A DNA stretch of 64,000 nucleotides, taken from NCBI GenBank assembly GCA_016872775.1, contig VGZA01000011.1:50069-114068 (forward strand). Direction: 5' to 3'. Every line of letters starts with the position of its first letter. The first letter of the stretch is position 1. Source of the stretch: Planctomycetota bacterium (GTDB lineage Bacteria; Planctomycetota; Planctomycetia; Pirellulales; Pirellulaceae). Shown here one piece after another: positions 1-64,000 of the stretch. A program made the translations under genes and the position numbers. The notes under the pieces are model-generated. The model was not told where the DNA came from. It ran no database searches and saw nothing but the letters and a program-made list of their open reading frames with translations.

Positions 1-711
1 GTCGAACAGCGCGGAACCGATCCGGACCATTGTGGCACCCTCGGCGATTGCCAGTTCGAAATCACCGCTCATTCCCATCGACAATTCCGCGGCTTCGGCA
101 TAGCCGTTGTGCTGCCAGCAATCGCGCAGTTCGCGCAGACGGGAGAACTCGCGGCGAACTTGCGTATCGTCGCTGTGCAGACCGGCCATCGCCATGAATC
201 CGCGCACGCGAAGGTTCTTTGCCGTTCGAAGTTCGGGCGGCACTTCCTGCAGTTCCTGCAGCGCGAAGCCATGCTTGGACGCATCCTGCGAGACATTGAC
301 CTCAAGTAACAGGTCGATGGTACGGCCGATCCGACTGGCCGCGGATTCGATTTCGCGAACCAGTCGCAGGCTGTCGGCGGAGTGAATCAGGTGTGTCAGC
401 GGCAGGGTGCGTTCGACTTTGTTCCGTTGCAAATGGCCGATCAGGTGCCAGCGCGGTTCGTAGAACTCGGCCGCGCGATGGAACGCGCGAAGTTCTTGCG
501 ACTTTTCCCATAAGGACTGCGGGCGGCTTTCGCCAAGATCGGTGCAACCACAGGCGCAGAGTGCGGCGATCTCCTCGACACGCACATATTTGGTCACGGC
601 GATCAGCCGCACGGAGTTTGGGTCGCGGCCGGCTTGCGCGGCGGCCGCGGCAATGCGCTGCTGGACAGACGCCAGATTGAGGGCGATTCGCTCTTGCCGC
701 TGTCGTTCCAT
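1..711 (-). CDS. yggS: YggS/PLPBP family pyridoxal-phosphate homeostasis protein (3' end outside window)
   Basis: Members of this family bind pyridoxal 5'-phosphate and buffer cellular PLP and amino acid pools; no catalytic reaction is established. The ATG at 711 opens a reading frame of 237 codons that runs off the window edge, so about the last 10 residues are missing. The PLP lysine is visible as Lys41 in AVTKY, and the phosphate-binding C-terminal block reads LSMGMSGDFELAIAEGAT followed by MVRIGSALFD, which is diagnostic. It lies 32 bp downstream of the hypothetical gene 744-2513 on the same strand, so the two may be co-transcribed. The length fits the usual 220-245 residues. The family assignment is secure; the true C-terminus cannot be seen. 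Confidence 0.93.
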   Translation of the reverse strand, partial: MERQRQERIALNLASVQQRIAAAAAQAGRDPNSVRLIAVTKYVRVEEIAALCACGCTDLGESRPQSLWEKSQELRAFHRAAEFYEPRWHLIGHLQRNKVERTLPLTHLIHSADSLRLVREIESAASRIGRTIDLLLEVNVSQDASKHGFALQELQEVPPELRTAKNLRVRGFMAMAGLHSDDTQVRREFSRLRELRDCWQHNGYAEAAELSMGMSGDFELAIAEGATMVRIGSALFD

Positions 712-743
712 GCCGGCGCGCCCCCGTCCCGCAACTCCTCGAA

Positions 744-2513
744 TTATTCGATTTCCACCAGCGTCTGGTAGATGCGTTTGGCCGGCAGGAATCGGCCAAG
801 GTAAAAATCGCAACAGACATTTTTTCCGAAAAATGTGCGATTGCCGCGCAGGCCAAGCTCGCGGTAGACCAGCCAGTGCTCCTCCGCCGATTCGGCGCGG
901 AATGCGGTCGCCTCGGACGGCGGCACCGGCAGCAGATTTTCCGCAACGGTCAGGCGTCGCCAGGTCCGTTGGCTGCGCACGCGGCGGGGCGCAAGGTCGA
1001 GTACCAGCGGAAAAAACGCCGCAGGCCCCGCCACCGTCTGCTCCAGAATCAGCCGTTGTTCGACTTCGACAAGCTGTCCTGATCGCGGATCGGCGCGCCA
1101 TTCTGGAATGGACAGTGGAAGCAGCGGAAACTTGCCATCCGCATGCACAAATCGGCCGTTACGCGTCTCCCGTTCCGGAACGAATCGCGTCCCGGACGAC
1201 AACGGCCATCGGGCCCGATAATCGATCCTCTCCGCGCGTTCCGCCGTGACGGAATCGGCCAGCAGAGCGAATTGGTGATGGCGTGCGATCACGAATTGCC
1301 GTTGCAACCTGCAGGCTCCCATCCGCAATTCGAGTTCCAGATACTCGATTTCATTGTCGGCATGCCAGCAGACATGCTCCCATTCGGACTCGGGGTGCTG
1401 CGGCTCCCCGTCGATGCGCAGTTCTTGATCCCAGCATCCGGCGATCAGCAAGCTTCGTCCGGCGGCCAGTCTCAGATTCAACTGTTGTCGCTCATGTTCA
1501 ACATCGATGCGGATCGCCGATTTTTGATGTCGATCCTGCAAGCGCCCGTACTGCCCGGCTTCCGAATAGTGACCGATCGGCGCCGCTCCTTCATGCCGGG
1601 CTCGCGGTCCCGTCACGCGGCCGTCGCGCACGGCCTGCTTGGGTCTTGCCGACTTCGTCGTTGGCTGTGCAAACGACTCGGTCACGGCCTGTTCAAACTG
1701 CCGCTGTGCAACTCGTGATGACGACCGCGACGGATCACGATGCGAAAATCCCGCGTTGCCGTTTAACGGTGCCGATCCCTGGTCAGCTGCTAACGAATCG
1801 TCTCCAAGGCGCGCCAAACGCCAATGCTCGGCGGCCCGACAGAGCCGCACCGACGGTGAAAGTTCGGGAAGCGAAAATCGCAAAGCCTTCGCGATCAATC
1901 CGCATCGAACCCAGGATGCGAGCAGCAGCGGCGCCGCGCGCCAGTAATCAGGGCTTTTCCAGCCGCCCTCGTCAATTGTCGATTCCAGGCACTCCACGAG
2001 ACGCTGCCGGGCACCGGCCAGATGTTCGGTTCCGATCAGCGACGGCGAAATTGCCGCGAGTGTCAGCGGCAGCTCGACCTGGATCCATTGTCGGTTCAGC
2101 AGGCTATCGACCGTCGGTGCGCCATCCGACTCGGGCGTTCCGTAGTCGTCGATCAGTTGGGCGAATTCCCGCGCCAGACCGGACGCGGATACTTGCGCGG
2201 CGTCGACCCAGTGTGCCCATGTCAGGCATTCGAGGCCGATGGCAGTTTCGTTAAGCCGTTCACCGAGCGTTAACAGCCATTCTTCAAAATCGTCCATTCC
2301 CGGTGCGGATCGGTTGTCATGGATGGCCGCCAGCCGGTCGAGCAGTTCGGCAAATTGGCCGTGGAGCCCCCAGGCGAGCGGCCGCGATCGCGGTGGGAAA
2401 AGGCTTCGGAATTCCGCTGCCGCGCGCAATCCCGATCGCGTGCTTCCCGCGGCGGGCCTGGAATGCGGCGCCTTCTTCGTCTTCGCTGCGATCGTCAATC
2501 CGTCAGGTGTCAT
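744..2513 (-). CDS. Conserved hypothetical protein, heparinase-II-like C-terminal half suspected
   Basis: A 589-residue protein I do not recognise with confidence. The frame is open upstream to 2756, but the ATG at 2513 is chosen because the extension is low-complexity and would overlap the promoter of the divergent gene at 2660. The N-terminal half is predicted helical and rich in Leu/Trp. Roughly residues 300-340 are Arg/Ser/Gln-rich and linker-like. The C-terminal 250 residues look beta-rich (for example RQFVIARHHQFALLADSV), reminiscent of the beta-sandwich of heparinase II/III-like proteins. No signal peptide is evident and no catalytic motif stands out. It precedes yggS by 32 bp. The heparinase comparison is inference only; a structure prediction would settle it. 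Confidence 0.6.
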   Translation of the reverse strand: MTPDGLTIAAKTKKAPHSRPAAGSTRSGLRAAAEFRSLFPPRSRPLAWGLHGQFAELLDRLAAIHDNRSAPGMDDFEEWLLTLGERLNETAIGLECLTWAHWVDAAQVSASGLAREFAQLIDDYGTPESDGAPTVDSLLNRQWIQVELPLTLAAISPSLIGTEHLAGARQRLVECLESTIDEGGWKSPDYWRAAPLLLASWVRCGLIAKALRFSLPELSPSVRLCRAAEHWRLARLGDDSLAADQGSAPLNGNAGFSHRDPSRSSSRVAQRQFEQAVTESFAQPTTKSARPKQAVRDGRVTGPRARHEGAAPIGHYSEAGQYGRLQDRHQKSAIRIDVEHERQQLNLRLAAGRSLLIAGCWDQELRIDGEPQHPESEWEHVCWHADNEIEYLELELRMGACRLQRQFVIARHHQFALLADSVTAERAERIDYRARWPLSSGTRFVPERETRNGRFVHADGKFPLLPLSIPEWRADPRSGQLVEVEQRLILEQTVAGPAAFFPLVLDLAPRRVRSQRTWRRLTVAENLLPVPPSEATAFRAESAEEHWLVYRELGLRGNRTFFGKNVCCDFYLGRFLPAKRIYQTLVEIE

Positions 2514-2659
2514 ACGTCGATACGTCCTGTCCGTTAAGGGAAGCGATCGTGCCTCCGCGTAATCATCACACGAACACGCATGGGCCGATTTGCCATCTGT
2601 TGGTGTTGTTTGGTATCCTATGTCCGGTTCGCATGCAAGTCTCCCGGGAGGGTTCCGCC

Positions 2660-3544
2660 ATGGTCCGTTGCTGGTCGTTTGTCGTTCGACTGCTCGTGGG
2701 CGTGCTGATGATTGCCAACGCCGCAATCGCGAATGCTGGCGACGAAAAACCCGCAAAACCTCAGAAACAGGCCGGCGAGCCGAGGGAGAAAGCGGCGGCG
2801 CCCGGCCGTCGCGGTATCGACGACAAGTTGTTCGCCGACCTGGATCCCGCCAGGAAAAACGCTGGATTCACGCAGCTGGGGGTCCATCAAGTCTGGATCG
2901 ACACCGATCGCAAAGTCATGGTGGCCGACGGCGTCGTCTGTCTTACGCAGGGGCTCCTGGAACTATTCGCGTGCCCCAAGGGGACCAAGGAGCATGAGTC
3001 CGCTTTGTCGCTGCAGACCGATGCGTTGACGATCCACGCGGGACTGCTGGCGATCGAGGCCGAAACAGGTTCGCCGGTAAAGTACGCTCCCGACTACAAA
3101 CCGGCCTCCGGCATGGTTGTCGATCTGATTGTGGTCTGGGCGGACGGGAGCGGCAAACGAAAACAGGTCCGGGCCCAGGAATGGGTCAAAAACCTCAAGA
3201 CGAAAAAGCCGCTGGATTTTGACTGGGTGTTTGCCGGCAGCGGATTTCATGTCGACGAAGACACCGGCGAACGATTTTACATGGCGAATTCAGGCGATCT
3301 GGTCTGCGTTTCGAATTTCGGCACCGCGACGCTGGACTTGCCCGTCCAGAGTTCCCAGGCGAACTCGGAATTGATGTTTGAGGCATTCACCGAGAACCTG
3401 CCGCCCAAGGGCACGCGTGTACGGCTGGTATTCCTGCCGCGCGTCGCGACGCAAGCGGGCGGCAAGGGAGAACGCAAGGACGCAAAAAAGGCCGGTTCGC
3501 AGCCGCCGGCGGCGAAAACGGTCGCTCCACCCAAGTCTCGATGA
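2660..3544 (+). CDS. Secreted YdjY-domain protein
   Basis: A 294-residue protein with an N-terminal signal peptide (hydrophobic core LLVGVLMIANAAIANA, cleavage near residue 26) followed by a Lys/Pro-rich linker. The body has the YdjY-like block: GVHQVWIDTDRKVMVADG, an FACPKGTKEHES segment and the LxIHAGLLAI stretch, typical of planctomycete periplasmic YdjY proteins, whose biochemical role is unknown. The C-terminus is a Lys/Pro/Ala-rich tail. The ATG at 2660 is preceded by a clear GGGAGG at 2646-2651. The in-frame ATG at 2633 lacks such a site and would spoil the signal peptide. The gene is divergent from 744-2513 and is followed 27 bp later by the exonuclease gene, so it may be the first gene of a short operon. 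Confidence 0.8.
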   Translation: MVRCWSFVVRLLVGVLMIANAAIANAGDEKPAKPQKQAGEPREKAAAPGRRGIDDKLFADLDPARKNAGFTQLGVHQVWIDTDRKVMVADGVVCLTQGLLELFACPKGTKEHESALSLQTDALTIHAGLLAIEAETGSPVKYAPDYKPASGMVVDLIVVWADGSGKRKQVRAQEWVKNLKTKKPLDFDWVFAGSGFHVDEDTGERFYMANSGDLVCVSNFGTATLDLPVQSSQANSELMFEAFTENLPPKGTRVRLVFLPRVATQAGGKGERKDAKKAGSQPPAAKTVAPPKSR

Positions 3545-3571
3545 ACCCGATTCGCTCCCGAAAGCCCTTCC

Positions 3572-4129
3572 ATGGCCCGGCAACTCGATTACGTTTTGAT
3601 CGTGGATGTCGAGTCGACATGCTGGGACGGGCAAGTGCCCCAGGGACAGATCAGTGAGATTATCGAGATTGGTCTCTGCACGGTAAACCTGCGATCGCTA
3701 CAGCGCGGCGACAAACGATCGATCCTGGTGCGGCCGGCCCGGTCGGACGTCGGCGCATTCTGTACGCGGCTCACCACCTTGACGCCCAGCCAGGTCGCCG
3801 GAGGGATGCCGCTGGGCGACGCTTTGCGGATCCTGGAGCACGACTATCGGTCGCGCGAACGGCTTTTTGCCAGTTGGGGAGACTACGACCGCAATCAATT
3901 CCAACGGAATTGCCGCGATTATGGTCTTGAGTATCCGTTTGGCCCGACACACCTCAATATCAAGAATCTGTTTTCTGTGGCGTTCGGACTCCCCAAGGAA
4001 CTGGGAATTCCCGAGGCCTGCGAGAAAATGGGGATCCCGCTGGAAGGAACGCTGCATCGGGGCGTGGATGACGCCTGGAACATCGCGCAACTCTTCTGCG
4101 GACTGCTCAAAAAGACGCGTGCAGAGTGA
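3572..4129 (+). CDS. DEDDh-family 3'-5' exonuclease
   Basis: A 185-residue stand-alone exonuclease domain of the RNase T/DnaQ superfamily, expected to remove nucleotides from DNA or RNA 3' ends using two divalent metals. ExoI is DVEST with Asp12 and Glu14. ExoII is the GDYDRNQ block around residue 110. ExoIII is H162-x4-D167 in HRGVDDAWN. The start YVLIVDVESTCWDG resembles the Eri1/KapD branch. Nothing is fused to it, and the length matches single-domain members. Its last 23 bp overlap the 3' end of the convergent hemQ gene, so the two transcripts must terminate inside each other or read through. The substrate cannot be predicted from sequence. Confidence 0.85.
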   Translation: MARQLDYVLIVDVESTCWDGQVPQGQISEIIEIGLCTVNLRSLQRGDKRSILVRPARSDVGAFCTRLTTLTPSQVAGGMPLGDALRILEHDYRSRERLFASWGDYDRNQFQRNCRDYGLEYPFGPTHLNIKNLFSVAFGLPKELGIPEACEKMGIPLEGTLHRGVDDAWNIAQLFCGLLKKTRAE

Positions 4130-4967
4130 GCCGGCAATGCCGCAGCATTTCACCCGGCGACACGACGTAACTGGTATAGAACGGGCCAAACTCGCCATAC
4201 CGCGCGCTGGCCTCATCAAACCGCATTCGATAGACGATTTCGGTCAGGAACTGCGGATTGGCCGCCCAAAGGGTTACGCCCCATTCCCAATCGTCGAGAC
4301 CGACACCGACCGTGATCAACTGGGACACGCGGCCGGCGAATTCCATCCCGCTCCGCGCGTGTTCCGCCATCAGGCGGTTCCGTTCCGAAAATGGCACCCT
4401 AAACCAGTTCTCGCCAACCTTACGCTTTTTGTTCATCGGGTAAAAGCATGTCACCGGCCAAGGTGGGAAATCAGGCGTCAGCCGCTGCTTTCGCATGAAC
4501 GGTTCCCGATCGCGATAGGCTTTGACTTTGGCAAGGTAGGCGGGCGAATCGGCCTGCTCACCCTCGGCCACCAGACGCTGCGCGTACTGTTCGACGCTGG
4601 GCACATATTCGGAAATTTCGGAGATCGAGACGAACGAATAGACGGGTTCCAGCGCCTGTCCCAGCAAGCCGGCGAGCAGTCGCTGGTGAATCGATCCGAT
4701 CCGCAGCGGATCCGGGTCCATGATCATCAGCGAAAAATCCGCCTTATGACCGCTGACGACGCTGGTCTGCAATCGGGCCGGCGCTTCGGCGCCGGCCGGA
4801 TCAAGAATCGCAGCAAATTCCTGGGCGCCGCGTAACACTGCGGATGCGCCGATCGCCGCCAGAACGTCGCGGCGGAACCGGTAATAAAGGTGCTGACAAT
4901 GCCAGCCCTCTTTGGGACGCGTGGAAACTTCAACGGGGGTCGGAGCATGCGGACGCGTCGAATTCAT
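4107..4967 (-). CDS. hemQ: Coproheme decarboxylase, chlorite dismutase family (HemQ/ChdC)
   Basis: HemQ converts iron-coproporphyrin III to heme b by two peroxide-dependent decarboxylations, the last step of the coproporphyrin branch of heme synthesis. The 286-residue length is slightly above the usual 250. The signature YPMNKKR places the catalytic Tyr at 176 and the propionate-binding Lys at 180. The proximal heme ligand is His203 in MAEHARSG. The family block DDWEWGVTLWA follows at 225-235. The ATG at 4967 has GAGG just upstream; an in-frame TTG at 4988 is possible but less likely. The gene is tail-to-tail with the exonuclease (23-bp overlap). Other heme genes are not in the window. Confidence 0.92.
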   Translation of the reverse strand: MNSTRPHAPTPVEVSTRPKEGWHCQHLYYRFRRDVLAAIGASAVLRGAQEFAAILDPAGAEAPARLQTSVVSGHKADFSLMIMDPDPLRIGSIHQRLLAGLLGQALEPVYSFVSISEISEYVPSVEQYAQRLVAEGEQADSPAYLAKVKAYRDREPFMRKQRLTPDFPPWPVTCFYPMNKKRKVGENWFRVPFSERNRLMAEHARSGMEFAGRVSQLITVGVGLDDWEWGVTLWAANPQFLTEIVYRMRFDEASARYGEFGPFYTSYVVSPGEMLRHCRLTLHASF

Positions 4968-5000
4968 AGTGCCTCGATCGATTTCCAAGTAGGTTCCACT

Positions 5001-5774
<774 letters not shown>

Positions 5775-5946
5775 CGACTCGCTTCCCGCGGCTTTGCTGC
5801 GTCTATTGTCGATTTTGGACCCTGGCCGTCAACCGTGGGTCAGGCCTGGCCTTCGATGAATCGCCGCTAGTTTGGTTGCATTCGCGACGTTTCTCCGCTA
5901 CTTGTATAGTCTCGAACCGACGCCGTACCGAAAAGGAAATGTTCGC

Positions 5947-6366
5947 ATGTCGAATGAAATGGCTGTAGCCGCAGCCCCGGTCGCCGCTGCCGAAAAACGG
6001 ATCTTGCTTGTCGATGACGACGCGGAAATCGTGGAAGCAATCAAGTTCGCTCTGGAATCGAAAGGGTTTAAGGTCCTGATCGCTCGCGATGGTAACCAAG
6101 GGCTGGCGATGGCGGAACGAGAAGACCCCGACCTGATGATCCTGGACATGATGATGCCCAAGCGGAGCGGATTTCTGGTGCTGGAGAAGCTGCGGCGTTC
6201 GCGCCCCGTACCGATGCGGATCATTATGATCACCGCCAACGAAGGCAGCCGCCACAAGGCGTATGCCGAAATGTTGGGGGTCGATGAGTACTTGCGCAAA
6301 CCGTTCGCAATGGATCGGCTGGTCGACAGTGTGAACAAGTTGTTGAACCCGGCCCAGAAAGAGTGA
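5947..6366 (+). CDS. Single-domain response regulator (CheY-like receiver)
   Basis: A 139-residue protein consisting of a short Ala-rich N-terminus and one receiver domain, with no output domain. Acidic residues Asp23-Asp25 sit at the end of strand 1 (LLVDDDAE), the phosphoacceptor is Asp67 in LMILDMMMP, the switch Thr is Thr96 in MITANEG, and the conserved Lys is Lys118 in LRKPF. It would act as a phospho-relay partner or a diffusible signal. No histidine kinase is adjacent. The start ATG at 5947 follows an AAAGGAA site; the frame is open further upstream but without recognisable sequence. The neighbours are not functionally informative. Confidence 0.9.
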   Translation: MSNEMAVAAAPVAAAEKRILLVDDDAEIVEAIKFALESKGFKVLIARDGNQGLAMAEREDPDLMILDMMMPKRSGFLVLEKLRRSRPVPMRIIMITANEGSRHKAYAEMLGVDEYLRKPFAMDRLVDSVNKLLNPAQKE

Positions 6367-6369
6367 TTT

Positions 6370-7584
6370 TCAGGCGGCCGTGCGCCGGGGATCGTTATCG
6401 CGCCGAGGTGGTGTTCCCCGCGGGTTGCCCGCTGTGCCCGTCTTCCCCGTCTCCGGCCCGCATGCCCACAGCTTCGCGCCGTGCGGCGTCTTGACCGCTA
6501 ACGCTCGCATGCTGCGCAGAAATGCCAATAGCGCCGCCCCCATCGAAGAATAGACCACTTGCCGGTACGGGGAATCGGCCGGCAGGCCCGCCATGATCCG
6601 GCGATGAGCGATCCCCATGTTGTGGTACGGCAGCGCTGGAAACAGGTGGTGCAAAGCGTGGTAGCGCAATCCGAGCGGACAGACGATTTCGGTTCCGACA
6701 GAATCCCCTACGATATCGACGGAATCGAGTAACTGTTCCTGATGGCTCAACGGCGCGCCAAGACTTTGATAGCGGTGAGCTACCAGCGTTCGCAGATGAT
6801 TCAGGACCAGGATTCCCACCGCGATCGCATACAACTGCAGCGGACGCCAGGCTTGATCCCAGCTTGCGTTGGGAAACAGTTTCCGCCAATACTGCGACTG
6901 CGAGGCGAGCCAGGGCATTCCCGCCGCAAAAAACACCATCCCCCAGATCCGCAGGCTGCAGGCGATGTCGACACACGCCCATACCGCGCGGCGGTCGTCC
7001 GGTCGAATTTCACGTCGATGCCGAAAATTGATGGCATTGGATGACATCCGTTCCAGAACCCACTGTCGGATCGCCGGATGGAGAAACGATACCGGAACCA
7101 CCAGCAGGAATCGCAACGCGAAATAGATCGGCAGCAGGAACGGCTGCAGAAAAAACGTCACGACGCGATACCAGGGACCATGGCCCAACGGCAAGTACTC
7201 GGCGTCCTGGTTCGTGCCGTAAGTCTGCGTGTTGTGGTGCTCGATGTGAACTTCGTACAGAAAGGACGGTGTCAGCATCGGTATCCCGGCCAGCAGGTTC
7301 CATCCCACTTTGAACGCAGTCATCTCCCCCCGGCGAAAATGAACGATCTCGTGCATGAAAATCGCGACCCGGTAAAGGGCCGCCACGGCAAGACAAAAAC
7401 AGACGATTTGACGCAGCGATAGAACATTGGCCGTCAGATACACCGATGCGGCGGTATAGCCAACGGTCAACGTCAGCAGAAAGTCGACCCAATAAATCAA
7501 TCGATTGGGGCGAAAAAGGTCGCTGACCTGGCTGCGCAGCTGCGCTACGGACAACTTTTGCGGATTGGTCGACTTCGATTCCAT
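6370..7584 (-). CDS. Membrane fatty acid desaturase
   Basis: A 404-residue integral membrane di-iron desaturase, expected to insert a double bond in acyl chains using oxygen and a reductant. The three histidine boxes are present: H78EIVH82, H113IEHH117 and HALHH near residue 300. Hydrophobic segments lie around 30-52, 58-78 and 98-110, with two more between the second and third boxes. The start at 7584 is set by GAGG six bases upstream; longer in-frame extensions lack this. The C-terminal 40 residues are charged and Pro/Gly-rich and probably cytosolic. It is convergent with the response regulator (3-bp gap). Carotenoid ketolase/hydroxylase relatives share this fold, but the box spacing fits an acyl-lipid desaturase. 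Confidence 0.85.
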   Translation of the reverse strand: MESKSTNPQKLSVAQLRSQVSDLFRPNRLIYWVDFLLTLTVGYTAASVYLTANVLSLRQIVCFCLAVAALYRVAIFMHEIVHFRRGEMTAFKVGWNLLAGIPMLTPSFLYEVHIEHHNTQTYGTNQDAEYLPLGHGPWYRVVTFFLQPFLLPIYFALRFLLVVPVSFLHPAIRQWVLERMSSNAINFRHRREIRPDDRRAVWACVDIACSLRIWGMVFFAAGMPWLASQSQYWRKLFPNASWDQAWRPLQLYAIAVGILVLNHLRTLVAHRYQSLGAPLSHQEQLLDSVDIVGDSVGTEIVCPLGLRYHALHHLFPALPYHNMGIAHRRIMAGLPADSPYRQVVYSSMGAALLAFLRSMRALAVKTPHGAKLWACGPETGKTGTAGNPRGTPPRRDNDPRRTAA

Positions 7585-7942
7585 TCTTTCCTCAACCGAA
7601 TTCCTTTGCGGAGCACCGGCATATGCCGCGTGCCGGCCCGACCGCCTCAACGCCATCCAGACTTGCGGGAGACGCAGATGTCGCATCACTACGGATATCG
7701 GTAGCAGGCCCCGCGAAGGCTTAAATTTGGACCGATCGTCCCCAAACTCGATGTTAATCTGGGAAGTTCAGGCAGCCTCTTGCATCGCGCCGAAACCAAG
7801 TGGAACCGATGCACGTCCCGGCACCAGCCAAAAAAACGTCGCGCCTGGAGCGCCCGACGGACGCAAAATCGTTGAGTCCCCCGGAGCCGACCGCTAAGAT
7901 AGACGGGGCACCTGCCGAGCGCACCAAAGCAAGGGATTCTCC
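7585..7942. other. Intergenic region between divergent genes, no gene seen
   Basis: This 358-bp gap separates the desaturase start and the start of the gene at 7943 and must hold both promoters. Frames through it are open but show no recognisable protein. AAGGGA at 7931-7936 is the ribosome binding site of the downstream gene. No convincing -35/-10 pair or structured leader was found. Confidence 0.5.
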
Positions 7943-8683
7943 ATGACCGCCTCCTTCGGCCAACTCGTGCTGGCACTCTGCCTGACAATTAACGTCGAGC
8001 CGTCGACCGTCACGGAACCGTCGCCTTCGGTCAAAAACCTTCGGGACTTCGAACTCCAGGTCAATGCGACAATTAAGCAGGCCCGGCTGGCCCGATCGAT
8101 GAATCAGAAAAAAGCCGCGATTTTCGACCTGGTCGATTTGCACCGCGAAATCGTCGGCGATACACGCTTCCAGGAAAGCGATACGCTGCGTCACCTGCGC
8201 GGCCGTGTGGCATCGGTATTGATCGATTTCAAGTCCGATTTGACGCGACAGGCTCGTAACGGCCAACTCCGTAAGACCGCGCGGCCACCTGCCGCGGGCG
8301 ACGTCCATGATGCGGCGAGCGACGCCGTGGGCGATGCGATGCGCGATCAAATCCGCCTCGTCAGCGGCTCACTGGGCGGGCCGGTCAGCTTGCTGCAGCC
8401 ACAATCCCGTCTTCCCTACGATGATTCCAGCAGAATCGATCGCCAGCGCAACGAAGGTTCCGTCGGCGGTGCCACAGCCCAGGGTGCCGGCGGTGGAGTG
8501 GTTTCCGATGACGGTCCCGGCCTGATTTCCCTTATCCAACGAACGATTCGACCCGAGTTCTGGGACGTCAATGGCGGCCCAGGGACGATCATCTACTGGG
8601 ATACCTGGCACTGCCTGATCGTCCGAGCCACCGCCGAGGTTCACCATCAAATTGGTGGACTGGCCGGCGGCTTGCGCCAGTAA
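7943..8683 (+). CDS. Hypothetical planctomycete protein with C-terminal secretin-like short domain
   Basis: A 246-residue protein with a short hydrophobic N-terminus (probable signal, LVLALCLTINVEPS). A helical region follows at about 30-100, then a Gly/Ala-rich linker. The C-terminal block is LISLIQRTIRPEFWDVNGGPG then LIVRATAEVHHQIGGL. This ISLIxxTIxPxxWDxNGGxG...VxxTxxVHxQIxxL pattern recurs at the C-terminus of planctomycete secreted proteins and resembles the short STN/secretin N-domain fold; that is inference. The ATG at 7943 has AAGGGA upstream. It is followed 116 bp later by a DUF1501 gene, so co-transcription is possible but not shown. Function unknown. Confidence 0.65.
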   Translation: MTASFGQLVLALCLTINVEPSTVTEPSPSVKNLRDFELQVNATIKQARLARSMNQKKAAIFDLVDLHREIVGDTRFQESDTLRHLRGRVASVLIDFKSDLTRQARNGQLRKTARPPAAGDVHDAASDAVGDAMRDQIRLVSGSLGGPVSLLQPQSRLPYDDSSRIDRQRNEGSVGGATAQGAGGGVVSDDGPGLISLIQRTIRPEFWDVNGGPGTIIYWDTWHCLIVRATAEVHHQIGGLAGGLRQ

Positions 8684-8799
8684 TCTGCGACCGGCCGACC
8701 GCCATCCTGGTTCGGTGGCTGACAAACGTTTTTGCCCAAGCATAGCGGTCTGATAAACTGCAACTTTGCCCGCTGCCGTCGTCCGACCAGGAGTTCCGT

Positions 8800-10293
8800 A
8801 TGCCACGATCCGTTTCTGACCATCCGATCATCGATCGGCGAACGATGCTCCAGGCAGGATCGGTGGGTCTGTTGGGACTCGGAATGAACCATGTTTCCGC
8901 GTTACGCGCCGCCGACGTGATCGCGGACGGGAGCGTCGGCGGTACGGCGTCGTCGATCATATTCATATTTCTTTCCGGAGGTTTAACGCAGCACGACAGC
9001 TTTGATCCAAAACCGGACGCACCGCAGGAGATTCGTGGTGAGTTTTCCCCGATTGCGACCGCAACGCCGGGTGTCCTTGTTTGCGAACATCTGCCGATGC
9101 TGGCGGCTCGCAGCAATAACTGGAGCCTCATCCGCTCGCTTACGACGCCCTATAACGAACACTCGCAAGGCCATACATCGTTGCTGACCGGCCGCACGCC
9201 CATGCCGCCCGGCTACAGCCCGGTGCTGCCGCAGTCCTCCGACTGGCCGTCGATCGCGTCGGTTGTCGGTGACGCGCTGCCCAAACGCGTCAATAACCTC
9301 CCGCCCGCCGTCGTACTCCCGGAACGGCTGATTCACAACTCCGGACGGATCTTGCCCGGCCAGTTCGGTGGTCAGATGGGTAGTCGCCGCGATCCCTGGT
9401 TCATCGAAGCTTCGCCGTATAATTCCAAGTCGTACGGCGCCTATCCGGATTACGAATTTCACTTTGTTCGGGGAAGAGAACGTAACGAAAACCTGAAATT
9501 TCAGTCACCCAACCTCAGCCTGCCACAAGGGCTCAGTCGTTCGCGACTGGCGGACCGCAATGGTCTGCGCGAACTGCTGGGGCGGCAACGCCGGGATCTC
9601 GACCTGGCAGCTTCGATCGAGTCGTTCGACCGGCATCGTCAGGCAGCCATTTCGCTGCTGACCGAGTCCAGCGTGCAGCGGGCATTTGACGTGCACAATG
9701 CCGACCCTGCCTTGCTCGACCGCTACGGACGCAACGCGTTCGGCTGGTCGCTGTTGATGGCCAGGCAACTGGTTCAAGCCGGTGTCAACCTGGTGCAGGT
9801 GAACCTTGGCAATAACGAATCGTGGGATACCCACGACAACAACTTCCCCTTGCTGCGAGACTGCCTGCTGCCGCCTACCGACCGAGGAGTCTCCGCGTTG
9901 CTCGACGATCTTCAGTCGCTGGGAATGCTCGAAAAGACTCTGATCGTAATGGTCGGCGAAATGGGACGCACGCCCAAAGTGAATTCCGCAAACCGCAGTC
10001 CTGGTGCCAAAGCGGGCCGAGACCATTGGGGCGCCGTCCAAACGGTATTTGTCGCTGGCGGTGGCACGCAAGGCGGAACCGTGATCGGCGCATCCGATAA
10101 GAACGGTGCCTACCCGGCAACCGATGCGCAGCGACCGGAGAATCTGGCGGCGACGATCTATCACGCGCTGGGGATTCCCCGCACGGCCGTTTGGAAAGAT
10201 GAGTTGGATCGCCCGCACCCGATCTACCATGGAGATCCGATCGCTGCTCTATTTTCTGAATCGGCGATTTTGAATCCTGCCGTGCGAGGATGA
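8800..10293 (+). CDS. DUF1501 protein, Tat-like signal
   Basis: A 497-residue member of the DUF1501 family, an alkaline-phosphatase-superfamily-like group greatly expanded in Planctomycetes, of unknown substrate. The N-terminus IDRRTMLQAGSVGLLGLG is a twin-arginine-type export signal. Family motifs: FIFLSGGLTQHDSFDPKPDAP, then SWDTHDNN, VMVGEMGRTP, GRDHWGAVQT and a final LGIP...RPHPIYHG block. The strong CAGGAG site six bases before the ATG fixes the start. Its stop overlaps the ATG of the next gene by ATGA, so the two are translationally coupled. Unlike the two DUF1501 genes later in the window, it is not preceded by a PSCyt1/DUF1549 gene. Confidence 0.9.
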   Translation: MPRSVSDHPIIDRRTMLQAGSVGLLGLGMNHVSALRAADVIADGSVGGTASSIIFIFLSGGLTQHDSFDPKPDAPQEIRGEFSPIATATPGVLVCEHLPMLAARSNNWSLIRSLTTPYNEHSQGHTSLLTGRTPMPPGYSPVLPQSSDWPSIASVVGDALPKRVNNLPPAVVLPERLIHNSGRILPGQFGGQMGSRRDPWFIEASPYNSKSYGAYPDYEFHFVRGRERNENLKFQSPNLSLPQGLSRSRLADRNGLRELLGRQRRDLDLAASIESFDRHRQAAISLLTESSVQRAFDVHNADPALLDRYGRNAFGWSLLMARQLVQAGVNLVQVNLGNNESWDTHDNNFPLLRDCLLPPTDRGVSALLDDLQSLGMLEKTLIVMVGEMGRTPKVNSANRSPGAKAGRDHWGAVQTVFVAGGGTQGGTVIGASDKNGAYPATDAQRPENLAATIYHALGIPRTAVWKDELDRPHPIYHGDPIAALFSESAILNPAVRG

Positions 10294-11612
10294 ACGGAAC
10301 CATGCTGACACGGAGATCTTTTCTCGATGCCCTCGGTGCAAGCACGATGGGCGCGGCCGCTTTCGCAGCTGGGACGCTTGCCGAACCTCGTCGGGCCGCG
10401 GCGGCGCCCGACCAGACCTCCGCGAAAGAACGCAAGCGGTTGGCAGTCGTCACCACCGAGTGGCGCTATCGGTCCCACGCCTGGCACATGGCGGAGCGAT
10501 TTCTGGTCGGTTATCCGATGCAAGGTCGCTGGCATCGGCCGCCACTGGACGTCGTCGCAGCTTATGTCGACCAAAGGCCGGAAAATGACCTCAGCGCAGG
10601 CCGATCGCGTGAATTCGGTTTTCCAATCTACGCTTCCATCCCCGAAACGCTTCGCTGCGGCGGTGACAAACTCGCCGTGGATGCGGTTCTGATCATCGGC
10701 GAACATGGCAACTACCCCAAGAGCGAGTTCGAGCAGACCAAGTACCCTCGCTACGAGTTTTTCAAGGAGGTCACGAACACTTTTCGCCGAGACGGTCGCG
10801 CTGTGCCGGTGTTCAACGACAAACATCTGTCGTGGAAGTGGGAATGGGCAAAAGAAATGGTCGATATCTCGCGTGAACTGGGGTTCGCGTTTACCGCCGG
10901 CTCCTCGCTGCCCGTCACCTGGAGGATGCCGGCAGTCGATTTACCGTACCAGGCGGACGTCGAGGAATTGATCTGCGTCGCGATCGGCGGTATCGACAGC
11001 TACGACTTCCACGCGTTGGAAGTGATACAGTGCATGGCCGAGCGACGGCGTGGCGGTGAGACAGGCGTCGTGGCCATGCAGGCCCTGCGCGGCGACTCCG
11101 TCTGGAAAGCAATGGACGCTCAAGGCTGGACCGGCGGCGGTTGGGATCCACGACTTTTTGAGGCCTGCCTTTCCCGCAGCCAGACTCTGGCGCAACCCGA
11201 ATCGTTCAGCCACCGTTACCCGACGACGACTCAGATCCGCGAATGGGTGAAAGACCCTCTCGCCTACCGTTTCGAATATGCTGACGGGGTCAAGGCGACC
11301 ATGCTCCTGATGAACGGCCTGGTAGGAGATTTCAGCTTCGCCGCCCGAATCGCCGGTGAATCCGAACCGTTTTCGACTCTGTTCTATCTGCCGCCAAACC
11401 CCAACGTCACGTACTCGGCGGCGCTGATGTCGAAAGCCGAACAGACCTTTCTGACAGGCAAGTCGCCCTATCCGATCGAACGCACCCTGTTGACGACGGG
11501 GCTGGTCGAAGCCGGCGTCCGCTCGCTCGGAACCGGCCAGAAGCGAATCGAAACGCCGCACCTCGCGGTCCGTTACCAGGTTGGACCCGAGTCGACTTTC
11601 GCGCGCTCGTAG
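10290..11612 (+). CDS. Tat-exported hypothetical protein coupled to DUF1501 gene
   Basis: A 440-residue protein with a twin-arginine signal (TRRSFLDALGASTMGAAAFAAG) and a mature part beginning about residue 40. Conserved-looking blocks include VVTTEWRYRSHAWHMAERFL, DAVLIIGEHGNYP and PVFNDKHLSWKWEWA, which suggest an alpha/beta fold. I do not recognise a Pfam family or catalytic motif. It starts inside the stop of the DUF1501 gene (ATGA), so both are made together and both should cross the membrane by Tat. An alternative ATG at 10302 gives a shorter signal n-region. Its TAG stop is the first triplet of a dispersed palindromic repeat (11609-11630), which probably also forms its terminator. Confidence 0.75.
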   Translation: MNGTMLTRRSFLDALGASTMGAAAFAAGTLAEPRRAAAAPDQTSAKERKRLAVVTTEWRYRSHAWHMAERFLVGYPMQGRWHRPPLDVVAAYVDQRPENDLSAGRSREFGFPIYASIPETLRCGGDKLAVDAVLIIGEHGNYPKSEFEQTKYPRYEFFKEVTNTFRRDGRAVPVFNDKHLSWKWEWAKEMVDISRELGFAFTAGSSLPVTWRMPAVDLPYQADVEELICVAIGGIDSYDFHALEVIQCMAERRRGGETGVVAMQALRGDSVWKAMDAQGWTGGGWDPRLFEACLSRSQTLAQPESFSHRYPTTTQIREWVKDPLAYRFEYADGVKATMLLMNGLVGDFSFAARIAGESEPFSTLFYLPPNPNVTYSAALMSKAEQTFLTGKSPYPIERTLLTTGLVEAGVRSLGTGQKRIETPHLAVRYQVGPESTFARS

Positions 11613-11700
11613 CTCGAAACTTGTTTCGAGCCCTGCTATTCGCGTTTCGTACGAAATTAGGCTCGAGATACGGGGGGACTCGAAACAAGTTTCGAGCTAC
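11609..11700. repeat. Paired inverted palindromic repeat, copy 1 (possible bidirectional terminator)
   Basis: Two 22-bp copies of one element, at 11609-11630 and 11679-11700, are exact reverse complements of each other. Each contains the 18-bp palindrome-like core CTCGAAACAAGTTTCGAG (or its complement). The 48-bp spacer contains a further perfect palindrome TTTCGTACGAAA at 11645-11656. The structure lies exactly between two convergent genes and overlaps both stop codons. It could form a large cruciform and act as a bidirectional terminator. Related copies occur at 13284-13354 and 32949-32988. Confidence 0.8.
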
Positions 11701-13127
11701 TAACTGAGTATCTCGAGGATCGGTTCGCCGCCGCGAGCGATCGGATGGGGGCGTCCCATGCGATCGTAGACCAGCAGATGAGGGTCGATTCCCAGCAAGT
11801 GATAGACCGTGGCGATCAGGTCTTTCGGATGTACCGGCGCTGTAATCGGATACGCAGCCTGCTTGTCGGTCTCACCATAAACCGCTCCCGGTTTCACGCC
11901 GCCGCCAGTCAACAAGGAAAATCCACACTGAGGCCAATGATCCCGTCCCGCTTTCGCGTTGATCCGCGGCGACCGACCCATTTCCCCCATCACGATCACC
12001 AGTGTTGAGTCGAGTAAGCCTCGCTGTTCGAGGTCCTCGATCAGCGCAGGGTAAACTTGATCCAGGATCGGCAGATTGTGGTTCTTCAACATGCGGAAGT
12101 TGTTCTCGTGCATGTCGTACGAGTGGCCGTAATGCCGAAAGATCTCCTGGTGGACACTGATGAAGGGAACGCCCGCCTCCACGAGCCTGCGAGCAATGAG
12201 CATGCTCGCGCCGTACAGGTTCCGACCGTATCGATCACGTATCGAATCCGGCTCCTTCGACAAGTCGAATGCACTGCGCGTCTTGCTGGCGGTCAACAGA
12301 TCAAATGCCCGCTTCTGGAAACCGTCCAACCGAATCTGCGCCGCCGATTGGCTTCCGCTGCGGAAAGCGTCGTCCAACTGATCGAGCAACGTGCGGCGAC
12401 CATCAAATCGCTCGGCGGTAATATCGGGCTGGCTGGTCAGACCCGGAAGGTACGGTTCGCCTTCCGGCATGACCGGATCATAATGATACGGTGTCGGTTC
12501 TCGCGAAAATTTCGGATTGCAGAGCGAAAACAGCGCGTCGTACTGGCTTCCCAGAAATCCGCCGTACGGGCCGCCTCGCCGCCCTCCCTCTCCCCACCCT
12601 GGATAGCACGGCAGACAGACGGCGCCGGGCACGTCGCGCGGACCAACCCCGAGATACTGGCAAACCGCGCCGATGTCAGGCGGATAGGTAGGCTGTGTGG
12701 GAAGCTGTGCATTCGCGTCGGTGTAACCCGTCATGATGATCAGCGGATCATGCGAGTCGTAACGGTGCGAGATCGTCCGAATCAGACTGGCCTTGTGCAT
12801 CAGCTTCGCCGTGTTCGGAAGATGCTCGCAGATTTGAAGTCCGGGTAAGGAAGTCGCGATGGGCTGGAACTCGCCACGCACCTCCGCGGGGGCCCCCGGT
12901 TTCAAATCGAACATGTCGATATGACTAGGTCCGCCCAGCAAATTGAAGAGCACGACCGATCGGATTCTGGCGGTCCGCTGTCCCGTGCCTCCCTCCGCGT
13001 TCAGTGCGGCTGCGCGGAGCAACCCCGGCAGGCTGAGGCCCAGCAGCGAAAGTCCCCCTGCGCGGAGAATCTCGCGACGTTTGAACTCATCATGATGCGT
13101 CCTCCCCACTCCGAAAATACTTAACAT
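11700..13127 (-). CDS. DUF1501 protein
   Basis: A 475-residue DUF1501 family protein. The N-terminus MLSIFG...RREILRAGGLSLLGLSLP is the common planctomycete twin-arginine signal. Motifs follow in order: VLFNLLGGPSHIDMFDLKPGAPAEVRGEF, SHRYDSHDPL, HQEIFRHYGHSYDMHENN, VIVMGEMGRSPRINAKAGRDHW and a C-terminal YDRMGRPHPIARGG. It is monocistronic: the nearest same-strand gene upstream is only a fragment, and the downstream gene is convergent. The closest relatives by motif are DUF1501 proteins such as 8800-10293 (same GEMGRxP...RPHPI ending). The biochemical role of the family is not established. Confidence 0.9.
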   Translation of the reverse strand: MLSIFGVGRTHHDEFKRREILRAGGLSLLGLSLPGLLRAAALNAEGGTGQRTARIRSVVLFNLLGGPSHIDMFDLKPGAPAEVRGEFQPIATSLPGLQICEHLPNTAKLMHKASLIRTISHRYDSHDPLIIMTGYTDANAQLPTQPTYPPDIGAVCQYLGVGPRDVPGAVCLPCYPGWGEGGRRGGPYGGFLGSQYDALFSLCNPKFSREPTPYHYDPVMPEGEPYLPGLTSQPDITAERFDGRRTLLDQLDDAFRSGSQSAAQIRLDGFQKRAFDLLTASKTRSAFDLSKEPDSIRDRYGRNLYGASMLIARRLVEAGVPFISVHQEIFRHYGHSYDMHENNFRMLKNHNLPILDQVYPALIEDLEQRGLLDSTLVIVMGEMGRSPRINAKAGRDHWPQCGFSLLTGGGVKPGAVYGETDKQAAYPITAPVHPKDLIATVYHLLGIDPHLLVYDRMGRPHPIARGGEPILEILS

Positions 13128-13458
13128 GGAACGCGACTCCGCAAGATTCCGTACCGATCGGGCCCGAACTCTCTACCCCGGCCCCAACTCGCTACGGTGG
13201 CCAAGGGGTTAAGACCGGGAACTATGTAGCACAACGTAGGATATCGCGCGGTCGGACAGGGCGGCAAGCGAAAATCTGTGTTCGTAGTTCGAAACTTGTT
13301 TTGAGTACTTCGCTCCGTCTCGCAGAGTTCGGGACTCGAAACAAGTTTCGAGCTGCGGTTGAAGCGGCGTCGTAAAATTGCCGAAAGCTCACTCCACTGC
13401 GGACGGGGATCATCCAGACTGAAGTTGTCCCACTGGTCGAAGTGGATTACGGCGGAAC
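13128..13458. other. Non-coding stretch with repeat, promoter region of DUF1501 gene
   Basis: This 331-bp region upstream of the DUF1501 gene contains copy 2 of the palindromic repeat at 13284-13354. Short open frames crossing it are translations of the repeat and show no conserved protein sequence. Confidence 0.5.
13284..13354. repeat. Paired inverted palindromic repeat, copy 2
   Basis: Inverted copies at 13284-13305 (one mismatch in the right half of the palindrome, TTGTTTTGAG) and 13335-13354 (intact CTCGAAACAAGTTTCGAG core) with a 29-bp spacer. The arms match those of the pair at 11609-11700, but the spacer differs in length and sequence, so the arms rather than the loop are conserved. 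Confidence 0.75.
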
Positions 13459-13851
13459 TCAATTCGAGGGCGAACCCGAGCGGCAGTCGCAATTTGCGTC
13501 AACCGCCATCGCCACGCCTGTGTATCCGGCCTCGGGACCGAGGAATATCGCGAGGCGGCCGTCTGGGGCAACGTCAAAGATCGCATGAGCCATTCCGTCG
13601 CCGATCAGCAGATGCCCATTCTCGGCGAGCGCGATTCCTTCGGTCGACCGCAATCCATCGTTCCTGGTGGCCAGTCCCGACACTGCGCCATCGATCGTGA
13701 ATCGCCATACTCCGCCCGCATCATCATCGGTGAAGTAGACGTTACCGTCGGCGTCGACAACCAGATCTTCCGGCGATTGCAGTCCGGATTGGGAAGCCAA
13801 AATGCGTGACTGAACTTCGTCACGTGAAAGCCTCGTGACTCTCGCGAGACC
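13459..13851 (-). pseudogene. Beta-propeller (SMP-30/gluconolactonase-like) gene fragment
   Basis: About 115 residues of recognisable NHL/SMP-30-type propeller remain: [21 protein letters not shown], then SPEDLVVDADGNVYFTDDDAGGVWRF, EGIALAENGHLLIGDG and a final PDGRLAIFLGPEAGYTGVAMAVDAN. Full relatives are about 300 residues, so this is only an internal or C-terminal piece. The frame is closed by a TGA at 13852-13854 upstream and by unrelated sequence near the 3' end. It has no plausible start codon or Shine-Dalgarno. The 5' break abuts the recombinase fragment beginning at about 13861 on the other strand, suggesting that one rearrangement cut both genes. Confidence 0.65.
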
Positions 13852-13860
13852 TCACCGCGT

Positions 13861-14244
13861 CATAACTGCCTGCCGGAGCACTACGACGACGGCGGTTTTT
13901 CAGGCGGGAGCATGGAGCGTCCCGCGCTCAGTCGGCTGCTGGCGGACATCGAAGCCAGGAAAATTGACTGCGTGGTCGTCTGCAAAGTAGACCGACTCAG
14001 CCGGTCGTTGCTGGACTTCGCCCGGATCATGGAGATCTTCGAACAGCGGGAAATCTCGTTCGTGTCGGTCACGCAGCAATTCAACACCGCCACATCGATG
14101 GGCCGCCTGGTGCTCAACGTGCTGCTCTCGTTCGCCCAGTTCGAACGGGAAATTATCGGCGAACGCATCCGCGACAAAATCGCGGCCCAGCGGCGTCCAA
14201 CAACATCTGATTCAAGAATCCGCCCGTCCCGCTGCTCGGCTTGA
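13861..14244 (+). pseudogene. Large serine recombinase, internal fragment
   Basis: The frame carries the middle of the resolvase catalytic domain of a large serine recombinase: [20 protein letters not shown], then [52 protein letters not shown] and [12 protein letters not shown]. The N-terminal part with the nucleophilic serine is absent, and the recombinase and zinc-ribbon domains that should follow residue IAA are absent. Similarity starts near [10 protein letters not shown] at 13861 and stops near 14190. The rest of the frame to the stop is unrelated and runs into an attC-like half site. An ATG at 13912 exists but is internal to the domain. The fragment cannot be active and is a remnant of an integrated element. 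Confidence 0.85.
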
Positions 14245-14258
14245 CCGCCTTGTTCGGC
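14220..14258 (-). other. attC-like site A, truncated half site
   Basis: Reading on the minus strand from 14258, the site starts GCCGAACAAGGCGGT, then a single C, AAGCCG, a single A, then GCAGCGGG. The C/AAGCCG/A arrangement is the same as in the well-known aadA-type attC arm. The complementary 3' arm expected further downstream is missing: after about 14220 the sequence is unrelated and leads into the recombinase fragment. The stop codon of the NHL gene (14264-14266) lies just before the outer box. Confidence 0.6.
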
Positions 14259-14263
14259 GTACC

Positions 14264-17200
14264 CTACCGGCTGCGCGGCTGGCCAGGCTGGTTCGTCGGC
14301 GGCTGCGGGCGCTTCCGTGCGCTGGGCGTGCCTTCGCGCGGCGGGCTTGTGACGGCAACGAGCCACGCGCCGTCTTTGAGTTTTACCGCGCCGGGGTCCG
14401 CGCCAGGAACTCGTGACGAACCCGAGACTGCTTCCCATGTTGCGCCGTCCCTGCTCGCGACCGGCCACGGCCCTGGGCCAGTGCCGAAGAATGCCAGCCG
14501 CTCGCCATCGCTCTGCATGTTGCCAAGCCATCGGTTCTGGCCGGGCATCGTCACGTCCGCGACGCGCTCGAAGTTCAGCCCGTCCTTGCTCACGGCGTGA
14601 TAGCCAACGCCGCCCCGCGGCGGCTCGCGGCGCTGCTGGTTCGCGCGCATTTGCTCCGGGGTGCCGTTGTCCGGCACGATGAGGTGGAACACGCCGCCGT
14701 GCAGCGCCACTGCGCAGTCAATCACGACGCGCCCTTCAAGGGCAAAGCGCACGCCCGGCTCGAACTCGTAGTTCACGCCGTCCTTCGCGACCGCCGAGTA
14801 AATCGCCGGCACGCTGCGCGCGAAGTCCGGGCTGCGGTTGGAGGTGAAGTAGAGCCGCACGCGTCCGTCCGACAGCGGCACCAGGGTCGGATCGAAGGGC
14901 CGCGCGAGTCCTGCCTCCAAGCCGGCGACCGTGATCGGCTCCGGTTTCGTCCACGTGCGTCCCTCGTCGCTGGAGAAACAGACGGCCACGCGGTCGAAGT
15001 TGCGGTCGTTGTCCGCCGGAAAGTGCTGGAAGGCCGCGATGATCCGCCCGTCCGCCAGCCGCGCGAGCGCCGGCACACCCGCGCGCGGGAAGGTCGCAAG
15101 CGGCCGCGCCTGGCCGGGATCGAGCCGCTGCACGAGCACATCGTTGTCCCACGGGCCTGGCTGGTTCGTGCGCGGTGAAGCGGGGCCGGCACCGGGTTGC
15201 GGAGCGGGATTCGGGTTGAACGGCGGCTCGCTCCGCGTGCGCGTCTTGCGCGGCGCCGCTGCGTTCGCCGGCGGGCTGAAGCGCAGGATGCGCGTGCTGA
15301 ACTTGAACTCACCCACCCACAGATAACCGCCGCCCCACGTCACTGAGCCGGGCATGAACAGCTTGTTGCGACCGAGGCCCGCGCTGCGGTCCCTCTCGTC
15401 CGCCGCGCCGAGGGATGCGTTCGCCGGCAGGCCCGCGAGCGCGTCCTCGACGCGATCCCACACCTGCACGCGATGGTTGCTGCGGTCAGCCACGAAGAAC
15501 TTGCCATCCGCCGCCAGCGCGTCGCCGGGCAGGTTGAACACTCCCGCGCCGCCGATGCGGACCGGGCGGTTGTCCGTGCCGAATTCCTTCACCGGCCACA
15601 CGCGGATTTCCTGACCCTCGAACGGCGCGGCGCAAAGATAGTTCCCGTCGCTGTTGAGCCGGCCAGGGTTCGATACTTCGAGCGTCAGCTTCGGATCGCT
15701 GTCCGCACCGGGGATGCCATCCCAGACGTAGATGCGGTTCGCCTGTCGATCCGCGAGATAGAAGTGCCGGGCGTCCATCGCCACGCCGGTCAGTTCACGC
15801 AAATCGACGCTGCCGATACGCCCGCGCAGCGTCAGGTCGGGCAACTCGCCGTCCAGCGGCAGTTTCCGCCAGATGCAGACCGTGTCGCGGCCGGCGAGCG
15901 CGAGGGTCGTGCCGCTCGCGGCGTTGTCCCATGGGCCATCGGGCAGATGATAGACGAAGTCCGGGCGCGCGGCGCTTTCGTCGGGCAGGCTGCGCCAGAT
16001 GAAGAGCTTCCGGTCGAAGTCCGACGAGACGAAGAGGCTCTTGCCATCCGTGGCCACCGCCGGGTTCTGGATAAAGTGGTTTTCCGCCCAAGTGTCCTGG
16101 TCGGTGCGGTCACTGCCGATGGCGAAGTCCGGCGGTTGGTAGTCGCGCGTCGGCAAAGCACTCCAGCCGAGAATGTGGCCGCCGTTGTAGGTGCAGACGT
16201 AGAGGCCGCTGTTCGCCACGACCGCGTCCGGGCCGTCGCCGTTGCGATACGTCGTCGGGCGCAGCACCACGTCGGCGTCGGTGTTCGCGTCGCGCGGAGC
16301 CTTGTTCCAGAGATAAACCGACTGGATGCCGGCGGCGACGAGCTGGCCATCCGCCGTGAGGGACCCCTTGAGCCATTCGCCCCAGCGCCAGTCCGGCGGT
16401 TGCGCTGCGGAAGTGGGGAAGGAATTCCAAACCATCGTCGCGGGCCGGGAGCGTTCGCCGAAGTTGTGGTCGCTCAAGGCGAAGAAAGTCTTGCCGTCGC
16501 TGGTGATGTTGCGCGGCGTGCCGGCGCCTTCGGGGCGCAGGATGAAGTCCGGCGGCTGCTGGTCGCGCGTCGGGAAGGAATTCCACACCAGCACCGCCGC
16601 GCCGCGGGTCGCAACAACCGCGAGTTTGGTGCCGTCCGTCCAGACGCCCCACGGCCAGCCGAGGCGCGTGCCGCCAAACCGTCGGCTGCTACCGGGGCGG
16701 TTGGCTCCGCCGCCGTCGGAGAGCCCACTGAGTTCAATCACCAGGTCCGCCGGTTGAGCGTTCCTTGTCGGAAAGGAATTCCAAACCAGCACACGTTCGT
16801 TTTCTGTGTCCGCCACGGCGATGCGCCGGCCATCGGGTGTGATGGCGACGTTGCCGGGCCAGTTCAACTGCTGTCGGCCCGCGCCGGAGTTGTTCTGCGT
16901 GAAGTCGGGTTGGCCGAGCACGAGATCGGGCGGCGTATTCTTTGCGGGCGCGGACTTCCAGATGAGCACACGGTTGTTCCAACGGTCGGCAACGAGCAGC
17001 GCCTTGCCGTCGGTGGCAAGGCCGGAGGGATGGTTCAGCAGCAGCGGGCCGCCGGAGTTGTTAAATCCCTTCGAGCCCAGCACGAGGTCGGCATCCTGCC
17101 CGGTGACGAACACGCCGGGCTTGGCCTCCGGCGCGGCGGCATACTTCGACGCGATGCGCTCGACGCGAATCGCGTCGCGCCGCTCGGTGGCGCGCGGTTC

Positions 17201-17290
17201 CTGGCCCGGCAGAGCGGGTGCGACTACGGCCAGAACGAGGGCGAACCCACACACGCTGAAGATGAACCTGCTCATAAACCTCCCAAACAT
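14264..17290 (-). CDS. Large secreted NHL-repeat protein with C-terminal sialidase-like (BNR) domain, cassette-borne
   Basis: A 1008-residue protein. A signal peptide (FIFSVCGFALVLAVVAPALPG) is followed by NHL-type propeller repeats from about 45 to 620, for example HPSGLATDGKALLVADRWNN and WPGNVAITPDGRRIAVADTEN, with repeated VLVWNSFPTR units. A Pro/Arg-rich linker is near 640-680. The C-terminal 300 residues contain BNR/sialidase-like elements (FSSDEGRTWTKPEPI, PTLVPLSDGRVRLYFTSN). It is probably an exported ligand- or glycan-binding protein; no catalytic triad was identified. The ATG at 17290 has GGAG five bases upstream. The frame continues upstream, but that stretch is the translated attC-like site B, not protein. 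It fills a 3-kb cassette, which is unusually large for an integron-type cassette. Confidence 0.8.
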   Translation of the reverse strand: MFGRFMSRFIFSVCGFALVLAVVAPALPGQEPRATERRDAIRVERIASKYAAAPEAKPGVFVTGQDADLVLGSKGFNNSGGPLLLNHPSGLATDGKALLVADRWNNRVLIWKSAPAKNTPPDLVLGQPDFTQNNSGAGRQQLNWPGNVAITPDGRRIAVADTENERVLVWNSFPTRNAQPADLVIELSGLSDGGGANRPGSSRRFGGTRLGWPWGVWTDGTKLAVVATRGAAVLVWNSFPTRDQQPPDFILRPEGAGTPRNITSDGKTFFALSDHNFGERSRPATMVWNSFPTSAAQPPDWRWGEWLKGSLTADGQLVAAGIQSVYLWNKAPRDANTDADVVLRPTTYRNGDGPDAVVANSGLYVCTYNGGHILGWSALPTRDYQPPDFAIGSDRTDQDTWAENHFIQNPAVATDGKSLFVSSDFDRKLFIWRSLPDESAARPDFVYHLPDGPWDNAASGTTLALAGRDTVCIWRKLPLDGELPDLTLRGRIGSVDLRELTGVAMDARHFYLADRQANRIYVWDGIPGADSDPKLTLEVSNPGRLNSDGNYLCAAPFEGQEIRVWPVKEFGTDNRPVRIGGAGVFNLPGDALAADGKFFVADRSNHRVQVWDRVEDALAGLPANASLGAADERDRSAGLGRNKLFMPGSVTWGGGYLWVGEFKFSTRILRFSPPANAAAPRKTRTRSEPPFNPNPAPQPGAGPASPRTNQPGPWDNDVLVQRLDPGQARPLATFPRAGVPALARLADGRIIAAFQHFPADNDRNFDRVAVCFSSDEGRTWTKPEPITVAGLEAGLARPFDPTLVPLSDGRVRLYFTSNRSPDFARSVPAIYSAVAKDGVNYEFEPGVRFALEGRVVIDCAVALHGGVFHLIVPDNGTPEQMRANQQRREPPRGGVGYHAVSKDGLNFERVADVTMPGQNRWLGNMQSDGERLAFFGTGPGPWPVASRDGATWEAVSGSSRVPGADPGAVKLKDGAWLVAVTSPPREGTPSARKRPQPPTNQPGQPRSR

Positions 17291-17302
17291 CGTAACTCCA
17301 CT

Positions 17303-17402
17303 GCCGAACGCCAAGGCTAAGCTGCCGGGGCCGGCCTGCATGGACGTTGAAGCTCGGAAAACCCGGATGGCGGCCCCGGTCAGCTTCAGCCGTTGGTTAG
17401 GC
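17303..17402 (-). other. attC-like site B, complete
   Basis: On the minus strand the 100-bp site begins GCCTAAC, a match to the RYYYAAC box, and ends GTTCGGC, one base off GTTRRRY. Its 5' arm GGCT-G-AAGCTG-A-CCGGGGCCG pairs with 3' arm bases whose reverse complement is GGCT-AAGCTG-CCGGGGCCG. Exactly one G and one A are therefore left unpaired, six paired bases apart. The TAA stop of the TPR gene is inside the first box (GCC TAA C). The NHL gene starts 13 bp after the site. Confidence 0.72.
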
Positions 17403-18005
17403 CCCCGAATCGCCCCAACATTCCTTGGCCGTGCGCAACTCGTTGGCCTTTCCTCGATCCCGCTCCGCGCCCTCAGTGTCGCCCAAGGCCTCCATGACAT
17501 TGGCGCGCATCTCATAGAGCACGGGGTTTGCCGGTTCCAGCCGAATGGCTTCGGTGAACTCCGCCAAGGCTTGCTGCAGTTGTAACGCCGACTTTGCGGG
17601 GTCCCACGTCGCCTCGATCGATTTCATCACACCTACCGCAACCCGGGCATTGGCATGTTCCGGGTTGAGCTGAATCGCCCGCCGCAAATCCGCGAGCGCT
17701 TGGAACCACCACGGAGACCCATTGTTGCGGTAGGCGATCCCCCGGTGATAATAGGCGTCCGCATACTGAGCATTGCAGCGAATGGCTTCGTCAAAAGCCC
17801 GGACGGCGCCCTCCCAATCGCTCTCAAGTTTCGCGAGCCCCAGTTTGCAATGAGCCACGGCGTTGGACGGATCGAGTTCCACGGCGGTCGAATACTCCGC
17901 AACCGCTTTGTCCATGTCGCCCAACTCCATGTGCCAGTCCCCCCGCTTCAGATAGTCCGCCGAGGTGGTGGGAAGGCCGAGCAGACGTTTGATGAGGCCA
18001 ATCAT
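17397..18005 (-). CDS. TPR-repeat protein, cassette-borne
   Basis: A 202-residue protein built almost entirely of tetratricopeptide repeats, a scaffold for protein-protein contacts. After a short hydrophobic N-terminus (MIGLIKRLLGLPTTSADY), repeat units are visible: RGDWHMELGDMDKAVAEYSTAVELDPSN, AVAHCKLGLAKLESDWEGAVRAFDEAI, ADAYYHRGIAYRNNG...ALADLRRAIQLNPEH, then QALAEFTEAIRLEPANPVLYEMRANV. The partner is unknown. The ATG at 18005 has AAGGA upstream; extending further would translate attC-like site C. The TAA stop lies inside the GCCTAAC box of site B. Gene plus site is about 700 bp, the normal size for a gene cassette. Confidence 0.85.
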   Translation of the reverse strand: MIGLIKRLLGLPTTSADYLKRGDWHMELGDMDKAVAEYSTAVELDPSNAVAHCKLGLAKLESDWEGAVRAFDEAIRCNAQYADAYYHRGIAYRNNGSPWWFQALADLRRAIQLNPEHANARVAVGVMKSIEATWDPAKSALQLQQALAEFTEAIRLEPANPVLYEMRANVMEALGDTEGAERDRGKANELRTAKECWGDSGA

Positions 18006-18036
18006 TTCGATCTGTCCTTGTGGCGCCACCACTCGG

Positions 18037-18127
18037 GCCGAACGACTGCGGTCACCGGGCGGGCGCAAGTGACCTTACCATTGGAAAACGCCCGGTTCGC
18101 CCGCTCCGGTGCACCGCCTTGTTCGGC
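18037..18127 (-). other. attC-like site C, complete
   Basis: A 91-bp site with outer boxes GCCGAAC (18121-18127 on the minus strand) and GTTCGGC (18037-18043). On the minus strand the 5' arm CGGT-G-CACCGG-A-GCGGGCG pairs with an opposite arm whose reverse complement is CGGT-CACCGG-GCGGGCG. Again exactly a G and an A are unpaired, six bases apart, as in site B, although the primary sequences differ. That covariation is what makes the attC interpretation attractive. The last base of the upstream gene's TAG stop is the first base of the site. Confidence 0.72.
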
Positions 18128-18636
18128 TACTTGCGTTGCCGTTTAGGGCCGCGCGGAACTGTGTTTGATTTGTGAATTGTGATTTCTGCGCGATAGAGGA
18201 ATCCATCGTGTGCAACGACCGGCGTTTCAATTCCGAGTTCTTTGGGAGGCTCCACAACTCCGTCGAAGGATCCCCATTCGTGAACATAGTAATCGAACGG
18301 CTTTCCGGATTCGGGTTTATCGATTCCATCGGCAGCGCGGCGAAATGTGAAGTAGACTGGGGTCGCGAGTTGCTCACCGTTCACAGTCTCAATCTTGAGG
18401 AGCGTTTCACGGGAATCTGCCTTCCTCCGCGTTTCCTCGCCGTCAACCGTCATACCTGTCACGCGAATCACACTTCCGAGCGGTTGACCCAAATGACCGA
18501 CAACGGCTTTGGGTCGAAATGCGGCTACTGAAATCGTTTCATTCTGTTTTGTTGAGCTGGGTTCCTGTGCTCGCAAAAGGGAATAAGTAACGAACAGCAA
18601 CGCGGCTACCAACAGAAAACGGTTTCGAGCGAGCAT
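18127..18636 (-). CDS. Secreted hypothetical protein, cassette-borne
   Basis: A 169-residue protein with a clear signal peptide (FLLVAALLFVTYSLLRAQ, cleavage near residue 23). The mature part is predicted beta-rich: HLGQPLGSVIRVTGMTVDGEE, LLKIETVNGEQLATPVYFTFRRA, FDYYVHEWGSFDGVV, HDGFLYRAEITIHKS. I do not recognise a family; the pattern hints at an OB-like or small beta-barrel fold. The ATG at 18636 has GGAG eight bases upstream. The TAG stop merges into attC-like site C. A consensus-like promoter lies about 100 bp upstream (18739-18767), so this could be the promoter-proximal cassette driving the array. Confidence 0.72.
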   Translation of the reverse strand: MLARNRFLLVAALLFVTYSLLRAQEPSSTKQNETISVAAFRPKAVVGHLGQPLGSVIRVTGMTVDGEETRRKADSRETLLKIETVNGEQLATPVYFTFRRAADGIDKPESGKPFDYYVHEWGSFDGVVEPPKELGIETPVVAHDGFLYRAEITIHKSNTVPRGPKRQRK

Positions 18637-18738
18637 CGTTGTGTCTCCATTTTATGTAATTCTGCCGCCGGGTCAGCGCCCTCGTAATTAGTTGCGATGG
18701 CCACTCCGGCGGGATAAGACGCAGTCGAAACGCCTGTG

Positions 18739-18767
18739 AATTTAGGGCCGAAGTGCTGACAAGTCAA
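18739..18767 (-). promoter_or_regulatory. Predicted sigma70-like promoter for cassette array
   Basis: On the minus strand TTGACT (18762-18767), a 17-bp spacer and TAAATT (18739-18744) make a near-consensus promoter. Transcription would start near 18732 and give a leader of about 95 nt before the ATG at 18636. In an integron this is where a cassette promoter would be expected. Confidence 0.5.
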
Positions 18768-18899
18768 ACATTTGCGGCCATTCGCCCCAGACGACCCCGC
18801 GGCATTATTGGAGCGGCATAATCCGCAGACCGGCGAGCGTGTGAGCTCCCTCAGGCAGGTTGGTTGTTTTATGTCGACGTTTTCCGGCGGCACAACCCG

Positions 18900-19538
18900 C
18901 ACCCGCCAACCCCCTTCGTTGGCAATGAAAGTCCTTCCATCGGGATAGAACCGACCGGTCAATTCATGGGTCGGCAGATAGGTATATGTCGTGACATATC
19001 CGCGCGGATCTATGCGTGTTGCTTGATCCCCAACCGCATCAAAAGTAGACGACGTCATTCGCCCCCGGGCATCCATGGTCGCGATTCGGTGGTTGTCGGC
19101 GTCGTGACTGTAAGTGACTCGATTGCCGCGCGCGTCGACCAGCGCCGAAATGCGGCCGATGGCGTCAAGCACGTTTGTGGTGACGTTACCCAACGCGTCC
19201 AGCGTAGATGTGGTTGTGTTACCACGCGCATCGGTCACGGCAATCTGCCTGCCCAAAGCATCCCACACAAAAGTTGTTCGATAGCCTCGCGTATTCACGA
19301 TGGCCGTAACTTCGCCAGCCAAATTGAAAGTTGTCGAGGCGCGGTTCCCCGCCGGATCGATCACTCCGATTTTCTGTCCGACTTGATCAAGAACATTGGT
19401 AACGCGGTAGCCTAATGCACTAATCGATTCGGTCTGCCGCCCCGCCGCGTCAAAAATGATGGATGTCGAGAATCCGAGCGCGTTTGTTATGCGAATCGCG
19501 CGTCCGAGCGCATCCAAAGTACTTGGTAGAGAAACCAC
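18900..19538 (-). pseudogene. RHS/YD-repeat protein remnant
   Basis: About 210 residues of canonical YD repeats: TLDALGRAIRITNALGF, IFDAAGRQTESISALGYRVTNVLDQVGQ, VWDALGRQIAVTDARGNTTTSTLDALGN, ending TTYTYLPTHELTGRFYPDGRTF. Intact RHS or wall-associated proteins are over 1000 residues with a conserved core and a variable toxin tip. Here there is no start codon with a ribosome site, no core and no tip. After about residue 210 the frame becomes unrelated Cys/Arg-rich sequence. An unrelated frame overlaps its 5' side at 19538-19674. I read it as a decayed internal piece of an RHS gene, possibly brought in with the neighbouring cassettes or transposases. Confidence 0.7.
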
Positions 19539-19539
19539 G

Positions 19540-19946
19540 GCTGATTCTTTGTCTCACGCGCCTCGCCGGTAGGCACGCTCCGATATTCGCCCCCGCTAGG
19601 GAAGGTGCGACCCGAGAGTATTCGGCGCCGGTGATGGGGCGGAGGTGGTCGGAATTGGTGGCGAGTTCGTTCATAACATTTTTCGCTGAAACTCTTGCAT
19701 TTCCCTCGGAAGCTAAGGAAAATTTAACGTGCTGTGGTCAGTCTTGCGGTTGTTTCCATCGTCGCACATTGTGGCTTTCTGCAACGAGTTTTCCCATGTT
19801 TGAAAAAGCCCTTCACACGGTTTTAGGCACTGCTGACTCGTGTCGCGAACAGCTTCTTTACACTTTCAATAACTCGAACCACGACAAATTCCACTTGCCA
19901 GCGAACCGAGACGCTTGCAGCAGATCAACCGAGTGAGGTTTCGACA
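19540..19946. other. Intergenic stretch upstream of dockerin gene, no gene supported
   Basis: Frames on both strands are open but have no recognisable product. The last 250 bp are visibly A+T-richer than the housekeeping regions and continue in composition into the dockerin gene. GAGTGAGG at 19932-19939 is the probable ribosome binding site of that gene. Confidence 0.4.
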
Positions 19947-22900
19947 ATGACGGCCGAATTCCCGACGATTTCCCTTAACACCAGGCTTACGCGCCGATCC
20001 CGTCTGAGCAAAGGCATTCGCTCTTTTGAGCCAACCCACAACAACTTGTCTCATCGTTGCTCGAGGCCATTGACCTATGAACTGCTTGAAACCAGGCTGC
20101 TCCTTACCGTGACACCCGACATCGTTGGGAGCAATTTAAGCTCAATGCCGAATGAATTCGAATCAGGTGGTCATGCGACCATTCGCTGGACATCGGAAAA
20201 CCGCGGTGACCAACGAGTCGCCCAGCCTTGGTTCACTCTTGTCAGCCTGCTTGATCGAACATCTCAAAACCTGATCTACCAAAAGCTGATCGAGACGAAC
20301 ACACTATTTGAAATTGGCGACTTTCGTGACGAGGAACTGCTAGTTGAACTTCCAGATTTCTCATGCAGCGGAGGAATTACGGTTCAGATCGATCTAGATT
20401 TTCTTGACGAAATCAACGAAAGCGGCACAACCGATGGCGAGAACAATAATCGTCTATCCGCCGACGCGTCTTGCGTGTCCTCATCAATCTTGCCTGTAAC
20501 AACGGGCATCGCCGAGGGAAACGAAGAACAGACCTACCACACGTTCGAGATCAGCCGGCAGCCAGATCCGAGCGCAGGCTTTGCCTTAGATGGTAGCGTT
20601 GATTGGCAGGTAAAAGGAACAGGCACCCGCCCTGCCGATGAATCGGACTTTCCTGACGCAAAGTTTCCCTCGGGAACAGCTCTTTTTCCCTCAGGCTCCG
20701 CGACTACGCGAATAAGTGTGCCAGTTTTGAGCGACACCGTCCACGAGGCCGACGAACAGTTTCTCGTTGCAGTTTCGAATCCGGTCAACGTTGCCCTGAG
20801 CGGTGTGTTAACCGCAAAAGGCGTCATTGTCGATGACGATCGCCCCGCCGTCACGATTAGCTCCGATCGAACTACATTAGGTAGCGGGCAACTCGCCAAA
20901 CTTACGTTCACGTTGAGCGAGGCTGTTACAGATTTCACAGCTGCCGACGTTCTTGTATCACGGGGTGGGGCGCTGCTAGATTTCACAGGCGAAGGAACAA
21001 CTTATTACGCTTATTTGTCGCCTCCGTCGGACTCAATAAATGGTAGCATCGAAGTGGTTGTTCCGGCTGAGTCTTTTGCCAACTCCGCAGCTGTTGGCAA
21101 TGCCGAGGTGAGGTATTCACAGGATTTCGACACCGCTCGGCCAAGCGTTTTCATCCAGTTTTCTGAGACGAAACTTCTACAGGGCGAGACAACCGCGGTA
21201 TTATTATACTTGAGTGAAATCTCGACAGATTTTTCTCGGGAAGATCTGAGTGTAGTCGGGGGAACGATTACCGGCTTCAGTGGAGCAGGACGGCACTACG
21301 AAGCAACCATTGTCGCCAGCGGCGATCCTGATACGAGAATCGAAGCCAGTGTCATTGCAGGAGCGTTTCGTGATGCCGCCGGAAATGAGAATAGCGATTC
21401 ACAACTCACAGAAACCGTGGCTATTGTTTCATCGCGTCCAGAGAGCTTCGTAACAGAAGTGTTTGGGGCAACTTCAACCGCCGATATCGGATTTTCAGGC
21501 GGACGGATAATGCATGCCGACGCGAGAGCCGCGCCGAACCAATGGGCAACTGCCCATCATGTCTACCATTTGAGCTGCCGGACTTTTTTAGTACAAAATG
21601 GACAGGGGACTACAAGCACAATAGTGGATTATACGAATGCGTGGCAGGCAGACTATAGAGGTGGGACCAAGTCTCAAGCTCATGCTAGTTCCTTCTTCCA
21701 GCCGTGCGAGGGGTTCAGTGAAATAAAAGACGTTTACTATGCCGGCGGTGCCTATAATAAACAGCAGGGTGCCAGCGTGGACGTGCTTTTTATTCTGAAT
21801 CCAAATCCGTGGTTGGTGAATCTACATGACAACGGAGACGGTACCTTTGCCTTGCCTTTAGGCTACGGATATGCCGTAGTCACAGACCTAAACGTTGAAC
21901 AAGACTTAAAATTTTGGAACTGGTCAGCCAGTTTCGGAGTGAAATCAAATGTCGAGCAGGGTGCTTTACGGATGGAATGGTACAATGCGTCTGAGTTGCA
22001 AAGTACTCCCTTCGGTTCCATTTCGCGCAACCGACTTGTGTTGCTCGACACCACGAATGCAGGCACAAATTGGGTGCAATTTGGAAACATAAAGGGGTCG
22101 CGAAAAGTTAACAATGATATTTGGGCCCAATTTCGAACTGTTGAAGGTATTGGGTTTGATTTATATTTAGACATTGCTATGGACGCGCCTTCGGGGGTAG
22201 AAGTCCTTCACTTCACGCGCGACACCGATGCGCAAAATGGATTTGTGACAATCGACTGGAAGCCACCCAGGCTTACCGGAGGGTACGCATTGCGAGATTA
22301 TTACGTCGAGTATAGCTGTGACGACGGCCAATCATGGGGCGTCGCCGGAATGACAAGTCACACGACTATCACGGCGTATGGATTTGGATGTGTCGCTCCG
22401 GGTTTGTTTCGTGTATCCGCAATAAATGAAAGATCCCTGAAGGGACCTGCGGCGATGTCCTCAAGGGTGAATACGGCCCCGGTCGGACTTCAGTTGTCAA
22501 ACAAATCACTAAAGGAGAACATTTCCGGACTCGACATAGGTATCGTTTCGGCAAGAGACAAAGACGGGGATACGGTCTCATTCACTGTGAACGACGCTCG
22601 GTTCGAGGTGGCTGGTGGAGTGCTGAAACTTCGTGAGAACGAGTGGCTGACACGTGCCGATGCCACGACGGTTACGCTGGAGATCACCGCCACGGATTCT
22701 GGAACTCCCGTCGGTTCAATAACGGGAAGGATCACCATCGATGTTCTAGACAACAATCGTGCATGGCAAAATATCGATCGTCCAATCGACACAAACGGAG
22801 ATGGGATTGTTGTGCCTCTGGACGCATTACTCATCATAAATGAGCTAAACAATCGAACGACTCCAGAACGCTTTGGGCAACTCCCGGTTTTTCGAAGGGC

Positions 22901-23411
22901 ATCTTCGACTCTGCCGTACTTAGACGTTAACGGTGACGGACTTTGCACGCCGATAGACGCTGTGTTAGTAATAAACCATCTTAACCGTGGGGCTGGCGAA
23001 GGGGAGATGGCTCCGGCGGGCAGTGCGTACTGGATCGATTCGGCTTCCGCAACTGCAGAACTACCTCCGGCAGACGCCCGTGCTCGATTGTCGGACGCGG
23101 TCGCGAACGGTTACGCCTGCACGCTCTCGAGAAAGAGCTGCGCTGGCGAGTGGCGCGAGCTAGCGCTTGACGAGCGCTATGTGCGGGTTACGGCCCCGCG
23201 GCAAATGAAGTCGCTTCCGCTCTTGGCCGACTTCCATACTTGGCTGGAAGCCTTGGCGCCCAACGTGCTGCCGAAGAATCCGGTCCGCGAAGGGTTCGAC
23301 TACGCGCTGCGGCACTGGACGGCGCTCTGCCGCTACACGGAGCACGGCGCCTTGGACATCGACAACGGCGAGGCGGAGTGGGCCTTGCGCGGCATCGCCC
23401 TGGACGAATGA
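19947..23411 (+). CDS. Secreted multidomain dockerin surface protein, 3' end fused to IS66 fragment
   Basis: An 1154-codon frame. Residues 45-53 (ELLETRLLL) match the planctomycete LExRxLL N-terminal motif of secreted giant proteins. A CARDB-like segment (about 60-180) follows. Next are a Calx-beta-like domain (about 180-300, ending VIVDDDRP), two bacterial Ig-like repeats (VTISSDRTTLGSGQLAKLTFTLSEA...; VFIQFSETKLLQGETTAVLLYLSE...) and a unique middle (490-740). A fibronectin-like segment (about 745-835) and a cadherin-like domain (about 845-940) come next. A type I dockerin has two Ca2+ loops, DTNGDG at about 947 and DVNGDG at about 993. From about residue 1062 the frame becomes IS66 transposase, so the original stop has been lost. 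G+C is clearly lower than in the flanking genes, suggesting transfer. Probably cell-surface. Confidence 0.8.
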   Translation: MTAEFPTISLNTRLTRRSRLSKGIRSFEPTHNNLSHRCSRPLTYELLETRLLLTVTPDIVGSNLSSMPNEFESGGHATIRWTSENRGDQRVAQPWFTLVSLLDRTSQNLIYQKLIETNTLFEIGDFRDEELLVELPDFSCSGGITVQIDLDFLDEINESGTTDGENNNRLSADASCVSSSILPVTTGIAEGNEEQTYHTFEISRQPDPSAGFALDGSVDWQVKGTGTRPADESDFPDAKFPSGTALFPSGSATTRISVPVLSDTVHEADEQFLVAVSNPVNVALSGVLTAKGVIVDDDRPAVTISSDRTTLGSGQLAKLTFTLSEAVTDFTAADVLVSRGGALLDFTGEGTTYYAYLSPPSDSINGSIEVVVPAESFANSAAVGNAEVRYSQDFDTARPSVFIQFSETKLLQGETTAVLLYLSEISTDFSREDLSVVGGTITGFSGAGRHYEATIVASGDPDTRIEASVIAGAFRDAAGNENSDSQLTETVAIVSSRPESFVTEVFGATSTADIGFSGGRIMHADARAAPNQWATAHHVYHLSCRTFLVQNGQGTTSTIVDYTNAWQADYRGGTKSQAHASSFFQPCEGFSEIKDVYYAGGAYNKQQGASVDVLFILNPNPWLVNLHDNGDGTFALPLGYGYAVVTDLNVEQDLKFWNWSASFGVKSNVEQGALRMEWYNASELQSTPFGSISRNRLVLLDTTNAGTNWVQFGNIKGSRKVNNDIWAQFRTVEGIGFDLYLDIAMDAPSGVEVLHFTRDTDAQNGFVTIDWKPPRLTGGYALRDYYVEYSCDDGQSWGVAGMTSHTTITAYGFGCVAPGLFRVSAINERSLKGPAAMSSRVNTAPVGLQLSNKSLKENISGLDIGIVSARDKDGDTVSFTVNDARFEVAGGVLKLRENEWLTRADATTVTLEITATDSGTPVGSITGRITIDVLDNNRAWQNIDRPIDTNGDGIVVPLDALLIINELNNRTTPERFGQLPVFRRASSTLPYLDVNGDGLCTPIDAVLVINHLNRGAGEGEMAPAGSAYWIDSASATAELPPADARARLSDAVANGYACTLSRKSCAGEWRELALDERYVRVTAPRQMKSLPLLADFHTWLEALAPNVLPKNPVREGFDYALRHWTALCRYTEHGALDIDNGEAEWALRGIALDE

Positions 23412-23430
23412 CGCGCGAACGGAAGTTCGT
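23130..23430 (+). mobile_element. IS66-family transposase fragment 1, in frame with dockerin gene
   Basis: The frame reads LALDERYVRVTAPRQMKSL, PLLADFHTWLEALAPNVLPKNP and GFDYALRHWTALCRYTEHG, then ALDIDNGEAEWALRGIAL, the C-terminal catalytic section of IS66 TnpC proteins (usual form EIDNNxAERALRxxALGRKN). It lacks the N-terminal two thirds and the terminal RKNWLFxGS block and ends in a TGA at 23409-23411. Asn and Glu positions are altered (DNGEAEWAL). No terminal inverted repeats were recognised. Confidence 0.8.
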
Positions 23431-23445
23431 CAGAAGGAATCGCGA

Positions 23446-23917
23446 TTGATCCTGGACCGTCTCGGCCAATGGCTCGACGGCGTGGTGGCCAGGGCGGTAC
23501 TCCCGTCCAGCAAGCTCGGAAGGCACTGAACTACCTGCGCAATCACTGGCCAGCACTCAACGTTTACACACAAGACGGTCGACTGCCGATCGATAACAAC
23601 TGGTCGAACGTCTAATGAAACGCATCGCCGTGGGAAAAAAGAACGGGCTCTTTGTGGGCTCCCTGCGCGCAGGGATTCGCAACGCAAACTTGACGACGTT
23701 TGTCGCCAGTGCCCATCGACAGGACCTGGACGTCTACGAATACCTGCGAGATGTAATCACGCATCTCAATCGAGGCACCGCCAAACCGGCCGACCTCCTG
23801 CCCGATGTCTGGAAACTCAGCCATCCCGAGGCCGTCCGGCAGTACCGGGTCGAGGAGCGATGCGACAAAGCTCAACTCGCCAGACTACGCAGCGCTACCC
23901 GCCGCGTCAAAGCCTGA
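23446..23917 (+). pseudogene. IS66-family transposase fragment 2, frameshifted
   Basis: A second, different IS66 C-terminus. It reads LGQWLDGVVARAVLPSSKLG in one frame, then KALNYLRNHWPALNVYTQDGRLPIDNN in another, then MKRIAVGKKNGLFVGSLRAG, NANLTTFVASAHRQDLDVYEYL and HPEAVRQYRVEER in a third. The shifts fall near 23518 (GGA-AGG) and 23604 (TCG-AAC), each consistent with loss of one base. Only the last 100 residues form an open frame (23615-23917). Because its sequence differs from fragment 1, the two came from separate insertions or a composite deletion, not one element. Confidence 0.82.
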
Positions 23918-23942
23918 AACAGGGCTTTGTACGCTTACAATG

Positions 23943-25235
23943 TTACGATGGTGACGAATGCCGGGGATCGGACGAAGATTCCGTCGCCGGTCGATCGTGC
24001 CGCACCTGGGAATCCAATTCCTGGGAAACAGTATCGGGAAACTGATGGCCTAATTTGTCGCGCTTTGTCTGCAGGTAATGTGCGTTGTGTTCATTAACTC
24101 GAGCCGCCAGCGCCACCTGGTCGACGACCGTCAGATTGAATCCGCCGTAGATAAAAGCGTCGGTTTTCTTGGGATTGTTCGTCAGCAACCGAACGCGGCT
24201 CAATCCGAGGTCCTTCAAAATCTGAATGCCGATGCCATAATCGCGCATGTCGGCCTTGTGTCCCAGCGCGAGATTGGCCTCGACCGTGTCGAGCCCCTGT
24301 TCCTGGAGCGCGTAGGCTTTGATTTTCTCCACCAGTCCGATGCCTCGTCCTTCCTGGGGCAGGTAGATCATCGCTCCACAGCCGGCGTCGCGGATCATCC
24401 GTAGCGCCTGATGAAACTGATCGCCGCAATCGCAGCGCAAGGAGTCGACCAGATCGCCGGTGAAGCAGCTGGAGTGCAACCGCACCAGCGGCGCGGGGTG
24501 ATTTGCGGGATCCCCCATGACGAGCGCAATCGGCTGGTGGGATTCGTAACGCACGTCGTAGACGATCATAGTGAAGTTGCCGAATTTTGTCGGCAATTGG
24601 GCTTGGGCGGCTCGCGTCACAAGCTTTTCGGTTACCCGGCGGTGCGCGATCAGCTGCTCGATCGAGATGATCTGCAGGTGGTGTTTCGCCGCCAGTTCCG
24701 ACAGTTGTTGGCGGGTGGCTCGATCGCCCTGGGCGTCGAGAATCTCGCAGAGAACTCCGGCAGGTGCGAGTCCCGCCATGCGCGTTAGATCGACGGCGGC
24801 CTCGGTATGTCCGGCCCGGCGCAATACCCCGCCTTCTTTGGCAAGCAGGGGATGGACGTGGCCGGGGCGCACAAAGTCGCGGGCGACGCTCGTGGGATCG
24901 ACTACGGACCGCACGGTGAGCGCTCGCTCTTCCGCCGTAATGCCCGTTTTGACCGAACGATGATCGATCGGCGTGAGGAAGCCGGTACCCAGAGGAGCGG
25001 TATTATGCTCCACGATCGGCACAAGTTCCAGGCGCTGACAGATATCGGGCAGGATCGGCATGCAGAATTCCCCCCGGCCGTTCATGACCAGGTTGACTGT
25101 CGCAGGGGTCGCCTTTTCCGCCGCACAGATGAAGTCCCCCTCATTTTCCCGATCCTCGTCGTCGACAACGATCACAACCTCGCCGCGCGCGATCGCGTCC
25201 ACCGCATCAGCTATTTCAGAAAACGCTTCATTCAC
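23943..25235 (-). CDS. ribBA: Bifunctional 3,4-dihydroxy-2-butanone-4-phosphate synthase / GTP cyclohydrolase II
   Basis: Catalyses both entry steps of riboflavin synthesis. The RibB half (about 1-205) makes 3,4-dihydroxy-2-butanone 4-phosphate from ribulose 5-phosphate, and the RibA half (about 206-400) opens GTP. RibB motifs: DDEDRENEGD, GHVHPLLAKEGGVLRRAGHTEAAVDL, PAGVLCEI. RibA motifs: VRLHSSCFTGD with LRCDCGDQ (the three zinc cysteines), YLPQEGRGIGL and RVRLLTNNPKK. The 430-residue length is normal, with a short hydrophilic tail. A GTG at 25235, nine bases after GAGGA, is preferred; a GTG at 25244 sits directly on that site. No FMN riboswitch was recognised upstream. It is divergent from the gene at 25337. 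Confidence 0.96.
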   Translation of the reverse strand: MNEAFSEIADAVDAIARGEVVIVVDDEDRENEGDFICAAEKATPATVNLVMNGRGEFCMPILPDICQRLELVPIVEHNTAPLGTGFLTPIDHRSVKTGITAEERALTVRSVVDPTSVARDFVRPGHVHPLLAKEGGVLRRAGHTEAAVDLTRMAGLAPAGVLCEILDAQGDRATRQQLSELAAKHHLQIISIEQLIAHRRVTEKLVTRAAQAQLPTKFGNFTMIVYDVRYESHQPIALVMGDPANHPAPLVRLHSSCFTGDLVDSLRCDCGDQFHQALRMIRDAGCGAMIYLPQEGRGIGLVEKIKAYALQEQGLDTVEANLALGHKADMRDYGIGIQILKDLGLSRVRLLTNNPKKTDAFIYGGFNLTVVDQVALAARVNEHNAHYLQTKRDKLGHQFPDTVSQELDSQVRHDRPATESSSDPRHSSPS

Positions 25236-25336
25236 GGATGTCACTCCTCGTGATTACCAGTCCGGGGCCATCTAGGGCGCCGCGTCGACTCTCGGTTATT
25301 ATAGGCGTACAGCAACCGGCCAAACCAGGGAACGCG

Positions 25337-26215
25337 ATGTTGGATCTTGAAGAATACGTCGAGCAAGCCTATTTCTTCCAGGCCATTGCCCAACGCATCC
25401 TCGACCAGGTGCCGCTGCAGGACATTATGGTGCAGGTGCGCGAGGAAATCCTCTCCACCACAAACCTGCCGCTGGCAATCGATTTTCTGCTGGGAGAACT
25501 GAAGCATCTTGGCGTGCTGGCTCCGGCCATGCAGCGCTTGTCGCATTATTTTTCGCCATTCCAGGCGTTCATCATGCGTCAGGCCGAGAATGAAAAAACA
25601 AAATTTGATTTTCGCGTCGCTCTGGAAGTTCTGCGGCAGGAAGCCGCCTACCGGGCATCCGGACTGACCGTACAGGGGCTATTTCTGTTCCAGCTGGAGA
25701 CGATCTGCCGCAATCGGTTACGGTATGACCATGGACTGACCGCGATGGCACAGGACCCGAGTTTCGACGCAGCGTGGCGCGAGTGGATTTTGACCGTGCG
25801 TCGCCAGCTGGGAACGATCGATTTGGCCGACCTGATTTACGTTCGCAGCCAGTACTACGTGAACCGTCGGCTGCGTGAACGCGACGCCGGCACCGAATCG
25901 GGGACGCGTTCGGATATTCCGCCCGTCGTTCTGTTCGGGGAAAAAGAAGGCAAAATCGCACTCGCCCACCGCCGCAAAGACCCCCTTTACTTGTTCTCTT
26001 CGCTGCAGCGGCATCTTGGCTATCCCGCCGTCGCTCGCCGCAAGCCGATCGACGAGACGGTTGCCTTGATTCCGCAATTACAGCGCCGCGTGGAGCAATT
26101 GGAAACGCGCGTCAAGCTGCTGGAGGAAGACCAGCGCGGCGGATTCGATCTGACGCGATTTTACCAGAACGCTCCGCGGCCGATCGATCCGCCGGGTTAC
26201 GAACCGGATCCATAG
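25337..26215 (+). CDS. Conserved hypothetical protein with C-terminal coiled coil
   Basis: A 292-residue, probably cytosolic protein with no signal peptide. It begins MLDLEEYVEQAYFFQAIAQRILDQVPLQD and has a long helical middle (EEILSTTNLPLAIDFLLGELKHLG, SHYFSPFQAFIMRQAENEK). A central Arg-rich section and a short EQLETRVKLLEEDQ coiled coil near residue 255 precede a Pro-rich end. I do not recognise a named family; the pattern is familiar from planctomycete genomes only as a hypothetical. The start is fixed by AGGG seven bases before the ATG at 25337. The upstream extension to 25238 overlaps the ribBA start and is rejected. Divergent transcription from ribBA implies no functional link. Confidence 0.7.
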   Translation: MLDLEEYVEQAYFFQAIAQRILDQVPLQDIMVQVREEILSTTNLPLAIDFLLGELKHLGVLAPAMQRLSHYFSPFQAFIMRQAENEKTKFDFRVALEVLRQEAAYRASGLTVQGLFLFQLETICRNRLRYDHGLTAMAQDPSFDAAWREWILTVRRQLGTIDLADLIYVRSQYYVNRRLRERDAGTESGTRSDIPPVVLFGEKEGKIALAHRRKDPLYLFSSLQRHLGYPAVARRKPIDETVALIPQLQRRVEQLETRVKLLEEDQRGGFDLTRFYQNAPRPIDPPGYEPDP

Positions 26216-26241
26216 ATTCGGTGATGCCTAACGCCTATGCT

Positions 26242-27930
26242 CTACGGAAGGCGGAACAGCATAATTTCCGAGTCGATCCATAATTCGCCCGCCCTGGCGC
26301 GAAGTTCCGCGACAAGATCGATCGGCCGTCGCGGCTCCTCGACGCGAAATTGGAACCGCACCGTTTCCCAATCGCCGCTACCGATAATCTGGTTTTCACG
26401 TGGCGCGCCCGAGATGCGCAGTCCCCCGCCGATCCCTTGCGGATCTTCGCGCGGCTCGATCCCGATTCCCCGCATCCTGGCCTCAACGCGGTAATCTCCC
26501 TCCGACAACAGCAAACGCCGGCGAAACGACGCAATACAGTCACCGTCGCCTTCCGCGGCGATCAAATAACAGTTTCGACCGTCAATTTCCACCAACTCCA
26601 TACGGGCCGGACCTGCCTCCTCCACCGGATGCCAGTCGGCCACCATCATGCGTCCTGTTTCATCGAACGATTCCGTCTCCGGATCGGGCGAACCGATCAG
26701 CTGCCGCAAGTTGTCGTAACGGGTCGCTAAGCGCTGCTGCAGGTCCTGAACCTGTTCCGCATGACTCTGCACCGCTTCGGCTCCACCCATTTCCTCGATC
26801 GCGGGGCGCAACGTTTCTCGCCACTCCGCCAGTCGAGGCGTCCAACGCTCGGGCTCAAAGAGCGGCAGCATTTCACCCACGATCTGCCGATAGCGCGATC
26901 TCCATTCAGGATTTTGCATCACGGTGCCACTCACCAGCGGCTCGGGATATTCAAATAACGGAAAACCCGGGTCGCCAAACATCTGATCCATGCCATGAGG
27001 CAGAAAATAGGCGAGGCCGTTTTGTGGTTCGAAATAAACGCGATAGTTGTTCTTGTTCAGCGTGTATCCGTCCCAATGGCACGCCATCATTTCGAATGCC
27101 ATGAATCGCAGGAACGCCTCCACATCGAGTCGCTCCGCGATCCGCCGCCAGCGCAGATCGATATCGGCTTCCTGGCACGCCTCCCGCAGCGCTCGAATGT
27201 CCGAGCCGTCGTCCGGCCCATCGCCCGCATCTTTTTCCAGTTCCTGATCCAGATCCTGCAGAAATCCGCCGTCATAGAGATTACCGTCGGCATTGCGAAA
27301 ATGACGATGCAGAAATCGCCGGTCAAATCCCTCCTTCAGCACGTAGAGGCCCAAATCGCGATCATTCAGCGAGGGCCGCGCGTGCGCGACGCGAGGTGTC
27401 GGTATTCCTGCCTCATTGCAAATCGCGGCGCACAGCTTTTCCGCAAGATACGACCCATCCTGCACGGAATTGTTCAAGTGCCACTTGTCCAGCCCGTGAA
27501 AAGTCTGCCCCTTGTGATACTTGTTCATGTTCAGTGTGAAAGCCGGCTTGTCGTCCAACTCCCGAAAACTGCCCGCCGCGCCTTTCAATTTGATCGCGAC
27601 GCGGCGATAACTCGTCGCGTCATTTTCCCAAAGGTCACACGGGACATATCTTCGCAGGTCTTCCCGAAATCGCTGTTCGGTCGCGGGCGCCAGCGCGATC
27701 CGCAGCCGGTGCACCTGTCCTCCGGTAAAAACCTGGGCGGTTTCGGATCGCTCGACCTCCGTCGGACCCCGAAAAACGTCTGGCGATCTTTGGGCTGACG
27801 TCGTCGGTTCCGGGGGGGAGCAGCCGAGGGCGAATGCCGCCAATAACAGGATCAAGCCTGTCCCGCAGACGGTTCGATCCCGAAGAAATGTCGCTCGAAG
27901 GAGGATTCCAAAGGTTGTGTCGCGGACCAT
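26242..27930 (-). CDS. CotH-kinase-family lipoprotein
   Basis: A 562-residue protein with a lipoprotein signal (LILLLAAFALGC, lipid Cys near residue 37). CotH proteins are secreted atypical kinases; spore-coat CotH phosphorylates coat proteins, and bacterial paralogues are often surface-anchored. CotH-type features: VAIKLKGAAGSFRELDDKPAFTLNMNKY, KWHLNNSVQDGSYLAEKLC, GLYVLKEGFDRRFL, a Glu/Asp-rich loop, MACHWDGYTLNKNNYRVYFEP and YFLPHGMDQMFGDP, which hold the predicted nucleotide and metal residues. The C-terminal 150 residues form a carbohydrate-binding-like beta domain (ASFRRRLLLSEGDYRVEARMRG...). AGGA eight bases upstream supports the ATG at 27930. Activity is inferred from family only. Confidence 0.85.
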   Translation of the reverse strand: MVRDTTFGILLRATFLRDRTVCGTGLILLLAAFALGCSPPEPTTSAQRSPDVFRGPTEVERSETAQVFTGGQVHRLRIALAPATEQRFREDLRRYVPCDLWENDATSYRRVAIKLKGAAGSFRELDDKPAFTLNMNKYHKGQTFHGLDKWHLNNSVQDGSYLAEKLCAAICNEAGIPTPRVAHARPSLNDRDLGLYVLKEGFDRRFLHRHFRNADGNLYDGGFLQDLDQELEKDAGDGPDDGSDIRALREACQEADIDLRWRRIAERLDVEAFLRFMAFEMMACHWDGYTLNKNNYRVYFEPQNGLAYFLPHGMDQMFGDPGFPLFEYPEPLVSGTVMQNPEWRSRYRQIVGEMLPLFEPERWTPRLAEWRETLRPAIEEMGGAEAVQSHAEQVQDLQQRLATRYDNLRQLIGSPDPETESFDETGRMMVADWHPVEEAGPARMELVEIDGRNCYLIAAEGDGDCIASFRRRLLLSEGDYRVEARMRGIGIEPREDPQGIGGGLRISGAPRENQIIGSGDWETVRFQFRVEEPRRPIDLVAELRARAGELWIDSEIMLFRLP

Positions 27931-28554
27931 GCTCGTTTCCTAACCGATCTGCCGTCGCGGCACAAGTTCGTAATGGCAGTCGCAGGTCCCCTCGGACTCC
28001 CTTTTTCCTGATCGGCGCCCCTGCCCTCGATGACGGCTCTAGAATAAGCAATCCTGATCGTAGATAACAGTTTCGCAAGGGGTCATGATTGCGGTAGGTT
28101 TCGGTATATTTTTCCCGAAAAATCGCTGACCTGCGGGGTGACAGACGCATGATTGTATTGCCCTGTTTGGCCGCTAGTGGTAATGTCTGGTACTGATGGA
28201 AGGTTGAGGCACCGACAGCGACTCGATCGGAAATCTTGCCGAGGTAGTCATCCCGTGTCTATTCGTGAAGCCCGACCAACTTGGATCCGGACCATCCCAG
28301 GCGGTAGCTTCCGCAGAGTATGGATAGGTCTTGGGAGCTATTCCACGAAGCGAGCGTACTGCCCGCGACTGGCTGCGCCGCGATGGATCACCGATCACGT
28401 TCTGCGGTGGTAGCAACCGTTCGACCCGAGCAGCGCAGAGGTGTTGCCCGGTCCTTTTCCCTCCATCCGATGAAGTTCCTGGAACGCTCGAGATTCCGAT
28501 TCACCCACAACGGCTAGGCGTCATTCCCAAACCAGTTTTAACGACGAGTAACTT
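27931..28554. other. Long intergenic region, no gene recognised
   Basis: These 624 bp separate the divergent cotH-like gene and korA. Several short frames are open but none has recognisable sequence or a good ribosome site. AT-rich patches such as CGGTATATTTTTCCCGAAAAAT at 28106-28127 may belong to the korA promoter region or be remnants. No hairpin terminator, repeat copy or RNA gene was identified. Confidence 0.45.
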
Positions 28555-30432
28555 ATGGCATCGACGGTTTCGGATTCGAATAAGACGGAGAAAAATGTCA
28601 TCGTACTGGAGGGTGCCACGGTGCGGCTCGCCGGCGACTCGGGAGACGGCATGCAGTTGGCGGGTACGCAACTGACGAGCACATCGGCGCTGCTCGGCAA
28701 CGACGTAGCGACGTTTCCGGACTTTCCGGCGGAGATTCGGGCGCCGCGCGGGACACTGGCGGGAGTCAGCGGTTACCAGGTCCATTTTTCGTCCCAGGAT
28801 ATCTTCACGCCCGGCGACCGTTTAAACGCCCTGGTGGCCATGAACCCCGCGGCGCTGAAAACGAACATTCAGGATCTGGAGGTGGGTGGGATCCTGATCG
28901 TTGATAACGATTCGTTCGATGCCAAGAGCTATAAGCTCGCTGGGTATGAATCGAATCCGCTGGACAATACTGTGCTGGAATCGTACAAGTTGTTTCGCGT
29001 GCCGATGACGATGCTTACGCGGGAATCGGTGAAGGGGCTGGGACTCAGCCAGAAGGAAGCCGATCGCTGCCGTAACTTCCTTGCCATGGGCTTGCTGTAC
29101 TGGTTGTATGGTCGCAATCTGGATGCAACGTTGCGCTACATCGAAAGCAAATTCGGTGGCAAGCCGGACGTTGCGGAGGCCAACCGGCGGGCACTGAACG
29201 CCGGCTGGAACTATGGGGAAACGACCGACGCGTTCGTCAGTAGTTACCGCGTCGAGGCGGCTCGACTCAAGCCGGGAAAATACACCAACATCGTGGGGAA
29301 CCAGGCGCTGGCCTGGGGACTGATCGCGGCGGCCCGTCTGAGCGGCAAAGAGCTGTTTCTTGGATCGTATCCGATTACTCCCGCCAGCGACATTCTGCAC
29401 GAGCTGAGTAAATACAAGAATTTCGGCGTGAAGACGTTCCAGGCCGAAGACGAAATCGCGGCGATCTGTTCCTCCATCGGCGCGTCGTACGGCGGCGCGA
29501 TGGCGATAACGACATCGAGTGGGCCTGGCATCGCGCTCAAAGGCGAAGCGATGGGGCTGGCCATGATGTTGGAACTGCCCCTGCTGATCATTAACGTCCA
29601 GCGTGGCGGTCCCAGTACGGGCCTGCCAACGAAAACGGAGCAGGCCGACCTTCTCCAGGCACTTTACGGTCGGAACGGCGAGTCGCCGCTGCCGATCGTC
29701 GCCGCACGCAGCCCCGGCGATTGCTTCGATGTGGCATTGGAGGCATGGCGGATTTCCACACGGTTCATGGTCCCGGTTATCATCCTGTCGGACGGATACA
29801 TCGCGAACGGCGCCGAGCCGTGGTTGATCCCCGATGCCAACGCGTTGCCGAAGATCGAGATCAAGCACCCCGGTCCGCAGTCATTGAACGGGGAGCCATT
29901 CCGACCGTACCAGCGCGATGAGAAACTGGCTCGCCCCTGGGCGATTCCCGGTACCGAAGGGTTGATGCACCGGGTCGGCGGACTCGAAAAGCAGGATATT
30001 ACCGGCAACGTCAGTTACGACGCCGATAACCACGAGCATATGGTGGGGGTACGGGCCCAGAAGGTGGCCAACATCGCTACGGAAATTGCGCCCCTGGAGG
30101 TGAATGGTCCGGCAAGCGGCGACCTGCTGGTTGTGAGCTGGGGGGGAACGTACGGTGCATGCACTACGGCGGTTGAACGCTGCCAGGAACGGGGCCTTTC
30201 CGTTGCCCATGTCCACCTGCGGTGGCTGAATCCGTTCCCCGCCAACCTGGAACAGATCCTCCGCAGCTACAAACAAGTGCTCGTCCCCGAACTGAACCTC
30301 GGCCAGTTGCGCATGGTCTTGCGCGCAAAGTTCCTGGTGAACGCCATCGGCCTGAACAAGGTCAAAGGCAAGCCGTTCGTAATCGCCGAAATCGTCAAGA
30401 AAATCAACGAGATGCTGGAGAGCTCCAAATGA
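28555..30432 (+). CDS. korA: 2-oxoacid:ferredoxin oxidoreductase, fused gamma-alpha subunit (KorA type)
   Basis: With KorB it forms the 2-oxoglutarate (or related 2-oxoacid) : ferredoxin oxidoreductase, a reversible CoA-dependent decarboxylation that reduces ferredoxin. The 625-residue length is that of the fused gamma+alpha form. The N-terminal 200 residues are the gamma domain (VRLAGDSGDGMQLAGTQL, FPDFPAEIRAPRGTLAGVSGYQVHF). The alpha domain has NQALAWGLIAAA, GSYPITPASDILHELSK, FQAEDEIAAICSSIGASYGGA and TTSSGPGIALKGEAMGLAMMLELPLLIINVQRGGPSTGLPT. The C-terminus ends in the LLVVSWGGTYG domain. The stop overlaps the korB ATG (ATGA). No ferredoxin gene is adjacent. Whether 2-oxoglutarate or pyruvate is used cannot be decided from sequence alone. 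Confidence 0.93.
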   Translation: MASTVSDSNKTEKNVIVLEGATVRLAGDSGDGMQLAGTQLTSTSALLGNDVATFPDFPAEIRAPRGTLAGVSGYQVHFSSQDIFTPGDRLNALVAMNPAALKTNIQDLEVGGILIVDNDSFDAKSYKLAGYESNPLDNTVLESYKLFRVPMTMLTRESVKGLGLSQKEADRCRNFLAMGLLYWLYGRNLDATLRYIESKFGGKPDVAEANRRALNAGWNYGETTDAFVSSYRVEAARLKPGKYTNIVGNQALAWGLIAAARLSGKELFLGSYPITPASDILHELSKYKNFGVKTFQAEDEIAAICSSIGASYGGAMAITTSSGPGIALKGEAMGLAMMLELPLLIINVQRGGPSTGLPTKTEQADLLQALYGRNGESPLPIVAARSPGDCFDVALEAWRISTRFMVPVIILSDGYIANGAEPWLIPDANALPKIEIKHPGPQSLNGEPFRPYQRDEKLARPWAIPGTEGLMHRVGGLEKQDITGNVSYDADNHEHMVGVRAQKVANIATEIAPLEVNGPASGDLLVVSWGGTYGACTTAVERCQERGLSVAHVHLRWLNPFPANLEQILRSYKQVLVPELNLGQLRMVLRAKFLVNAIGLNKVKGKPFVIAEIVKKINEMLESSK

Positions 30433-31448
30433 CAACCAAGGAACTACCCGTTTTGACCGCGAACGATTTTGCCAGCGATCAAGATATTCGCTGGTGCCCG
30501 GGATGCGGCGACTATTCCATTCTGGCTCAGATGAAGAAGATGATGCCGTCGCTCGGCATTCCCCGCGAGAATATCGTCTTCATCTCGGGGATCGGCTGTT
30601 CGAGCCGATTCCCCTATTACATGAACACCTACGGGATCCACGGGATCCACGGTCGGGCGCCCGCGATCGCCACCGGTCTGAAAATCGCCCGCCCCGATCT
30701 GCAGGTCTGGGTTATCACCGGTGATGGTGATGCACTCAGCATCGGCGGAAACCACTTTGTTCACGCCATCCGCCGCAATCCGGACCTGAAAATCGTCATG
30801 TTCAATAACCGGATCTACGGGCTGACGAAGGGCCAGTATTCGCCCACGTCACCGGTCGGCAAGGTTACCAAGAGTTCCCCAATGGGGGCGATCGACTCTC
30901 CGCTGAATCCGTTGTCGGTAGCGATCGGATGCGAGGCAACATTTGTGGCGCGGGCCATCGACGTCAATATCAAGCACCTCACCGAGGTACTCAAACGGGC
31001 CGGCGAACACAAAGGCACCGCCTTTGTCGAGGTATATCAGAATTGCAACGTGTTCAACGATGGGGCATTTGATTATGCGACGAGTCGAGAAACCAAGACC
31101 GAGACGATCATCGAGCTGGAACATGGCAAGCCGCTGATTTTTGGCAAAAACCGCGATAAGGGAATCCGGCTGATCGGTACCCACCCGGAAATCGTCTCGC
31201 TCGGAAACGGCATCAAGGAAGACGATCTGCTGTTTCACGACGAACGAGCGGCGGAACCGACCCTTGCTTACCTGCTCAGCCGAATGCGGTACCCGGATTT
31301 CCCAGAACCGATCGGCGTGCTCCGGGCCGTGGAGCGACCTCGCTACGAAGTCGAAGTCACACGGCAGATCACCGAAGCCCGCGGCAAGCGAGGTGAAGGG
31401 GACCTGAACAAGATGTTCAACTCGGGGGAATCCTGGACCGTTACTTGA
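30429..31448 (+). CDS. korB: 2-oxoacid:ferredoxin oxidoreductase beta subunit (KorB)
   Basis: The TPP-binding beta subunit, 339 residues. Cys23 and Cys26 in RWCPGCGDYS and a later Cys (GIGCSSRFPYYMNTYGIHGIHGRA) ligate the [4Fe-4S] cluster. The TPP/Mg2+ motif is GDGDALSIGGNHFVHAIRRN followed by NNRIYGLTKGQYSPTS. It is slightly longer than typical KorB at the C-terminus (IGVLRAVERPRYEVEV...). The ATG lies in the korA stop (ATGA), giving coupled equimolar synthesis. Its 3' end overlaps the convergent phosphoglycerate kinase-like gene by 8 bp, so terminators must lie within coding sequence. Confidence 0.94.
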   Translation: MTTKELPVLTANDFASDQDIRWCPGCGDYSILAQMKKMMPSLGIPRENIVFISGIGCSSRFPYYMNTYGIHGIHGRAPAIATGLKIARPDLQVWVITGDGDALSIGGNHFVHAIRRNPDLKIVMFNNRIYGLTKGQYSPTSPVGKVTKSSPMGAIDSPLNPLSVAIGCEATFVARAIDVNIKHLTEVLKRAGEHKGTAFVEVYQNCNVFNDGAFDYATSRETKTETIIELEHGKPLIFGKNRDKGIRLIGTHPEIVSLGNGIKEDDLLFHDERAAEPTLAYLLSRMRYPDFPEPIGVLRAVERPRYEVEVTRQITEARGKRGEGDLNKMFNSGESWTVT

Positions 31449-32820
31449 CCGCCTGGCGCAACGCGACGAGATACGGAATCGGATCGGCGCCAAGCGCATT
31501 CAGCACCGTGCCGCCGGCAGTGAAACAATGGGTGACCCAGTCCGGTTGCCCATAGCGTTCCAGTGCCGCACCGCCCTCCCCTCCGCCAACAAAGACCTCG
31601 ACCCCGGCATCTTTCATCTTTTTCAACTGCCGCGTGAATTCGCGCGTCCCCGACTCGAATCGTGGGTCTTCGAACATCCCGAAGACTCCGTTGTGAAAGG
31701 CGACCACGCGCGCCCCGCCGGACCGCTTGAGGAACTCATCGATCTTCTCGGCGAAGTGCCGCGTCGACTTGGGGCCGATATCGAACTGCTGGCGCCCCGG
31801 ACCGATTTGATCGGAAGCGGTTCCGTCCTCCAGTACAAAATCGACCGGCAGCACAAACTCGATGCCAGCCTTTCTGCCCTCCTGAAGCATGCGTTTCGCC
31901 TGCTCGATTCGTTTGGGCGGCACATAATATGGTTTGTCCGCATGCCCCGCGTCTTCCGACACTCCCAAGTGAAAATCGGTTCCCGCCAGCTGCGCATCGG
32001 CTTTTTTCACCGCCATCGCCAGCGAGCCGGCGCAGAACAACATCCGCACATGGCCGCGACGAATAATGGCTTCCATGTCGTCCAGTTTGTCGGCCTTCAG
32101 GCCGCTGAAAATGACCAACTCCGCACGCAGACATTGCTGCATCGGTCCTTCCAACTGCTCGCGTTCATAGGCTCCCAGTGCCACTCGGCTCATGGCCGCA
32201 GGAACGACCACGCTTGAAGTGTCCAGGCTTCCCGCCGAAAACGCCTCGTGGACGTAAACCCCCGCAAGCTTCGCGGCGAATTCACCAGCGACCTTCGCCA
32301 GAAAGTCGGCCGACTTCGGCAGGTCGTCGAGCTTCGCCTTCCAGAGCACGCGTTCCATGTCATAGGCCCGCGTGTTTTCCAACAGAAATACGCTCCCCGC
32401 CGGCGAATCGCTGATCCGTCCTGCCACGCTTGTACTGATCGATGCCGAACCCGAATCGAACCAGTCGGTAAGTAACGGCACTTCCAGGTTCAGAATCTCT
32501 CCCAGACGCCGGGCAACTTTGTCCAGTGACTGAGCCGGGTCCCGCCCGACATGCCCAAAGATGATCTGCTTCCACCCTCGGCCGCGGCCAAACTCAAGCG
32601 TCGCCCGCATGCTGCGGAGTCGCACATCACCGTCGCCGACCGACGCACCTGGCTTGCAGTCGGTATCGCCGCGAATCAACACCGGCGTCCCCGACGGCAC
32701 GTCGCTTAGCGACTCCAGTCGCGGAATCCGCTCCAGGTACTCGCCCAACGATAGATCCTCGCGCCCTTCTCCAAAAATCCCCTGCAGCCACCGTAGCATC
32801 ATCTCTCTGGAAACGGTCAT
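31441..32820 (-). CDS. Divergent phosphoglycerate kinase
   Basis: A 459-residue PGK-fold protein. PGK moves the phosphate of 1,3-bisphosphoglycerate to ADP. Family landmarks: VLIRGDTDCKP (residues 47-57, usual VDFNVP, Asp52 kept but Asn replaced), FGHVGRDP with His90 and Arg93 (usual SHLGRP), LLENTRAYDM with Arg151, VHEAFSAGSLDTSS at 190-203 (usual NDAFGTAHRAHAS, so the Arg of that motif is missing) and GGGEGGAALE near 420 (usual GGGDTAAA). The length exceeds the normal 390-415. GAGGAGGG upstream fixes the start at 32820. It is convergent with korB (8-bp overlap). It may be a second, specialised or inactive PGK; a canonical copy elsewhere in the genome would be expected. Confidence 0.8.
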   Translation of the reverse strand: MTVSREMMLRWLQGIFGEGREDLSLGEYLERIPRLESLSDVPSGTPVLIRGDTDCKPGASVGDGDVRLRSMRATLEFGRGRGWKQIIFGHVGRDPAQSLDKVARRLGEILNLEVPLLTDWFDSGSASISTSVAGRISDSPAGSVFLLENTRAYDMERVLWKAKLDDLPKSADFLAKVAGEFAAKLAGVYVHEAFSAGSLDTSSVVVPAAMSRVALGAYEREQLEGPMQQCLRAELVIFSGLKADKLDDMEAIIRRGHVRMLFCAGSLAMAVKKADAQLAGTDFHLGVSEDAGHADKPYYVPPKRIEQAKRMLQEGRKAGIEFVLPVDFVLEDGTASDQIGPGRQQFDIGPKSTRHFAEKIDEFLKRSGGARVVAFHNGVFGMFEDPRFESGTREFTRQLKKMKDAGVEVFVGGGEGGAALERYGQPDWVTHCFTAGGTVLNALGADPIPYLVALRQAVK

Positions 32821-32948
32821 CCTGTTCCCTCCTCGAGGCGCGCTCGCGAGATGCAGCTCTCACTCCTGCCGGCCAATCCGTGCTAAACGCCGCAGCTCGA
32901 TCGCATGAGGATTAAGATAGCATCGTGGGGCCGATTGCAGTACGGGGG

Positions 32949-32988
32949 CTCGAAACGCGTTTCGAGGTGCGAACAAGTTTCGAGCTAC
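32949..32988. repeat. Palindromic repeat, copy 3 (degenerate pair)
   Basis: CTCGAAACGCGTTTCGAG, a perfect 18-bp palindrome, at 32949-32966 is followed closely by CGAACAAGTTTCGAGCTAC at 32970-32988, the same right half as copies 1 and 2. Here the element sits between two divergent genes, so it is not restricted to gene ends. Confidence 0.7.
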
Positions 32989-33254
32989 TGAGCTACTTGG
33001 ACAGAAATTTTGGGTCTTCCGCAGGATGATGCGGTCAGATACAGTGAGGGTGTGCGCCCGCGAGCAAAATCCGAACGGATAGAATCTTGACGGACGAAAT
33101 CCGAACACGATCGTCGACGGATTTGCTCCCTGCCAGTGACTTCCCTCCACATCGTTTCATTTCGATCTGTTTCAGCCGGTCGCCAATGAATTTCCGAACG
33201 ATCCTTTGCCGTGTTAGGACGTCTCGTCGCCCAGCGGCGCGGACCGAAGTCTGG

Positions 33255-36074
33255 ATGCGGTGGCAGGCGCGTCGCCTCATGATGGGGCTGACCCTGGTGG
33301 CGATGCTGTGCACCGCGCGCGCGGTGTGCGCGGAGGAAGGCGACGTCTTTTTTGAGATGCATGTTCGCCCATTGTTGGCCGCGCATTGCTGGGAATGCCA
33401 TGGTCCTATGAAACAGGAATCCGGGCTTCGCCTGGATTCGCGTGAAGCGATCTTGCGCGGCGGAGACGCTGGCAATGTCCTGATCGATCCGGCCGACAAG
33501 CAGCAGAGTCTGTTATTGCTGGTCGTGCGACATGCGGGCGAACTGAAAATGCCGCCTTCGCGAAAGCTCGCCGATGCCGAAATCAGCGTGCTGGAACATT
33601 GGATCGAACAGGGACTGCCTTGGCCCGCCGGCGCACCGTCTGGGCCGTCGGCGAGGAGCATTGCGGAGCGGATCAAGTCCGACCGCCGCGAACATTGGGC
33701 TCTGCAGCCGATTACCGTTCCGCCTCTGCCGGAGGTCGTCGATCCTGGCTGGCCCCTGAATCCGATCGACCGGCACCTGCTGCGTTCGATGGAGTCGGCC
33801 CAATTGTCGCCCTCGCCCCGCGCCAGTGATTCCCACCTGAACCGTCGTGTCACATTGGATCTCTGGGGGTTGCCGCCGGATGCCGACGAGCTTGCGGAAT
33901 ATGCGGTCAACGCGTTGCCTGACAAGTACGAACGGTTGGTCGACCAGCGTCTGGCTTCTCCCCGATTCGGGGAGCGGTGGGGGCGGCATTGGCTCGATCT
34001 GGCTCGGTACGCCGATACCAAAGGGTACGCCTTCGACAAGGATCGTCGTTATCCGTTTTCCTATACTTACCGCGATTACGTAATCGAGGCGCTGAACCGC
34101 GATCTGAGACTGGATGACTTTCTGCGGCAGCAGATTGCAGCCGACCTGTTGCCGACCGCTTCGGCGTCCGAATCGCTTGCCGCGCTTGGATTCCTGACGG
34201 CGGGGAGAAAATTCAATAACGCGCAGGACGACCTTGACGACAAGATCGACGTTGTTTGTCGCGGCCTGATGGGACTGACCGTTGCGTGCGCGCGCTGCCA
34301 CGATCACAAGTACGACGCCGTACCGATGGAAGACTATTACTCGTTGTACGGCGTTTTCGCCAGCTGCAATGAACCGGCCGAATTACCGTTGATCGGCAGC
34401 CCCACGGAGTCAGCGGAGTACGCGAAATTCCAGCAGGAACTGGCGGCGCTACAGGCGACGATGCAACAGTTTTTGGAAGAGCGGCACGCGGGGATACTCG
34501 CCGAAGCGCGTGAGCATGCCGGCGACTACCTGACCCGGATCGTGACCCAGCTGTCGGACGAGGAACTGGCCCGGTTCCCGTTCTACAAGTCGGGCAAGTC
34601 TCCCTTGCGACGCCGGCTGATGGAACGCTGGCAAGCCTACTTGAAAAATCATGCGAAGGCGGAGAACTCCTTATGGGGACCGTTCGCAATCCTGCGGGCC
34701 ATTCCGTCCGATTTCCCGCCGGAGCAGTATGCGGCCCAAGCAAAGCAACTGCTGGAACAGCGGCTCGCCGCCAGTGGCCCGGCGCTGAACCCACGGTTGC
34801 GCGAGCTGCTCGCTCGAGAAACGTTGGCCCAGCCGGCCGATATTGCTCGCATTTACGGACAATTGCTATCCGAAACATTGCAGGCCTGGACCAGCGCAGG
34901 TGCGAACGACACCGCCCGCGAGCAACTGGATGAAGGCCAACGGGAACTGCTGGCGGTGCTCGTCGGTCCCGATTCTCCTACCAGCTTTTCCCGCGAGGAG
35001 TTGAAGGGCCTTTTGAACCGGGCGGAACGCAATAAGCAGACCGAGATCTCCAAACGGATCGATGCGTTGCAGGCGACGTCGCCCGGCGCGCCGCCGCGCG
35101 CGATGGTTCTGAACGATAATCCGCAGCCCGTTGAGCCGACCGTGTTGCTGCGCGGTAACCCCAATCGGCCGGGCAAGTCTGTCCCGCGGCAGTTTCTGGA
35201 ACTTCTCGCTGGCGAGCAGCGCGCACCGTTCACCCAAGGAAGTGGTCGCCGCGAACTGGCGGAAGCGATTGTCGCGGAACAGAACCCGCTGACTCGCCGC
35301 GTGCTGATGAACCGATTCTGGATGTACCATTTCATGGAACCTCTGGTCGCCACTCCCGGCGACTTTGGTGTCCGCTGCCCTCAGCCGCTCCAAGCCACAT
35401 TGCTGGACTTCCTGGCGATCGACCTGGTGCAACACGACTGGTCGATGAAGCATATGCATCGGCGCATCGTTTTGAGCGGCGCGTACCGGCAGTCGAGTAA
35501 CGACCGGCCGGACGCCCGATCGATCGACGTCGAGAACAGGTACTACTGGCGGATGAATCGACGGCGGCTGGAGTTCGAAGCGCTGCGCGATTCGATCCTG
35601 TCCGTGTGCGGGAGCCTCGACCTGAGCATGGGCGGCAAATCGGTCGAACTGGCGAAATCGCCGTTTGCCGTGCGTCGCGCCGTGTACGGTACGATCGACC
35701 GGCAGGACTTACCGAACCTGTTCCGTGTTTTCGATATGGCCAGCCCCGATCAAAGCAACGAGCGTCGTCCACGCACAACCGTGCCGCAGCAGGCGTTGTT
35801 CTTGATGAATTCGCCATTTGTCTGGGAGCATGTCCAGCGGCTGTCTCGCGAGTTACGGCAGACAGCCACCGAACAGGCGACCGGCGACCTGCAGCCCGAT
35901 TCGGTTGCGAGCGTCGTGCGCGCCGCCTACTGGAGGGTCCTCGGCCGTGCTCCGGCGGACGAGGAATTGCAGCTGGCAACGGAATATATCGATCAGAATC
36001 GGGCTCGCAGTACCGCGCTCACGGAACTGGTTCAGTTGCTGCTACAGACAAATGAATTTCTGTTCGTTGACTAA
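33255..36074 (+). CDS. PSCyt1-DUF1549-DUF1553 planctomycete cytochrome-like protein
   Basis: A 939-residue exported protein. The signal peptide is MRWQARRLMMGLTLVAMLCTARAVCA. The PSCyt1 c-type heme site is CWECHG (Cys45, Cys48, His49), followed by GLRLDSREAILRGGDAG and LKMPPS. DUF1549 (PSCyt2) covers about 170-400 with LDLWGLPPDADEL, RFGERWGRHWLDLARYADT and a second CxxCH, CARCHDHKYDAVP. DUF1553 (PSD1) covers about 650-910 with RRELAEAIVAEQNPLTRRVLMNRFWMYHF and PQQALFLMNSPFV. The function is unproven, and redox or polysaccharide-degradation roles have been proposed for the family. The start is uncertain: ATG 33186 or TTG 33087 would make the n-region too long. The DUF1501 gene follows after 19 bp; they form an operon. 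Confidence 0.9.
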   Translation: MRWQARRLMMGLTLVAMLCTARAVCAEEGDVFFEMHVRPLLAAHCWECHGPMKQESGLRLDSREAILRGGDAGNVLIDPADKQQSLLLLVVRHAGELKMPPSRKLADAEISVLEHWIEQGLPWPAGAPSGPSARSIAERIKSDRREHWALQPITVPPLPEVVDPGWPLNPIDRHLLRSMESAQLSPSPRASDSHLNRRVTLDLWGLPPDADELAEYAVNALPDKYERLVDQRLASPRFGERWGRHWLDLARYADTKGYAFDKDRRYPFSYTYRDYVIEALNRDLRLDDFLRQQIAADLLPTASASESLAALGFLTAGRKFNNAQDDLDDKIDVVCRGLMGLTVACARCHDHKYDAVPMEDYYSLYGVFASCNEPAELPLIGSPTESAEYAKFQQELAALQATMQQFLEERHAGILAEAREHAGDYLTRIVTQLSDEELARFPFYKSGKSPLRRRLMERWQAYLKNHAKAENSLWGPFAILRAIPSDFPPEQYAAQAKQLLEQRLAASGPALNPRLRELLARETLAQPADIARIYGQLLSETLQAWTSAGANDTAREQLDEGQRELLAVLVGPDSPTSFSREELKGLLNRAERNKQTEISKRIDALQATSPGAPPRAMVLNDNPQPVEPTVLLRGNPNRPGKSVPRQFLELLAGEQRAPFTQGSGRRELAEAIVAEQNPLTRRVLMNRFWMYHFMEPLVATPGDFGVRCPQPLQATLLDFLAIDLVQHDWSMKHMHRRIVLSGAYRQSSNDRPDARSIDVENRYYWRMNRRRLEFEALRDSILSVCGSLDLSMGGKSVELAKSPFAVRRAVYGTIDRQDLPNLFRVFDMASPDQSNERRPRTTVPQQALFLMNSPFVWEHVQRLSRELRQTATEQATGDLQPDSVASVVRAAYWRVLGRAPADEELQLATEYIDQNRARSTALTELVQLLLQTNEFLFVD

Positions 36075-36093
36075 GGGGGGAGGCCGCGCCACG

Positions 36094-37542
36094 ATGTTCC
36101 CTGATCGACAATTGGAGCGTCCACTCGTCTGCAGCCGCCGGGATCTGTTGCTGCGGAGCGGGATGGGATTGGGAATGCTCGGCCTTGCCGCACTGGATAG
36201 GGACGCCGCCCGGGAATGCAACGCCGCGGAAAACTACGCCAATCCGTTACAGGCGCGCCCCGCCCATTTCAGCGCGCGGGCCAAACGTGTAATCCACCTG
36301 TTTATGAATGGTGGCCCTTCGCATGTCGACACCTTTGATCCGAAACCGGCGCTGGCAAAGTACGCCGGCGAAAATCTTCCGATGCCGAATCTGGCGACGG
36401 AGCGAAAAACGGGCGCGGCATTTCCTTCGCCTTTTCAATTTGAACGCTATGGCGAAAGCGGTATCGAGGTCAGCGAACTTTTCCAGCACACCGCCCGGCA
36501 TATCGACGATATCGCGGTCATCCGCTCGATGCATGCCGATGTTCCCAATCACGAGCCGTCGCTGTTGCTGATGAACTGCGGCGACGCGCGGTTGGTCCGA
36601 CCCAGTATGGGTTCCTGGATTACCTACGGCCTCGGAACCGAAAATCTCAACCTGCCCGGATTCATCGCGCTCTGCCCGGATGGCTATCCGATCACGGAGA
36701 CGCAGAACTGGCAGGCAGCATTCCTGCCGGGAATCTACCAGGGTACGCACATCAATACCGCCCATCAGGACATCCGCAAGCTCGTCGAGAATATCCGCAA
36801 TGATCACTTGCCGCTCGACGCACAGCGGAAGCAGCTTGACCTGCTGGCCGCGTTGAATCTTCGGCACTTGCGCGAGCGGGGCGTGGACGCGGCGCTCGAA
36901 TCGCGGATCCACTCCTTTGAACTTGCCTACCGCATGCAGAGTGAAGCCGCCGAGGCGTTTGACGTCTCGCGCGAACCGCAACACGTACTCGACGCTTATG
37001 GGCCCGGGACGCAAGCCCGCCAGATTCTGATCGCCCGTCGGTTGGTGGAACGAGGCGTCCGATTCGTGCAGGTATGGCACGGCGCGGGGCAACCATGGGA
37101 CAACCACGACGACATTGAGCAGAACCACCGCAAGTTGGCCGGACAGTGTGATCGGGCAATCGGCGCTTTGTTGACCGATCTGAAGCGGTTGGGGATGCTC
37201 GAGGAAACATTGGTAATTTGGGGCGGGGAATTTGGCCGAACTCCCACCGTCGAACTGCCGCAGCCAGGTGCGAATGCGGGTAAGATCAACGGGCGGGATC
37301 ACAATCACTGGGGTTTTACGACATGGCTCGCCGGCGGCGGAGTGCGCGGCGGGCAGGCTTACGGCGCCACCGACGAGTTCGGCTTCAAGGCGGTCGAGAA
37401 ACCGGTGCATGTGCACGACCTGCAGGCGACCATCCTCCATCTGCTCGGATTCGACCACACGCGGCTCACTTACCGCTTCGCTGGCCGCGATTATCGGTTG
37501 ACCGATATCCATGGTCATGTCGTGTCGGAACTGGTCGCTTAG
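36094..37542 (+). CDS. DUF1501 protein, partner of upstream PSCyt1-DUF1549-DUF1553 gene
   Basis: A 482-residue DUF1501 protein. The twin-arginine-type N-terminus (CSRRDLLLRSGMGLGMLGLAAL) implies export in folded form. Motifs: KRVIHLFMNGGPSHVDTFDPKPAL, MHADVPNHEPSLLLMNCGD, VWHGAGQPWDNHDD, VIWGGEFGRTPTVELP, GRDHNHWGFTTWLAGGGVRGG and a final LGFDHTRLTYRFAGRDYRLTDIHGHVV. The latter ending separates it and 51400-52845 from the two DUF1501 genes at 8800 and 11700, which end RPHPI. The gene lies 19 bp after the cytochrome-like gene with GGGGGGAGG between them as a ribosome site. An ATG at 36094 is used. Confidence 0.92.
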   Translation: MFPDRQLERPLVCSRRDLLLRSGMGLGMLGLAALDRDAARECNAAENYANPLQARPAHFSARAKRVIHLFMNGGPSHVDTFDPKPALAKYAGENLPMPNLATERKTGAAFPSPFQFERYGESGIEVSELFQHTARHIDDIAVIRSMHADVPNHEPSLLLMNCGDARLVRPSMGSWITYGLGTENLNLPGFIALCPDGYPITETQNWQAAFLPGIYQGTHINTAHQDIRKLVENIRNDHLPLDAQRKQLDLLAALNLRHLRERGVDAALESRIHSFELAYRMQSEAAEAFDVSREPQHVLDAYGPGTQARQILIARRLVERGVRFVQVWHGAGQPWDNHDDIEQNHRKLAGQCDRAIGALLTDLKRLGMLEETLVIWGGEFGRTPTVELPQPGANAGKINGRDHNHWGFTTWLAGGGVRGGQAYGATDEFGFKAVEKPVHVHDLQATILHLLGFDHTRLTYRFAGRDYRLTDIHGHVVSELVA

Positions 37543-37561
37543 CCCTGCTCTTCGCCTGACC

Positions 37562-38917
37562 TCATTGTTCGTCGCTGGCTGTTCCGCCATTTCTGGTTCG
37601 GGCCGCGAATTCGGTTTTGGGTACGGCGATCCGCTGCGCGTGGTAAATACTGGAGTGACCGCTCAAGAAATAGGACAAGAAACAGGCCACCGCCGCGTAC
37701 ACCACGAATCCTTCGCTCAACAGTGAGCCGTTGCCCGGAGCAAACAACTCGATCGCCATGACCGTACATGCCAGCGGCGTGTTGGTGGCGCCCGCGAATA
37801 CGGCGACGAAACCGAGGCCGGCCATCAAGTCGACCGGCGCGCCGAGCAGTTGCCCCAGGACATTGCCGAGCGCGGCGCCGATAAAGAACAAAGGAGTCAC
37901 TTCGCCACCCTTGAATCCGCTGCCCACCGTGATGGCGGTGAATAACAGTTTCCACCACCAGCTTGACCAGTTCGCACCGCCAGTTTGAAAACTCGACTCA
38001 ATGCAGACCGCATCCGGATTCATACGGCTTGCGGATACACCCAGGCCGAGAAAATCGCGGTCGTTCAGCACCCAGACCAGCAGGATCACAAGCACTCCGC
38101 CCACCGCCGGGCGCAGCCAGGGAATCGTCACCAGTTGCCGCAGGATCGTGCGCACGGCGTGTGTCAACTCCGCGAACAGCACACTGACCAGTCCAAATCC
38201 GACGGAGGCGATCGCGACCTTGCCGGCCAGCAGCCAGTCGAGCGTCGTCGCGCCCGGCTCGCCGCGCCCGGTTGCCGCAACCACAATCGCGTAATGCGTG
38301 TGCCCGATTCCCCACGCGGAATTGACACGGTCGCCGATCACGCTGGCGATCAAGCAGGGAATCAGCGCCCGATAACTCATCTGACCGATCGCCAGCACTT
38401 CCAGCGCAAAAATCGCGCCGGTGAGCGGCGTGCCAAAAACGGCGGCAAAGCCAGAAGCGACGCCGGCCGAAAGCAGAATCCGTGTATCGTCCTCATTCAG
38501 GCCCAGCCAACGGCCCAGCGTGGCTGCGATGCTGCCGCCCATCTGAACGGCCGTACCTTCCCGACCCGCCGACCCGCCAAAAAGGTGTGTAATCAACGTT
38601 CCGAACAGTACCAGAGGCGCCATGCGCGAAGGCACTCCTCCGCCCGGTTCATGGATTTGCTCCATGATCAGATTGTTGCCAGCTTCGGCGGCTTGCCCCC
38701 AGCGGTGATAGACCAGACCGGACCCCACGCCTGCGATCGGCAGCAGCCACAGCAGCCAGGGGTTTTGCCATTGCAACTGCGTCACGCCGTCCAGCGCCCA
38801 CAGGAAGAACGCCACCGCGGATCCAGTCAACGTTCCCAGCGGCAGGCAGATGAGCATCCACTTGGCGACGAACGCGGCAAGATGGACGTGCTCCCGATAA
38901 TCCCAGCGGAATGGCAT
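37562..38917 (-). CDS. CLC-family anion transporter, fluoride/proton antiporter type (CLC-F)
   Basis: A 451-residue membrane protein with about 10-12 hydrophobic helices and no CBS domains. CLC landmarks: GSAGREGTAVQMGGSIA (115-130, gating Glu120), GVASGFAAVFGTPLTGAIFALEV and GSGFKGGEVTPLFFIGAALGN. In place of the chloride-selective GSGxP loop it has GNNLIM (80-85), the form associated with the fluoride-exporting CLC-F clade. The predicted role is F-/H+ exchange to relieve fluoride toxicity. The ATG at 38917 has GAGG five bases upstream; the extension to 38956 is not needed. A tandem 20-bp repeat lies just upstream (38938-38977). I did not find a fluoride riboswitch there. Assignment to CLC-F is from motif, not experiment. 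Confidence 0.85.
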   Translation of the reverse strand: MPFRWDYREHVHLAAFVAKWMLICLPLGTLTGSAVAFFLWALDGVTQLQWQNPWLLWLLPIAGVGSGLVYHRWGQAAEAGNNLIMEQIHEPGGGVPSRMAPLVLFGTLITHLFGGSAGREGTAVQMGGSIAATLGRWLGLNEDDTRILLSAGVASGFAAVFGTPLTGAIFALEVLAIGQMSYRALIPCLIASVIGDRVNSAWGIGHTHYAIVVAATGRGEPGATTLDWLLAGKVAIASVGFGLVSVLFAELTHAVRTILRQLVTIPWLRPAVGGVLVILLVWVLNDRDFLGLGVSASRMNPDAVCIESSFQTGGANWSSWWWKLLFTAITVGSGFKGGEVTPLFFIGAALGNVLGQLLGAPVDLMAGLGFVAVFAGATNTPLACTVMAIELFAPGNGSLLSEGFVVYAAVACFLSYFLSGHSSIYHAQRIAVPKTEFAARTRNGGTASDEQ

Positions 38918-38937
38918 ACCAGCCTCATGCGATCCGG

Positions 38938-38977
38938 CGGCCGACCTTGTTTTCAAGCGACCGACCTTGATTTCAAG
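38938..38977. promoter_or_regulatory. Two tandem 20-bp repeats upstream of CLC-F gene (possible operator)
   Basis: CCGACCTTGTTTTCAAG (38941-38957) and CCGACCTTGATTTCAAG (38961-38977) repeat with exactly 20-bp spacing, one mismatch. Each unit contains a small dyad CTTG-N4-CAAG. Two turns of helix between units would place two dimers on one DNA face, as for a repressor or activator. The site lies 21-60 bp upstream of the CLC start and just after the stop of the sulfatase gene. Confidence 0.4.
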
Positions 38978-38990
38978 TTATGGCGGGCAC

Positions 38991-40637
38991 CTATTTCCGC
39001 CCATCCGGTGCTGGCGGTGACCGGGCCAGCGTTGTGAAGTCGTCCGTCTGCCGTTGCCAGATCGCTGCCAGTTCTCGGACTTTATCGGGCATCATTGGCG
39101 CCAGATCATTCTGCTCGGCCCGATCGACGCGCAGGTCGTAGAGTTCCCAGGCGTCGCCCTTGGCGGCGACCAGTTTCCAATCGCCGACGCGAACCGCGCG
39201 ATTCCCTTCGTGCAGCCACCAGAGGCATTCGCGCGGGACCGTTGCATCGGCCACCAGCGCTGGAACCAGACTCTTGCCCGGCGCCGGCGGGAGCGGTTGT
39301 CCTTTCCATTCGCGCGGCAGCGCGACTCCCGCCAGTTCCAGCAGCGTTGGCAGCAGATCGATCATATGCGCCGGGGTGTGCCGCAGTTCATTCGCGGCGC
39401 GGATCCCGTCAGGCCAATGCACGATCAGCGGTGTGCTGATTCCGCCTTCATGGACCCAGGTCTTGTGGCGGCGAAACGGGGTATTGCAGCCGCTGGAAAA
39501 TCCCGGACCAAGACAGAGATAGGTCGCGGCCGAACCCGGTTCGGCCTGGGCATCGTGTCCGCCGTGGCGAACCATGATTTCGGCACTGGCGCCGTTGTCG
39601 GAAGCGAACAGCAGTAACGTATTCTCCAGGGCATTTATTTCCCGTAGCTGGCCGATGATCCGGCCGATCTCCTGGTCCATTCGATCGACCATTGCTGCGT
39701 GAATCGCCATTTTTGTCGATTGAAACCGGCGCTGCAGGTCGCTGAGATCGCTCCACGGCAACGGGCGATTCACTTCACCAAGGCCGAGCTTCTGGAATGC
39801 GTCCGCGAAGTGATACGGCGGACCAACGTCGGCTTCGAGCTTGGAGAGTACGGTCGTTACGAGTCCCATACGGGTCTGACGGGAAAACCTCGATTCGCGC
39901 ATCGCGTCCCAGCCGTCTCGATATCGATCGCGGTACTTCGCGATGTCGTCGGATCGGGCGTGCAATGGAAAATGAGGCGCGATGAAAGCGACGTATTGAA
40001 AAAAAGGTGTGTCCGGGTGTTCCCGCGCATGGTCGCGCAGACAGTCGATCGCATGCTGCGCGGTTGCCGTCGTTACGTAATAGTCCGACTCGTCCGCCGC
40101 GGGTTTCAACGGTCGATCGTCGAGCAGGTTTCCTTTGGCGGTAAAGTAGTTGCCATCGTTGCGCGTGTGCAGGGATCGTTCGAAACCGCCGGGAAGCACT
40201 TCGCCATCGACGTGCCACTTTCCGCTGTGATAGCTGCGGTAGCCGGCGGCCCGCAGGTACTCGGGAAGCAGTCGGGCCCAGGTCGGCCGTTGGCCCTGGC
40301 TGCCACCCGGTACGCTGGGTAGCGCGTCGCGCCCAACCTGCTGGGCGTAAAAACCTGTAAGCATTGCCGCACGCGTAGGCCAGCAGCGGGCCGTGTTGTA
40401 GAACTGAGTAAACCGCAGGCCGTTGCGTGCCAGGGCGTCGAGGTTCGGAGTTTCGATTTCGCCGCCGTAGCAGCCAACGTCGGAAAACCCCAGGTCGTCG
40501 GCCAGGATCAGCACGATATTTGGCCGAGGGGCCTCGGCGGCTGTGCCGATGCGAGGCAGCAAACCCCCGAAAGTGCCGGCGACAACATAGCCCGCGGCAA
40601 GTGCGGCGATGAATGTTCTGGAGCGATCGAGTTTCAT
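38991..40637 (-). CDS. Exported sulfatase (arylsulfatase type)
   Basis: A 548-residue sulfatase of the type I formylglycine class, hydrolysing sulfate esters. A signal peptide (FIAALAAGYVVAGTFGGL) precedes RPNIVLILADDLGFSDVGCYGG with the metal Asp47 and Asp48. The active-site motif is C85WPTR followed by AAMLTG (C-x-P-x-R), so Cys85 would be converted to formylglycine by a separate enzyme. Later motifs: SYHSGKWHVDG, VAFIAPHFPLHA, LLLFASDNGAS and KTWVHEGGISTPLIVHWPDG. Planctomycetes encode many sulfatases for algal or other sulfated glycans; the substrate is unknown. It is followed by the CLC gene 73 bp later on the same strand; a shared transcript is possible but functionally unobvious. Confidence 0.93.
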   Translation of the reverse strand: MKLDRSRTFIAALAAGYVVAGTFGGLLPRIGTAAEAPRPNIVLILADDLGFSDVGCYGGEIETPNLDALARNGLRFTQFYNTARCWPTRAAMLTGFYAQQVGRDALPSVPGGSQGQRPTWARLLPEYLRAAGYRSYHSGKWHVDGEVLPGGFERSLHTRNDGNYFTAKGNLLDDRPLKPAADESDYYVTTATAQHAIDCLRDHAREHPDTPFFQYVAFIAPHFPLHARSDDIAKYRDRYRDGWDAMRESRFSRQTRMGLVTTVLSKLEADVGPPYHFADAFQKLGLGEVNRPLPWSDLSDLQRRFQSTKMAIHAAMVDRMDQEIGRIIGQLREINALENTLLLFASDNGASAEIMVRHGGHDAQAEPGSAATYLCLGPGFSSGCNTPFRRHKTWVHEGGISTPLIVHWPDGIRAANELRHTPAHMIDLLPTLLELAGVALPREWKGQPLPPAPGKSLVPALVADATVPRECLWWLHEGNRAVRVGDWKLVAAKGDAWELYDLRVDRAEQNDLAPMMPDKVRELAAIWQRQTDDFTTLARSPPAPDGRK

Positions 40638-40885
40638 GGTGGACTTTCGCTCTTGTGAGGAAAGGGGCTGGCGGCCGTCGGCGGTCGCCGACCGCCACGT
40701 GGTGATTCAGCCAATCGCCGTGCTCCAGACTATCGCAATCCGCCTCATTCATCCAGCCAACGAGTGGACGGCCAGTCATTCTCAGTGTCCAATGCGTCGG
40801 CCGCCGCCGCGTCGTCGTTGTTGGCCGTGATTGCCATTCCGGCGGCCGGCGCCATCCCCGGGAGCCCTTACCCGCGAGACTGATA

Positions 40886-41791
40886 ATGCGTCGAAAAGAT
40901 CTCCTCGACCTTGCCCACAAACTGGCCAACCGTTACCGGGTTACGGATGGAAAGAACTTTCGCTTGCGCGATTTCGACCCTGCCGACACGGCATGGCTGA
41001 AAGAAGAGCAGAAACCAGCGGCGAACGACGCGCTGCGCGAAGGCGTTGAGGTGCTGTCGGAACTGCAGGAAATGCTCTACGCGCAAGATCGCTGGGCGGT
41101 ACTGCTGATCTTCCAGGCGATGGATGCGGCGGGAAAAGATGGTGCGATCAAGCACGTCATGTCGGGCGTCAATCCGCAAGGTTGCCAGGTCTATTCGTTC
41201 AAGGCTCCCAGTAACGAGGAACTCGACCACGATTTCATGTGGCGTTGCCTGAAATGTCTTCCCGAGCGCGGTCGGATCGGAATCTTCAATCGCTCGTATT
41301 ATGAAGAGACCCTGGTTGTGCGCGTGCATCCGGAGCTGTTGCAGCGGCAGCGGTTGCCGCCCGAACTGGTCACCAGGAAAATCTGGAAGGAGCGTTTCGA
41401 GGACATTCGCAACCTGGAGTCGTATCTATCCCGAAACGGCGTTATCGTCCGCAAGTTCTTTCTGCACGTCTCCAAGAAGGAACAGCTGCGGCGATTTCTG
41501 AGCCGCCTGGACGAACCGGCGAAGAAGTGGAAATTCTCCGTCGCCGACGCCAAGGAAAGGGAGTACTGGAAGGAGTACCAGGATGCCTACGAGCAGATGA
41601 TCGAGGGCACGTCGACAAAAGATGCGCCGTGGTACGTAATTCCCGCCGACAATAAGTGGTTTACGCGGATTGTGGTGGCGGCGGCGGTCATCGATGCGCT
41701 GTCGTCGCTCGACCTGCATTACCCCAAGCTGGACGAGGCGGGGGAGGGCGAACTGGAACAGTTGCGGGCGACACTGCTGCGTGGAGATTGA
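40886..41791 (+). CDS. ppk2: Polyphosphate kinase 2 family protein
   Basis: A 301-residue PPK2, which transfers phosphate between inorganic polyphosphate and nucleotides. Walker A is MDAAGKDG (79-86), preceded by WAVLLIFQA. The lid and second motif are IFNRSYYEE (133-141) after the [25 protein letters not shown] block, and the C-terminal [13 protein letters not shown] motif is complete. Single-domain and soluble. Sequence features ([21 protein letters not shown]) match PPK2 subfamilies that phosphorylate ADP or AMP; class I versus III cannot be fixed by eye. The gene is divergent from the sulfatase and 62 bp upstream of the CrtI-like gene; its transcript could lead into that operon. Confidence 0.93.
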
Positions 41792-41853
41792 GGCGTGCCG
41801 ACTTGGGATCCCCCCTGTCGAATCGCCGTCGATTGCTGCAAAATAACGGTCCT

Positions 41854-43311
41854 ATGCCCCGGGATTTCCTGCTTGGTGTCAAGCCCCAATACGATGTGGT
41901 CGTGATCGGCAGCGGTCTGGCCGGCATGACCGCCGCCAACGTGCTGGGTCGCGCCGGGTACTCAGTGCTGTTGCTCGAACAGCATTACAAGCTCGGCGGA
42001 ATGGCGACCTGGTTTAAACGGCCGGGCGGCCATATTTTCGACGTTTCGCTGCACGGCTTTCCGTACGGCATGATCAAGAGCTGCCGGCGTTACTGGACCA
42101 GTGAAATCGCCGATTCCATCGTGCAACTTCGGAATATCCGTTTCGACAATCCGATGTTCTCACTCACGACGACCTACAACCGTGACGATTTCACCCGGCT
42201 GCTGGTCGAAAAATTTCAGATTTCCCCCGGAGCGGTCGGGGCGTTTTTCGAGACCGCGCGGGGAATGAACTTTTACGACGACCAGCGCCTGACCACGGGC
42301 GAACTGTTCGAGCGGTTCTTTCCAGGTCGGGAAGATGTCGTGCGGCTGCTGATGGAACCGATCGTTTACGCCAACGGCTCGACGCTCGAAGATCCCGCAA
42401 TCACGTACGGCATCGTATTCTCCAATTTCATGTCCAAAGGCGTATTCACCTTCAGCGGCGGCACCGATCGATTGGTGGAATTGATGCGCAAGGCGCTGAT
42501 CGCCAATGGTGTCGATATCCGTATCAAGGCCGATGTGACGGCAATCGAGGTCGGTCGGGAAGGCGTTCGCGGCGTCGTTGTGAACGGTCGATTGATCGGA
42601 GCGCGAGCGGTGGTCTCCAACGCCAACCTGCGAAGTACCGTCCTGCGACTGGTCGGCGAGCAGCACTTTGATCGCGACTTCGTCGAGCAGACGCGCGCGG
42701 TGAGACTCAACAACTCCAGCACGCAGGTATATATCGGACTGAAAGACAACGACTTCGTCGAGGAGTCCACCGGCGACCTGTTGTTCAGTTCCACCGCCGA
42801 TCATTTTCGTACCGATCTTCTGCTGAGCCGGTCGGTCACCAGTCGCACCTATTCGTTCTACTATCCGCGCACGCGCCCCCAGGGGCGGCCTCGCTGCCTG
42901 ATTGTCTCCAGCACCAATGCTCAATTCTCCGACTGGATGAACCTGTCCGAACAGGATTATCAGGCCAGCAAACAGGACCTGATCGAAACGACCCTCGACC
43001 ATTTGGACCGTTACGTGCCGGATATCCGGCAGCGACTCGATCACGTGGAAGCCAGTACGCCACGCACCTTCCAACACTACACCTGTCACGTGGAGGGCGC
43101 AAGTTTCGGCACCAAGTTCGAAGGTTTAGCGGTCAGCCGATCGCTCCCTGAGCAGATTCGCGGATTGTACCATGCGGGCAGTGTGGGGATCATCATGTCC
43201 GGCTGGCTGGGGGCGATCAACTATGGCGTTATCGTGGCGAACGATGTCGACGGATTGCTGAGCCGTGCGGCGATCGCGACCACGGGCGCAGCCAGCGGAG
43301 AGCATGCGTGA
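41854..43311 (+). CDS. FAD-dependent desaturase/isomerase, phytoene desaturase (CrtI/CrtISO)-like
   Basis: A 485-residue flavoprotein with the dinucleotide-binding motif [38 protein letters not shown] (from residue 15). [16 protein letters not shown] and a C-terminal [29 protein letters not shown] block are characteristic of the CrtI/CrtISO/retinol saturase group. Such enzymes desaturate, isomerise or saturate polyene chains. The start is the ATG at 41854. A longer frame back to 41656 would overlap ppk2. Its TGA overlaps the GTG of the FabZ-like gene (GTGA), so the enzyme is made together with acyl-chain enzymes. The substrate is therefore more likely a polyene acyl or isoprenoid chain bound to a carrier or lipid; this is inference. 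Confidence 0.87.
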
Positions 43312-43736
43312 CCAGCCCGGAAATTGAAAACGCGATTCCCCACCGCGGACCGATGCTGCTGATCGATACGATCGAGGAGCAGTCGCAGAATGCGATCTGC
43401 TGTTCCAAAACGTTCCGCCCGGACGAGTATTTCTTTCAGGGCCATTATCCGGGTTTTCCGCTGGTCCCCGGCGTCATTCTCTGCGAGGCAGCCATGCAGG
43501 CGGGGGCGATCCTGTTGTCGCGATTCGTTCAGGACGGAAAGGGTGTTCCGGTGGCAACCCGCTTGAACGACGTCAAGTTCAAGAAAATCATCCGACCCGG
43601 TGATCGCGTGCTGCTGCAGGTCGAGTTGAATGAGCGTCTTGCCGATGCGTTTTTTCTCAGCGCCAAAGTCACCTGCGAGGGGAAGCTGGCGGCGAGGCTT
43701 GATTTCAGCTGCACATTGGCCGCCCTGGACGAGTGA
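43308..43736 (+). CDS. FabZ-like 3-hydroxyacyl-ACP dehydratase
   Basis: A 142-residue hot-dog-fold dehydratase that removes water from 3-hydroxyacyl-ACP. The catalytic His46 and Glu60 lie in [23 protein letters not shown], the FabZ signature. [13 protein letters not shown] is the usual N-terminal block and [18 protein letters not shown] the usual second strand. It starts with GTG at 43308, seven bases after GGAG and overlapping the upstream stop by GTGA. The next gene follows within 5 bp. It may be a second fabZ dedicated to this operon instead of the housekeeping copy, since housekeeping fabZ usually lies with lpx genes. Confidence 0.9.
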
Positions 43737-43741
43737 ATTCC

Positions 43742-44545
43742 ATGTCCGACAACTTCCTGCAACTGCGCGACAAGACGATCCTGGTATTCGGGGTCGCCAA
43801 TCGCAAGAGTGTCGCCTACCAGATTGGTTGTTCGTTGCACGAGGCCGGTGCCAAAGTCATCCATGTCGTACGCAGTCCGGAACGGCGTGATTCGGTGGCA
43901 AAACTGCTGGCAGGAGATGAGATTTTCGTTTGCGACGTCGAGTTCGAGGACCAGATCACCCGCCTGCGCGACGACCTGCAGGCCGCCGGCCATCGACTCG
44001 ACGGTGTCGTGCACTCGATCGCGTTCGCCGACTACGAAGGGGGAATGAAGCCATTCCACGAGACAACTAAATCGCAGTTTCTGCGTGCCGTTGACATCTC
44101 CTGCTACTCCTTGATCGCGATTACGCGCACCCTGCAATCGCTCTTGCAACCCGATGCGTCGGTCGTAACGATCTCTATTTCCACGACGCGCATGGCAAGT
44201 GAAAACTACGGATTCATGGCGCCGATCAAGGCCGCGCTCGATTCGTCGCTCGCCTTTCTGGCCAAGTCATTCAGTCGATTTTCGCGAGTGCGCTTCAACG
44301 CGGTCGGCCCCGGTTTGCTTAAGACTTCCGCCTCCGCCGGTATCCCTGGTTACATCGATTCATATCTCTACGCGGAACAGGTGATTCCGCGGAGGCAGGC
44401 GGTTCGAACGGAGGAAGCCGCGGATGTCGCGGTGTTCCTGCTCAGCCCGCGCTCCGCGGGGATCAACGCGCAGACCATCGTCGTCGATGCGGCGATGTCA
44501 ATCAACTATTTCGACAATGAGTTGGTGCGCCGCGCAAACAGCTAG
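43742..44545 (+). CDS. FabI-like SDR, enoyl-ACP reductase homologue with altered active site
   Basis: A 267-residue short-chain dehydrogenase of the FabI branch, which normally reduces trans-2-enoyl-ACP with NAD(P)H. The N-terminal [29 protein letters not shown] is the FabI-type cofactor loop. Tyr156 and Lys163 are in place ([15 protein letters not shown]), and [22 protein letters not shown] with [15 protein letters not shown] matches the C-terminus. The position equivalent to E. coli Tyr146 is Ile146 (TISISTTR replaces LSYLGAER), so it may not act as a standard enoyl reductase. An ATG at 43742 is used; a GTG at 43733 overlapping the fabZ stop (GTGA) is also plausible. The gene is part of the 41854-45248 run. 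Confidence 0.85.
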
Positions 44546-44573
44546 GCGGTCGGCCCGGCGAAGGAACGATGCG

Positions 44574-45248
44574 ATGCGGTCGGTGATCGAGCACCCGATA
44601 CCTGGCGGTTGGAGCGAAGCACAGGTCTTGGTCGCGGGTCGCTTCTTCCACCTGTTGCGGGCCACGGATCCCGACAAGTTTCTCGACGTTTATACCGAGG
44701 ATCCCTCGGCGCCACGCGAGCTGCGCGATCCGTACTGGGCTCGATTGTGGCCCGTTTCCGAGCAATTCGCGGAGTATCTGAGCCAACACCCGGTCGCGCA
44801 GGGAACGAGGGTACTCGAGATCGGTTGTGGCTTGGGGTTGACCGGTCTGGCATTACTGTCCCAAGGCTGCCAACTGACTTTCTCCGATTACGTGCCGCTG
44901 GCCGTCGAAACCGCCCTGGAAAACGCCCGGCGTAACGGTTTTCCGGCGGCAGGGCGCATCATCGACTGGTATGATACTCAAGTCGATGAGAAATGGCCCT
45001 TGGTCGTTGGCAGCGATCTGGTATACGATCGGGTCCTGCATCGCCCCCTGCTGACTTTTCTGCAGAGGGTGCTGGAACCGAGGGGCGAATGCTGGCTTGC
45101 CGATCCTGGCCGCAGCATCAGTCTCGAATTCCTCGCCGCGGCCGATACTTGCGGCATGCGGGTTACTCGACTGAATCGGGAGGGGCATCCTGTTGCTAAC
45201 AGCGAATTGGGACGTTTCCAGGTCATCGTCGTGCGAAAGGCGTCCTGA
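44574..45248 (+). CDS. Class I SAM-dependent methyltransferase (METTL/protein-lysine type)
   Basis: A 224-residue methyltransferase. Motif I VLEIGCGLGLTGLALL (80-95) binds SAM, LTFSDYVPLAVETALENARRNG is motif II, and VVGSDLVYDRVLHRPLLTFLQ is motif IV, resembling the VxSDxxY of METTL21/eEF2KMT-like protein methyltransferases. PYWARLWPVSEQFAEYL before motif I is typical of that group. It begins 28 bp after the FabI-like stop, with AAGGA nine bases before the ATG at 44574, and is likely the last gene of the operon. The target (protein lysine or a small metabolite or lipid) is unknown. Confidence 0.82.
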   Translation: MRSVIEHPIPGGWSEAQVLVAGRFFHLLRATDPDKFLDVYTEDPSAPRELRDPYWARLWPVSEQFAEYLSQHPVAQGTRVLEIGCGLGLTGLALLSQGCQLTFSDYVPLAVETALENARRNGFPAAGRIIDWYDTQVDEKWPLVVGSDLVYDRVLHRPLLTFLQRVLEPRGECWLADPGRSISLEFLAAADTCGMRVTRLNREGHPVANSELGRFQVIVVRKAS

Positions 45249-45401
45249 CGGGTGGACGCCGGACGCTCAGGAAACGGCCGGTGGATCGATTCCCGCGCGG
45301 CAGAAACAACCCCGACTCTGTTTCCCTGACCGAATAAATCCCGTCCCAATACGAAATGAAACCGACAGCACATCGATTACCAACCTTGGACAGGAGTGAG
45401 A

Positions 45402-45878
45402 ATGATGTCTCGTTCGACCGACACGGATTTTCGCTGGTACCGATCAAAAATTGATTGGTGGCTGGTGCCGTTGCTGGCACTGCCGCCGATCGCTTCCGTC
45501 GTGGTGCTTGTTGCCACAATTCAAGCCGGTGACCGCGGCGAATTGCCCTGGGCCATCGCTGCGATGGTCCTTGTATCCGCGTTCTATCTTGGGCTGGTCT
45601 TCCCGATGCGATATGGCATCGGCTCCGATCTGTTGATTGTGCGTTTCGGGCTCTGCCGGCAGAAAGTTGCTTTGGCCCGCATTATCAAGGTCACTCCTAT
45701 CCGGAACCCGCTAGGCTCTCCCGCGTTGTCTTTGGACCGATTCAAGATCGAATACGGAAAGGGACAGTTTCAATCGGTTGAGATCTCGCCGGCCCATCGC
45801 GAACAGTTCCTGGAGGATCTGGCTTCCCAGGCAGGCCTGGTTCGTCGAGGCAACGGTCTCGAACGAACGGCGGTTTGA
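45402..45878 (+). CDS. Small membrane protein with bacterial PH-like domain
   Basis: A 158-residue protein. Two hydrophobic helices (WWLVPLLALPPIASVVVLVATI at about 19-40 and LPWAIAAMVLVSAFYLGLVFPM at about 48-70) are followed by a soluble C-terminal domain, GIGSDLLIVRFGLCRQKVALARIIKVTPIRNPLGSPALSLDRFKIEYG...SVEISPAHREQFLEDLA. The domain matches the bPH pattern (IRFGLxxxxIPxxxIxxV...SLDRIxIxY...xISPxxxxxFLxxL) seen in YyaB-like proteins. Bacterial PH domains sit at the membrane in unknown complexes. ATG 45402 or 45405 follows CAGGAG. No obvious operon partner; the next gene is 101 bp away. Confidence 0.78.
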   Translation: MMSRSTDTDFRWYRSKIDWWLVPLLALPPIASVVVLVATIQAGDRGELPWAIAAMVLVSAFYLGLVFPMRYGIGSDLLIVRFGLCRQKVALARIIKVTPIRNPLGSPALSLDRFKIEYGKGQFQSVEISPAHREQFLEDLASQAGLVRRGNGLERTAV

Positions 45879-45911
45879 ACCGCCCCGCCGCCCTGGGAAC
45901 TCAAATCTATC

Positions 45912-45940
45912 TTGTTTGCTTTTGGCATAAGAAATACGAT
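45912..45940 (+). promoter_or_regulatory. Possible promoter of glycosyltransferase gene
   Basis: TTGTTT (45912-45917), 17-bp spacer, TACGAT (45935-45940), about 40 bp before the ATG at 45980. It lies in the only A+T-rich part of the short intergenic gap. The match is moderate and based on sequence alone. Confidence 0.3.
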
Positions 45941-45979
45941 TTCGCAAGTGATCATGCGAAACGGGTCGAGGGAGCAAAC

Positions 45980-46834
45980 ATGTCGTCGCAAGTTACGGTG
46001 ATTATTCCATGCAAGAATGAGCGAATGAACTTACGGCCATGCGTCGAATCGGTTCGGGCATTTGCCGATGAGATTCTGGTCGCCGATTCCGGTTCCACCG
46101 ACGGCTCACTCGAAATCGCGCGCGAATTAGGCTGCCGCATTGTCGAACGCGAGTATATTCACTCCGGGAACTTCAAGAACTGGGCGATCCCCCAGGCGCG
46201 TTACCCCTGGGTACTGATTCTGGATGCCGACGAACGGGTTACGCCAGCGCTGGCGACCGAAATCCGTGACCGGGTTGACGAACCGCGCGGATTAGACGGA
46301 TTCTGGATGTTGCGTAACAACTACCTGCTGGGGCACCGAGTCCGGCGAGGTGGCTGGGGCCACGACAAGTTGCTGCGGCTCTTCCGACGCGATCACGGCC
46401 GCTATGTCGGTGACACCGATCATGCGGAGGTTGTGGTCGACACGGGTCGAGTCGGCACGCTCCACGGGCGATTGGAGCATTACACTTCCTGGACGTACGA
46501 GCAGACCTTGAGAAAGATCGAACGCTATACCACGTGGCAGGCGGGAGTCTGGTTCGCTCAGGGTCGCAAGCCGAGCCTGATGAAGCTCGTGCTGAATTTC
46601 CCGATGCGGTTTGTCCGGAGTTATCTGTTGCATTTCGGTTTCCTCGACGGTGTGATCGGCTTTCAAGTGGCGATGCTCACCGCGTATTACTCGTACCTGA
46701 AGCAAGTACGTCTTTGGGAACTTCACCATGCGATCCGGCAGCCCGATCCCGAGCTGGGGCAGGGTCGTGCTTCGGACGATCGGGACATTGCTGGCGGGAG
46801 CGTAACCGACCGAGCAATGCGCCGGGCCAGCTGA
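45980..46834 (+). CDS. Family 2 glycosyltransferase, LPS-core WaaE/KdtX-like
   Basis: A 284-residue GT-A-fold transferase. TVIIPCKNERMNL and EILVADSGSTDGSLEIARELG form the nucleotide-sugar site. LILDADERV carries the metal-binding DxD-like motif. The central GGWGHDKLLRLFRRDHGRYVGDTDHAEV block and a C-terminal hydrophobic part (VLNFPMRFVRSYLLHFGFLDGVIGFQVAMLTAYYSYLK) match the WaaE/KdtX-type beta-1,4-glucosyltransferases that extend LPS inner core. The acceptor is unproven. GAGGGAGC before the ATG at 45980 fixes the start; the longer frame to 45875 overlaps the preceding gene. Monocistronic, with a small hairpin 28 bp after the stop (46862-46876). Confidence 0.87.
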   Translation: MSSQVTVIIPCKNERMNLRPCVESVRAFADEILVADSGSTDGSLEIARELGCRIVEREYIHSGNFKNWAIPQARYPWVLILDADERVTPALATEIRDRVDEPRGLDGFWMLRNNYLLGHRVRRGGWGHDKLLRLFRRDHGRYVGDTDHAEVVVDTGRVGTLHGRLEHYTSWTYEQTLRKIERYTTWQAGVWFAQGRKPSLMKLVLNFPMRFVRSYLLHFGFLDGVIGFQVAMLTAYYSYLKQVRLWELHHAIRQPDPELGQGRASDDRDIAGGSVTDRAMRRAS

Positions 46835-46861
46835 CCGCAATGCGTCATGCAGATGTGGCCG

Positions 46862-46876
46862 GCGGCTTATAGCCGC
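46862..46876 (+). terminator. Small hairpin downstream of glycosyltransferase gene
   Basis: GCGGCT-TAT-AGCCGC forms a perfect 6-bp stem with a 3-nt loop, 28 bp after the stop. It is not followed by a T tract, so terminator function is only possible. Confidence 0.3.
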
Positions 46877-46890
46877 GTTCGTATATCTGC

Positions 46891-46905
46891 TTGGCCGAAG
46901 GCCAT
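46891..46905. repeat. Palindromic inverted repeat, left copy
   Basis: TTGGCCGAAGGCCAT; its exact reverse complement ATGGCCTTCGGCCAA is at 47277-47291. Each copy is itself a hairpin (GGCC-GAA-GGCC). The two copies face each other around the transposase tail at 46931-47062. Confidence 0.6.
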
Positions 46906-46930
46906 TTTCATCCGACGCTGTGAAGTCCAG

Positions 46931-47062
46931 CTAGTCCCAGACGTATTGTTCGTCGAACTCAATACCGTAGTGTGTCAGCATCGCCCGATACTCGTCCTGA
47001 AATGTCCGTTCTCGATGATGTTCCTCCTGGTTGCGAACGTAATACTCCGCGTCGTCGCGTTC
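46931..47062 (-). pseudogene. C-terminal tail of IS200-like / REP-associated tyrosine transposase
   Basis: The minus strand reads ERDDAEYYVRNQEEHHRERTF, then QDEYRAMLTHYGIEFDEQYVWD and a TAG stop at 46931-46933. YIxNQxxHHxxxTFxxEYxxLLxxxGIEYDExYxWD is the conserved end of the Y1-transposase family that includes RAYTs. The catalytic HUH motif and tyrosine are upstream in intact genes and are not present. The frame remains open for about 20 codons further but without family similarity. The fragment is too short for the usual annotation cutoffs. It lies between two inverted palindromes, as expected for RAYT loci. Confidence 0.72.
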
Positions 47063-47276
47063 TTTTCCTAGGGCGTTGCCCTTGTATGTTATTGAGCACT
47101 GACAATATTGATGACCTGAAGCGAGTCTGTATGCAGGTCGTACACCCTGCGCACAGGCGGCCGCCCACAGATCGCCCTGCCCTTGGAGCTCGCACTCCGA
47201 AGCCTAGCATGATCGTGGTCGGTCTCTTGGATCTAACCCGAACAGCCGCTCGCACCGAGCTAGGCTACGGTGACGA

Positions 47277-47291
47277 ATGGCCTTCGGCCAA
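47277..47291. repeat. Palindromic inverted repeat, right copy
   Basis: ATGGCCTTCGGCCAA, the exact reverse complement of 46891-46905, 371 bp away. See the transposase tail between them. Confidence 0.6.
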
Positions 47292-47485
47292 AAGACACAG
47301 GCAGATCCCCTGGCTAACATCTGCTGTGAGTTAAATCGACCGCCCGTATTTCGTTGTGAATCCAATTGTCGGCGGCGCTCATCGCCCGCTAGAATCGGCC
47401 CGGTGCAACGAATGCACTCTCGGCCGGTCATGAAACTCAGTCCCGGTTGGTGGGGTAGCATCTTTGTCTCCCATGAGGAATCGTC

Positions 47486-47899
47486 GTGCCACAACTCGTG
47501 CATGTCGTGTTGCAAATCACTCTGATCTGGTTTGCGGCGTGGTGCCGCCTCTCGCCGGCCGCTCAGAAGACGAATGCGCTCAAAGAGGAATCCCAGTCAA
47601 AGACGGGGGAGTTCGCTGCTGAGCAGGTGGCGGTCGCTTCGCACTTCGGCCCTCTCGGGTTGCAGACGCTGCTCGGGGTGAAGGCCGACCGAAAGTTCCC
47701 GGTGCTCATCGTTCACGGTGACAAGGACAAGCTGCTGTCCGTCGAGTTCGCCCGAGAGAATCGGGACAAGTACAGGAAGGAGGGGCACGAGGTTAAGTAC
47801 GTCGAGGTGGCCGGAATGGGACACGTGTGGGCCACAAAACAGAAAGTGAACGACATGATCTGGGAATTCTTCGACGACCACCCGTTGAACAAGAAGTAG
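47486..47899 (+). pseudogene. Alpha/beta hydrolase remnant lacking the nucleophile region
   Basis: A 137-codon frame whose C-terminal part is a convincing alpha/beta-hydrolase end: FPVLIVHGDKDKLLSVEFAREN (acid Asp), then VKYVEVAGMGHVWATKQKVNDMIWEFFDDHP (catalytic His in GMGH). The nucleophile elbow GxSxG and the oxyanion region, normally 80-100 residues earlier, are absent. The first 40 residues look like a poor signal peptide. The GTG at 47486 has a good TGAGGA seven bases upstream, so the original start may survive and the middle may have been deleted. A shortened but expressed protein is possible; enzymatic activity is not expected. Confidence 0.6.
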
Positions 47900-48000
47900 C
47901 AGGACGGAATCGCCGCTTGCGACTTGGAGTGGCTTCATGACGCTGTCGCGAAATGACCGGCAGCGTTGCGCTACGACTTTCCCGGCCCCCTCATCCCCGG

Positions 48001-48033
48001 CCCTTCTCCCCCGGACATACCGGTGGAGAAGGG
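48001..48033. repeat. Hairpin repeat in intergenic region
   Basis: CCCTTCTCCCCCGG and CCGGTGGAGAAGGG form a 14-bp stem with one mismatch around an ACATA loop. The preceding CCCCCTCATCCCCGG resembles a repeat common in many high-G+C and planctomycete intergenic regions. It may terminate transcription from the hydrolase remnant. Confidence 0.55.
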
Positions 48034-48191
48034 AGGACAGAAGCTTGTGAACTGCGCTCGTCACGGTTTTGCTTCTGGACGGGTGCTTAGAACCGCCGTC
48101 GCGGCTCCTCGGGTTGAAACGCGATCTGATTTGGCGCACAGTGATGGTGTTGCGCCGGTGGTCGAATTCGATCTGACATGGAGTCGGCAAG

Positions 48192-51100
48192 ATGCGAGGT
48201 TTCCATTTGCTTTTGTGCCGAGTGTTCCTTGCCGTGGCGGCGGTTGCGGTGGGGCCCGGACGAACGATCGGCGCCGTCGATTTCGAACGCGACGTTCATC
48301 CGATCCTGCGCGCGCGGTGTTTCGAATGCCATGACGGGCGCAGGCAGCAATCTGGATTACGACTTGATGTACGTTCCCGCGCCACGCGCGGCGGGGAATC
48401 GGGAAAAGCGGCGATCGTGGCCGGACAGGTCGACGACAGCGAATTGATTCGCCGCATCGCAACCTCGGACGCGGATCTTGTCATGCCGCCGGAAGGCGAG
48501 CGGCTCACGGCCGAGCAGATTCGCATCCTGATGGACTGGGTCCGCGAGGGGGCGAGCTGGCCCGATTCGCTGGCAAACGAGCGATCGATCGGCGACCATT
48601 GGGCGTTTAAGGCGCCGCAGCGCCCCATTCCGCCGGGCGCGGCTAGCTCCCTGATCGAAGGCACGCCGGTGGATGCTTTCATCCTCGAACGCCTGAACCG
48701 CGAAGGCCTGAAATTGTCGCCGCCGGCGGACAAGGCCACGCTGGCCCGGCGGCTGCACCTCGACCTGATCGGCTTACCGCCCGCTCCGGAGCAGATCGAC
48801 GCGTTTGTCACCGATCCGTCTCCGCAGGCCTACGAACGGCTCGTCACCCAGTTGCTCGAATCGCCCCATTATGGTGAACGCTGGGGGCGGTTGTGGCTCG
48901 ATGCGGCGAGGTACGCCGACAGCGACGGCTTCGAAAAAGATAAGCCGCGCTTCGTTCATTTCTATCGTGATTGGGTCATCCAGGCCCTGAATCGTGACCT
49001 GCCGTACGATCAGTTTGTCATCGAACAGATTGCCGGTGACCTGCTGCCGGCACCGACGCAGGACCAACTGGTGGCGACCGGATTTCTGCGCAACTCCATG
49101 ATCAACGAGGAGGGTGGGATCGATCCCGAGCAGTTTCGGATGGAAGCGATGTTTGACCGGATGGATGCGATTGGCAAGAGCATCCTCGGGCTGACAATTC
49201 AGTGCGGGCAATGCCATTCCCACAAATTCGATCCGCTTACGCAGCAGGAATACTACGAGATGTTCGCGTTTTTGAACAACGCTCACGAGGCGAACATCAC
49301 GGTCTATGCGGCGGAGGAGGCAAAACGGCGAGCCGAGATTCAATTGCAGGTGGAGCAGATTGAGAACGAACTGCGATCACGCGATCCCGATTGGCTGAAT
49401 CGGATGGCCGTATGGGAGGCCGACCAACAGCGCCGGCGCGCACGCTGGGCGCTCGTGCGACCGGAACTCGACAGCAGCGGCGGGCAAAAGCACTATCTGC
49501 TCGACGACGGATCGGTGCTCGCGGCAGGCTATGCACCCACCAAGCACTCGACCGAATTCAGCGTAAAGACCGACTTGCAGCGAGTCACCGCGATTCGCCT
49601 GGAGTTACTGAACGACGCCAATCTGACGCGGGGCGGACCAGGCCGGTCGGTGCACGGACTTTTTGCGCTTACCGAGTTCAAAGTACAGGCCGGGGTGAAC
49701 GACGATCCCAAAGCCCTGTCCGATGTGAAGATCGGTCGCGCTGCCGCCTCGGCAAATGCCGCCGAAGGGGAGCTCGACAAACGCTTTGACGATCGCTCGA
49801 ACCGGCGGCGACTGATCGGACCGATCACGTTCGCGATCGACGGTAAGGACGAAACGGCATGGAGCCCCGATATCGGTTGGGGGCGCAGCAATGTGCCGCA
49901 GGAAGCCGTGTTTGTTCTCGAGCAACCCCAGGAACTGGGCGGTAAGGGCCGACTCACGTTTCGTCTGACGCAGAACCATGGCGGGTGGAACAGCGACGAC
50001 AATCAGAATAACAACCTGGGCCGATTCCGATTCTGGATCAGCGATGACGAGAACGCGGATGCCGACGTATTGCCCCCGAACATTCGCGAGATCGTCGACC
50101 TGCCGCGCGAACAGCGATCGGCCGAACAGCAGGCAGCGCTGTTCTCCATCTGGCGTACGACCGTGCCGGAATGGAAGGCGGACAACGAGCGCGTGGAGGC
50201 GTTGTGGAAATCGCATCCGCCGGGCACCACGCAATTGGCGTATCGGGAGCGTTCGGAAATGCGCCCCACGCATCTGCTGAAACGCGGTGATTTTCTCAAG
50301 CCGGTATCGCTGGTGACACCGGGCGTACCGGCATTCCTGCACCGTTTGCCGGAAGACGCGCCGCGAACGCGCCTGACGTTCGCTCGATGGCTGGTCGACC
50401 CCTATTCGCCGACGACGGCGCGCGCGATCGTAAATCGAGTCTGGCAGTCTTATTTTGGCATGGGGATTGTCAGTACGAGCGAGGACTTTGGAACGCAGGC
50501 CGAACCGCCATCCCATCCGGAACTTCTCGACTGGCTGGCATGCGAGTTCATGGAGCCGACGATGCAACTTCCATCGGCGTCCAACACGCCGTGGAGTCTG
50601 AAGCGGCTGCATCAATTGATTGTGCTGTCGGCGACTTATCGGCAGTCGTCGCGAGTCACCCCGGCATTGCTGGCTGCCGATCCGGAGAATCGCCTGCTGA
50701 CGCGAGCGCCCCGCGTGCGTGTCGATGCCGAGATCGTCCGGGATATTGCGCTCGCCGCCAGTGGCCTGTTGAGCAGGGAAATTGGTGGCCCCAGCGTTTA
50801 TCCGCCGATCCCGGCTTTTCTGATGCAGCCACCCGCCAGCTACGGTCCCAAAGCCTGGCCGGAACAGACCGGCTCCGCCCGGTACCGACGAGCGACGTAT
50901 ACGTTTCGATTTCGTTCGGTTCCGTATCCCGCATTGCAGGCCTTCGACGCGCCGAACGGGGACTTCGCCTGCGTGAAGCGATCGCGAACGAATACACCGA
51001 TCCAGGCGCTTACGATGCTGAACGAACCGGTGTTTGTCGAGTGCGCTCAGGCACTGGGATTGCGAACGTTGTCCGAAGCAGGGCCCGACGACAAGGACCG

Positions 51101-51350
51101 ACTTGGATTTGCCTTCCGGCAAGTGCTGGGGCGATTGCCGGACGAGCAGGAAATGACTCTGCTTTCGGCGATGATCATGCGGCAGCGCGATCGGCTGCAG
51201 CGTTCGGACGCCGACTGCTGGTCGATCATCGCGAGCCGTCCGGAAGATTACCGCAGGCTGCCGAACTCATGCACTCCGGCCGAATGGGCGACCTGGACCG
51301 TGCTGGCTCGCGTGTTGTTGAATCTGGATGAGACCATCACCAAAGAATAG
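48192..51350 (+). CDS. PSCyt1-DUF1549-DUF1553 planctomycete cytochrome-like protein with inserted beta domain
   Basis: A 1052-residue exported protein. Signal peptide LLLCRVFLAVAAVAVGPGRTIGA. PSCyt1 heme site CFECHD near residues 43-48, then SGLRLDVRSRATRGGESGKAAI and LVMPPEGERLTAEQI. DUF1549: LHLDLIGLPPAPEQIDAF, HYGERWGRLWLDAARYADSDGFEKD and the second heme-like CGQCHSHKFDPLTQ. An extra segment of about 150 residues at 430-600 (SVLAAGYAPTKHSTEFSVKTDLQRVTAIRLELLND) looks like a galactose-binding-type beta-sandwich; it is missing from the 33255 copy. DUF1553: LTFARWLVDPYSPTTARAIVNRVWQSYFG and NTPIQALTMLNEPVF. The ATG at 48192 is preceded by GGAG. It pairs with the DUF1501 gene at 51400. Confidence 0.9.
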   Translation: MRGFHLLLCRVFLAVAAVAVGPGRTIGAVDFERDVHPILRARCFECHDGRRQQSGLRLDVRSRATRGGESGKAAIVAGQVDDSELIRRIATSDADLVMPPEGERLTAEQIRILMDWVREGASWPDSLANERSIGDHWAFKAPQRPIPPGAASSLIEGTPVDAFILERLNREGLKLSPPADKATLARRLHLDLIGLPPAPEQIDAFVTDPSPQAYERLVTQLLESPHYGERWGRLWLDAARYADSDGFEKDKPRFVHFYRDWVIQALNRDLPYDQFVIEQIAGDLLPAPTQDQLVATGFLRNSMINEEGGIDPEQFRMEAMFDRMDAIGKSILGLTIQCGQCHSHKFDPLTQQEYYEMFAFLNNAHEANITVYAAEEAKRRAEIQLQVEQIENELRSRDPDWLNRMAVWEADQQRRRARWALVRPELDSSGGQKHYLLDDGSVLAAGYAPTKHSTEFSVKTDLQRVTAIRLELLNDANLTRGGPGRSVHGLFALTEFKVQAGVNDDPKALSDVKIGRAAASANAAEGELDKRFDDRSNRRRLIGPITFAIDGKDETAWSPDIGWGRSNVPQEAVFVLEQPQELGGKGRLTFRLTQNHGGWNSDDNQNNNLGRFRFWISDDENADADVLPPNIREIVDLPREQRSAEQQAALFSIWRTTVPEWKADNERVEALWKSHPPGTTQLAYRERSEMRPTHLLKRGDFLKPVSLVTPGVPAFLHRLPEDAPRTRLTFARWLVDPYSPTTARAIVNRVWQSYFGMGIVSTSEDFGTQAEPPSHPELLDWLACEFMEPTMQLPSASNTPWSLKRLHQLIVLSATYRQSSRVTPALLAADPENRLLTRAPRVRVDAEIVRDIALAASGLLSREIGGPSVYPPIPAFLMQPPASYGPKAWPEQTGSARYRRATYTFRFRSVPYPALQAFDAPNGDFACVKRSRTNTPIQALTMLNEPVFVECAQALGLRTLSEAGPDDKDRLGFAFRQVLGRLPDEQEMTLLSAMIMRQRDRLQRSDADCWSIIASRPEDYRRLPNSCTPAEWATWTVLARVLLNLDETITKE

Positions 51351-51399
51351 TCAAGAAAATAGTCATTGGATCAATTCGATCGGGGATCGGGGTGCGTTC

Positions 51400-52845
51400 A
51401 TGGAAATCGACCGGAACCACGGAACATCGTCGGAGCGTAGTTTAGTTGCCCGGCGCTGGTTTCTTCAGCAGTGTGGCGTAGGACTTGGTGCCGCGGCCCT
51501 GGCCGCGGAATTCACCGCGGACGGGTTCGCCGGCGAACGGGGAAACTCGGAGTCTCTCTCGCAGGAGCACGTCCGCCCACTGCATTTTGAGCCCAAGGCG
51601 AAACGGGTTATTTACCTATTTATGGCTGGAGCGCCGAGTCACCTCGAGCTATTTGACTATAAACCCAAACTGGCGGAACTGGATGGACAATTGCCGCCCC
51701 CGGGGCTGCTGGAAGGGTATCGCGCGGCGTTCATTAATCCGAATTCGAGGTTGCTCGGCCCGAAATTCAAGTTCGCCCGTTATGGCCAGTCCGGCGCGGA
51801 ACTTTCGGAGTTGTTGCCGAAGACCGCGGAAATCGTCGACGAAATGGCGATCGTTCGCTCGATGGTGACCGACGCATTCAATCACGCGCCCGCGCAACTG
51901 CTGATGAACACCGGTGCGCAGCAATTCGGACGGCCAAGCTTCGGGGCCTGGAGCTTGTACGGGCTCGGAAATGGCGCACGCGACCTACCGGGATTCGTCG
52001 TCTTCAGTACCGGAAGTAAAGGTCCCAGCGGCGGCAACTCGTGCTGGGGCAGCGGATTTCTTCCCACGGTTCATCAGGGCGTGACGTTTCGCGTCGGTGC
52101 CGAACCGGTGCTTTACCTGGCGAATCCGCCCGGTATCGACGGCGCAATGCAACGCGATTCGCTCGAAACGATTCAAGGCCTGAATCAACATCGCCTGAGC
52201 GCCATCGGCGATCCGGAAATCGCTACCCGTATCCGTGCCTACGAAATGGCCGGCCAGATGCAGAACTCAGCGCCCGATCTGATCGATCTCGCCCGCGAGC
52301 CGCAACATATCCTTGACCTGTACGGCGCTGAACCCGGTAAGTCGACCTTTGCCAACGCCGCGCTGCTGGCCCGCCGACTGGTTGAACGCGGTGTGCGATT
52401 CGTGCAGATCTACCACGAGGCATGGGATCAGCATGGCAATCTGGTCAACGATCTGAAAAAGAACTGCAAGAATACGGATCAGGCGTGTGCCGCGCTGATT
52501 ACCGACCTCAAACAGCGGGGATTGCTCCAAGATACATTGGTGATCTGGGGCGGTGAATTCGGCAGGACACCGATGGTTCAGGGCGGAAACGACGGGCGCG
52601 ATCACCACCCCAGCGCCTTTACCGTCTGGATGGCCGGCGGCGGAATTAAGCCAGGACTGACGCTCGGTTCCACCGACGAACTCGGATTCCATGCGGTCGA
52701 GGACCGCGTGCACGTCCACGATCTGCACGCCACCCTCCTGCAACTGCTCGGTTTCGATCATGCGCGATTGACGTTCAAGTTCCAGGGCCGAATGTTTCGA
52801 CTGACCGATGTCCATGGGCAGGTTGTCAAGAAACTGCTCGCATAA
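51400..52845 (+). CDS. DUF1501 protein, partner of upstream PSCyt1-DUF1549-DUF1553 gene
   Basis: A 481-residue DUF1501 protein with a twin-arginine-like signal (ARRWFLQQCGVGLGAAALAAEF). Motifs: KRVIYLFMAGAPSHLELFDYKPKL, VTDAFNHAPAQLLMNTG, QIYHEAWDQHGN, VIWGGEFGRTPMVQGGNDGRDHHPSAFTVWMAGGGIKPG and LGFDHARLTFKFQGRMFRLTDVHGQVV. It is much closer to 36094-37542 than to the other two DUF1501 genes, consistent with co-duplication of the two-gene module. Start ATG 51400, 50 bp after the cytochrome-like gene; the ribosome site is weak (GGGG). Confidence 0.92.
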   Translation: MEIDRNHGTSSERSLVARRWFLQQCGVGLGAAALAAEFTADGFAGERGNSESLSQEHVRPLHFEPKAKRVIYLFMAGAPSHLELFDYKPKLAELDGQLPPPGLLEGYRAAFINPNSRLLGPKFKFARYGQSGAELSELLPKTAEIVDEMAIVRSMVTDAFNHAPAQLLMNTGAQQFGRPSFGAWSLYGLGNGARDLPGFVVFSTGSKGPSGGNSCWGSGFLPTVHQGVTFRVGAEPVLYLANPPGIDGAMQRDSLETIQGLNQHRLSAIGDPEIATRIRAYEMAGQMQNSAPDLIDLAREPQHILDLYGAEPGKSTFANAALLARRLVERGVRFVQIYHEAWDQHGNLVNDLKKNCKNTDQACAALITDLKQRGLLQDTLVIWGGEFGRTPMVQGGNDGRDHHPSAFTVWMAGGGIKPGLTLGSTDELGFHAVEDRVHVHDLHATLLQLLGFDHARLTFKFQGRMFRLTDVHGQVVKKLLA

Positions 52846-52931
52846 GCAATTCCAAGGTGGGTAGAGTTCGCTCGAAGTTGGAAGCGAATCGGCGATCCGG
52901 CAATACCGGTGAAAGCCCACTGTCGAGGTCG

Positions 52932-54359
52932 TTACTTGACGACTGCAGTTTGTTGGTCGTCGTTCCGCAAGATCTGCAGGAACGGCGCCGTCATCAAGGT
53001 GGTGGCCAACGCCATGATGACCATCATTGCAAACAGCGATGGACTGATGATGCCCAGATCCAGTCCGATGTTCAGTACGATCAATTCCATCAGCCCTCGG
53101 GTATTCATGAGCATCCCGAGGATTCCCGCATCGCGCCACGATTCACCCGCGAACCGGGCAGCAAAGAGCGTTCCGCCAAATTTTCCCGCCGTGGCCACCA
53201 GAATAATTATCAAACAGACTCGCCATTGACTCCAGTCATTGAGTAGTCCGATCTCCGTTCGCATCCCCGTATAGGCAAAGAACGCCGGCAGCAGAAGTAC
53301 ACTGACCGGTTCCTTGAGTTTCAACTGGAAATCTCTTGCCAGCCGGCTATCCGACGGGATGGTTACGCCGAGCATGAACGCTCCAAAGATTGCGTGGATG
53401 CCGATCCACTCGGTCATGGCGGCGGCACTCAGCAACAGCACATAGGCGCCGGCAATCGTATGCCTCGGCAACTCACGTCGATGTTGGTCGATCGTGCCCG
53501 AGTACCGCGCCAATAGCGGTCTGGCAAGGAACAACATCCCGAAGATAAACGCGACAGTACCCACGGCGACGAACGCTGCGCTTTCCAGATCCGATTTTGC
53601 CACGCCAACCACGAGCGAAAGCAGGCACCAGGCCGTCACATCGTCTGCGGCGGCACAACTCAATGCGACTGCCCCCACGGGGGTATGATGCAGGTTGCGA
53701 TCGGTGAGGATCCTGGCGAGTACGGGAAATGCCGTAATCGACATCGCTACGCCGATGAATAACGAGAACGGTACAAACGGGACCGCATTATCGGAAACTA
53801 TCGGGAACAGCCAAAGTGACAGCAGGCTTCCTAACACGAACGGAACGACGATACTCGCATGAGAGATTGCAACGGCTGCGCGCGCACGCTGCTTGAGCTG
53901 CGTCGCATTCAGTTCCAGTCCGACCAGGAACATGTAAAGGATGATGCCCAGTTGCGCGATCGCTTTCAGTGACGTGGCGACGGAAGCCGTGGGATCATGG
54001 TCCTTCGAGGGAATCAACCAGTACATTGCTTCGGGGAAGATGGCTCCCAGCAGCGAAGGTCCCAGCGCGATTCCAGCAACAATTTCGCCAATCACCGGTG
54101 GTTGGCGCAGGCGACCGCAGATCCGTGCGGCGAAGGTCCCAACGAGGATGACAGCGGCCAGAGTCAAGAGGACGTGAAAGAGTACGTCGGGATTGAACGA
54201 TGATGGAGGCGGACGCGTTGCCGCGACGGGCAGGGCTTGGGAGACCGTGAATTGACTGCCGATTTTCAGGACGTAGATCACAATCCCGATTCCGACGACC
54301 AGCAGCCCGAGGTACCAGAAAAGGCCCTTCACAACGAGGGCTCTGGCGGGTGTTACCAT
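52932..54359 (-). CDS. CPA2-type cation:proton antiporter (KefB-like transmembrane domain)
   Basis: A 475-residue membrane protein of the monovalent cation:proton antiporter-2 family, exchanging Na+ or K+ for H+. After a first helix (GLFWYLGLLVVGIGIVIYVL) and a linker it has RLRQPPVIGEIVAGIALGPSLLG, YMFLVGLELNATQL, ITAFPVLARIL and CAAADDVTAWCLLSLVVGVA, the two-aspartate ion site of this family. TEWIGIHAIFGAFMLGVTIP and a C-terminal NTRGLMELIVLNIGLDLGIISPSLFAMMVIMALATTLMTAP complete it. No TrkA-N or UspA domain follows. Ion specificity is not predictable. It is convergent with the DUF1501 gene. Confidence 0.9.
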   Translation of the reverse strand: MVTPARALVVKGLFWYLGLLVVGIGIVIYVLKIGSQFTVSQALPVAATRPPPSSFNPDVLFHVLLTLAAVILVGTFAARICGRLRQPPVIGEIVAGIALGPSLLGAIFPEAMYWLIPSKDHDPTASVATSLKAIAQLGIILYMFLVGLELNATQLKQRARAAVAISHASIVVPFVLGSLLSLWLFPIVSDNAVPFVPFSLFIGVAMSITAFPVLARILTDRNLHHTPVGAVALSCAAADDVTAWCLLSLVVGVAKSDLESAAFVAVGTVAFIFGMLFLARPLLARYSGTIDQHRRELPRHTIAGAYVLLLSAAAMTEWIGIHAIFGAFMLGVTIPSDSRLARDFQLKLKEPVSVLLLPAFFAYTGMRTEIGLLNDWSQWRVCLIIILVATAGKFGGTLFAARFAGESWRDAGILGMLMNTRGLMELIVLNIGLDLGIISPSLFAMMVIMALATTLMTAPFLQILRNDDQQTAVVK

Positions 54360-54604
54360 GGGCTGTCGCTCGCCTTTTCACTGTTGGAACCGTCTCAGCC
54401 GCGGCGGAATTCTATCGGACCAACAGACGCAGGCACAGAGGGTTTGCGCCTGGAGTCGAACCGGGCGAGGCACGCGGAAATCAGGGAGTTTGGAGTTCCG
54501 GCGATGTCCCTGGCCAGAATCGCGGTTCATTTGACAAGACGAATTCATGATCAACGACAGGTCCTGCCGATAATCGACCAGACTTGGTGGAGGGTCACTT
54601 GCGG

Positions 54605-55261
54605 ATGGCGATGGTTCGGCGAATCGGGAGTCTGCTGGCACTGGGAGCGGTGATCTGCTGTCGGTCGTCCGCAGCGCAGCTTGATACGAAGAACGAGGTT
54701 CGCATCGTCGAGGAAGACGGGATGCGATATCGCGAGACCCGTACGATCCAGCGCCGGCCGGTCAGCGAGGTACGTACGGAAGATCGGGAAGTGAGCATTC
54801 CTACCGCCGAACCAGTGTCCCGGCTGCGGCAGGAAACGCGAATTGTCCAGTTCCCGGTGCCCGCACAGCAGGTCGTCACGCAGCGATTTTGGTGGAATCC
54901 GTTACGATGGGGACAGCCGGCAACCTGGGTTGAGCCGACAGTCGTCTGGCGGCCCCAACTGCAATATGTCTGGGTTCCGACACCGGGTGTGCAATGGTCG
55001 CAGACGACCCGAACCGTGCGGCAGACCCAGCGTTACCTGCGATTCGAGCATGACGAGCAGGTATCGCGGGTGGCCCTGGGGCCGAGCGTGCCGCGCGAAC
55101 CTGCTGAAGAATGGGTTCGCAGCGCCCCTTCGCAACCCGACGTCGAATTGGCGGCCCGCCCCTCAACGACGGTCCGTATCGGCGGCGTTTCACGATTGGA
55201 AAGTGACCGGCTGCGGCAGCCAGCGCCGGCGACGGTGCTCTCCCCGCTTATCCGCCGCTGA
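54605..55261 (+). CDS. Secreted hypothetical protein, Arg/Val/Pro-rich
   Basis: A 218-residue protein with a signal peptide (GSLLALGAVICCRSSAAQ). The mature part has repeated short beta-like stretches rich in Arg, Thr and Val, for example GMRYRETRTIQRRPVSEVRT, LRQETRIVQFPVPAQQVVTQRFWWNPLRWGQPATWVEP and VRQTQRYLRFEHDEQVSRV. It resembles a class of planctomycete secreted proteins with YRETxxxVxRPVxE repeats; no function is known. An ATG at 54605 or 54611 is likely. GGAGGG is ten bases upstream. It is divergent from the antiporter and convergent with 55285-55632. Confidence 0.62.
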   Translation: MAMVRRIGSLLALGAVICCRSSAAQLDTKNEVRIVEEDGMRYRETRTIQRRPVSEVRTEDREVSIPTAEPVSRLRQETRIVQFPVPAQQVVTQRFWWNPLRWGQPATWVEPTVVWRPQLQYVWVPTPGVQWSQTTRTVRQTQRYLRFEHDEQVSRVALGPSVPREPAEEWVRSAPSQPDVELAARPSTTVRIGGVSRLESDRLRQPAPATVLSPLIRR

Positions 55262-55284
55262 AATGGGCGGATGTCGGGAACCGC

Positions 55285-55632
55285 TCAACGGATTTCGCTC
55301 GATTCGGACAGCGGATTGACGGGCGGCGGCTCGGGCACCGTACCAATCGACGATCGGCGCCGGGAGCGCCGCACATTCTTGGCCGCCGTCCATTCCTTCG
55401 TCAACGTCTCAAAGACATCTGGCGATTCATAACGAACGATCGATTTACCTTCAGGAATCGGCCCGATCAGGCCCCGGAAAACCGGTAGACCTCGCAGTTC
55501 CAGATCGGTGCTGCAATCATCGACGCCGATCTGCGTATGATTTCGCACCAGGGGTTCGGAACTGGAATAATCGCGCACGCGCAGCGAACCGTCGGTGCCA
55601 CGCGTCACGACGCGGAAGGTGCTTTTCGACAT
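55285..55632 (-). CDS. Small hypothetical protein
   Basis: A 115-residue protein: MSKSTFRVVTRGTDGSLRVRDYSSS, then VRNHTQIGVDDCSTDLELRGLPVFRGLIGPI, FETLTKEWTAAKNVRR and a Ser/Pro-rich tail. It has no signal peptide or membrane helix. The compact beginning looks like a small folded domain. I do not recognise the family. GAGGA about ten bases before the ATG at 55632 supports the start; the frame upstream to 55665 is less likely. It is convergent with 54605-55261, with 23 bp between stops. Confidence 0.5.
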   Translation of the reverse strand: MSKSTFRVVTRGTDGSLRVRDYSSSEPLVRNHTQIGVDDCSTDLELRGLPVFRGLIGPIPEGKSIVRYESPDVFETLTKEWTAAKNVRRSRRRSSIGTVPEPPPVNPLSESSEIR

Positions 55633-55920
55633 GTTGGTCTGTCCTCGACATACGTTCTGTCGCATCGAGTCGATCGGGCAGACATTGCGGCCCGGTCTGC
55701 GGCTCGATTGAGGCGGAAGCCCCCATGCCCTCCTGGCAGTTTTGCTCCTTAGTTACCCAGCAAGTTATCGGCCGGCCCGGCATTGCGGGCGACCCAAAGT
55801 AACCCGTTACGGATGATGGGAAAATTCCGAACGACTGGCACGCCTGCTGCGACGGTCCCGAACGACAGGATCCTGATCTTCGCTGCCATCCAAAGTCCGC
55901 TGTAAGGTTGGCTGTTCCCT

Positions 55921-57396
55921 TCAACGATCAGCCGGTCGGCCGGCATCCGGCGCAGGCCGAATACGGACCCGAAGTTCCCCTTCATTATCGCGCCACGACC
56001 AGGGCCAGTCGTTGATCTTGAGGAACAGCACTCCGTTTTGCGAGACCCGTATGGTGCGCTGGACTCCGAGCAGGCCCGGTTTAACGAGTGGAGAGAGGTC
56101 GAGTTCGTTCTCCTCGCCGCCGCAGATAGCACCGATTAACGCTCCCAGAGGAAAGCCGCGATGGTAGTGGAGACTGATTCCGCCTCCCTCGCAGGGCCAG
56201 GAAGAGGGCTCGGAACGCAGCAGGAATTGGCCCTCGGACTCGATCTGGTAACTACGATTTGCGTCGAGCCGAATTCCGGAGGATTGCCAGCCTTTCTCGG
56301 CCGAAACCACGATCGAAATACCTTCAGCGGGGAGTCCCTTTACCGGGGCGTGCGTCACCAACTCGCGTTCCAGATCGAATCCATAGTCCAGATGCATGAT
56401 GAATACGCGCCAGTCTTCGTTCACGCGATGCTCTTCGGTTTCAATCCGCTGCAGAAACTGCGTGGAGAAAAGCGGGCTGGTATCCGGCGCGAAGTTGCGC
56501 AACGCACGATACTGCTGCTGCGTCGCCGGATGGTTCTCGAGGAAGTAACTCGCTGCCCAACTCCAGCCGTAAGGCTCGACTTTCAAGTGCGCGCGAGGAC
56601 CGTACTGCATGATTTCACGCAACGTCAACCCGCGGCCGTTCGCAACGTCGGTCTTGATCAGCTTGATCCGCCCCCAATCGGGTAAGTCCTCGCGGCGCCG
56701 CGGCATGATTCGCATGGCCAGTTTTCCGTCGCTCCAGGCATGCGTGCCAAAAAGCTCCGCGATCCCCTCGCTGTACCAGGGTGGGCCGTTACCCCCCAGT
56801 ATCGCCGCCATAAATGCGTGCGTGCCTTCATGCAGAACCAGGTGGCGACGGTAGTAGGCGCTAGGCTGCTCCAGCAGCCAGATCTGCTGCGGGCTGGCAT
56901 AGCCGTGGAGAAAGTCAGGCAGTTGTTCTGGTAGCAGCCCCAGGTCGCGAAACGGCGCTTTAGCTTTCATCAAGATGCCATCGACCTGCCAGCCGTTGGC
57001 CGTTTCCGGTCGAATGCCGAAATAGTCGCACCACTGCGGCACCGCGGAGTCGAAAACCTGGACGAGTTCGTCAATTTCGGGGTCGGCGCCAACGTCGGTG
57101 TAGAGTGTGAGGTGCTGGCCGCGGATCCGTCGTACGCCAGCTCGGGCCAATCGTTCCTGGGCGATGTCGGCCCAAGGCGCAAACTGCGGCCGGATCACGT
57201 CGGCCGGTTTGAGTTCGGCCCCGTTTGCCGGCTTTTCCTGGAGCAAGTCGGAGAATCGCCGTTTTTCCCGTTTTGTCTCCGGCGCGACGGCTGCTCGATC
57301 CTTCCCGACCTGCCGTTGTGGTCCCGGCGGTTCCGCGGCAAAGGCCGTCGACCAGCCAGCCCACAGGACCGCCAATACACCGTGAACCGCCACCAT
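55921..57396 (-). CDS. DUF1570-like secreted protein with HExxH metallopeptidase motif
   Basis: A 491-residue protein. Signal peptide VAVHGVLAVLWAGWSTAFAAE. A Lys/Arg-rich linker leads to a gluzincin-like core: LVLHEGTHAFMAAIL carries HExxH (His189, Glu190, His193), and GPPWYSEGIAELFGTH provides a downstream Glu (210) as third ligand, as in the DUF1570/peptidase MA clan. The C-terminal 120 residues form a separate beta domain (LDANRSYQIESEGQF..., TIRVSQNGVLFLKINDWPWSWRDNEGELRVRIR), similar to PA14/galactose-binding modules of secreted enzymes. Start ATG 57396 (M53 of a longer frame open to 57552) is chosen for the signal peptide; no good ribosome site is seen. It is divergent from 57466. Confidence 0.75.
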   Translation of the reverse strand: MVAVHGVLAVLWAGWSTAFAAEPPGPQRQVGKDRAAVAPETKREKRRFSDLLQEKPANGAELKPADVIRPQFAPWADIAQERLARAGVRRIRGQHLTLYTDVGADPEIDELVQVFDSAVPQWCDYFGIRPETANGWQVDGILMKAKAPFRDLGLLPEQLPDFLHGYASPQQIWLLEQPSAYYRRHLVLHEGTHAFMAAILGGNGPPWYSEGIAELFGTHAWSDGKLAMRIMPRRREDLPDWGRIKLIKTDVANGRGLTLREIMQYGPRAHLKVEPYGWSWAASYFLENHPATQQQYRALRNFAPDTSPLFSTQFLQRIETEEHRVNEDWRVFIMHLDYGFDLERELVTHAPVKGLPAEGISIVVSAEKGWQSSGIRLDANRSYQIESEGQFLLRSEPSSWPCEGGGISLHYHRGFPLGALIGAICGGEENELDLSPLVKPGLLGVQRTIRVSQNGVLFLKINDWPWSWRDNEGELRVRIRPAPDAGRPADR

Positions 57397-57465
57397 GGCG
57401 GTACGAGTTTGAAATAGGGCGTTCAATGCATCGAGCCCTTTTGACAGCAATTTGGGGCTGTTAAA

Positions 57466-58563
57466 GTGGAGAGCGACAGTGTATTGAATTGTAGTCGCGC
57501 CGGGCAAATTGAGCGACCCGAAAGCTTGAGTGACCATCCCTTGACACACCATCGAAGCCGCCTCTGTAGCTGCAATATCCTGCTGCTGGCACTGCTATGT
57601 TTCGGCTGCCGAGGTCAAGAAGAAGTTGTGGTCTACTCGGCCCTGGATCGGGAATTCAGCGAGCCGATTCTCGATGAGTTCTCCCAGCGAACCGGCGTGC
57701 GGGTTCTGGCGCGTTACGACGTGGAATCGACCAAGACTGTGGGGTTAGTCCAGGCGATCCGCGCCGAATCAAAAAGGGCGAAGTGCGATCTTTTCTGGAA
57801 TAACGAGATACTGCATACGATTCGGCTGCAGCAGGAGGGGTTGCTCGACATCTACTTTTTGGACGGTGCCGACGGCCTGCCGCCGGAAATGCAGTCGGGC
57901 GACGGGACCTGGTATGGATTCGCAGCGCGGGCACGCGTCTTTCTCGTCAATCTGGGGGAAGTTCCGTACGAACGGTTCCCGCAGTCGATTGGGGATCTGG
58001 TCGACCCTCAATGGAAAGGAAAAATCGGAATCGCCAAGCCCCTGTTTGGTACCACGGCAACCCACCTGGCGGTACTCTATTCGGAGTTCGGGCCGGAGCT
58101 TGGCGAACAGTTTCTTCGCAAGCTGAAAGAAAACTGCCAGGTCCTCGCTGGAAACAAGCATGTGGCTCAGGCCGTTTCGAGTGGCCAGTTGGCCTGGGGG
58201 CTTACCGACACCGACGATGCGTTCATCGAGTACGAAAAAGGGGAGCCGGTTGCGATCGTCTTCCCGGACCAGGAAGAAGGTGGACTGGGCACTTTGAGGA
58301 TTCCCAATACGTTGGCGATTATGCGTAATCCACGCCACCGAGCGCTGGCGCGCAGGCTGATGGATTACCTCGTCAGCCCGGGCGTCGAGGATCGCCTGTC
58401 TCAAAGTGGCAGTGCCCAGATTCCGTTGCATCCGTCGGCGAGCCAGATTTCGCCGGTCTTGCCCGAGGATCCGGTTTTATGGATGGACGTCGATTTTGCC
58501 GCTGCGGCCCGTCATTGGGAAAAATCGAACCGGCTGCTGGTCGAGATTTTTCGCAGCGAATAG
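57466..58563 (+). CDS. Periplasmic substrate-binding lipoprotein, Fe(III)/spermidine-type, orphan
   Basis: A solute-binding protein of about 365 residues. The lipobox LLALLCFGC directs lipid attachment near residue 48. EEVVVYSALDREFSEPILDEFSQRTGVRV is the N-lobe start typical of ferric-binding FbpA/AfuA-like proteins, and LFWNNEILHTIRLQQEGLLD, YGFAARARVFLVNL, DLVDPQWKGKIGIAKPLFGTTATHLAVLYS and GLTDTDDAFIEYEKGEPVAIVFPDQ follow. The double Tyr of strict FbpA is not obvious, so the ligand may not be ferric iron. No permease or ATPase gene is adjacent. The start is uncertain: GTG 57466 or a TTG at 57526 or 57541 closer to the signal. Confidence 0.82.
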   Translation: MESDSVLNCSRAGQIERPESLSDHPLTHHRSRLCSCNILLLALLCFGCRGQEEVVVYSALDREFSEPILDEFSQRTGVRVLARYDVESTKTVGLVQAIRAESKRAKCDLFWNNEILHTIRLQQEGLLDIYFLDGADGLPPEMQSGDGTWYGFAARARVFLVNLGEVPYERFPQSIGDLVDPQWKGKIGIAKPLFGTTATHLAVLYSEFGPELGEQFLRKLKENCQVLAGNKHVAQAVSSGQLAWGLTDTDDAFIEYEKGEPVAIVFPDQEEGGLGTLRIPNTLAIMRNPRHRALARRLMDYLVSPGVEDRLSQSGSAQIPLHPSASQISPVLPEDPVLWMDVDFAAAARHWEKSNRLLVEIFRSE

Positions 58564-58641
58564 GACGATTCGCGGCGCGGCCAGGGAATCGCATCACTCG
58601 GAGCGAATCAGACCGATCGAATTCGCCCTGTGGGCGTGGTA

Positions 58642-60057
58642 TTAGAGTGCCCGCCGGTAGCGTTTTGGAGCGCGACGCATTGCGGAGGACGGCGGAGGAG
58701 GCGGCGCGGCGACGTCCGACGCGGCATCCGAGGCGTTCAAGTCGCCATTGTCATTCGCGGGCTTCTCCGGTTCACGCGGTGCTGCTTGCACCGAATCGAA
58801 TCCGCTGATCTCGTCACGTTTCAACAGGCGGTTAATCCGCTGTTCAATACGGGTTAGTTCATAGCCCTCTTCCGGACAGACGAAAGTAAACGCGACTCCC
58901 TCACGCCCCATCCGCCCCGTACGGCCAACTCGATGAACGTAATCGTCGCAGAATTCGGGAATATCGTAATTGATGATGTGCGAAACCCCCGAGACGTCGA
59001 TGCCGCGGCCGATCACGTCGGTCGCTACCAGGTAGCTGACGCTTCCCTCGCGAAACCGCCGCATCACGTTGTCGCGCGCTCCTTGCGCCATATCGCCGTG
59101 GATCGTCGCCGCCCCTTTGAATTTCTTATCCAGCCGCAGGTAGATTTTCTCCGTACCCCGCTTGGTACGGCAAAATACGATCGCCTGGCGCGGCTGTTCC
59201 CGCTGCAGTAATCGCACCAACAATTCAAATTTGCGCCCCGGATCGACCGTGAAATAGAACTGTTCGATGGTCTCGACCGAAAGGTCTTTCGGAGAGAAAT
59301 TCAGTATCTCCGGTTCATACATGTAGCGGGCCGCGAGCTTCTGAATCGGCGGAGGTACGGTGGCGCTTAACAGCAAAGTCTGCCGATCTCGCGGACATTT
59401 TCTCAGGATTTTTTCGATGTCGGGGCGGAATCCGATGTCAAGCATCCGATCGGCTTCGTCAAGAACGACACACCAGATGTCCTTCAAATCGATCGTCCCG
59501 CGACTCATATGGTCCAGCATGCGACCTGGCGTACCGACGATGACCTCGGCACCCCGTTTCAACTTCTCAATCTGGTCCCGTATCGGCTTGCCGCCGTATA
59601 CGGCGACGCAGTGAACCCGCTGGCCCGCCGACAGTTTGATGACTTCCTCACGTACCTGGACTGCCAGCTCGCGCGTGGGGACAAGGATTAACGCCTGCGG
59701 CCCGGCGACCTCGCGTTTGGGGTACAACTGTTCCAGTATCGGAATAACGAACGCCGCCGTTTTACCGGTCCCCGTTCTTGCTTGCCCCACGACATCGTAG
59801 TCTTCCAGGGCCAGCGGAATCAGCCCCGCCTGGATCTCGGTCGGATGCTCATATCCCGCCTGCTGCAGCGCTTTCAAAAGCAGCGGCGAAAGGTCGAAAT
59901 CCTCGAATCGCTTGCGAGGTGGCTCGGCGACCACCCCGGCGGCCGCGTCGATCGGTAGGTCCGCTGAAGCGTCGATCGATACAGGCTGGGTGGGGAGCGC
60001 TGGGCTGTCCGAGGAAGGTACTTGTGAACCGGCGGAACTAAGGTCGGGCGAACGCAT
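58642..60057 (-). CDS. DEAD-box ATP-dependent RNA helicase
   Basis: A 471-residue helicase that unwinds RNA duplexes with ATP. An N-terminal low-complexity region (1-45) precedes the Q motif (FEDFDLSPLLLKALQQAGYEHPTEIQ). Walker A is ARTGTGKT (93-100), and PTRELAVQV, TPGRMLDH, VLDEADRM (DEAD at 200-203), LLLSATVPP, VFCRTKRGTEKI, ATDVIGRGIDV and HRVGRTGRMGREG complete all motifs. A C-terminal Pro-rich tail ends KRYRRAL. Similar proteins act in ribosome assembly and RNA decay (RhlE/CsdA types). Start ATG 60057; the longer frame to 60135 lacks conserved residues. No operon partner is on the same strand within 150 bp except the micro-gene 60313-60393, which is separated by a terminator. Confidence 0.93.
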   Translation of the reverse strand: MRSPDLSSAGSQVPSSDSPALPTQPVSIDASADLPIDAAAGVVAEPPRKRFEDFDLSPLLLKALQQAGYEHPTEIQAGLIPLALEDYDVVGQARTGTGKTAAFVIPILEQLYPKREVAGPQALILVPTRELAVQVREEVIKLSAGQRVHCVAVYGGKPIRDQIEKLKRGAEVIVGTPGRMLDHMSRGTIDLKDIWCVVLDEADRMLDIGFRPDIEKILRKCPRDRQTLLLSATVPPPIQKLAARYMYEPEILNFSPKDLSVETIEQFYFTVDPGRKFELLVRLLQREQPRQAIVFCRTKRGTEKIYLRLDKKFKGAATIHGDMAQGARDNVMRRFREGSVSYLVATDVIGRGIDVSGVSHIINYDIPEFCDDYVHRVGRTGRMGREGVAFTFVCPEEGYELTRIEQRINRLLKRDEISGFDSVQAAPREPEKPANDNGDLNASDAASDVAAPPPPPSSAMRRAPKRYRRAL

Positions 60058-60203
60058 GGGGAGTCTAGCAGGGTTTCGTGCAGTGGATGCATGGTAACCG
60101 TAGCACTGGAAACGAGTTTCGTCAATCCAGTCCACCGCCTTCCTCGCCTGCCAGAACCCGGTCCCGACGCAGAAATGCCCCGTACAACCCGTAGAAAAAG
60201 GCT

Positions 60204-60246
60204 AGGCCGAACTGAAACCAAGTTCCTTGGTTTCGGTTCGGCCTTT
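60204..60246 (-). terminator. Strong intrinsic terminator hairpin
   Basis: The arms GGCCGAACTGAAACCAAG and CTTGGTTTCGGTTCGGCC form an almost perfect 18-bp stem with a TTC loop. On the minus strand it is followed by CCTTTTTC and on the plus strand by TTTCTCG, so it could stop transcription both ways. It lies 67 bp after the stop of the micro-gene 60313-60393. Confidence 0.75.
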
Positions 60247-60312
60247 CTCGTTGTGGTCCAAAATGGCTAAAGCGAAGGTCGCAAAACGCGACGAGTCGAA
60301 ATCCGATCCGAC

Positions 60313-60393
60313 TTACTTCTTCTTGGCCGCCTTCTTCGTCTTGGTGGACTTCTTCACGGTGGTCTTCTTCGCGGCCTTCTTTGCAGCTGCCAT
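60313..60393 (-). CDS. 26-residue Lys/Ala-rich micro-protein (histone H1-like tail)
   Basis: The minus-strand frame MAAAKKAAKKTTVKKST followed by KTKKAAKKK codes for a highly basic 26-residue peptide, 12 Lys and no acidic residue, of the AAKK/TKK type seen in histone H1-like bacterial nucleoid proteins and in planctomycete Lys-rich tails. GAGGAG stands nine bases before the ATG at 60393, a near-perfect Shine-Dalgarno. A promoter-like pair lies 110-140 bp upstream and a strong terminator 67 bp downstream, so it has all parts of an independent gene. The peptide could bind nucleic acid. It could also be the tail of a larger frameshifted protein, but no upstream similarity was seen. Confidence 0.65.
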   Translation of the reverse strand: MAAAKKAAKKTTVKKSTKTKKAAKKK

Positions 60394-60506
60394 TTCCTTT
60401 GGCTCCTCAATAGTCGGGCGCATTGTCAGTGATTAGGTTCCTTTTCTTGTACGCCCATCGCAAGAAAAGTTGTCGTGAACGGATCGCACTTGACGAACCG
60501 TGCGCA

Positions 60507-60536
60507 ATTGAACCAACTTTCGCATGATTTCGTCAA
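60507..60536 (-). promoter_or_regulatory. Possible promoter of micro-gene
   Basis: On the minus strand TTGACG (60531-60536), 18-bp spacer, TTCAAT (60507-60512). The -35 box lies in one arm of an inverted repeat (TTGACGAA at 60490-60497 and TTCGTCAA at 60529-60536), which might be a regulator site. Confidence 0.35.
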
Positions 60537-60699
60537 GGCGAATTCGCAAACTTCAATCCGATTGGGTGCACATTGCACTTTGCGCGGTAGTGTGTTTCGT
60601 GTTAACAAAGGGGGGTAAATTTGGGCCGTCGGATTCGGTCCGCTGATAAGAGGCTGCCAGGGATGGCAACAAGCAAGGAATTTCAGGATCGTTTGCGGG

Positions 60700-61036
60700 C
60701 ACTCAGTCGGCAAGTTTTCCGCAAGGCTCGCAAGATCTGAAAGAGCTCGTCGAATTGAACGCTTCGCTGGGCTATTTACAGAACCAGCGGTTGCGGATGC
60801 GTTACCCCGCGTACCGAAAGCAAGGACTGCCGTTCACCAGCACGTACGTGAAATCCACGGTCAAGCAAATCAACCGGCGAATGAACGGTACCGAGAAATT
60901 CTGGTCACACGGCGTTGAAGGCATGTTGACCCTCGTTGCCGACCACCTCAGCGATACCCCGACGCTAGCCCGCTTCTGGCGAAACCGACCGCCGCGCCTG
61001 ACCGGCTCGCGTTGCCATAAATCTACCGTTGCCTAA
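60700..61036 (+). pseudogene. Transposase C-terminal fragment
   Basis: The frame contains DLKELVELNASLGYLQNQRL, then RMRYPAYRKQGLPFTSTYVKS and TVKQINRRMNGTEKFWSHGVE. This is the end of a transposase of the type LxYLxNQRxRMxYxxYRxxGLPVTSxxVESxIKxINxRxKGTEKFW. The rest of the protein is missing upstream (a stop-rich 250 bp separates it from the micro-gene), and no terminal repeats are visible. I am unsure of the IS family. A translatable TTG start at 60755 gives 93 codons but no ribosome site. Confidence 0.72.
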
Positions 61037-61265
61037 ATCGCAAAGTGCGTGGTGCCCCCAATCCGATTCCGCCAGAATTGCAACAACGCTGCCCCGCGTT
61101 CTTCGAAATGAGGCCTCGTCTTGCTCGCCCTCGCTCGCGACGCGCTTGGAGGCGCTTGCGACGCATTCGCGACGCGCGCGAGACGCTCTTGACGGTCAAA
61201 TTCACGACGAACGCGGAACAAGCCGGGAGATCGTTCGTGTGTAAGCACTCGATAAGCGTCCGCTA

Positions 61266-61712
61266 TTACACCTGCCGCATTAGTCGTTCGATCAGGTCCC
61301 GCACCGCCGTTTCCAGCCGCGGAAGTATCTCCGCGGGCGACGCGATATCCACATCTTCGAATGCCCAATACTCGATCGAATTGACCCAGTCGGGAAACCT
61401 CTGAGCGATCATTGGACGATGTTCGCGTTCATTGAGCGCCACCACGTGCTGGGCGGCGTCCAGTTCGTAGGATTGAAGGGCTCGGGGAAACCTTCGCGGA
61501 AAGGGAACGTCGATCTGACGGGCCGCCAGTCCGTCCAGAGTGTGCGGTGAGATTGGTCCGACGTTGCGATTGACCAGGTTTTCAGCCAGGGCCCGTGAAC
61601 TGGCCTGCCAGCCTGCCGCGCCAGGCAATGCCAGCCTGTTGAACAGCTCCTCCGCAAATCGGCTGCGATAGTAGTTACCCGTGCATAGGAACAGCACTTG
61701 TTGCTTTTTCAC
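61266..61712 (-). CDS. Low-molecular-weight protein-tyrosine-phosphatase family protein
   Basis: A 148-residue protein beginning VKKQQVLFLCTGNYYRSRFAEELFN. The P-loop is C10-TGNYY-R16-S, the C-x5-R-S/T signature of low-molecular-weight phosphotyrosine phosphatases. The closely related arsenate reductases share it. A GLAARQIDVPFPRRFP block and LNEREHRPMIAQRFP are usual. The acid Asp may lie in EYWAFEDVDIASP near residue 120. It may dephosphorylate Tyr-phosphorylated proteins, or reduce arsenate if extra thiols exist (none are visible). The start is a GTG at 61712 (MKK...), and the longer frame to 61808 overlaps the preceding gene. It lies 43 bp after the TPP enzyme gene, same strand. Confidence 0.87.
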   Translation of the reverse strand: MKKQQVLFLCTGNYYRSRFAEELFNRLALPGAAGWQASSRALAENLVNRNVGPISPHTLDGLAARQIDVPFPRRFPRALQSYELDAAQHVVALNEREHRPMIAQRFPDWVNSIEYWAFEDVDIASPAEILPRLETAVRDLIERLMRQV

Positions 61713-61755
61713 AGTCTCGCTTTCTTGAATCTTCAACCCGCGGCCTGCCTGGCGG

Positions 61756-63441
61756 TCAGACTCGCTGTCCCAGTCTCTCCGCCAGTCGCCGCAGGGACTG
61801 GCTGGCATCGTCGGTACTCAGGTGCACCTGGATTAGACTTATCTGCGTACGATCGCTCCACGCTTCGCGAAGGACACGATCGAATTCGCCTTCGGTCCGA
61901 ACTTCATAGCCCTTGCCACCACCAAGCACCTCGGGCAGCTTGTAGTAGTTCCAGCAGTTGATGTCGTTAAATGGCCACTTTCCGGGGTGCAGCACCCGCT
62001 CCGTGCCGTACCCCTTATTGTCCATGACCAGCACGATCGGTGCGAACCGATGCCGGACGATCGTCGAGAGTTCCATTCCGGTCATCTGGAACGCGCCATC
62101 GCCGCAGATGACCACGACGCGATTTTCCGGACGAGCGAAACAGACACCGACGGAAGCCGGGATCGAAAAGCCCATGGAAGTGTAATACGCGGGACTGATA
62201 AACTCGGTACGCTGGTGGATCGTCAATTCGGTCGCGGCGAACAGAGAATCGCCGATATCGGCGATGACAACTGTGTTCTGGTCCAGTTGCTGGTTCAGCC
62301 GTCCCATCAGCCGGGAAATCGTCAAGGGGGCATCGGCGCGCAGTTCGTAGATCGGCGTCTTGCCGCGAATTTCCTGGGGGATTTCCCGTGTGGTAGGGCG
62401 AATTTTCCTGGCCGCCAGTTCGCTGAGAAAATTCTCCAGCGGAACGCCGTGGTAATGGTGGTGGCGAATCCGCAATTGCTCGCTGGTGGCGTAAATGCAC
62501 CGCCCTGGATCCAGGTTGGCGGTGTAAATACCGAGGTTGATATCGGTCATGAAGGCGCCCAGCAACACGACGCAGTCGCTTTCCTCGACAAATCGCGTCA
62601 CCGATTCATGGCCCATCGCCCCTTCGTAGATTCCGATACAAAGGGGGTGCGTTTCGCTGACGACGCTCTTACCGAGCAGGGTCGAGGCAAAAGGAATGCG
62701 TGAATGCTCGAGCAACGCCAGCAACCGATCCTGCAACCCGAATCGATGGATTTCAATGCCGGCGATGACCACCGGTCGCTGGCTGTTGGAAATCAGGTTG
62801 GCCGCCTCATCCACAGCCTCGCGGATCACATTCTCGTCGCAGACATACTCCAGCTGTTGAAATGCGTGGGTTACGTAAGGGATGACGTTGACCATGTCGC
62901 GAGGGATTTCGATATAGACAGGACGCTTAAAACGAACTGCAGCGTCGAGCACGCGATCGATTTCCCGAAAGGCGATTACCGGGTCGGTAAGTTCCGTCGA
63001 GGCGATACAAAGCTTCTCAAAAACATCGAGTTGAGTACGAAAGTCCCGGACTTTATGGTGCAGCAGCGGGTTATTGACCCTTTCGCTCAGTCCCGGCGCG
63101 CCGGTGATCACCACGACCGGCGACTTTTCGGCGTAGGCCCCGGCGATCGAATTGCAGATGCTCAGCCCGCCTACGCAATAGGTCACGCAGACAGCGCCCA
63201 GACCGTTGACACGAGCATACGCATCGGCAGCAAATCCGGCGCAGTCCTCGCGCGTGCAGCCGACAACATTGATTGGACTCTGCTCCAGCAGGGTATAGAA
63301 CGCCAGAATGTAATCGCCAGGGATGCCGAAGACATCGCGGATGCCATGGTCCTGCAGTCGCCGAATCAGGTATTGACCGATGGAAAGCCCGCGTGTCGTC
63401 GCGACACCCTGCCCGGAAACCACGGCCCTTGGATCATGCAT
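61756..63441 (-). CDS. Thiamine-diphosphate-dependent decarboxylase (pyruvate/indolepyruvate decarboxylase type)
   Basis: A 561-residue TPP enzyme of the PDC/IPDC group, converting 2-oxoacids to aldehydes. The N-terminal domain [25 protein letters not shown] includes the [20 protein letters not shown] segment with the catalytic Glu65. [30 protein letters not shown] follows, with the IEIPRDMVN linker and central domain. The C-terminal TPP motif is [36 protein letters not shown] (GDG...N). Acetolactate synthase-like paralogues lack the HH pair that PDC has (usually HHT); here LLHHKVRDF is present. Substrate (pyruvate, indolepyruvate, phenylpyruvate) is uncertain. It lies upstream of the phosphatase gene. 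Confidence 0.9.
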
Positions 63442-63577
63442 GATCGTTTACTCCCTGCGTACAGTGCCGAAATCCGATCCATAATCAGGCGTTTCGTCCC
63501 CTCCGAACGACACGCATTCTCGTAGAAGCAGGTTCAAGGATACGCGAATCAAGTGAAGGCGAACAGCCGAATCGATA

Positions 63578-63784
63578 TCAGCGGCCGCGGAGGTAACGCC
63601 GATAGAGCAGAACGCTCCAACCTCCACCCGCTGCCAGCCAGACCGCAAGTATTATCAGCGGCTTGCGAAAGTCATGGCCCCGGAGGTAACTGCCCACGGC
63701 GAGATAGATGCACCAGAGGCTGATTAACCCCAGGAGCCCGAACAACGGCGCCCAACGCGCGCTGGACCATCGGTTCGAATTCAT
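63578..63784 (-). CDS. Small two-helix membrane protein
   Basis: A 68-residue protein with two transmembrane helices (about 12-33, PLFGLLGLISLWCIYLAVGSYL, and about 42-61, PLIILAVWLAAGGGWSVLLY), basic loop and end. It starts within the stop of the radical SAM gene (ATGA overlap 63781-63784), so it is translationally coupled to it. It has no recognisable family. Coupling suggests a role with the upstream enzyme or simply operon membership. Confidence 0.65.
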   Translation of the reverse strand: MNSNRWSSARWAPLFGLLGLISLWCIYLAVGSYLRGHDFRKPLIILAVWLAAGGGWSVLLYRRYLRGR

Positions 63785-64000
63785 CGATCAACCCTCTCCC
63801 CACCCGCGTCCAGGCTGCCGACGTCGTCGTATCCGTAGTACGGTCTGACTTCAAGCCCGGTACGATCGCGAACCCGGTCAGTAATTGCGTCCACTTCCGC
63901 ATGCGACAGTGGCGTGACCCAGGATTCCGCCGGTCGACGGGCAATCGTATAGACCTGTACACGTGCGATCCGTCCTCCCGCCGCCGTGATTTCGTTCAAT
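63781..64000 (-). CDS. Radical SAM protein, C-terminal end (5' part outside window)
   Basis: Only the last 72 residues are inside: AAGGRIARVQVYTIARRPAE, then SWVTPLSHAEVDAITDRVRDRTGLEVRPYYG. GxIxxVQxYTVARxPAExxVxPLSxxEVDxIxxRVRxxTGLxVxxFYG is the typical end of a group of radical SAM enzymes of unknown substrate. The CxxxCxxC cluster motif would lie upstream of the window edge. The stop overlaps the start of the small membrane protein (ATGA). The apparent TTG at 63999 is internal. Confidence 0.65.
   Translation of the reverse strand, partial: LNEITAAGGRIARVQVYTIARRPAESWVTPLSHAEVDAITDRVRDRTGLEVRPYYGYDDVGSLDAGGERVDR

Follow-up and report, generated by a model that had tools for sequence, protein, structure and literature searches.

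Our analysis of the 64,000-nucleotide stretch of DNA considered here (the window) revealed a short array of gene cassettes with complete attC sites in a planctomycete. We conclude that the locus is likely a planctomycete integron remnant, made up of three cassettes preceded by a likely attI in which a promoter is predicted, with no adjoining integrase gene and with one integrase gene elsewhere in the same genome. Because its 5' end carries the likely attI and the predicted promoter, we interpret the cluster as an integron that lacks an integrase gene of its own.

Two sites of the array, both on the minus strand, are attC sites: attC A (17303-17402) and attC B (18037-18127), 635 nt apart. Both lie where the sequence-only reading had placed them, and in the minus-strand fold of each, six base pairs separate an unpaired G from an unpaired A, as that reading had described. 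R and L stems with an unpaired spacer (8 and 9 nt by the scanner) and a variable terminal loop are present in both, and AAC/GTT core triplets bound the palindromes (GCCTAAC/GTTCGGC in A, GCCGAAC/GTTCGGC in B). The single-strand fold and the covariance search that the reading had proposed bore it out. Against dinucleotide shuffles, site A folded with a z of -2.6 (1 of 200 shuffles equally good; -3.6 for the plus strand) and site B with a z of -3.9 (0 of 200; -5.1 for the plus strand). A covariance model (R2) built from 56 attC sites beside the integrases of other species, with none contributed by this genome, gave 54.6 bits (E 1.7e-11) for A and 60.7 bits (E 4.9e-13) for B, the next-best score in the window being 14.1 bits. 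One of the 56 training sites (L036, 25 bits) is possibly false, its side and strand both being wrong relative to its integrase, and the model that supplied these sites (R1) was itself built partly on window sites A and B. With filters off, R1 returned partial matches to B (27.2 bits) and A (13.7 bits) alongside chance palindromes of similar score; its search of the genome instead gave 64.7 and 57 bits for the two window sites.

Palindromes are common in GC-rich genomes, and one may consider the sites as hairpins standing beside genes by chance or as REP-like repeats; an earlier scanner, with different scoring, recovered the same sites A and B with one match in 8 shuffles, and the fold of the half-site described below is no better than shuffles. 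A structure-only scanner, however, found A and B alone in the 64 kb and nothing in 10 shuffles (640 kb). Together with the model scores and the orientation of the genes, this refutes a chance origin for A and B, an explanation to which we assign a negligible probability. Nor are the window sites copies of a scattered repeat, a candidate rejected because a BLAST search of its own genome with attC A matched that site alone, the next match having an E value of at least 0.27.

In classical attC sites, one arm of the bottom strand carries two extrahelical bases, a G and a T separated by 6-8 nt (PMC2727003, in excerpt). Sites A and B agree in the position of these bases and in the T, the other base being a bottom-strand C (top-strand G) and not G. 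Searching relatives of this planctomycete family yielded 218 attC sites in 16 of 17 loci, always on one strand per locus; shuffling these 267,898 bases once gave none. The extrahelical pair, read on the top strand, was G-A at 169 and C-A at 46 of these 218 sites in a blind scan, and in named intI loci each pair occurred at 20 of 50 sites. The R' box of A and B, GTTCGGC, departs from the full consensus GTTRRRY and had been proposed as a box specific to planctomycetes. GTTRRRY is a consensus and not a strict requirement. Among the 218 family sites, 106 of which come from a single genome (G011), the fourth base was C in 108, A in 107, G in 2 and T in 1; because about half of the family sites thus carry GTTC, as ordinary variation, we reject GTTCGGC as a separate class of attC and do not treat the mismatch to the consensus as defining. 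An attC model for Planctomycetes has already been published (PMC8352920, in excerpt).

The three cassette genes all lie on the minus strand and each ends in or beside a site, in line with the sequence-only reading. Gene 1 (18127-18636, 169 aa, no Pfam family) has its TAG stop 1 nt into attC B; gene 2 (17397-18005), encoding a TPR protein of 202 aa, has its TAA stop 6 nt into attC A, within the R'' box; and gene 3 (14264-17275, with an alternative ATG possible at 17290), encoding an NHL-repeat/BNR-like protein of 1003 aa, stops 5 nt before the half-site. In genome G069, the 3'-terminal 118 codons of gene 1 and the attC form a single block, 85% over 438 nt, with the R' box at its end. The TPR protein has a single other relative at E<=1e-20, a distant one with 34% identity. 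The closest relatives of gene 3, among the 7997 candidates sharing most words with it, are three at 88-89% identity, one of them named as an Armatimonadetes MAG, followed by Verrucomicrobia-type MAGs at 80-82%; at E<=1e-100 it had no match in the 239 other genomes of the family, with at most three candidates scored per genome. Its cassette exceeds 3 kb, and since attC spacings that long occur in just 4 of 202 family cases, gene 3 may have entered by a route other than cassette insertion. Neither Rfam, at gathering scores, nor a tRNA scan returned anything in the window.

Downstream of gene 3, positions 14220-14258 (minus strand) hold a likely half attC (C), with the R'' box and left arm only, ending at the loop. 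The likeness to classical sites that had been claimed for it stood in part: its first 15 nt are identical to those of attC B with the same spacing, and we accept it as a likely attC remnant for that reason, whereas as an independent match we rejected it, since alone it is insignificant both in the R2 score (12 bits, E 0.94) and in its fold, which does not improve on shuffles (z 0.53). Outside the integron, a plus-strand serine recombinase fragment comprising a resolvase N-terminal domain (13912-14244; PF00239, 1.2e-26, profile positions 48-140 of 145) adjoins this cut site.

The region at the other end of the array, 18653-18901 on the minus strand, is a likely attI, judged by homology and by the behavior of its copies in other genomes. 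It comprises upstream modules at 18895, 18821 and 18717 and a core-proximal element at 18653-18731, and the modules recur across copies at spacings of 112-113, 74 and 104-105 nt. A model (R3) from 13 attI-like copies, all in other genomes, matched the region with 77.6 bits (E 9.3e-23), and similarity to the copy in genome G096 spans from -248 to the junction. At five loci of relatives (G024:C31, G111:C349 and C237, G024:C58 and G106:C56, the last with a weak match to the element), a divergent integrase gene or a piece of one lies upstream, and the element sits between it and the first cassette; relatives show both integrase orientations. In 201 of 225 pairs of copies, similarity broke off no more than 8 nt from the junction, while the 5' limits spread from -377 to -55. 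In the 11 testable copies, 41 of 44 junction positions are complementary to the R'' that belongs to the first cassette itself, and 8 copies match it exactly; shuffled pairing gave 21.8, and none of 20,000 shuffles did as well. This test omitted the L194-L196 copies, whose attC is weak (17-26 bits), and copy L224-10808, which is followed by a weak and distant attC. The crossover GTT that is terminal in most other copies, and absent in 4 of 15 tested, is missing from the window copy (ACATAAAATGG), so that the junction evidence comes from other copies and the attI before the first cassette is recognized here by homology. One other interpretation of the region was rejected: its 176-bp repeat is not part of the RHS gene or of an insertion sequence, as its neighbor is RHS DNA here, transposase-like DNA (by eye) on contig C3 and cassettes elsewhere. 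Selection on the structure of the attI hairpin was not supported, with only 2 pairs in RNAalifold and 83.5% paired versus 83.3% in shuffles.

Within the likely attI, a conserved sigma-70-like sequence, TTGACT-17-TAAATT (18739-18767, minus strand), is the predicted cassette promoter. It scores 9 of 12, one of 2 such sites in 5.2 kb where 0.6 are expected. Scores of at least 9 were found in 29 of 39 attI-like copies versus 49 of 2000 control stretches, and in 18 of the 39 the distance between the best -35 box and the 3' arm is exactly 97 nt, counts that are not independent because the copies are related. In class 1 integrons, the Pc promoter of the attI1 platform lies immediately before the point at which cassettes are inserted. 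The window's predicted promoter has a comparable position; the difference is that promoter and attI are conserved here as a single unit, together with the further modules whose spacings recur.

Where, then, is the integrase? The claim that there is none holds for the window (tblastn, E<=1e-5), and the integrase gene that would make a complete integron is not at the locus; it does not hold for the genome, in which contig C76 carries a full, uninterrupted intI at 1547-2485 (TIGR02249, 464.6 bits versus a cut-off of 265). This gene is accompanied by two cassettes with the same attC geometry as in the window, and it adjoins an attI unlike the window's in appearance. By eye, its product has the IntI-specific extra region ALARKYPNANREWCWQ and the pattern R..HxxR..Y, and we take it to be an integron integrase with its catalytic residues. 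Two integrase C-terminal relics are also present in the genome. Sites recognized as attC occur on seven contigs, the window's plus C76, C3, C102, C83, C4 and C30; weaker matches (C30:46055 and C17:89450, E about 0.2-3) were left out. The R2 genome search returned 8 matches and missed the sites on C76, on C3 and at C102:3001; its first look evidently loses true sites, because C3 scores 45.4 bits when searched directly. The sites are not scattered without orientation relative to genes, the pattern that the sequence-only reading had named as contrary to its proposal: at 9 of 12, a same-strand reading frame ends slightly within R'' or no more than 40 nt ahead of it, compared with 0 on the opposite strand and 479 of 4000 random positions.

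The genome is a draft of 141 contigs with several attC sites at contig ends, and a local intI could seem absent merely through an assembly or binning error. We consider this very unlikely, given that the locus is interior to a contig of 114 kb, that RHS DNA immediately adjoins the attI, and that the second copy of the attI-like element in this genome, a complete one with GTT on C3, also has other DNA upstream, transposase-like by eye. The RHS-repeat reading frame itself (18902-19538, minus strand; PF05593, 4.1e-24) occupies the side on which relatives have a divergent intI.

What distinguishes the locus from a bare CALIN? CALINs are defined as at least two attC sites with no intI (IntegronFinder, PMC9024848, in excerpt). 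The earlier designation as a CALIN stands insofar as the window, too, has at least two attC sites by model R2, in the same orientation within a few kb, and no adjoining intI; it falls short in that the likely attI with its predicted promoter at the 5' end exceeds a CALIN, and the genome has an uninterrupted intI elsewhere. An ordinary CALIN, in which an integrase acting in trans inserted cassettes at a place other than attI and the 5' element is a mere promoter or leader repeat, would be in keeping with the abundance of CALINs and the mobility of their cassettes in trans (PMC9668308, in excerpt), and with genome G007, in which the element occurs at 24 places on 12 contigs with no intI over the family cut-off. 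However, the match of junctions to their own cassettes, the presence of intI or a piece of it beside the element at five loci and the sharp limit at the 3' end are all expected of an attI, and we regard an ordinary CALIN as unlikely. Because intI-adjacent copies in relatives and the junction self-match make the attI likely, we favor a degraded integron. Several observations speak against this reading: 7 of the 10 genomes with the clearest attI copies lack an intI above the cut-off, the window has no intI relic, and the intact intI of this genome adjoins an attI of different appearance. Chromosomal integrons have been reported in Planctomycetes (PMC2426708 and PMC9668308, both in excerpt); the window resembles these in its attC layout and one-strand array, as does its genome in the TIGR02249 integrase family, and the window differs in lacking intI, in its cut outer attC and in an attI without GTT. 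Delta-attI-type cassettes of class 1 and 2 integrons likewise place attI sequence in an array far from the integrase, but, in the excerpted account, these are mostly short remnants that replace attC downstream of a gene (PMC12901181), whereas the likely attI here is long, includes a predicted promoter and precedes cassettes that have retained their attC sites, and it occurs at 24 places in one genome.

We propose the following model for the integron remnant. Deletion probably removed the local integrase gene; RHS-repeat DNA now adjoins the attI, and the resolvase fragment the cut attC. Both outer ends of the array look frozen, one because its attI is without GTT and the other because the likely half attC there breaks off in the loop. 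Transcription of the cassettes would start from the predicted promoter. In attC A and B, the C76 integrase or an incoming one would fold the bottom strand (the window's plus strand) and cut it at G^TT; excision of the TPR cassette (17309-18042) or insertion of new cassettes could follow.

While the locus itself is of a known kind, a multi-copy, promoter-bearing attI looks new; the open-access listings searched gave no published account of one. We speculate, with somewhat less than even confidence, that attI in this planctomycete family may be a portable unit of promoter and attI that multiplies without an adjoining integrase and is served in trans by one or none. Integrase-less cassette clusters are usually classed as degraded CALINs, and that of the window retains a likely attI and a predicted promoter; the uninterrupted integrase elsewhere in the same genome allows for a direct test in trans. 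If the portable unit is real, the rule of one attI per integron would be broken, and these bacteria would hold many separate cassette blocks, each with its own promoter and landing site, of which the window would be a decayed example.

Both complete attC sites proposed by the sequence-only reading, A (17303-17402) and B (18037-18127), were confirmed on the minus strand, and both fold with the same layout of outer 7-nt boxes, one side of 8 nt and one of 9 nt, an unpaired G, six pairs, an unpaired A, and a terminal stem. A scanner that allowed any base at the unpaired positions returned A and B as its sole matches in 64 kb and gave 0 matches in 10 shuffles of the window (an earlier scanner gave 1 match in 8 shuffles). 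A first attC model was trained, with loop centers cut out, on A and B plus the pair of sites next to the integrase gene (intI) that this genome carries on contig C76; searching 80 public contigs with genes for relatives of this integrase, it collected 56 sites, on a single strand per locus and, except for one site at locus L036, on the side and strand predicted by a divergent or same-direction intI. A second model, trained on these 56 sites alone, scored site B at 60.7 bits and site A at 54.6 bits, with 14.1 bits for the next best match in the window and 12.0 for the half-site; this test is independent in its sequences, not in its search template, since the first model helped choose the training set. 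The third, partial site (14220-14258) held up in part: read from 14258 down to 14220 it has the form GCCGAACAAGGCGGT-C-AAGCCG-A, after which the sequence stops short. Its first 15 bases are identical to those of site B, but alone it is not significant by fold or model.

Among relatives, 17 scanned loci (L151-L167) contained 218 sites, always on one strand per locus, with 0 sites in one of the loci. Whereas classical attC sites carry C at the first unpaired position of the top strand, these family arrays carry G or C (G with A second in 169 of the 218, C in 46), a contrast that could possibly reflect a clade difference in integrase contacts. The sites are also oriented relative to genes. Counting 12 sites of the own genome, including the half-site and a 25-bit site on contig C102, and ORFs of at least 75 aa, a same-strand ORF ends at most 40 nt upstream of the R'' outer box or just inside it in 9/12; of the others, two have such an end within 160 nt and one lies at a contig edge. 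Opposite-strand ORF ends fall within 40 nt in 0/12 and within 160 nt in 1/12, and control random positions gave 479/4000 and 1363/4000, respectively. First-model matches at E≤0.01 occur in 38/60 genomes (the own, 30/36 others in the family, and 7/23 in the order's other families), and intI at E≤1e-60 in 16/60, the own included. One relative, G025, has 56 such attC matches, and a search for intI at E≤1e-60 found none there.

The absence of an integrase, as first proposed, does not extend to the genome: TIGR02249 matches C76:1547-2485 at 464.6 bits (cut-off, 265 bits), with no stops. This gene and two cassettes, all read in one direction, form a small integron (260-2623) whose attC sites are at 792-848 and 260-350, next to a contig end that bears a tRNA-like stretch (by eye). 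The 5' ends of both cassettes complement the R'' of their own attC (TTCGGA/TCCGAAC and TTCGTC/GACGAAC, by eye). Cassettes and intI are divergent in typical integrons, and a same-direction arrangement has been described for Treponema (PMC3607928). The nearest named relative of the integrase, from a Pirellula sp. MAG, is 71% identical, other relatives reaching 81-83%. C-terminal relics on C83 (13252-13374; 83% over 41 residues) and C40 (1507-1650; 56% over 48 residues), both compared with the C76 integrase and both with the remainder of the gene absent, are likely traces of earlier integrons. Strong attC matches lie on seven contigs: C76 (2), C11, which carries the window (2), C102 (2), C3, C83, C4, and C30. 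On C102 (3001-4368), two attC-like sites frame a gene that looks serpin-like by eye rather than by family search; the unit may be a planctomycete cassette for a protease inhibitor.

What lies at the 5' edge of the array? The window and C3:11333-11508 have 176 bp in common at 94% identity; at each place the stretch stops immediately short of the first cassette, and BLAST finds it in 9/241 family genomes, the own included. Trained on 13 copies from other genomes, a sequence model covering the final 87 positions of the stretch scored 77.6 bits in the window and 85.7 bits on C3; at E≤0.001 it matched 16/240 family genomes, the own among them, and in 10 of the 16 at E<1e-10. Because position, 3' limit, junction match, and strand agreement all point the same way, this edge is likely an attI. 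As to position, a divergent intI, whole or in part, is located upstream of the element at five loci of relatives: uninterrupted at G024:C31 and at G106:C56, where the element match is weak (23 bits), broken at G111:C349 and G111:C237, and as a relic at G024:C58. Of the pairs formed by 29 copies, 225 can be aligned through the element. Their similarity ends no more than 8 nt from the 3' junction in 201 and does not do so in 24, while on the 5' side the limits are spread between -377 and -55. The junction was tested in the 15/39 copies whose next site downstream is a confident attC. GTT is present in 11/15, and the four bases after it are complementary to the R'' of the cassette's own attC at 41/44 positions, exactly so in 8/11; shuffled pairings averaged 21.8 and reached 41 in 0/20,000. 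The four copies without GTT include the window, and two others, L225-4361 and L228, seem to be missing a single T. At every examined locus with both, attC matches lie on the same strand as the element. On C3, a single SMI1/KNR4-type cassette with an exact junction match follows the complete copy (locus L106, 5001-5850), and the upstream position expected of intI is taken by DNA of transposase-like appearance (by eye).

A promoter-like TTGACN-17-TANNTT precedes the junction in the copies and is predicted in the window as TTGACT-17-TAAATT (18767-18739, minus strand). Scores of at least 9 of 12 were obtained for 29/39 copies versus 49/2000 control stretches, and 18/39 have their best -35 box at a distance of precisely 97 nt from the 3' arm, counts that are not independent because the copies are related by descent. 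Further upstream are modules like GCGTGTTATGCCGCCG, spaced 112-113, 74, and 104-105 nt apart (also 86 in L163), three of which are kept in the window (18895, 18821, and 18717). At L163 4460-4970, and in copies in L193, L187, and L191, modules (GCGTNTTATGCCGCCG...) are repeated in tandem between divergent intI and attI with the spacings of 112-113, 74, and 104-105 nt recurring, and many are accompanied by a CATAAC partner; they might be extra integrase-binding sites. The last module's palindrome shows sequence conservation, and a search for covariation in it found none beyond shuffles.

For gene 1 (169 aa), no Pfam family was found, and matches at E≤1e-5 occur in 4/239 other family genomes, one match being broken. 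In G069, a single block at 85% identity over 438 nt comprises the gene's last 118 codons together with the attC; the similarity, which covers the cassette's 3' end and not its 5' end, stops in the R' outer box, as expected for a cassette 3' end. Gene 2 encodes a TPR protein with one distant relative. Gene 3 (14264-17275) encodes an NHL/BNR-like protein of ~1000 aa and has a second copy in the genome (C115:822-3716, 60-62%). Over residues 20-520, its best matches (88-89%) are an Armatimonadetes-labelled MAG protein and two other metagenome proteins, followed by Verrucomicrobia-type MAGs (80-82%), while 0/239 other family genomes match at E≤1e-100. This pattern suggests lateral gain, possibly with entry as a cassette, but the length of the gene is rare for family cassettes (spacings of at least 3 kb in 4/202; median 570).

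On the minus strand, the order is RHS-repeat DNA, the likely attI without GTT, gene 1, attC B, gene 2, attC A, gene 3, the half-site, and a resolvase fragment. We propose that the predicted attI promoter would transcribe the cassettes, and that IntI acting in trans would fold the bottom strands of A and B, allowing excision or exchange of the 734-bp TPR cassette (17309-18042) or insertion of others, with the array's outer ends apparently no longer complete sites. PMC9668308 states that an integrase in trans can excise cassettes from integrase-less clusters.

In the stretches read from one relative, G007 (11 Mb, 790 contigs, 96% complete), the element occurs at 24 places on 12 contigs (30 to 79 bits), a count that would fall if contig ends overlap. 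Five places share one 6.8-kb contig; places are partly interleaved with attC sites, and several cassettes seem to have no attC, the next attI-like element coming immediately after them. No intI above the family cut-off was found in G007 (best match, 101 bits), and among the ten genomes with the clearest element matches, three (the own, G024, and G106) have one. Since integrons and attC sites are already reported from planctomycetes (PMC2426708, PMC8352920, PMC9668308), as are integrase-less clusters (PMC9024848), the locus is of a known sort. In the open-access literature searched, we found no description of a conserved promoter-and-attI unit without integrase repeated many times in one genome, the nearest parallel being the Delta-attI-type cassettes as outlined in PMC12901181. 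What appears to be new is this conserved promoter-and-attI unit, standing without an integrase and in many copies in one genome.
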